In this document: piece by piece, positions 1 through 23,000 of the stretch
Numbering within the stretch: the first letter of the stretch is position 1
Layout: each line of letters opens with the position of its first letter
DNA from: a virus
Direction: 5' to 3' (one strand)
IMG/VR virus record: IMGVR_UViG_3300006928_000096
Location: 1 to 23,000 of that record
Length of the DNA: 23,000 nt
The notes under the pieces: model-generated
Databases searched by the model: none
What the model was told of the DNA's origin: nothing
The model's input: the letters and a program-made list of their open reading frames with translations, nothing else
Translations under genes and position numbers: made by a program

Positions 1-2514
1 AAATAAACCTAAATATTTAGCAGTAGCACTTTCTGTGTACTTGCCATAAAAACCAATATCAACTGTATTTGCAGCATTGTCTTTAGCCATTGAAATTAGT
101 GGGTCTTCCACATTAAAATGGTCTGTATTTACAGTTGTTGTTGTTCCATTAACTGTTAAATCTCCTGCTATTGTAACTGCACCCCCAAATGTAGCAAGTG
201 AATCTTTGTTATCTAAATACAATATACTATTATTAGAGCCATCAATAAACTTAAAACCACCTCTACCAGCGTTAGCGTGTCCAGCATCTGCATTTGTTTT
301 AAAATCTATTCTACCATATCCTGCACTTGCATCTCCTGAATTTTCAAGTCGTTCTATAGTTGTAACAATATCAGCAGAAGTTATTTTTAAACTATCATCA
401 GTAGAACCTGCTGCTCTGGTTACTGTTAAATTTGTTGCAAAAGTTCCTTCACCACTTGCAACGACACTTCCTGTAACACTAACTCCTGTATTTGAAGTTT
501 CAAATTTCTTTGAGCCATTGTAATAAAGTTCTACTGCTGCACCATTTATAAATTTTGCCATTTCCGTAGCATCATCATTATCTCTAATAACAACATCATC
601 TTCAGCTAATATTTTTATGTCATCCCCATCACATCTAATGATTAAATCTCCTGTATTATTATCAATAGTAGCATTTGAACTATCGTGAATTATTTGCAAG
701 TCGTTTGAATCTCCCATAAATATACTACCACCATCAGCAAATTTCACCTGACCTGCACCCATTACAAGATTACCTGTTATGTTTGCACCTGTTGAGCTAG
801 TTTCAAATTTCTTTACATTGTCGTAATACAACTCAACTCCTGCACCCTCTGTAGCTACTAAATAATCTTCATTAGCTGAAGTTCTTAATTTAATTGAAGT
901 TGAGGACTTTATATTTAATATGCCTGTTCCTGTGTCTGATATATAAGAGTTTGAAGCATCGTGATATATTTCTAAATCCCCTGCATTACCCCAATAACTT
1001 TTAACACTATCTAAATGTACTGTGTTTTTATAAAAATATATTTCCTCGTTTCCTCCATCTAATTTTATATATTCTGTACTTCCTCCACTTCCATCATCCA
1101 AGAAAAAAGTTATATCGCTATTATCAGCTTCCTGTATAATATTAAAATGCCCTGTATTGTTTTCTATTTTACTATTTGAGCCATCGTGTTTTAAGCTAAA
1201 ATCCCCTGCATCTCCCATAGTAATAGAATCATTATCTCCTAAAGCTAAGCCATCAGAAGTTACTGTTCCTGTTACTGTTGCTCCTGTTGCTGTCGTGGTT
1301 ATTTTAGACGAACCCGCGTGATACAGAATAGCAGCACCACCTGCAGCAAAATTTGCCATTACAGCCGAATCTGTTGCACTTCGTATTTGTACATAATTAG
1401 CACCATCTATAAATAAACTACCAGTTCCTGTATCTTTTATATATGAGTTTGAAGTATCGTGATAAATATTTAAATCTCCTCCAGTTCCAAATCTTAACTT
1501 AATATTATCTAGCATAAATGTTTCTTTGCTAAACACATTAATTGTATTAACACCATCTAATTTAAAATATTCAGTAGTTCCACCAGAACCATCATCTGCT
1601 TGAAAAATTATGTCTTTATCAGCAGTTATATTTTTAATAACAAAATCTTGTGAACTGTTTGATAATCTACCATATTCATTACCCCCTGTTTTTAACACTA
1701 TATCTCCACCACCTGCATCTAATCTCATATCATCAACAGAAGCAATAGTGAAATCCCCACTTCCACTCTCTGTGAAAGTAGCTGCATTAGAACCATCCCC
1801 TGTAATAGATAAAACGCCTGTGATAGTTACATCACTACTAAATGTAGCTCCTGTAAATACTGAACCACCTGTTGCTGTTAGTCCTCCTGTAACTGTAGCC
1901 CCATCTGAAGTTGTTTCAAATTTCTTGCTGTCATTAAAGTAGATTTCTCCTTTACCTCCTGCATAAAACGCAGCTAAGGTTCTTGCTGAATTATCTTTTA
2001 AAATTATATTTGAGTTGCCTATTAAGTTTCCTCCAAAAGTAGTTGTACCTGCTATTACTATATTCGTTGGTAGTCCTATTTGAAGTTGTTGGCTACCTCC
2101 TGATGTTTCTATTTCATTTGCTGTTCCTACTACTGCAAATACTTGGCTATCTAAATCAACACTTCCTGTTCCTGAATCTCCACTAAAATCTAAATCCTCT
2201 AAAGTTATTCTGGAGGCTACATAATCAACTACTGCTCCTGAAGTAGGAATAGAAGTATCATTATCATTTGAGGCAATTCCATCGGCCTCATCTACAAATT
2301 TAGTAATAGAGATATTCTCTCCTGTATCCTTTAATGTACCCCATTCTAAGATATTAGTTACTTTAAGATCTCCTGCATTGTTTAAATGAATACCTGATCC
2401 ATTACCTGATCCATCTGTTAATTCTCTTAGAGATGAGTTTATTACTGCATTATCAACAGTTTTGATAAGGCCTACATAAGAGTTACTAATTTTTGTGTTA
2501 AATAAACTTGCCAT
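1..2514 (-). CDS. Repeat-built tail fiber-like structural protein, C-terminus cut by window edge
   Basis: An open frame of 838 codons runs from ATG at 2514 to the left edge without a stop, so the gene is partial. The start (MASLFNTKISN) follows a connector and a possible 30-residue gene. The body is rich in Gly, Asn, Asp and Thr with almost no Cys, as in beta-rich fibers. Recurrent modules are visible: YHD.SNSYI..TGTG (at about 1437-1472 and 940-978, with variants near 1175-1203 and 670-702) and ELYYNGSKKFETS.TG..VTG (near 1925, 1300, 805 and 497). Around residues 788-838 there is a VNGTTTTVNTDHFNVEDP segment followed by DIGFYGKY. I recognise this as typical of marine phage fibers, and it often precedes a C-terminal knob or chaperone domain that would lie outside the window. 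The likely role is host recognition or a side fiber, but receptor and exact location in the virion are inference. Confidence 0.82.
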   Translation of the reverse strand, partial: MASLFNTKISNSYVGLIKTVDNAVINSSLRELTDGSGNGSGIHLNNAGDLKVTNILEWGTLKDTGENISITKFVDEADGIASNDNDTSIPTSGAVVDYVASRITLEDLDFSGDSGTGSVDLDSQVFAVVGTANEIETSGGSQQLQIGLPTNIVIAGTTTFGGNLIGNSNIILKDNSARTLAAFYAGGKGEIYFNDSKKFETTSDGATVTGGLTATGGSVFTGATFSSDVTITGVLSITGDGSNAATFTESGSGDFTIASVDDMRLDAGGGDIVLKTGGNEYGRLSNSSQDFVIKNITADKDIIFQADDGSGGTTEYFKLDGVNTINVFSKETFMLDNIKLRFGTGGDLNIYHDTSNSYIKDTGTGSLFIDGANYVQIRSATDSAVMANFAAGGAAILYHAGSSKITTTATGATVTGTVTSDGLALGDNDSITMGDAGDFSLKHDGSNSKIENNTGHFNIIQEADNSDITFFLDDGSGGSTEYIKLDGGNEEIYFYKNTVHLDSVKSYWGNAGDLEIYHDASNSYISDTGTGILNIKSSTSIKLRTSANEDYLVATEGAGVELYYDNVKKFETSSTGANITGNLVMGAGQVKFADGGSIFMGDSNDLQIIHDSSNATIDNNTGDLIIRCDGDDIKILAEDDVVIRDNDDATEMAKFINGAAVELYYNGSKKFETSNTGVSVTGSVVASGEGTFATNLTVTRAAGSTDDSLKITSADIVTTIERLENSGDASAGYGRIDFKTNADAGHANAGRGGFKFIDGSNNSILYLDNKDSLATFGGAVTIAGDLTVNGTTTTVNTDHFNVEDPLISMAKDNAANTVDIGFYGKYTESATAKYLGLF
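770..1603 (-). repeat. Two-copy tandem protein-coding repeat in the fiber, about 498-nt period
   Basis: Two blocks (about 1603-1268 and 1105-770) encode aligned segments in the same order: DDGSGG.TEY.KLDG, then GDL.IYHD.SNSYI.DTGTG, then an ELYY/ILYH..KKFET-type segment and a TGA..TG motif. Matching codons are exactly 498 nt apart (for example the TEY.KLDG codons near 1553 and 1055, and the YHD codons near 1456 and 958). Weaker copies extend the pattern leftward to about 500. The copies are diverged at the DNA level, so this is an old duplication of a structural module and not an unstable repeat. Confidence 0.75.
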
Positions 2515-2590
2515 TTTTTATCTTTTTATTTATTTTTTTTAAAAAAGTTTTTAACTTCTCTATATTATTCTTTTTAGGTTTATATCTCAT
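2498..2590 (-). CDS. Possible 30-residue Lys-rich protein between connector and fiber
   Basis: ATG at 2590 overlaps the connector's TGA as ATGA. The frame runs 30 codons (begins MRYKPKKNNIEKLK, ends IKNGKFI) to TAA at 2498, reaching 17 nt into the fiber gene in another frame. About 40% of the residues are Lys. The ATGA coupling and near-complete filling of the gap support translation. The extreme brevity and an A-rich base composition that would give Lys codons anyway argue against. No family is recognised. If real, it could be a small nucleic-acid- or virion-associated peptide, but that is only a guess. Confidence 0.4.
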   Translation of the reverse strand: MRYKPKKNNIEKLKTFLKKINKKIKNGKFI

Positions 2591-3099
2591 AATACCCATC
2601 CATTAAAAGTAGATTCATTTGTAGGAGATATTTGATCATTTGTATTGCTGGTAAATTCAGGATAACTACTTTGATTAAAATCCATATAAGATTGAAATCT
2701 CCTTTGATACCATTCAGCATTTGTTCTCGCTTTCTCTACTAAATAATCTACTTCATTTTTTGATACTGTTTCAGCAGTATCAGATGAGTGTTTAAAAATC
2801 CCTCCATTCCTTATTTGGTATGCAATAAATGGAATTATATTTACTTGACTAAACCAGATTAGCATTGGAGCTATATAATCATTTAATAATGTTTTATATT
2901 TAGCATTATCATTAAGATCTATATCTCCTGAAGTAATTAAACTACTTATCTTGTTATATAACGAAGTACCGATTATGTTTTGTATGTCTATCTGCTGAGA
3001 TAATTTTATAAATTGAATATACTTATCTACATCAATATTTCCATCCATTATGGAATTTCTTAATACATCTTCAGGTTTTATAAATAATGCTACTGCCAT
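2587..3099 (-). CDS. Head-tail connector-like protein
   Basis: This protein of about 170 residues is encoded directly after the portal. An upstream ATG at 3144 would add 15 residues (MKGIILDGNQKRRNK) inside the portal's last codons. I prefer ATG at 3099, one base after the portal stop, because the protein then begins MAVALFIKPEDVLRN, like adaptor proteins of this class. The body is mainly helical, with a YIQFIKLSQQIDIQNIIGTSLY segment split here by the reading of helix 1 and helix 2. In related phages a small helical protein after the portal docks on the portal ring to form the neck; that role is inferred from position and helical character. It ends with a Ser/Asn/Thr-rich tail. Confidence 0.65.
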   Translation of the reverse strand: MAVALFIKPEDVLRNSIMDGNIDVDKYIQFIKLSQQIDIQNIIGTSLYNKISSLITSGDIDLNDNAKYKTLLNDYIAPMLIWFSQVNIIPFIAYQIRNGGIFKHSSDTAETVSKNEVDYLVEKARTNAEWYQRRFQSYMDFNQSSYPEFTSNTNDQISPTNESTFNGWVL

Positions 3100-3100
3100 C

Positions 3101-4990
3101 TTATTTCTTCTTTTTTGGTTTCCATCCAGGATAATGCCCTTCATTAGGCATCCTTACAGGAGGCTTAATTGCTAATTTAGATCCTGGAGTTTTTCTATCA
3201 TATCTTTTAGGAATAGTTCTAGTTGCTTTATAATCTTCTAAATTATTTGATTCTTCAGTATTTGCTCTTAATCTATATAGTTTTCTTTTCCAAATATGCC
3301 TACAATAAACCCCTCCCTTAAATTTAAATAAATCAAAGGCTTTACCTTTATGGCCTAGTTTCTTATTAACTCCATCTTCTGAGGCTCTATCAATATCCTC
3401 AATAGTCCATACTATACCTTTTTTTGAGAGATTCATCATATTAACACAAAACTCTCTAGATTTATTACCATCTTTCATTGCTTTAGTAGATCCTACTGCA
3501 TAACTATATCTAATTTTATAAACTCCATTAGGAGAATCTAAAACACTATAAACATTTCCATTATTTCTAGAATAAATTTCATCCTTTAATCCTAATAAAT
3601 TTCTCACTTTTGAAAGAGTACTTTTTTTCTCTGTAATTAAATAATTAGCCCAATCTTCATTATCTACATCATCATCATTATCAATCTCATCTACAAAAAC
3701 ATAATCATCACTCATCTCCTCTCCTGATTCTGCTAAAATTCCTAATACTCTTTTTGCCTCTTCATCACTCATCTCTCTATCATCTTTACTTAGATCTTCT
3801 TGCTTAATTCCTGTTTCTTCTTCTATTGTTTCATCATCTTGTATTTCTTCATCTATTTCAGTAAATTCTAGAGGCTGTAAAGTAATAAAATAAAGGTTTA
3901 AGGTTATATTATTATAAGCTAATAACTTATCAAAGTGTTCTATTAATAATTCCTGGAAGGGCCTTATAATTGTATTATCAAAAAGTAAACTAGCAGTTTT
4001 AATCTCATCTGCATTGTTACCTAGTCCTGTACTATCTTTAATTCCTAATAACATAGGAGAAACTACTCTATGAGCTAACATAATCTTCTTTGTGCTTTCC
4101 TCACTAAGGAATTGATACTGCTGATGAGCATCTGATAATTGTACAGGAGTTATTTCTGCTTGGGCCTCTCTATTATCATTAAAGGCTAAAATGAATTTAC
4201 CTGCATTACTAGATCCACTAAATTTCTGAGCAATTTTATGCTCTAATAATCTTCTCTCTTCTTCATTAGGAATACCATTGTTAAAATTAATTAACATTGA
4301 AGGGCTTAGACCTTGTTGAATATTATTGATATGGTAATTTGAGATCTCTTCTTCTAGTAAACAATATTGAATACCACCTTGATAATCTACAGGAGTATAA
4401 TAATAAAACCCTGCTGAGTAAGGTTGGATATACATAATCTCTATTGATTCTTTACTTTTACCAAAAGCTGGAATCCTTCTTGGTTTATCTAAAGGTTTAA
4501 TTTCTGCCCAATCTTTAAAATAATAATAAGCTGGAACTTCTCCATCATCATTTGCTTTTTCAGCTCTTAATGTTTCTATAGGTAAATGTTCTAATTGAGC
4601 AATATTTTTTCTATCCTTAGAATAGATAACCTGTATGGCACATTGGCCCATTAATTTTAGATCATAAGATAATTTTCTAACTGTATTAGGTTTCAAAAGA
4701 GTAATCATTTTTGCATACTCTTCAGGCTTTTTATTTGCATCAGTAGCATTTAAACCTTTACCATAAATTTGTTGAGAGATCCCATTTATTGCAGCCGAAT
4801 TTGTTGGAGATCCATTATATCTTTCTATCAGATATTGAAAATAATTATTATCATCTCCATACTCTACCCAATCTTTATTAACTACTTCTTTAATTTGAGG
4901 AGCAGTATAACTACTTAAATTAACAAAACTAACTTCTGATTTAGAATGTTTTGTGTATTGTCCTAAACTGTTTCTTAATCTTTTTTTCAT
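3101..4990 (-). CDS. Portal protein with long acidic linker and extra C-terminal domain
   Basis: The protein has 629 residues. The first 370 or so form a portal-like body: a basic N-terminus, a segment (about residues 45-75) with GDDNNYFQYLIERYNGS, a helical region with KLSYDLKLMGQCAIQVIYS, and a stem-like segment HRVVSPMLLGI followed by NADEIKTASLLFDNTIIRPF. Portals form the dodecameric packaging ring at one capsid vertex. Residues about 380-445 are a strongly acidic Glu/Asp linker. After it comes a separate domain (about 465-600) with SREFCVNMM, WTIEDID and a GGVYCRHIW motif near 559-567, similar to C-terminal domains I associate with minor head proteins of Bacteroidota phages. The tail is Lys/Pro-rich. 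The ATG overlaps the upstream gene's stop by 4 nt. Unusually, the gene lies after the capsid gene in transcription order. Confidence 0.8.
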   Translation of the reverse strand: MKKRLRNSLGQYTKHSKSEVSFVNLSSYTAPQIKEVVNKDWVEYGDDNNYFQYLIERYNGSPTNSAAINGISQQIYGKGLNATDANKKPEEYAKMITLLKPNTVRKLSYDLKLMGQCAIQVIYSKDRKNIAQLEHLPIETLRAEKANDDGEVPAYYYFKDWAEIKPLDKPRRIPAFGKSKESIEIMYIQPYSAGFYYYTPVDYQGGIQYCLLEEEISNYHINNIQQGLSPSMLINFNNGIPNEEERRLLEHKIAQKFSGSSNAGKFILAFNDNREAQAEITPVQLSDAHQQYQFLSEESTKKIMLAHRVVSPMLLGIKDSTGLGNNADEIKTASLLFDNTIIRPFQELLIEHFDKLLAYNNITLNLYFITLQPLEFTEIDEEIQDDETIEEETGIKQEDLSKDDREMSDEEAKRVLGILAESGEEMSDDYVFVDEIDNDDDVDNEDWANYLITEKKSTLSKVRNLLGLKDEIYSRNNGNVYSVLDSPNGVYKIRYSYAVGSTKAMKDGNKSREFCVNMMNLSKKGIVWTIEDIDRASEDGVNKKLGHKGKAFDLFKFKGGVYCRHIWKRKLYRLRANTEESNNLEDYKATRTIPKRYDRKTPGSKLAIKPPVRMPNEGHYPGWKPKKKK

Positions 4991-5436
4991 ATTACAATAT
5001 ACTCATTATTGTAAGAATCATTTGTTTTGTACTGATCCTTATTAATATTATAATGATCATTATCATTTAATTGATCTATATCTTGATCCGTTACAAAAAT
5101 TCTGTCTTTATAAATTCTGTTTTTTTGATTGGAATCTGTTTGCCATACTTCATCATACATTTCCCAATAACTCAAATTCATATTCCAATAATTAAAATCA
5201 GCATATAAATCCAAATCATAATATCTACCCTCTATAAAAATAGAAACAGCTTCTGAATCTACATAAGAGTTTGTAAAAAATAAATAATTTCCACTAGTAT
5301 CAGAAGAAGGAATACCATTAAAATAATCATAGTTCTTATTTAACCAATTATCCCTTACATCAATAGTAAATGCTCCAAGAAATTCTCTTGGTATTACGCT
5401 TAAAGTTTGAGATGCTGAGGTAGTAATTACAATCAT
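4987..5436 (-). CDS. Small virion protein, probably neck or tail associated
   Basis: The protein has 149 residues, is rich in Asn, Asp and Tyr, and has no signal peptide or membrane segment. Aromatic clusters (NYWNMNLSYWEMYDEVWQTDS) and a KNRIYKDRIFVTDQD motif near residues 104-118 resemble a protein commonly encoded beside the tail-tube gene in Bacteroidota siphophages. I recognise the pattern but know no proven function. The gene starts a new unit: an intrinsic terminator lies upstream at 5475-5504 and a TCGTTATA-type motif ends 6 nt before the ATG. Its last 4 nt overlap the portal ATG, so the two are probably co-translated. A head-tail joining role is inference. Confidence 0.6.
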   Translation of the reverse strand: MIVITTSASQTLSVIPREFLGAFTIDVRDNWLNKNYDYFNGIPSSDTSGNYLFFTNSYVDSEAVSIFIEGRYYDLDLYADFNYWNMNLSYWEMYDEVWQTDSNQKNRIYKDRIFVTDQDIDQLNDNDHYNINKDQYKTNDSYNNEYIVI

Positions 5437-5442
5437 TGCTTA

Positions 5443-5450
5443 TATAACGA
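5443..5450 (-). promoter_or_regulatory. TCGTTATA motif, candidate phage promoter element
   Basis: On the minus strand this reads TCGTTATA, preceded by AT-rich sequence (AATTAATT). It lies 6 nt before the ATG at 5436 and just downstream of a terminator, where a new promoter would be expected. The same octamer or a close variant precedes four other genes in the window. Confidence 0.45.
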
Positions 5451-5474
5451 ATTAATTAAATTAATTTGTAAAAT

Positions 5475-5504
5475 AAAAAAGCACCCTATAAAGAGTGCTT
5501 TCTT
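5475..5504 (-). terminator. Intrinsic terminator after tail-tube gene
   Basis: On the minus strand a 7-bp stem AAAGCAC/GTGCTTT closes over a 10-nt loop and is followed by a run of six T (A run at 5475-5480 on the plus strand). It lies 25 nt past the tail-tube stop, separating that gene from the 149-residue gene and portal. Confidence 0.75.
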
Positions 5505-5529
5505 AAATTAAACTAAAATTAGATATATT

Positions 5530-6057
5530 TTAATTTGGAGTTATTTGAGTTGCTGAGATAGCAGATGTAATAACACCTGAATCTATAAACGCTGGAGCTT
5601 TTTCTTCTTGGCCCTCTAGTGTTAGAGTAAATCCATAAAGATCTCCTGATGCAGCTCCTGTTACTATTGTACCCCCTGTTACTTCACATCCATTCTCTAA
5701 ACCACAAAGGAATTGATTTCCTAAGTAATCTTCTACTACAATATGAGGCCTAGAAACTATAATTAATTGTAATTCTTGCTGAGTAGCATTATCTAAAAAT
5801 GGTAAAGTAAGATTCAAAGTTTGAGCGTAGAATGTCGTTCCATTCTCTCTAGAACTATTTACTGTTGTTTCTAAACTAGAATTACCCTTTACATCAAATT
5901 CAAACCAGGCTTCAGATCCTGCAATAGCAGATATAGTACCATCAGCATCTACAGTAACAGCTCCTAAAGTGCCATAATCTGCGAAATAAACTTTTTTTAT
6001 TCCTCCAAATCCTGTTTTACAAGGTAATTTTCTTCCTGTTGTTAATACACAAGCCAT
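5530..6057 (-). CDS. Major tail tube protein
   Basis: The protein has 175 residues. The N-terminus MACVLTTGRKLPC followed by GFGGIKKVYFADYG matches the opening I know from tail-tube proteins of Bacteroidota siphophages, where a MAC.L..G.. start precedes GGI..VY. Other family-like features are NGTTFYAQTLNLTLPFL (a central beta segment), VVEDYLGNQFLCGLENG and SGDLYGFTLTLEGQE near the C-terminus. Such proteins stack as hexamers around the tape measure to form the tail tube. The gene sits alone between two terminators (6083-6112 and 5475-5504), which suits a highly made structural protein. It lies directly after the capsid gene and not in the tail module, which is unusual. Confidence 0.75.
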   Translation of the reverse strand: MACVLTTGRKLPCKTGFGGIKKVYFADYGTLGAVTVDADGTISAIAGSEAWFEFDVKGNSSLETTVNSSRENGTTFYAQTLNLTLPFLDNATQQELQLIIVSRPHIVVEDYLGNQFLCGLENGCEVTGGTIVTGAASGDLYGFTLTLEGQEEKAPAFIDSGVITSAISATQITPN

Positions 6058-6082
6058 ATTATTATTTTTTTAAAAGTTAAAC

Positions 6083-6112
6083 AAAAAGGGTAGGGTATTA
6101 AATCTACCCCTT
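6083..6112 (-). terminator. Intrinsic terminator after major capsid gene
   Basis: On the minus strand GGGTAG pairs with CTACCC over a 10-nt AT-rich loop, and TTTTTG follows. It begins about 10 nt past the capsid stop codon. It would limit readthrough into the tail-tube gene or protect the 3' end of an abundant capsid message. Confidence 0.72.
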
Positions 6113-6121
6113 CTTATTATA

Positions 6122-7048
6122 TTATACTGTTGGATCGTATAAAACAACTTCAGTTCCATATCCATACTGAACACCTGAAGTAAATCTCATTATTACTCTA
6201 ACATTTTGCGAACCATCTAAATCGGCCATTGATAAAGTTTTACAAAGATTATGCTCGTTCATAAGACCAGTTCCAAAGTATAGATTAGATTTTTGAGCTA
6301 GTACCATTTGATTATTATCTAATCCAGGAGCTAGGAATATATTTACTCCATCAAAAGATAAATCTTGACCTGAATACCACATTTGGCCCTGATCATTAAT
6401 ACCATTTGCTCCAACACCGATTGAATAACCTCCTAAAGCTCTTACATAAGCCTTAGCTACATTTTGAGAAACATAAAGATTCAAATCTTCTTTCCCATAA
6501 AGAGCTGCTGGACAAGCATCTACTACTTTAGCCATTTCAGCTACCACATTAGCGTGAGTAACAGTAGTTCCTGTAATATCAGAAACATCTGTATCTGCTT
6601 TGAATAGAGTTACTAATCCATCAAATTCTCCTGCTGTTGCATTAGCACCATTCCAAATTGTTTGCTCAGTTTGTTGAGCAACTTTCGCAGCTACTTCAGC
6701 AATCAAGAAATCACTAAATTTCTTAGGCATAGTATCGTATGCAGAGTATCCCATTTCAGCGGCCTCCCAAGAACTCACAAAAGGAGTTAAACAAAATTCA
6801 TTATTTATTTGAAATTCCTCTGGCTGGAGAACTTTCTCAGTTAGAGTTATATTTCCTGCTGAAGTAAAATCACAACTCGCATTAGCTATCAAACCTGATA
6901 CTGCCATCTTGCTGATGTTAGATTTATATTTAATATTGGGCATTACTTCAATACCACCTTTTGCGATTGTATCGCCTGAAAGTAATGCAGCAGCGATATA
7001 ACGCCCTGCCCAAGTACCTTCATAATTGCTAGTTACACTTAAAGCCAT
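6122..7048 (-). CDS. Major capsid protein, HK97-like fold expected
   Basis: The protein has 308 residues, near the usual size for a processed or delta-less HK97-fold capsid protein. Recognisable elements are the N-terminal MALSVTSNYEGTWAGRYIAAAL, a helix-rich middle with FSDFLIAEVAAKVAQQTEQTIW (the spine-helix position) followed by NGANATAGEFDGL, and a C-terminal beta part ending VRVIMRFTSGVQYGYGTEVVLYDPTV. These match capsid proteins of Bacteroidota siphophages as I know them. The gene is preceded by the protease and a scaffold-like gene, the standard partners for prohead assembly, and is followed by a terminator. No separate decoration protein is obvious. Confidence 0.85.
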   Translation of the reverse strand: MALSVTSNYEGTWAGRYIAAALLSGDTIAKGGIEVMPNIKYKSNISKMAVSGLIANASCDFTSAGNITLTEKVLQPEEFQINNEFCLTPFVSSWEAAEMGYSAYDTMPKKFSDFLIAEVAAKVAQQTEQTIWNGANATAGEFDGLVTLFKADTDVSDITGTTVTHANVVAEMAKVVDACPAALYGKEDLNLYVSQNVAKAYVRALGGYSIGVGANGINDQGQMWYSGQDLSFDGVNIFLAPGLDNNQMVLAQKSNLYFGTGLMNEHNLCKTLSMADLDGSQNVRVIMRFTSGVQYGYGTEVVLYDPTV

Positions 7049-7062
7049 TTTATTTATATTTA

Positions 7063-7635
7063 TTAGTTATTTAATTTTTCAAAGATTCTATCTTTAATAG
7101 ACATTCTTCTGTTTTGTGAAAATTGAAATCCTGTAGCTTTTTCTCCTGATTTTGTTTCAGGGCTATGTTTAATAGGCTCAGTAGCTGGTTTAGAAAGTTC
7201 TTCAACTTTTTCAGCTTTTACTTCAACTTTAGCCAATTCTGCTTCAGTATCTACTTCTTCAACTTTCTCAGAATTTGGTTCTTTATCTTTTTTAAGATCT
7301 GCTATAGCATCTTCAAGATTTTGGATTCTTTTTTCCATACCTTTCCAATCAGCTACATCAGCCTCTTCTTTACGATCTTCTTCTTCTTCTAATTTAGCTT
7401 GAGTAAGATCATCAATTAAGCCCTCTTCTTTTACAACTAAAATCTCTCCTGATTCTAGCTCGTAAGATCCGATTGGCATTTTTACTTTATCCTCATCTGT
7501 TTTGATGAAAACTTCTTTACCTTTAGAAAAAGCCTCAGCAGTTATTACTGTACCATTTTCTAATTTCCTATCTTCAAGATCTACTTGAATATCTAGGATT
7601 GTTTTAATTTTATTAAGCATATCACTACTTTTCAT
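7063..7635 (-). CDS. Scaffold-like protein
   Basis: The protein has 190 residues and is very charged, with almost no aromatic residues in the second half. Residues 1-75 form a compact part with MPIGSYELESGEILVVKEEG, which I recognise from small proteins encoded before capsid genes in Bacteroidota phages. Residues about 80-125 are predicted coiled coil (WKGMEKRIQNLEDAIADLKK), followed by a Glu/Lys/Val-rich, probably disordered stretch. The C-terminal end (GFQFSQNRRMSIKDRIFEKLNN) is basic and amphipathic, as is usual for the capsid-binding end of scaffolds. Position between protease and capsid supports a scaffold that is later cleaved. The direct assignment is inference. Confidence 0.65.
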   Translation of the reverse strand: MKSSDMLNKIKTILDIQVDLEDRKLENGTVITAEAFSKGKEVFIKTDEDKVKMPIGSYELESGEILVVKEEGLIDDLTQAKLEEEEDRKEEADVADWKGMEKRIQNLEDAIADLKKDKEPNSEKVEEVDTEAELAKVEVKAEKVEELSKPATEPIKHSPETKSGEKATGFQFSQNRRMSIKDRIFEKLNN

Positions 7636-7643
7636 AATTACTA

Positions 7644-7652
7644 TATTAACGA
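7644..7652 (-). promoter_or_regulatory. TCGTTAATA motif upstream of scaffold-like gene
   Basis: The minus strand reads TCGTTAATA, ending 8 nt before the ATG at 7635, inside the short gap after the Cys-rich gene. It is a variant of the recurrent TCGTTATA element. Confidence 0.35.
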
Positions 7653-7675
7653 TTTATAAATTTAATTTTGCATTT

Positions 7676-7831
7676 TCAGGATGCTACCCTATTAATTACA
7701 CCTATTCCTTGAGCAAATAATGAACCATCACAACACTCTATAGAATATGTATTTTTATCTTTACAATAACAAGCTCTTCTATTTCCTATAGGGCTTGTAC
7801 GACTTGGAAAATAATCTTTATTTTTTCTCAC
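7676..7831 (-). CDS. Small Cys-rich protein starting at GTG
   Basis: The frame runs 51 codons from GTG at 7831, overlapping the protease gene's end by 14 nt, to TGA at 7676. There is no ATG in the frame, so a standard ATG search misses it. The product has a PSRTSPIGN segment, then CYCKDKNTYSIECCDGSLFA and a QGIG motif. I recognise this CxC...CCDG...QGIG pattern from tiny proteins beside capsid or protease genes in Bacteroidota phages. Four Cys in two pairs suggest metal binding or disulfides. Function is unknown; a virion or prohead component is inference. The short upstream overlap implies translational coupling to the protease. Confidence 0.7.
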   Translation of the reverse strand: MRKNKDYFPSRTSPIGNRRACYCKDKNTYSIECCDGSLFAQGIGVINRVAS

Positions 7832-8762
7832 TTAATTTTTTGAGTTTAGTTTCTGCCCATTTCTTAGCAGCTAAGCCACCCCATAACAAATAAGATATTG
7901 TGCCACAGGCCTCTCTATCCTCTGCATTATAGTACTCTTCTGCTTTTGATAAATAAGAATACATCCTTTTGATTGCTTGTTCACTTATAGGCTTTCCTTG
8001 AGCTAATTGAGATGCTCTAATTGTACTGACTTCTGTAGCACACTTATTCTTTAATTTTTTATTAAGTTCAATACCTTTTTTTGCATTGTTTTTTACTGCA
8101 ATAGGATAATCTTTATAGGTTTCTAAAATTAAATTTTTACCTTCTTTATATCTAGCATCCTCCTTAATAATTCCTGTAATCATATTAAGCATATATTCTG
8201 CCTCTTCTTCTTCTATCTTTTTAAGCTCATCTTTATTTGATTTTGGCTTTTCCATACGATCAGCAAAAAATCCTTCAATACTAAAGCCTTTTACTTTACC
8301 TGATTTAACATACTCATTCCAAACCTCATCATTATTTACTTTAACAGCACCCATCCAAGTTCCAACAGGTACATCAAAACCATATTTCCTGGACTTATCT
8401 AATTTCTCATCATCTACTAACCAGCTTTCAACTAAAGTAAGGCCATTAATTTCGTGGCTATGTTCTAAAGTAGAATTATTTTGATTGCCATTTCTAAGAT
8501 AAAGCTGAGATGCTTTTGCTATAGTATCTTTTGAAAAGTAAATATAATACTCTCCATTTAGGTTTTTTCTATATATGGGCCGATTAGGAACAAGAAGAGG
8601 GCCTAATAGGATCTTCTTTTTCTTATCAATTTCAGCTAATTTTATTTCTTGATCTTTAAGGGCAATAAAATCTTCTTCTATTGCTGGATTTTCTACTATT
8701 GAAATTGCTTCAACTCCTGTTATCTCTTGATCTTCATCTAATATTAATTCTACTATCTTCAT
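7818..8762 (-). CDS. XkdF-type phage serine protease (prohead protease) with C-terminal helical domain
   Basis: The protein has 314 residues. Residues 1-30 (ITGVEAISIVENPAIEEDF) and 50-170 match the XkdF/S78-like family: GPLLVPNRPIYR, EYYIYFSKDTI, EHSHEI (His101), LVESWLVDDEK, YGFDVPVGTWMGAVKV and KGFSIEGFF (Ser161). By analogy with herpesvirus-type prohead proteases, His101 and Ser161 are the likely catalytic pair. The expected role is cleaving scaffold and capsid during maturation. A Glu/Lys-rich linker leads to a second domain (about 215-314) with NNAKKGIELN, CATEVSTIRASQLAQGKPIS and RMYSYLSKAEEYY, then CGTISYLLWGG, a helical unit I have seen fused to such proteases. Start: ATG preceded by a TCGTTAT-type motif, 33 nt after the tape measure stop. 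Confidence 0.82.
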   Translation of the reverse strand: MKIVELILDEDQEITGVEAISIVENPAIEEDFIALKDQEIKLAEIDKKKKILLGPLLVPNRPIYRKNLNGEYYIYFSKDTIAKASQLYLRNGNQNNSTLEHSHEINGLTLVESWLVDDEKLDKSRKYGFDVPVGTWMGAVKVNNDEVWNEYVKSGKVKGFSIEGFFADRMEKPKSNKDELKKIEEEEAEYMLNMITGIIKEDARYKEGKNLILETYKDYPIAVKNNAKKGIELNKKLKNKCATEVSTIRASQLAQGKPISEQAIKRMYSYLSKAEEYYNAEDREACGTISYLLWGGLAAKKWAETKLKKLSEKK

Positions 8763-8766
8763 AACT

Positions 8767-8775
8767 TAATAACGA
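8767..8775 (-). promoter_or_regulatory. TCGTTATTA motif upstream of protease gene
   Basis: The minus strand reads TCGTTATTA, ending 4 nt before the ATG at 8762, within the 33-nt gap between the tape measure and protease. This would be a logical point for a head-module promoter. Confidence 0.38.
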
Positions 8776-8795
8776 TTTTTATATTATATTTTGTA

Positions 8796-10814
8796 TTATA
8801 ATGATGCACCATCTATAATGTTTCTTTCTAATCCCTGAGCAGTAGTTACATCATTACTAACTACAAAGGCTTGAACAGGATCTTGATTTCCTAAAGCAGT
8901 TGCTATCTGACTTATACCAGATCCTCCAACTCCTGTTACTTCTGGAGGAGTAGATTCTACTGAAGGGCTAATTGTAGGAATTGTTGGAGGAGTAGATTCA
9001 GATCCTCTTGAACTTCCTCCAAAAGATGATGCTACTGTTTTCTGTTTTTTGATAGCAGCCATAATACCTGTTACAATACCAACTGCTGTTCCAGCATAAG
9101 CTATAAGGCCTGGAATAGCTGCTGGAAATCCTAAAGCTAGAGTTGCATTTAATCCTGATGCAGTATCAGTACCACTTTTAACTGCTTTCATTTGACCATC
9201 TACCATCATCATTGTAGCCTTTTGTTTTATAACGCCTAGCTCTATTAATAATTCTTGGGCAGCCATTAATTGTTTTGCAACTAAAGCAGCTTTACCTAAG
9301 GCTGATTCTGCTCCAAAAATTTGAGTAATTATATTAAGAGATTGTATCTTCATTGCTCTCTTTTTATCTTCAATTTTTTGAGCTTCAGCTAATTCTTTTT
9401 CTCTATCAGCAGTTTTTTTATCTGCTAGAGCTTTTTCTTTAGCATCATCTTCAGCATCATACTCAGCTTGTTTAGCAACTAAAGCCTCTCTTCTGGCTGC
9501 ATCTAATTCATCAGTTACTAGGTTTTGTTCTTCTGCTTGAAGTAAAAGATTTTGGAAATGTTCTTCAATCTTAATTAATTCTAAAGCTCTTTTTTCTTCT
9601 TTTGAAACAGCCTCAGCATCTCTTATTTGTTTTTTAAGCTCAGATAGTTTTTTAGCATTTTCTATTTCTTTAGCATCTGCCTCTTTTTGTGCTGCCTTTT
9701 CAGCAGCCTCTTCAGCTTTTCTTTCTGCTTTAGCCTCTCTTAAATTTGTAGTAATCTCAGCAGTAAGTGTTTTTTGTTTCTTTAATCTTGATGCCTCTAA
9801 TTCAATAACCTTAGCTCTTAATGCAGCCTCTTCATCTAGATCTTCTTTTGTAGATTTACTTAATGAATTTTCTAATGTCTTAGCATCAGCTCTTAATTTA
9901 GCTGCTTCAATTTCTTTAAGTGTAATTTCTTCTTCTATTCTACCTGCCTCTTTTAATGCTGCTATTCTATCTCCAATAGAAACATTTTCTTTATCAGCAG
10001 CTATTTCTCTAAGCTCATTAAATTTTCTAGTAGCCTCAGCTCTATCTATTTGTAATTGCCTTTCTAATTTATCAGCCTTTGCTCTAGCATCAGCAAGTTC
10101 TCCAGCCTTTTTAATTTCTTTTGAAGTTTCTTCTCCAAAGTTTTTAATACCTTCTGTTACTGCATTTATTGATTCTCTAGCTCCTTTAAAATCTCCTGAA
10201 AATACTTTGATTACTGCAAATCCAAAATCTGAAAGTATATCAGTAACATTTCCAATTACTACTTTAATTTGAGTAAACCATCTACTCATTTTATTTTGGC
10301 CCTCTTCTGATGAAGTTAATGCACTTGCTATACCAGCTATTGCTGCAATAATAGGTACTGCTACAAAAGCAACTGCTGCTAATCTAGCTAATTTTAAACC
10401 TTTAGCAGCTCCTCCAACACTTCCTGTAAAGTTTTTTGTAGAACTAATTAAGCCACCTGTTTGACTATCTAAAATACCTAATACTCCAGTATAATCAGCA
10501 GCATCTTTTTTAGATTTTTTAAGTGTATCATTGGCTCTTTTTCTGTCTTTGTTTACATCTTTAAGGCCTTGTTTTTCTTCTATTAATCTGTTTTTAGTTT
10601 CTTTTATTTTTTTGTTTAAGGCATCTCTTCTTTGCATTGCCTTGCCAGACATCCCCTCTGTTTCAGAAAGTTTTTTATTATATCCTGCAAGTTCTTTCTC
10701 AAGACCTGATACTAAATCTTCTTGAGCCTCAAAGGATTTATTAAGCTCATCTACATTAGCTTGAGCATCTTTAGTAGATACTTTTAATTCGTATGTTTTA
10801 GATACTACTGCCAT
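8796..10814 (-). CDS. Tape measure protein
   Basis: The protein has 672 residues. It begins MAVVSKTYELKVSTKDAQAN, typical of tape measures in which an early beta strand precedes long coiled coils. Residues about 20-110 are coiled coil. A hydrophobic segment at 142-166 (LARLAAVAFVAVPIIAAIAG) is followed by Ala/Glu/Lys-rich coiled coil from about 225 to 485. A second hydrophobic region lies near 550-590, then a Pro/Ser/Thr linker and a conserved-looking tail (AFVVSNDVTTAQ). This architecture sets tail length and can insert into the membrane at ejection. At about 0.15 nm per helical residue it implies a tail near 100 nm, so a siphovirus; that figure is a rule-of-thumb estimate. The start overlaps the upstream 46-residue gene by 10 nt. 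Confidence 0.85.
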   Translation of the reverse strand: MAVVSKTYELKVSTKDAQANVDELNKSFEAQEDLVSGLEKELAGYNKKLSETEGMSGKAMQRRDALNKKIKETKNRLIEEKQGLKDVNKDRKRANDTLKKSKKDAADYTGVLGILDSQTGGLISSTKNFTGSVGGAAKGLKLARLAAVAFVAVPIIAAIAGIASALTSSEEGQNKMSRWFTQIKVVIGNVTDILSDFGFAVIKVFSGDFKGARESINAVTEGIKNFGEETSKEIKKAGELADARAKADKLERQLQIDRAEATRKFNELREIAADKENVSIGDRIAALKEAGRIEEEITLKEIEAAKLRADAKTLENSLSKSTKEDLDEEAALRAKVIELEASRLKKQKTLTAEITTNLREAKAERKAEEAAEKAAQKEADAKEIENAKKLSELKKQIRDAEAVSKEEKRALELIKIEEHFQNLLLQAEEQNLVTDELDAARREALVAKQAEYDAEDDAKEKALADKKTADREKELAEAQKIEDKKRAMKIQSLNIITQIFGAESALGKAALVAKQLMAAQELLIELGVIKQKATMMMVDGQMKAVKSGTDTASGLNATLALGFPAAIPGLIAYAGTAVGIVTGIMAAIKKQKTVASSFGGSSRGSESTPPTIPTISPSVESTPPEVTGVGGSGISQIATALGNQDPVQAFVVSNDVTTAQGLERNIIDGASL

Positions 10815-10945
10815 TTAAGTTCATTTTTAACTTGTTTATATGCTTGTTTAAAAGATGTAGGTAAAGCATACTTACCCTGAGCAATTCTTATATTTTCAGT
10901 TACTCCTTCGCATACTTGTAATAAATCTATAATGTTTTTTATCAT
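10805..10945 (-). CDS. 46-residue protein coupled between tail protein and tape measure
   Basis: ATG at 10945 overlaps the 684-residue gene's TGA as ATGA. The frame ends with TAG at 10805, 10 nt inside the tape measure gene. The product begins MIKNIIDLLQVCEGVTENIR and continues with IAQGKYALPTSFKQAYKQVK. Overlap at both ends and full use of a 127-nt gap are strong evidence for a real gene. It looks like a short amphipathic helix pair and has no signal peptide. No family is recognised. The position just before the tape measure suggests a tail-assembly partner. Confidence 0.65.
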   Translation of the reverse strand: MIKNIIDLLQVCEGVTENIRIAQGKYALPTSFKQAYKQVKNELKWQ

Positions 10946-12996
10946 ACTTGAGTGCTTACTATATTTAATAATTCTAAATTACTATCTCCTGTTATTAAGT
11001 TTGTCTTTATACTATTAATTCTATAGTTTCTATTATCTAACGAAATTTTATCATTCAATTTTAAATTATATATAATTTTTAAAGGAAGTTTCGCTTTAAC
11101 TTTAGTTAATCTTCTAGAAGTATTGAATACATCTTGAATATATGTCTTATAACAATTCTCAAATAATGTACCTGTAAAAGTAGATCCTCCTGTAAATTCA
11201 TTTACCTCTAATTGAAAATTAATATTATCAGTTGAAGTAGAAGAGGCTATTGCTCTACTATTACTAGGTATCCAATATGCAGTATTAGAAGTGTTTGATG
11301 TATCAGTAGCTTTAAGGGCTATTGCAGTTGCACTAGATTGATAGATAGCATAAAATATTAATGGAGATCCATAATAAGCCTCCTGATTATCATTAACAGA
11401 CCACCCCCATTGTATATCTGTATTTTGAGCATTTGCTGCATTTACTAATCTTTGATATTGGATATGTTCAAATGGTAATTCTACTTTATAGGTTTCTGTT
11501 GGCCCATCAAAGGATGAATCTCCTTGATATTCTATAGTACCCCATCCTGTAATTTCTAATTGCTCAAATTGTTTTGCTAAAAAAGTTCCTAAACCTTTAT
11601 AGCCAAATTGTATCTCTTTAAAAGGTAAAGCTACATCTACTTTACTTGTTTTTATATTTATATAATCATCTATGTTCCAAGTTGTAGAACTTGCTGCATA
11701 ATAATCATCTAATTTTTGTACTACAATAGTTCCTACTTCATTTACATAGGCAGTTAGATTAAACATTTTAAAAATACCTGTAAGAAAATCTAATACTTTC
11801 ATTTTAGGAATTTGCTCATCTATTACAAATTCAAATGTAGTACCTGTTTGTGTTTGGCTTGTAGATCTCCATTCATCACTCCAGGATGTTACACTACCAT
11901 CATCAGCACCTCCTAAATTACCTGCTATTGCGAATCTTACACTAGCTGAAGGAAAAGTTACTGTATCAGTAGATCCTACCGAAAAAGTATATGTACCTGA
12001 TGATAAAGTAAAATTACTTTCAGTAATTAATTGAGTATCTTGTACATCTTGCCTTTGATAAATTAAAGATCCATTTCTAAACACCTTTAAAGTATAATCT
12101 GTAGAGGCTGTTGAAGGAATAAAACTAATTGTAAAGCCTGTTATAGTATTAGGCCAAGTAACATAAGTAGATGATATATTAACTCCATTTCCAGGATTAG
12201 TAGTTTTTGCTGGAGGAGTACTAACTAAAGAAAAACCTGTTACTGTACTAAATTGCATAGAAACTTGTTGAGCTGGTTCTACATCTCCTTTTTTTCTATG
12301 TAACCATAAATATAAATTATACCAAGTAGCATTTGAAGTATTAAAAAAGTCATTAGAAAAAGTAATACTATATTTAGTTTGTATTGCTAATATTATTTCG
12401 TGTAATCTTAGAGCAAATTTAAGATCAGACCAGAAAACACCATTAGCATTTGAAGAATCCACATAAACTAAATTACCATTTCCTGTTTTAGAACTATCAT
12501 AGTATAATTGTCTAGTATGAGTTATTAAGGGAGTAATAAGAGGGCCTGAAGATGATATAAGATTAGCTCTAATATTAGTATGATCATAATCAGTATCACT
12601 CGCACTTAAATCTAAGGAAGATAATTGATCATCTCCAAGTAAATCTTTTAAGTTTACTGTTTCTCCAAAGAATGTAATTCTATATCCTGTTGGTTTATTT
12701 TTTTTAAGATCTACGCCTTCTAACCTTACAAATCCTTTTTTAAATGGTATATTATTTAATTGAATTTCTCCTGCTACTTTATTTCTTGCATCAAAAGTAT
12801 TATCAATCTCATATTTATAATAATGCTTAAATAATTTATTATTTGTTTTAGATGAAGGTACTGTAAAAGTTTGAGTAAACTCTGTAAAGATCTTAGCTAT
12901 ATCTTTTATGTTTTGAATTGTTTGAGTTATAGAAACACTCTCATCTTTAAAGAGATCTACTCTAGTACCACTTATAAATAATTGTAGTTTTTGCAT
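10942..12996 (-). CDS. Large tail structural protein (distal tail/baseplate region)
   Basis: The protein has 684 residues. The N-terminal 110 residues carry patterns I know from tail proteins of Bacteroidota phages: IAKIFTEFTQTFTVPSSKTN, LFKHYYKYEID, FDARNKVAGEIQLNNIPFKK. A long Ser/Thr/Asn-rich beta region follows (about 120-380), then a segment with KMKVLDFLTGIFKMFNLTAY resembling the beta-domain entry of distal tail or hub proteins. It ends with LNDKISLDNRNYRINSIKTN, a short beta module. The gene is immediately adjacent (no gap) to the 328-residue gene and coupled to a 46-residue gene and then the tape measure. A distal-tail or hub role is inferred from position and pattern; no enzymatic motif is visible. 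Confidence 0.62.
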   Translation of the reverse strand: MQKLQLFISGTRVDLFKDESVSITQTIQNIKDIAKIFTEFTQTFTVPSSKTNNKLFKHYYKYEIDNTFDARNKVAGEIQLNNIPFKKGFVRLEGVDLKKNKPTGYRITFFGETVNLKDLLGDDQLSSLDLSASDTDYDHTNIRANLISSSGPLITPLITHTRQLYYDSSKTGNGNLVYVDSSNANGVFWSDLKFALRLHEIILAIQTKYSITFSNDFFNTSNATWYNLYLWLHRKKGDVEPAQQVSMQFSTVTGFSLVSTPPAKTTNPGNGVNISSTYVTWPNTITGFTISFIPSTASTDYTLKVFRNGSLIYQRQDVQDTQLITESNFTLSSGTYTFSVGSTDTVTFPSASVRFAIAGNLGGADDGSVTSWSDEWRSTSQTQTGTTFEFVIDEQIPKMKVLDFLTGIFKMFNLTAYVNEVGTIVVQKLDDYYAASSTTWNIDDYINIKTSKVDVALPFKEIQFGYKGLGTFLAKQFEQLEITGWGTIEYQGDSSFDGPTETYKVELPFEHIQYQRLVNAANAQNTDIQWGWSVNDNQEAYYGSPLIFYAIYQSSATAIALKATDTSNTSNTAYWIPSNSRAIASSTSTDNINFQLEVNEFTGGSTFTGTLFENCYKTYIQDVFNTSRRLTKVKAKLPLKIIYNLKLNDKISLDNRNYRINSIKTNLITGDSNLELLNIVSTQV

Positions 12997-13983
12997 TTAT
13001 CTAACATTGTTTATATAATCAAATGATTCTTCAAATTGTATTGTATATTGTATTAGTTTATCATTTACTGAGGTTTTGTGAGTAATATTACTTGTTTTAA
13101 CTGTTAAAGGAACTATCTCATCACTACCTGGATTAGTAAATTGAGGCCTTACCATCCACACATACTCAGATAATAACAATTCTTCAAACCAAGCATTGGC
13201 ATATTCAGGATAATAACCTGATGATAAAGAGTGGGATACCTGGCCTTGTTTATCAACTGTTGCTATAGGATGAACCAGATTAGAATAAGTACCTGTTGTA
13301 CTAATTATATTTCTTTGATAATTAGTTGATTTTACATTTGTTCTATTAACTTCTTTTAAGAAAAACCAAAGCTCCTGCAATGCTCCATATCTATTTATAA
13401 ATATAACCTTTCTACCTTCTCCATATTTAGTACAATCTATTCTCTTAAAAGTAACTGTTGTTGTTTCTATTGTATCTGAAGTATCTCCTCCTGCAAAATC
13501 TTGAGTTTGTATTGCACCATTTGAATCAGTATATTGAACAGCTCCCTCAGCACCTGTAGGAACGAACACCTCATAAGTATCTGGACTTGTTGCATAATTA
13601 GGAGTAAATAATACTGTTCTAGTACCAACTGTTGGATTAGATCCTTGATTAAAAGTACCATACCCATCTAAACCTATATGGGCTACTGTATCAGTACTGC
13701 CTATTTGAGTACCTTCAGCATTTGCTTGAGGATAAAATTTTATAGCTCTTGATATTGTGATTGAATTTAATGGATAATCAGGAGGAGATAGTTTAACTGC
13801 TGGAGTTAAATAATCTCTACATAATTCAGCTATCTCAAATAATACAGGGCTACCTGCTGTACAATCTTTAATAATAGTATATCTTAATGTACTATCTATA
13901 GTAAGCTCTAGCTTAGCTGAAACTGCTCCTGATGGAGCTGTTAGTGTTTCATATCTTGGACTTCTTAAAAGTATTGTAGCCAT
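12997..13983 (-). CDS. Tail structural protein of unknown function
   Basis: The protein has 328 residues, with no signal peptide or membrane segment, and is beta-rich with many Thr, Ser and Tyr. The opening MATILLRSPRYETLTAPSGA is followed by a region with SAKLELTIDSTLRYTI and FEIAELCRDYLTP. Near 195-205 is IFINRYGALQELWFFLK. The C-terminus has NDKLIQYTIQFEESFDYINNVR. I recognise it as a usual neighbour of the 684-residue type tail protein in Bacteroidota phages, but no function is established to my knowledge. Its stop abuts the next ATG, and it starts 3 nt after the gp10-like gene's stop, so it belongs to the tail operon. Confidence 0.6.
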   Translation of the reverse strand: MATILLRSPRYETLTAPSGAVSAKLELTIDSTLRYTIIKDCTAGSPVLFEIAELCRDYLTPAVKLSPPDYPLNSITISRAIKFYPQANAEGTQIGSTDTVAHIGLDGYGTFNQGSNPTVGTRTVLFTPNYATSPDTYEVFVPTGAEGAVQYTDSNGAIQTQDFAGGDTSDTIETTTVTFKRIDCTKYGEGRKVIFINRYGALQELWFFLKEVNRTNVKSTNYQRNIISTTGTYSNLVHPIATVDKQGQVSHSLSSGYYPEYANAWFEELLLSEYVWMVRPQFTNPGSDEIVPLTVKTSNITHKTSVNDKLIQYTIQFEESFDYINNVR

Positions 13984-13986
13984 ATC

Positions 13987-14514
13987 TTATTTTTTTATAC
14001 CTAGTATTACTTGTTTCTCAGTATCTAACAAAAAAGCATTTAGAAATTCATCTCCAAATCTTTGAATACCTTTATCAAAAGGATTAGAAAAAAACATAGT
14101 AGCTCTTAATCCATTTCTCCATATACTGTTTACTATTATATATCTCATAGATTGATAACTCATAAATCTTCCTTTCTTATCTCTAAATTGAAATTTCTTT
14201 AACTTTATCCAATTTTCAATACCTGTTGTAAGCCCTCCTTTTGGCCCAGATCCTGATCCAAATTTAAAAGGGCTATTAGAACTTGATCCATAACTAGATT
14301 CAGTACCTCTCACACCCTTATCCTGGAATACTCCATAATCTTCCATATCAAAATAAACATAAAATCCTTCAGGCCTTACATCTATTTTAGGTTTTATAGA
14401 ATTATATAGCTTACCTGATGCTCTCTTACCTTTTTTACTAAGATTAGATTTAGCCTGTTGTACTACATATTTAGCAAACTTATTTACTACTATTTCTAAT
14501 TCAGCTAGTTTCAT
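13987..14514 (-). CDS. HK97 gp10-like tail completion/neck protein
   Basis: The protein has 175 residues. The first 45 are basic and helical (FAKYVVQQAKSNLSKKGKRA, then SGKLYNSIKP), followed by YVYFDMEDYGVFQDKGVRGT, the YG.FQD.GV.GT pattern that many gp10-like proteins carry. The rest has a Gly/Ser-rich loop, a GIENWIKLKKFQFRDKKGRF segment and a final amphipathic helix. The gp10-like fold joins the head-completion ring to the tail; function is known for the family, and the assignment here is from motif and size. The ATG overlaps the preceding outer-membrane-like gene's stop by 4 nt. Confidence 0.68.
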   Translation of the reverse strand: MKLAELEIVVNKFAKYVVQQAKSNLSKKGKRASGKLYNSIKPKIDVRPEGFYVYFDMEDYGVFQDKGVRGTESSYGSSSNSPFKFGSGSGPKGGLTTGIENWIKLKKFQFRDKKGRFMSYQSMRYIIVNSIWRNGLRATMFFSNPFDKGIQRFGDEFLNAFLLDTEKQVILGIKK

Positions 14515-15689
14515 AATTTATAATTAATTCCAACACTACTATTCAAAATCTCACTATCCCAAAATTTAACATATTCTCCTTCAAAAAATAAGGATAATGT
14601 TTTGCTAATTTTCCATCCAAATATTAAACCTCCCTGATAATCACTCCATTGATCCCCAGATCCTTCAGAGTGCATCTGATTATGTCCTTGTAATCCCCAT
14701 CCATTTCTATGCAAATAAGAGAAATCTTCATTGCCTTTTATATAATGATGATAAGGTAAAATCCAATTAGCGTAAGCGTGTAACCAAAACTTAGATCTAT
14801 AATGATAGAAATCTGCTCCTACTATTGGAGCTACCTCCATAAATGGATCTAACTCTGCCCATTTCTCCTTATTAAATCTATTCATTAGATCTCCAAATAC
14901 TCTATCTCTAAAATCTCTATCTCCATAGGCTACTATTTCTCCATCAGGATCTCTCCATATCCAATCATAGAAAACATCTCCTGTACTATAATCAGTATAA
15001 GATGTATAATGGTCAGTATATCCATATTCAAAGCCTAGAGTGTACCAATAGTTTTCTGGATTGCCTTGATCATCTAATTCATTTAACCAAAGCTCTATAG
15101 GATTGTATCCATAGGCTTTTTGATGAGATCTAGCTATAGCTCCAACAGATATACTTAGTTTTTTTCCTATTGGCAGTTTAAATCTTACCTCAGCAGATTG
15201 ATATTCAAAATCTACATTACCCTGCTTTCTTTGTTCTATTTTAACGATATGATATTTACCTGTATGTCTTAAAAAGTATCTTGAATTTTCAAACTCTTGA
15301 GATCTTTCTCTTTCTTTCTCAAAGTGGAATAAATACTCAAAGCCTTTTACTGCTCCTGTAGGAGCTGATATACCTACCATATTCTCAGATCCATCTATAT
15401 AGTTTTGTTTAACCTCATAATCATATCTAGCTAATCTTCTTATACCAAATCCTAATCTATAATCAAAAGGATGATATAGAGTTTCATCTATAACTTCTGG
15501 AACTGCATATAAATCATCAGGATTAGTTCTTATAAAATAATCAGGATATTTACTTTCATAGGCCTCCTTAATATCTCCAGCTACATAAATAGTAGAATAC
15601 TTAAATACCTCATCATATATTTTCTTAAATACTTGGCCATTAACATTTGTTGTTAATAATATTAATAATATTGTTATTAGTTTTTTCAT
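14511..15689 (-). CDS. Secreted outer-membrane beta-barrel-like protein inside the tail operon
   Basis: The protein has 392 residues from ATG at 15689. An in-frame TTG at 15695 would add two residues, but ATG fits better just after the upstream stop. Residues 1-18 are a clear signal peptide (MKKLITILLILLTTNVNG) with Gln at +1, the flavobacterial cleavage pattern. The mature part is rich in Tyr, Trp, Phe and Asp with alternating hydrophobic strands, for example FMEVAPIVGADFYHY, KFWLHAYANWILPYHHY, GGLIFGWKISKTLSLFFEGE and a terminal SSVGINYKL. Endings of this kind are usual in outer-membrane barrels. I recall similar proteins in marine Bacteroidota phage contigs, without known function. Between tail genes it is unexpected. 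It may change the infected cell's surface (superinfection exclusion, lysis) or be a virion part exported in some way; both are inference. Confidence 0.7.
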   Translation of the reverse strand: MKKLITILLILLTTNVNGQVFKKIYDEVFKYSTIYVAGDIKEAYESKYPDYFIRTNPDDLYAVPEVIDETLYHPFDYRLGFGIRRLARYDYEVKQNYIDGSENMVGISAPTGAVKGFEYLFHFEKERERSQEFENSRYFLRHTGKYHIVKIEQRKQGNVDFEYQSAEVRFKLPIGKKLSISVGAIARSHQKAYGYNPIELWLNELDDQGNPENYWYTLGFEYGYTDHYTSYTDYSTGDVFYDWIWRDPDGEIVAYGDRDFRDRVFGDLMNRFNKEKWAELDPFMEVAPIVGADFYHYRSKFWLHAYANWILPYHHYIKGNEDFSYLHRNGWGLQGHNQMHSEGSGDQWSDYQGGLIFGWKISKTLSLFFEGEYVKFWDSEILNSSVGINYKL

Positions 15690-15691
15690 AA

Positions 15692-16033
15692 TCAAAATTT
15701 GTCCTCTATTAGTTTGTCTATATGTTTGTTAATTACTTCTATGCAATTTTCAGGAAGTTTAAGATCAATACCACTTTCTACTCTTGTTATTTCTTTACCA
15801 TTATGATACAGTATTATAGTAGGTAAATACTTAATCTTTTCTTCTCTAAATATTATTCCTTTATCCTCCATTTTAAAATAGTATATATTATATACTTTAA
15901 AAGGAGTTAATTTTATTTCAGAATCTTTTACGAATCCTGCTGAGAATTGTACTATACTAATATCATCTTTAAAATCTTGACTATAAGAATAGCCACTAAT
16001 TAAGATTGATATTATAAGTATTATTTTTTTCAT
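15692..16033 (-). CDS. Secreted thioredoxin-like protein lacking the CxxC active site
   Basis: The protein has 113 residues. Residues 1-18 are a signal peptide (MKKIILIISILISGYSYS, then QDF). The mature part follows a thioredoxin fold pattern: ISIVQFSAGFVK at 26-36, where thioredoxins have WCGPCK, then LPTIILYHNGKEI at 70-82 with the expected cis-Pro (Pro71) and the F.NG.E-like turn. There is only one Cys in the mature protein (in ENCIEV), so redox catalysis is not expected. The spacing is right for the fold despite loss of the catalytic pair. It lies 1 nt after the membrane coiled-coil gene and 2 nt before the outer-membrane-like gene, so the three are probably made together. A binding or chaperone role in the periplasm is inference. 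Confidence 0.65.
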   Translation of the reverse strand: MKKIILIISILISGYSYSQDFKDDISIVQFSAGFVKDSEIKLTPFKVYNIYYFKMEDKGIIFREEKIKYLPTIILYHNGKEITRVESGIDLKLPENCIEVINKHIDKLIEDKF

Positions 16034-16034
16034 T

Positions 16035-16343
16035 TTAGTTTCTACTTATTTCATATAATCTATCATCTATTTTCTGCAAGTTTTCTTTTATCTCATTTAT
16101 ATCTTTTGATAATACATCTTGTTTCTCTTCTAATCTTTTAACTGTTTCTCTTACTAGCTCATCTTTATATTGGAACTCTATAGGATTAACTGAGTTTTTT
16201 TTAAGCTCTTCTACATTAGTAGAATTTTGAGCTACTGAGGAGGATAATGTAAAGTAAGTAGTAGCTAGAGATATTGCAAAGAATATTATTACTCCAATAG
16301 TTTTAAGTTCAAGCGTTAGTTTTGAGTTTTCTGAAACATTCAT
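16035..16343 (-). CDS. Single-pass membrane protein with C-terminal coiled coil
   Basis: The protein has 102 residues. A hydrophobic segment at about 15-34 (TIGVIIFFAISLATTYFTLS) follows a short N-terminus, and no signal-peptidase site is obvious, so it is probably anchored in the inner membrane. Residues about 60-100 form a heptad-like coiled coil (LVRETVKRLEEKQDVLSKDI, then NEIKENLQKIDDRLYEI). The topology resembles an inner-membrane spanin or hemolysin XhlA-like protein, but no endolysin or holin is seen nearby. It abuts the tail-completion-like gene upstream and the secreted thioredoxin-like gene downstream. Function unknown; part of the envelope trio. Confidence 0.6.
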   Translation of the reverse strand: MNVSENSKLTLELKTIGVIIFFAISLATTYFTLSSSVAQNSTNVEELKKNSVNPIEFQYKDELVRETVKRLEEKQDVLSKDINEIKENLQKIDDRLYEISRN

Positions 16344-16814
16344 TTAGCAAATAGTTATATCGTTATAAATAGTAATATCCATTGTAGCTGTAAATCCAGC
16401 TAATTGATTTTCAAACCTATCATAAAAAGGTTCTAGGGTTGGATCTGAATCTAACTGATATTGCTCAGTATGTAATGATCCTCTTCTTAATAATTGTATT
16501 AGTTTATTTAATACTCCTAATTGAGTATTTAGTATATCTTGAAGATTATTATTTCCTGTAAATATATCTACAGGTAAATCTTTAGATTCATTTACAATAT
16601 CCATAGCAAGTACACTAACATTAAAGCTCAGAGTTTGTTCTCCTACTACTACACTATTTACTATAATATGAGCCATAGGAAACATATCTTGCTTTCTTAA
16701 ATTAACATCTGATATATCTCCTGTAGTAACAGTATTAATACTTTGATCTTTAAGGAGCTGATCCTTTAAAGTATTTGTTATTTGGTAAAATCCTCTTATT
16801 CCCTGATTACTCAT
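16344..16814 (-). CDS. Tail completion/terminator-like protein
   Basis: The protein has 156 residues and no membrane segment. A pattern I recognise from Bacteroidota siphophage structural proteins is present: MFPMAHIIVNSVVVGEQTLS, FNVSVLAMDIVNESKD, DIFTGNNNLQDILNTQLGV and the C-terminal DRFENQLAGFTATMDITIYN followed by Asp-Ile-Thr-Ile-Cys. Size and position, next to the tail-assembly chaperone, fit a gpU-like tail terminator, but that assignment is inferred. The ATG at 16814 overlaps, as ATGA, the stop codon reached only by -1 frameshifting in the upstream gene. This supports the frameshift product and implies the two are translated together. Confidence 0.62.
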   Translation of the reverse strand: MSNQGIRGFYQITNTLKDQLLKDQSINTVTTGDISDVNLRKQDMFPMAHIIVNSVVVGEQTLSFNVSVLAMDIVNESKDLPVDIFTGNNNLQDILNTQLGVLNKLIQLLRRGSLHTEQYQLDSDPTLEPFYDRFENQLAGFTATMDITIYNDITIC

Positions 16815-17119
16815 TTAATTTTCTTTTTAATTTCTTTTGCCTCCAACTCATTTTTATCCTTCATATAAGATAACCAGGTAAAACATTTATGAACATTTAA
16901 TTTAGTGATATGTTCAATTTTTGTAATGTCTGATCCACATAATTCCCAAATCGCATTATACCATCCCCATTTTTTTCCAAAGTTAGATACTGCTGATAAA
17001 TCTCCCTCTGATCCCCCTCCTCCAAAGATTTCAGGATATGATTTGATAAATCCAGACCTAGTTTCATCAAAAAAAAAATTGATGAAGTAACAGCACTCAT
17101 AGGCATATCTAATAAATAC
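16811..17119 (-). CDS. -1 frame extension of tail-assembly chaperone, reached by frameshifting
   Basis: In the -1 frame, relative to the 217-residue gene, an open frame from 17119 to TGA at 16811 holds no useful start codon before the T10 run. Read from the slip at 17071, it gives FDETRSGFIKSYPEIFGGGG followed by SEGDLSAVSNFGKKWGWYNA, then IWELCGSDITKIEHITKLNV and HKCFTWLSYMKDKNELEAKE, in all 86 residues. A FGKKWGWY..I.......T+.......L..H.C..+L.Y.K.K.E.E pattern is one I associate with tail-chaperone extensions in Bacteroidota phages. The Gly-rich GGGGSEG makes a natural linker. The stop overlaps the next ATG as ATGA. The fusion (160 + 86 = 246 residues) would be the gpGT-type product. Confidence 0.72.
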   Translation of the reverse strand, partial: VFIRYAYECCYFINFFFDETRSGFIKSYPEIFGGGGSEGDLSAVSNFGKKWGWYNAIWELCGSDITKIEHITKLNVHKCFTWLSYMKDKNELEAKEIKKKIK

Positions 17120-17550
17120 TTATCATTCTCTACATTGTACTCATCAATAGCATACTTCTCTCCTATACTTGTAAGGATGGGCCTGTATAGTACATTCATT
17201 GCTTTTTCAATATTATCCCAATCTCCAATATATGTATCTAGATCTATATACTCTCCTAGTGTCATATCATCTAACGAAGGATGGAAACCATATTGAGTTT
17301 CTCCTAGTTTAAATTTTCTAACTAAAGAAGGCTTATCATTAAAGGTTTTATCTAATATGGAGGCTACCTCTTCTGAATCTTTATACTTCATTCTATATAC
17401 TTCTTTTAATGATACCTTACAAAAGATCTCAAGCATTTTAGCTCTTATAAATTTAGGATCATCATTTTTTTCTTGGATCTTTAAAAAGTGTTTATAATCT
17501 CTTAGAGAAACATCATCCATACTTCCAGGAATATCTAATTTTATTTTCAT
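16897..17550 (-). CDS. Tail-assembly chaperone, unshifted product (gpG-like)
   Basis: The protein has 217 residues from ATG at 17550. Features include YGFHPSLDDMTLGEYIDLDT (87-106), AMNVLYRPILTSIGEKYAI and DMPMSAVTSSIFFLMKLGLD near 148-167. I recognise the F.P.LD..T.GEY.DLD.Y...W....A+.VLYRP pattern from a protein next to tape measure and tail genes in Bacteroidota siphophages. In lambda-like systems gpG and its frameshifted gpGT coat the tape measure during tail assembly. Here residues 159-160 (two Phe) are read from the slippery T10 run; beyond it the zero frame continues for 57 residues (SNHILKSLEEGDQREIYQQY, then LTLEKNGDGIMRFGNYVDQT), which also looks coding. The gene follows a strong terminator and a TCGTTATA motif 5 nt before its ATG. 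Confidence 0.72.
   Translation of the reverse strand: MKIKLDIPGSMDDVSLRDYKHFLKIQEKNDDPKFIRAKMLEIFCKVSLKEVYRMKYKDSEEVASILDKTFNDKPSLVRKFKLGETQYGFHPSLDDMTLGEYIDLDTYIGDWDNIEKAMNVLYRPILTSIGEKYAIDEYNVENDKYLLDMPMSAVTSSIFFLMKLGLDLSNHILKSLEEGDQREIYQQYLTLEKNGDGIMRFGNYVDQTLQKLNISLN
17069..17078 (-). other. T10 slippery run, candidate -1 programmed frameshift site
   Basis: On the minus strand the zero frame reads ATT TTT TTT TTG across ten consecutive T, which satisfies the X XXY YYZ pattern as T TTT TTT. A -1 slip at codons Phe159-Phe160 joins the 217-residue gene to the extension frame ending at 16811. It is the longest T run inside a coding frame that I noticed in the window. Confidence 0.7.
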
Positions 17551-17555
17551 ACTAT

Positions 17556-17563
17556 TATAACGA
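17556..17563 (-). promoter_or_regulatory. TCGTTATA motif upstream of tail chaperone gene
   Basis: The minus strand reads TCGTTATA, ending 5 nt before the ATG at 17550 and starting about 20 nt after the T10 tail of the terminator at 17585. This placement (terminator, motif, gene) matches the one at 5443. Confidence 0.45.
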
Positions 17564-17584
17564 ATTTAATTGAACATTTTATTT

Positions 17585-17642
17585 AAAAAAAAAAGTAGGC
17601 TAAAGATACATAAACCACTCAGAAATTGTACCTCTGCCTACT
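17585..17642 (-). terminator. Long-stem intrinsic terminator with T10 tail before tail module
   Basis: On the minus strand AGTAGGC (17642-17636) pairs with GCCTACT (17600-17594). The stem continues as AGAGGTAC with GTATCTTT (two G-U pairs, one bulged A), giving about 15 paired bases over an 18-nt loop. A run of ten T follows. It would end transcription of the 105-residue gene and insulate the tail module. Confidence 0.78.
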
Positions 17643-17684
17643 AACCAAACAAACTAACCTAAACAAACTATGAATAAAAGTGGT

Positions 17685-18002
17685 TTAGAAATTTTGCTTA
17701 TAATCTTTTAATAGTTTTTCATATTTATCTTTTAGTTCTTGATGTTTATCTTTTAGATCTCTTAGATCTATCTGGGCCTGATTAGCTCTTTGTCTATAAT
17801 CACTTATAGCCTCTTTATGGAAAGCTATATCTCTCTGGATCTCTACTACATAAAGGGTAACCTCTAATAAGTTCTGATCAAAACTTTTAAGCTCTTTATT
17901 ATTAGGCTTTAGCTTTCTCCATTTTTTAACCAGGCTTGAGCAGAGCTGCATATTATTATAATACTCAAGATCCTTTAAGTTCGTTACTTTGTCTATTGGC
18001 AT
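17685..18002 (-). CDS. Coiled-coil protein of unknown function
   Basis: The protein has 105 residues. Residues 1-45 are basic and Leu-rich (MPIDKVTNLKDLEYYNNMQL), then LLEVTLYVVEIQRDIAFHKE. The C-terminal half has a long heptad pattern (QAQIDLRDLKDKHQELKDKY, then EKLLKDYKQNF), a predicted coiled coil. There is no signal peptide or membrane segment. It stands alone between two terminators (18057-18090 upstream and 17585-17642 downstream), so it should have its own promoter. A 16-bp dyad at 18033-18048 just upstream of its ATG may be an operator. No family recognised. It could be a small regulator or a virion-assembly helper. Confidence 0.65.
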   Translation of the reverse strand: MPIDKVTNLKDLEYYNNMQLCSSLVKKWRKLKPNNKELKSFDQNLLEVTLYVVEIQRDIAFHKEAISDYRQRANQAQIDLRDLKDKHQELKDKYEKLLKDYKQNF

Positions 18003-18032
18003 ACTTAAAGTTAATAAATTTTATCCATAGTA

Positions 18033-18048
18033 GATAACCATAGTTATC
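18033..18048. promoter_or_regulatory. Perfect dyad GATAAC-CATA-GTTATC, possible operator
   Basis: A 6-bp inverted repeat with a 4-nt spacer lies 31 nt before the ATG of the 105-residue gene. Its CCATAG core recurs 11 bases away on the same strand (18025-18030). No T run follows in either direction, so it is not a terminator. Confidence 0.3.
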
Positions 18049-18056
18049 CAATATAG

Positions 18057-18090
18057 AAAAAAGATGGAGAGAACAAACAAGAACTCTCCA
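18057..18090 (-). terminator. Intrinsic terminator after 54-residue gene
   Basis: On the minus strand TGGAGAG pairs with CTCTCCA (7 bp) over a 12-nt loop. The second arm is followed by TC and a run of six T (18062-18057). It lies 19 nt past the 54-residue gene's stop, ending the unit that includes the 190-residue gene. Confidence 0.75.
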
Positions 18091-18108
18091 ATCATTTTTG
18101 ATATAAAT

Positions 18109-18273
18109 TTAATCTTTTTCATAAAACACTTCATCTAATACTGTTATATTATCCCAATTAGTGAGGGCATAATTAATAAAATTATCAATATGCTTTTTAT
18201 CTTTGAACTCTCTATTTACATAAACAGGCCTAGCCTGTCTATTCCTAAATACTAATGTAGCTTTTATTGGCAT
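18109..18273 (-). CDS. Small basic protein, 54 residues
   Basis: ATG at 18273 follows the 190-residue gene's stop by 10 nt, and TAA lies at 18109. The product (MPIKATLVFRNRQARPVYVN, REFKDKKHIDNFINYALTNW, DNITVLDEVFYEKD) reads as a compact mixed beta-alpha domain with a normal residue mix, unlike a chance frame. Start context has AAAGG directly at the ATG. It sits right before a terminator, as the last gene of its unit. No family recognised. Confidence 0.6.
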   Translation of the reverse strand: MPIKATLVFRNRQARPVYVNREFKDKKHIDNFINYALTNWDNITVLDEVFYEKD

Positions 18274-18283
18274 CCTTTAGTTA

Positions 18284-18856
18284 TTATAAATAAGTAATTA
18301 TTTCTTTTGCGACCTTTCTTAATTCTTCCTTATCGTTAATCAATTCTTCAACTTCATCAGCATAAAGTCCACACTCAATAACCCTAGTTAAATATTCCAT
18401 TATTGATTTTTGAGTAATCCAGTATGCTTTTGTTAGCAAACTTTTAGAAGGCATAATCCCTTCTCTCTCATTTGCTTCCCACATACTATAACGCCAACTA
18501 GGGTCATTAACCATACTATATAAAGCATCCTTTTCAAATTTAATCATATACTCTCGGCTTTTTGGTTTTTCAGTATCAATATATTCTCCTTCTGCATTTA
18601 CTAATTTAATAAATCTTAAGGCATTTGATTTTCTGCTAAATCTTATCTCATTAGTACAAATTTTTCTAGGTTCAAAATCCATTTCATCATTCCATTCAGG
18701 AGAAATAAATTTATATTCTACATAATGACAAGCTCTATTAGAATAACTTAATTTAGCATTAAATATTTCTGTAGTGTCTTTATTGGAAATAGTTACTAAA
18801 GGATTATCCCCTCTAGTTGAGTATTTCATTTTATTATAAACATCAATTATTTTCAT
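18284..18856 (-). CDS. Unassigned protein, 190 residues
   Basis: The protein starts MKIIDVYNKMKYSTRGDNPL and is mixed alpha/beta with no signal peptide or membrane segment. Residues 1-95 look beta-rich (SRKSNALRFIKLVNAEGEYI). The second half is helical and charged (AYWITQKSIMEYLTRVIECG, then LYADEVEELINDKEELRKVA). A WNDEMDFEPRKICTNEIRF segment near 55-75 is distinctive but not one I know. It has no GATC site in 573 nt, unlike its neighbours, which may mark a different origin. The gene lies after the terminase and a hairpin-rich gap, and is followed by a 54-residue gene and a terminator. Function unknown. Confidence 0.7.
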   Translation of the reverse strand: MKIIDVYNKMKYSTRGDNPLVTISNKDTTEIFNAKLSYSNRACHYVEYKFISPEWNDEMDFEPRKICTNEIRFSRKSNALRFIKLVNAEGEYIDTEKPKSREYMIKFEKDALYSMVNDPSWRYSMWEANEREGIMPSKSLLTKAYWITQKSIMEYLTRVIECGLYADEVEELINDKEELRKVAKEIITYL

Positions 18857-19077
18857 TTGTTTGGTTTTAAATTAGAGGCCTTTTAATTTGTCTTAGAGTA
18901 GCTACGACCTTTTTGCAGCATTTTGCTATTTAAGGATAACTCCTTTGTTGCCTCGTTAGGTATCTTGCTTTGACCTTTGCTCACTCAACCGATCCGATAT
19001 TAAATGGGATCTGACTTTAACAACACCATAAAGATATAATTAAATATTGGATATATCAACAAAAAACTTGAAAACTT
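18857..19077. other. Hairpin-rich intergenic gap after terminase
   Basis: This 221-nt gap is the longest without a clear gene. Its core (18891-19020) is about 39% GC by hand count, against about 30% around it. It carries several small dyads in a row: GTAGCTAC (18898-18905), AGCA/TGCT (18917-18927), AAGGA-TAAC-TCCTT (18932-18945), GATCC/GGATC (18991-19011) and GATATA/TATATC (about 19032-19055). It does not fold as a tRNA by eye. It may hold a small RNA, a packaging or processing site, or the 33-codon GTG frame listed separately. Confidence 0.45.
18883..18984 (-). CDS. Possible 33-residue GTG-start protein
   Basis: The frame runs from GTG at 18984 to TAA at 18883 and would encode VSKGQSKIPNEATKELSLNS followed by KMLQKGRSYSKTN. 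The composition is basic and unremarkable. No ATG precedes, and a TGA lies directly before the GTG. The frame overlaps the hairpins of the gap, so a structured RNA is an equally good explanation. Confidence 0.22.
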   Translation of the reverse strand: MSKGQSKIPNEATKELSLNSKMLQKGRSYSKTN

Positions 19078-20247
19078 TTAATTTATTATGTATCTACCTC
19101 TATTGGGATTTTTTAATTCCATCATTAAAGCATACCTACAAGCATCAATACAATCAGGATGAAGGCCTGTAGGTTTCTGGAGGTTATTGCCTTCTTTATC
19201 TTTATCCCATACATATCCTTGTAGCTCTCTTATTAGATTCTTAGATCTTGAAGTAATATAGATCTCATTTTGGTTTATTAGGTTAAGACCATATACAACT
19301 GAATCTCTACCCTTAGTAACAGGAAATACTTTATGCCCATAGTTTCTCAGCTCCTGGATAGATTTAGGTTCAGCTGAATCAGCATATATATTATAGCTTA
19401 TATTGTTTTGTCTAATGAAATAACTTAGATCTCTATTTAACATTCCTTTACGATATAGGATCTCATCAAAGATATAAGCATCATTCCATTTGTAGAGGTT
19501 TATAATAACAGAAGGATCTACAGAATAGCCTAGATCTAATCCAGCACAAAGTATTCTAGCATCAGTTGGTATTTTATCTATTGATTTCCAATCAGGAATA
19601 CAAGCTCCTTCTAAACTGCCTATCTCTCCAAGTCCATATACCCTCCACCAATTAGCCCAATATGTAGAAGTATTAGCTTTATCCTTAGCCTTCTCTATTT
19701 CTCTTACTATTGATTCAGGGAGGCTATCATTATCTTTATAAGTAAGGGTAAGGAAATCTGTATCTTCTTGGCCTATTAATTCTTTATCTACCCAGAATAA
19801 ATTAGTTGGATTATAATCTAACCAAATATTATTAGATGTTCTTATAGCTAATTGCTGATAACTATCAAAGTTTACATTGTTACACTCATTTAAGAATAGA
19901 TCAGATCTCCTAGCTCCTCTTAGTTTATCAGGCTGATCTGTACTAAAGAACTCTAAGTAACTACTATTATGAAATTCGTATTTTAAGGTACTTCTATTGT
20001 ACTTTCTCTCATCATATCTATTCAAGGCTTTAAGGATGTTTAGAAAGTCCTTTAAAGCTCCTCTACGAAGATGAGGCACACTCTCAGATACCACACTAAT
20101 CTCAGATCCTGGATTCCTTATTGCATAGTCAATTAATATAAGAAGTATTGCTATTGTTTTACCTGCTGAAGATCCTCCCCTAATTATCTTTATTCTCTTA
20201 TCTAGATTTCTTAGTTTATCTAATGCTAAGGTTTTTTGTATTTGCAT
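19078..20247 (-). CDS. terL: Terminase large subunit
   Basis: The protein has 389 residues. It is the motor and nuclease that packages phage DNA through the portal. The ATPase domain (about 1-200) has the Walker A motif IRGGSSAGKT (Lys30-Thr31) and the Walker B region SDLFLNECNN with Glu121 as the likely catalytic Glu. The nuclease domain (about 230-389) has AGLDLGYSVDPS with Asp238, IYADSAEP with Asp290, and HPDCIDACRY with Asp365 or Asp368, as in the RNase H-like terminase nuclease. The length fits the PBSX/XtmB-like terminase group. The ATG overlaps the small subunit's TAA as TAATG. A hairpin-rich 221-nt gap follows. Confidence 0.93.
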   Translation of the reverse strand: MQIQKTLALDKLRNLDKRIKIIRGGSSAGKTIAILLILIDYAIRNPGSEISVVSESVPHLRRGALKDFLNILKALNRYDERKYNRSTLKYEFHNSSYLEFFSTDQPDKLRGARRSDLFLNECNNVNFDSYQQLAIRTSNNIWLDYNPTNLFWVDKELIGQEDTDFLTLTYKDNDSLPESIVREIEKAKDKANTSTYWANWWRVYGLGEIGSLEGACIPDWKSIDKIPTDARILCAGLDLGYSVDPSVIINLYKWNDAYIFDEILYRKGMLNRDLSYFIRQNNISYNIYADSAEPKSIQELRNYGHKVFPVTKGRDSVVYGLNLINQNEIYITSRSKNLIRELQGYVWDKDKEGNNLQKPTGLHPDCIDACRYALMMELKNPNRGRYIIN

Positions 20248-20486
20248 TAATCAATAAATATAGGCAGATCTTCGTTTATATGTATGTCCTTAGTTTCTTT
20301 GGGCCTACCTGCATAATAATTATAAAAGAGCTGAACATACTTATAATCTCCTTTTTTTAATCCTGCCTCTAATGCTTCAAATGCTAAAGGTTCTAAAGGA
20401 GTTAATTTCTCTATTAGATTTAGCTCTTCTGATTTAGGTTTTCTACCAGCTCCTTTTCTTTTGCCTCCTCTATTTTCTACTTTCAT
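20247..20486 (-). CDS. Terminase small subunit-like DNA-binding protein
   Basis: The protein has 79 residues, short for a small terminase. The N-terminal GGKRKGAGRKP motif is common in phage small terminases and other DNA-binding proteins of this type. It is followed by helices LNLIEKLTPLEPLAFEALEA and YKYVQLFYNYYAGRPKET, and an acidic end (NEDLPIFID). It is fused by a TAATG overlap to the large subunit gene, which strongly supports its role in recognising the packaging site. The oligomerisation domain of longer family members seems reduced. The leader contains a TCGTTATA motif and a 14-bp palindrome. Confidence 0.8.
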   Translation of the reverse strand: MKVENRGGKRKGAGRKPKSEELNLIEKLTPLEPLAFEALEAGLKKGDYKYVQLFYNYYAGRPKETKDIHINEDLPIFID

Positions 20487-20498
20487 ATTTTGAAAAAC

Positions 20499-20512
20499 TT
20501 TGATTAATCAAA
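20499..20512. promoter_or_regulatory. 14-bp palindrome TTTGATTAATCAAA in terminase leader
   Basis: The palindrome is perfect and lies between the TCGTTATA element and the ATG at 20486. On the minus strand it partly overlaps TATTTTTG, a match to the Bacteroidota -7 box TANNTTTG; a TTTG lies 24 nt upstream of that box, slightly far for a -33 box. It could be an operator over a terminase promoter. Confidence 0.35.
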
Positions 20513-20514
20513 AA

Positions 20515-20522
20515 TATAACGA
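20515..20522 (-). promoter_or_regulatory. TCGTTATA motif upstream of terminase genes
   Basis: The minus strand reads TCGTTATA, 28 nt before the ATG at 20486 in the 51-nt gap after the PAPS-reductase-like gene. It is the most distant example of this motif from its start codon. Confidence 0.4.
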
Positions 20523-20537
20523 AATTAATTAAGTATT

Positions 20538-21392
20538 TTACAAACCACAATAGCCAGAATCACATTCGTTAAAATCATCTTCAAATAACATTCTTTGTTT
20601 AAACATTTTTTTTATGCTTTCGTAAGTAACTCCATTTTTAAATGTTCTTGCTCCATTTCCATCTTTTTCTGCATTTATAAACCAATCAAATTTGTTTGGA
20701 TGTTTTTCTGACATTAGCTTTAGTAGTGCAGCATTTCTATGAAAACAACCTATGCAATTATTCATATATGCAAACCTTACTGGCTTACCTCTCCAGAAGT
20801 TTTCAATATCATCTTTCCATATTTGATCTTTGATTAAAGGAAATTCAGGTTTTTGCCATTCTATATCTGCCCATTTGTTTTGATTTGTTTTGCCTCCTCT
20901 TTTTCCAACTATAGTTTTGTGTTCTAAAAAACCTTTCTCATTAGTTCTGCCAAGCATTGATTTAGCTCTCCTTTGTTCGTTTACTCTATATCCTATTCTA
21001 GTAGTAATTGGTTTTCCTATTTCTTTTTGCCACCACTCAAAAATTGGTTTTAATTTCATTTCAGTTGTACAAAATCTTTGTGTTACATTTGGTAAATATT
21101 TTTTATCCCCCCTCCCAATTATTTCATCAAAAGTTTTTCCTGTTACCCAAGTAATCTTTCTTCCTATATATTGTTCTAAATCTAATATTGTATGTATAAT
21201 AACATCATCTTCTAATGTTCCTATAAATTCTGTTCCTATTTTATCAGAAACAATTTGCCTAAGTTTTTTATCTGGATACAAACACTTGGGATCATCAGTT
21301 CTAACTAATGAAAACACATCATAATCAGCAGAATAATTGGCTGCTATATATGCTGAGGTTTTACCTCCACTAATAGAGTTTACTGTTTTCAT
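20538..21392 (-). CDS. PAPS reductase-like PP-loop protein with extra Cys pairs
   Basis: The protein has 284 residues. The N-terminal SISGGKTSAYIA carries the PP-loop (SGGKTS, residues 8-13) of the adenine-nucleotide alpha hydrolase/PAPS reductase group, which activates substrates by adenylation or reduces PAPS. Cys108 lies in QRFCTTEMKLKPIFEWW. A CIGC pair (Cys213, Cys216) and a C-terminal CDSGYC pair (Cys277, Cys282) could hold a metal or Fe-S cluster. It lacks the full set of residues I would expect of a housekeeping CysH. Such genes are frequent in phages, with roles unproven; DNA or tRNA sulfur modification and nucleotide chemistry are possible. The ATG overlaps the DUF5664-like gene's stop by 4 nt (ATGA). 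GATC is rarer than in most neighbours. Confidence 0.75.
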   Translation of the reverse strand: MKTVNSISGGKTSAYIAANYSADYDVFSLVRTDDPKCLYPDKKLRQIVSDKIGTEFIGTLEDDVIIHTILDLEQYIGRKITWVTGKTFDEIIGRGDKKYLPNVTQRFCTTEMKLKPIFEWWQKEIGKPITTRIGYRVNEQRRAKSMLGRTNEKGFLEHKTIVGKRGGKTNQNKWADIEWQKPEFPLIKDQIWKDDIENFWRGKPVRFAYMNNCIGCFHRNAALLKLMSEKHPNKFDWFINAEKDGNGARTFKNGVTYESIKKMFKQRMLFEDDFNECDSGYCGL

Positions 21393-21694
21393 CTATCATA
21401 TCCTTCTTCATTTTGTTCTAATTCTTTTTCTAAGTTGGCTAAGGATCTCCAACAGATTTTAGCACTATGCCTAACTCCATCAGTATCTATTTTACCTGCT
21501 TCAAATAAATGCCTAGTAAGAGCATCTAATTCATCTGTACTTTTAGATCTATCCCAATGTAGAGGTTTATCTGGATGATGCTGCTGATTTCCTATATATG
21601 AAACCTTAGCTACTTCAGCTAGAGCTTTAGGAAAGTATTTTATTAATCCTGTATATATAGGTATCTGTTTTCTTTTGTCTTTATTAGTTTCCAT
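21389..21694 (-). CDS. DUF5664 (dATP/dGTP diphosphohydrolase-like) protein
   Basis: The protein has 101 residues from ATG at 21694, chosen because this ATG overlaps the upstream stop as TAATG; an earlier ATG at 21721 would add nine residues inside the upstream gene. Conserved-looking elements are IKYFPKALAEVAKVSYIGNQ, LHWDRSKSTDELDALTRHLF, then EAGKIDTDGVRHSAKICWRS and LANLEKELE. The order W.....D.ALTRHL...G..D..G.RH.A...W..L is that of the small all-helical family annotated as dATP/dGTP diphosphohydrolase in phages that remodel their nucleotide pools. Enzymatic activity here is inferred from the pattern only. Confidence 0.72.
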   Translation of the reverse strand: METNKDKRKQIPIYTGLIKYFPKALAEVAKVSYIGNQQHHPDKPLHWDRSKSTDELDALTRHLFEAGKIDTDGVRHSAKICWRSLANLEKELEQNEEGYDR

Positions 21695-22152
21695 TATAAA
21701 ACCTTTTCTTTCCAGGCCCATTCTCTCTGCATCAGATCTATTTTTTCTTTTACTTGAGGTTTTTTACTTTCAGGGATATTAGCAACTAATTTTACTAAAG
21801 GATCTTCTAATTTCTTTTTTAGATTATTACATTTAGTTTCTAACATATCTACCTTATTTATTTCATCCTGATCCTCCTCCATAAAATCAAACTCATTTAA
21901 GATCTTAATTATATTTTCATTTGTTTTATATATGTACCATTTCTTATAACTGTTTATTAGAGTAGCGTGATTTACAGCCCAGCCTTGAGAAGTGTAAAAC
22001 TTCTCCATTTTTTGCCATCTCATTTTTAATTTTTCTCTAAGTATATAACATAGTAATCCTCTATGCTCTATTACATTTCTTTTTCTAGTTTTTTCAAAAA
22101 GATTTATTCCTGATATTTCAGTAATTTTATTTGCTATATCTATTGCTTTCAT
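21694..22152 (-). CDS. DnaA-domain-IV-like helix-turn-helix protein
   Basis: The protein has 152 residues from ATG at 22152, which overlaps the exonuclease stop as ATGA; a start at 22179 would add nine residues inside the exonuclease gene. Residues about 22-72 (RKRNVIEHRGLLCYILREKL, then YTSQGWAVNHATLINSYKKW) follow the DnaA C-terminal layout: R.R.....R....Y+LRE.L, then a helix-turn-helix ending NHATL, the equivalent of DnaA's DH[ST]TV box. The ATPase domains are absent. The rest (about 90-152) is a charged helical tail with LETKCNNLKKKLEDPLVKLV. A role in origin recognition or regulation by mimicking DnaA is inferred. Confidence 0.65.
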   Translation of the reverse strand: MKAIDIANKITEISGINLFEKTRKRNVIEHRGLLCYILREKLKMRWQKMEKFYTSQGWAVNHATLINSYKKWYIYKTNENIIKILNEFDFMEEDQDEINKVDMLETKCNNLKKKLEDPLVKLVANIPESKKPQVKEKIDLMQREWAWKEKVL

Positions 22153-22859
22153 ATTCTTAATTTTAGTAAGTGATAACATTCTGAGTATTTTTCTTTGGCT
22201 TTACTTTTATATTCTTGTTTAAATAACTCATATAATTTCCTAGTATATTGGTATTTTGTTTTGCACCCTTTATAATATTTCTCTGCAAATTTAACTCCTT
22301 TACCTTTAAAGTAATTAACATTATCAGCAGAATCTCCAATAACACATTGAGAATAAAAATTATATAAAGCCTGATCTTCTGTTATATCATATATTTCTTT
22401 TTTTACATAATTATATATCATTGCTGGAAATTGTTTATAATCTTTATCTATTGATACTATTAAAACTTGATCTCTACCAACTTCATTTTTTATTCTATTC
22501 CAATTCGCAGCTACAAGATCATCTGTTTCTAATCCTCTTGTATATATACTATTATATGTTTTCTTTACAAAGTTATGTAGCTCATATAATAAAGGAGGTT
22601 TTTCTTGTTTCTTTCTATTTGCTTTATAAGTAGGAGTGATCATCTTTCTGAAATTTCCTGAAGATCCTGAGAATGTTAAAATGTTTTGAATATCAAAATG
22701 CTCATCAAGATCATTAATCATTTTCATAAATTGTTCTGAGTATTTATCTTGAGCATCTCTAATATCTCTATAATATATATCATCAGGTTTCTCTCCATTT
22801 ATTCTAGTTCTATAACAACTAGCAAAAATTAAAGAATCAGCATCAAATAAAATTGTCAT
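22149..22859 (-). CDS. 5'-3' exonuclease, FEN/T4 RNase H-like
   Basis: The protein has 236 residues. It is a flap/5'-3' nuclease acting in replication (primer removal) or recombination. Metal-ligand motifs are in order: LFDADSL (Asp6, Asp8), SGNFRKMITPTYKANRK (the helical arch with basic residues, 67-83), GLETDDLVA (Glu111, Asp113, Asp114), IVSIDKDYKQ (Asp138, Asp140) and IGDSADNV (Asp176, Asp179). After these, YFKGKGVKFAEKY stands where the helix-hairpin-helix GIPGIG is expected. The length is in the small-phage range. The gene is overlapped by the 44-residue gene upstream (17 nt) and the DnaA-like gene downstream, so the cluster is probably one operon. Confidence 0.85.
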   Translation of the reverse strand: MTILFDADSLIFASCYRTRINGEKPDDIYYRDIRDAQDKYSEQFMKMINDLDEHFDIQNILTFSGSSGNFRKMITPTYKANRKKQEKPPLLYELHNFVKKTYNSIYTRGLETDDLVAANWNRIKNEVGRDQVLIVSIDKDYKQFPAMIYNYVKKEIYDITEDQALYNFYSQCVIGDSADNVNYFKGKGVKFAEKYYKGCKTKYQYTRKLYELFKQEYKSKAKEKYSECYHLLKLRI

Positions 22860-22977
22860 ATAAAATATATAATAATGTTAATAATAAACCTATGATTGAT
22901 AAACAAGTAACCTTCATAGTTTCCCTATATTTTTTGTCAGACCTTCCCTGCCTTGACCTGTATTGCCTCTTTTTCAT
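22843..22977 (-). CDS. Small single-pass membrane protein at window edge
   Basis: ATG at 22977 gives 44 residues: a very basic N-terminus (MKKRQYRSRQGRSDKKYRE), then a hydrophobic stretch LSIIGLLLTLLYILY and a short end. TGA lies at 22843, 17 nt inside the exonuclease gene. The frame stays open upstream to the edge (VTDNQEV before the Met), so the gene may be longer. Basic N-terminus followed by one membrane helix suggests an N-in inner-membrane protein. No family recognised; a holin-like or regulatory membrane role cannot be excluded. Confidence 0.5.
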   Translation of the reverse strand: MKKRQYRSRQGRSDKKYRETMKVTCLSIIGLLLTLLYILYDNFI

Positions 22978-23000
22978 AACCTCTTGATTATCAGTTACTT

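Follow-up and report, generated by a model that had tools for sequence, protein, structure and literature searches.

Does a single gene in this viral DNA give rise to two proteins, and if so, what changes the frame in which it is read? The window, i.e., the whole stretch of 23,000 nucleotides that was analysed, carries on its minus strand a zero-frame gene of 217 amino acids (16897..17550; ATG at 17550, TAA stop at 16899-16897), which consists of an N domain and a 57-codon zero-frame tail and encodes the product named here "G-like". Within the gene lies the slippery run ATT TTT TTT TTG (17069..17078, minus strand), with exactly ten T (A10 on the plus strand at 17069-17078) and with both T_TTT_TTT and T_TTT_TTG in phase. 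From this run, the -1 frame is open to a TGA at 16813-16811. The resulting extension (16811..17077, minus strand) has 86 codons, or 88 if counted from within the run, and encodes a "T-like" C domain (FFF...GKKWGWY...HKCFTWLSY...) that every relative keeps, and only in the -1 frame. The zero frame continues past the run for 57 codons (172 nt including the stop), and this stretch (16897..17068, minus strand) is dual coding, with purifying selection in the zero and -1 frames. The stop of the extension overlaps the start of the next gene (ATG at 16814-16812) as ATGA (16811..16814, minus strand); the same junction is found in 256 of 399 relatives, and TAATG in 61 of them. The next gene (16344..16814, minus strand; 156 aa; phrog_30964, unknown function) is also the neighbour in a Flavobacteriaceae prophage. 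A preliminary description of this DNA had given the 217-residue gene, the ten T, the 86-residue extension and the ATGA overlap, all of which proved exact.

It is proposed that the gene yields two proteins with a common 160-residue N domain. The default product would keep to the zero frame and gain another 57 residues, and a minority product, after a -1 switch at the T9-T10 run, would end in the 86-residue C domain; as both share the DNA past the run, the 172 nt downstream would code for two different tails. The switch is inferred to result from RNA polymerase slipping on the A/T run and adding one U to some of the transcripts. That the frame changes, that relatives conserve this and that selection acts on both frames is demonstrated by comparative sequence analysis, while the explanation taken whole, with two products, dual tails, polymerase slippage and action like that of lambda gpG/gpGT, has in our estimate an even chance of being correct.

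The -1 relation of the two domains in relatives

Relatives were gathered by protein similarity alone, using either single domain (N or C) or a fused profile as query, and never by frame or by the presence of a T run. In its final form, the set consisted of 484 loci in which both domains were present, or 406 distinct sequences, the N domains of the most distant being only about 26-37% identical to that of the window. It takes in the cultured Nonlabens phages P12024S and P12024L, which have a T9 run, as well as Galbibacter pacificus, Flavobacteriaceae prophages and one prophage on a 3.9 Mb chromosomal contig. The C domain lay in the -1 frame in all 484 usable loci (484/485 before exclusion), and smaller earlier sets had given 160/160, 326/326 and 406/407 loci. 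None of the 484 loci presented a single frame without a slippery run, the finding that would have refuted the preliminary description, whose view of the extension as the normally used end of the gene was supported. Neither was any in-frame fused relative found on DNA among these loci, fused-protein and C-domain queries included. Two ORFs that overlap and are linked by a conserved -1 shift close to where the first one ends, the arrangement typical of lambda G/GT-type genes, are therefore seen here, with the shift sitting 57 codons before the zero-frame end, earlier than is usual for such genes.

Two records with T7/T8 runs were set aside, CP045836 (the sole frame exception) and NZ_CP040811. Both are long-read-like and show homopolymer errors at the run, and the N domain of one of them is itself broken by homopolymer indels, which was the reason for excluding them. 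They are deposited as "plasmids" of Lysinibacillus pakistanensis and Escherichia fergusonii, of about 66-67 kb each (CP045836.1, 27327-33818; NZ_CP040811.1, 27667-34199). Each has two matching places, and the phage that they carry, of flavobacterial type and marked by homopolymer indels, is almost the same in both. They look like contaminant phage assemblies with homopolymer undercalls. Proteins of 226-268 aa from uncultured phages in BFVD (A0A516L611, A0A516L5A8, A0A6J5SVK3 and others) resemble the N and C domain models within one ORF, and some distant relatives may, to judge from these, encode the long form in one frame without a shift.

The frame change and its conservation are, on this comparative evidence, a real and selected feature. 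That the true gene is one continuous frame obscured by a homopolymer sequencing or assembly error, which had been named as the main alternative and for which the errors in CP045836 and NZ_CP040811 provide a precedent, can be dismissed, since the same run is present in cultured phage, prophages and hundreds of contigs, the 484 other loci all agree, including cultured phage and the 3.9 Mb bacterial contig, and the zero frame past the slip is itself under selection.

The C domain could also be translated on its own, from an internal start or by re-initiation, in line with the annotation of gp39 of Nonlabens phage P12024S as a separate gene. Apart from this call by the annotators, the data do not favour an independent start: between the run and the W.WY motif, only 4 of 399 relatives offer a -1-frame ATG (56/399 if GTG is counted as well), on which ground such a start was rejected, and both the T run and the open frame leading back into it are conserved. 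This possibility is considered very improbable. The P12024S and P12024L proteins (Inhavirus; gp38-gp39 and gp40-gp41) have homologous N and C domains, the T9 run and the -1 relation, but their zero frame ends 77 nt past the run, before W.WY, so that the dual-coding stretch is shorter. In the annotations of these phages (NC_018271.1 gp38/gp39 and NC_018272.1 gp40/gp41), the adjacent "hypothetical proteins" are one frameshifted gene that was split.

Coding in two frames past the T run

About 400 of the 406 distinct sequences have a zero frame that remains open for 121 nt or more past the run (median 172), and in 398 it extends to 130 nt or more; in 401, the zero frame terminates before the -1 frame does. 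Four of the eight shorter cases reach a contig end, and four are true exceptions: one contig (+22 nt), P12024S and P12024L (+77) and one prophage (+121). The first of these is the sole contig with a zero-frame stop 22 nt past the run, and its -1 frame is intact.

The significance of this open frame was assessed by redrawing synonymous codons under a fixed -1 protein in 157 clusters and scoring the zero frame. The shuffles gave 3.3 zero-frame stops expected in the dual stretch, and the frame stayed open in 2.4% of trials per cluster; it was observed open for at least 43 codons in 156 of 158 sequence clusters. Synonymous differences, taken at conserved residues and read in the -1 frame, were fewest in the dual stretch (0.167), more numerous in the single-frame end of the C domain (0.268) and most numerous in the N domain (0.374). 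Of 98 non-overlapping pairs, 97 had a lower value in the dual stretch than in the N domain (Wilcoxon p about 1e-17); compared with the single-frame tail, the value was lower in 75 of 97. The open zero frame, compared with the shuffles, together with the depressed synonymous change in the -1 frame, indicates that both frames, and hence both proteins, are under purifying selection. Thus, the codon-substitution analysis in homologues that had been suggested for this locus revealed constraint in both frames, and the earlier proposal of dual coding over about 170 nt is upheld.

The relative weight of the two frames changes along the stretch. The first ten codons past the slip have the substitution pattern of a zero-frame gene, and the WGWY block that of a -1-frame gene; in the last ten dual codons (zero-frame LKISLN and the stop), the divergence at -1 wobble positions is 0.062, compared with 0.31-0.38 in the single-frame tail. 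As inferred from these patterns, the zero frame dominates just past the slip and at its end, and the -1 frame at the WGWY motif. This bears on the possibility that the zero-frame continuation is merely a passive, non-functional by-product of the -1 protein. Part of the zero-frame motif is indeed imposed by that protein (WGWY forces NGDG, and LN forces the stop). However, the expectation of 3.3 stops, with a probability of 0.024 per cluster of an open frame, and the zero-frame-like change of the first and last ten codons make such a by-product hardly credible, and they support the previous reading of the 57 residues as plausible protein. The match to phrog_32199 likewise reaches into the zero-frame continuation: it covers residues 3-171, past the slip, with 66.2 bits vs 59.5 for the fused product. 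In the AF2 model of the zero-frame product, the slip point falls inside a single helix (151-178), and confidence is low from about residue 180 onward; the AlphaFold model of the C domain consists of helices predicted with moderate confidence (mean pLDDT 75).

The third frame stops 0-4 codons from the run in 274 of 285 sequences. The stop mostly arises from TTTAGG, which is common to the zero-frame Leu-Gly and the -1-frame Phe-Arg, and a one-base deletion in the mRNA at the run would yield a product with the N domain only.

Gene context and proposed role of the two products

By the proposed mechanism, the two products would act like gpG and gpGT of lambda, in that the short form would coat the tape measure and the long form, through its C domain, would recruit the tail-tube protein, while the run length would set the ratio of the products. 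All of this is inferred, including the binding to the tape measure or tail-tube protein, and a tail-chaperone role of this kind is considered likely. The likeness to gpG/gpGT and to the conserved family of chaperone frameshifts (Xu, Hendrix and Duda 2004; reviewed in PMC5009743) consists of one gene with a short and a -1-extended product, a probable location in a tail module, conservation across diverged phages and an extension stop beside the next gene. The proteins of the flavobacterial phages differ in having no detectable sequence homology or PDB fold homology to the lambda-type chaperones. In lambda, the shift occurs near the 3' end of gene G, at the slip site GGGAAAG, whereas here the site is a T9-T10 run and both frames are open and selected for about 170 nt.

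The evidence from protein families is weak. The N domain belongs to phrog_32199, of unknown function, which was matched by 76/76 members tested, and the "tail protein" family phrog_166 gave a weak match in 15 of 76 members (best E 2.4e-4). The best named fold match is the tail assembly chaperone ctCpR1 in BFVD (E 0.05, prob 0.87), also weak, and no homology to a known chaperone was found by Pfam, NCBIfam or PDB in sequence and fold searches. Another weak fold match, gp10 of Flavobacterium phage 6H, was rejected, having neither a T9 run nor a convincing C domain. A search for phrog_38404 in Flavobacteriaceae genomes gave no match, but it was uninformative, as the control likewise matched nowhere.

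The gene order is common to the window and a Flavobacteriaceae prophage. The frameshift gene comes after terminase and genes of unknown function, and a putative tape measure protein gene (8796..10814, minus strand; phrog_32985), whose prophage homologue matches tape-measure PHROGs (E 2.7e-7), lies downstream on the same strand, not adjacent but with several genes between. The DNA just upstream of the frameshift gene (17570-17680, minus strand) can fold into a stable hairpin (MFE -22.4, z -2.7), behind which stands a second T10 run. This terminator-like combination suggests that the frameshift gene may begin a new transcription unit.

The lack of a PDB or Pfam match, the terminase and unknown genes that precede and the distance of several genes to the tape measure would also suit another assembly factor or a neck factor that happens to use a frame switch. 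We regard this as unlikely, though it cannot be set aside, as a short and a long form made by a -1 shift in the tail module is the hallmark of the chaperones, and the phrog_166 matches (15/76 members) and ctCpR1 as best named fold match, though at E 0.05, point the same way. The tail chaperone of the preliminary description is accordingly plausible from context and from weak family matches, but it remains unproven.

RNA polymerase or ribosome at the T run

The remaining question is how the frame is changed, and one feature that bears on it is the run itself; a search of relatives for its T-rich heptamer had also been suggested. Among the 406 distinct sequences, 255 have T9, 149 have T10 and two have T12, with none shorter, and the run occurs in all three codon phases. 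All 406 thus have the A/T homopolymer, at least about nine long, that programmed transcriptional slippage calls for. The longest T run elsewhere in the same ORFs is 2-8, mostly 4 and never above 8. If a denotes the number of T's at the end of the codon that precedes the two invariant TTT codons, and b the number at the start of the codon that follows them, then (a,b) is seen only as (1,2), (2,1), (2,2), (2,3), (3,0) and (3,1), i.e., with a+b of 3 or more. No relative shows (1,0), (1,1) or (2,0), the states in which 7 or 8 T would be enough to preserve an in-phase T_TTT_TTT. The codon of the following Leu is TTG/TTA in 88 of 88 cases with a<3 and CTG/CTC in 16 of 16 with a=3. As the choice of Leu codon tracks a, the total of nine T appears to be maintained from whichever side is available. 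On the tree, the flanking-codon state changed 22 times (2 for c4 not starting with T) and the run length 13 times. With so few independent changes, the nine-T argument is suggestive and not a proof.

The sharp floor at nine T is why we lean to polymerase slippage. A tract of nine A or T is known to cause efficient slippage of bacterial RNA polymerase (PMC5009743), and in a large proportion of bacterial genomes it is from this length that such tracts are seen to be selected against (PMC1088944). The known genes with transcriptional slippage (Shigella mxiE/spa13/spa33/mxiA, Thermus dnaX and Citrobacter tssM1; PMC4256274, PMC5009743, PMC1088944) likewise have a long A/T homopolymer, of nine in dnaX and eleven in tssM1, and two length variants per gene, with 15-55% slippage (PMC4256274). 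For tssM1, which its authors likened to gpG/gpGT, no SD or stem-loop stimulator was reported (PMC4256274, PMC5009743, PMC1088944). These genes differ in being bacterial and in that RNA heterogeneity was measured for tssM1 and dnaX, whereas slippage in the phage family is inferred from sequence alone; in the literature consulted, none is reported with a long dual-coding stretch.

The same two products and the same dual coding could, however, result if the ribosome shifted by -1 on the in-phase U_UUU_UUU (or U_UUU_UUG), as happens in the tail-chaperone genes of other phages. Ribosomal shifting is what lambda-type chaperones rely on (PMC5009743), and those of HK97-type phages do so at 6-7% (PMC3711429); in the literature searched, no tail-chaperone gene is known to slip by RNA polymerase. 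The in-phase heptamer X_XXY_YYZ is kept as T_TTT_TTT in every sequence. T9 in any phase holds one such heptamer, which counts against polymerase slippage, as ribosomal slippage is always possible, and hydrophobic flanking residues alone could add T's. On the other hand, seven T's would suffice for the ribosome, yet T7 and T8 never occur and nine is always reached from the available side. A stimulatory stem-loop or pseudoknot, or an upstream SD-like element, is common at ribosomal sites, although not obligatory, and none was found: stem-loops were not enriched (mean z 0.08 downstream and 0.21 upstream, with pseudoknots outside the model), SD-like words were at control level and Rfam gave no match. 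Ribosomal shifting thus remains a serious contender, if one held at somewhat less than even, and slippage by RNA polymerase is only narrowly preferred, a choice that the sequence cannot decide. For the preliminary description, this means that the -1 frame change is supported by the relatives, while the ribosomal slip it implied is not established, given the nine-T floor and the absence of stimulators.

Tail-chaperone frameshifting is textbook recoding, and its known sites lie near the gene end and are read as ribosomal. In this family, a strict floor of nine T goes together with a long tail read in two frames, and the combination is retained across highly divergent phages. The family is a clear case of dual coding being sustained in tailed phages, and in the default annotation of its members the C domain is split or lost. 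The about 400 sequences constitute a natural series in which polymerase and ribosome can be compared. It is possible, at a little under an even chance, that in a large and environmentally common clade of flavobacterial phages the ratio of two tail-assembly proteins is set by polymerase slippage on T9-T10 and not by ribosomal frameshifting, with both C-termini encoded in the same 170 nt and both frames under selection.
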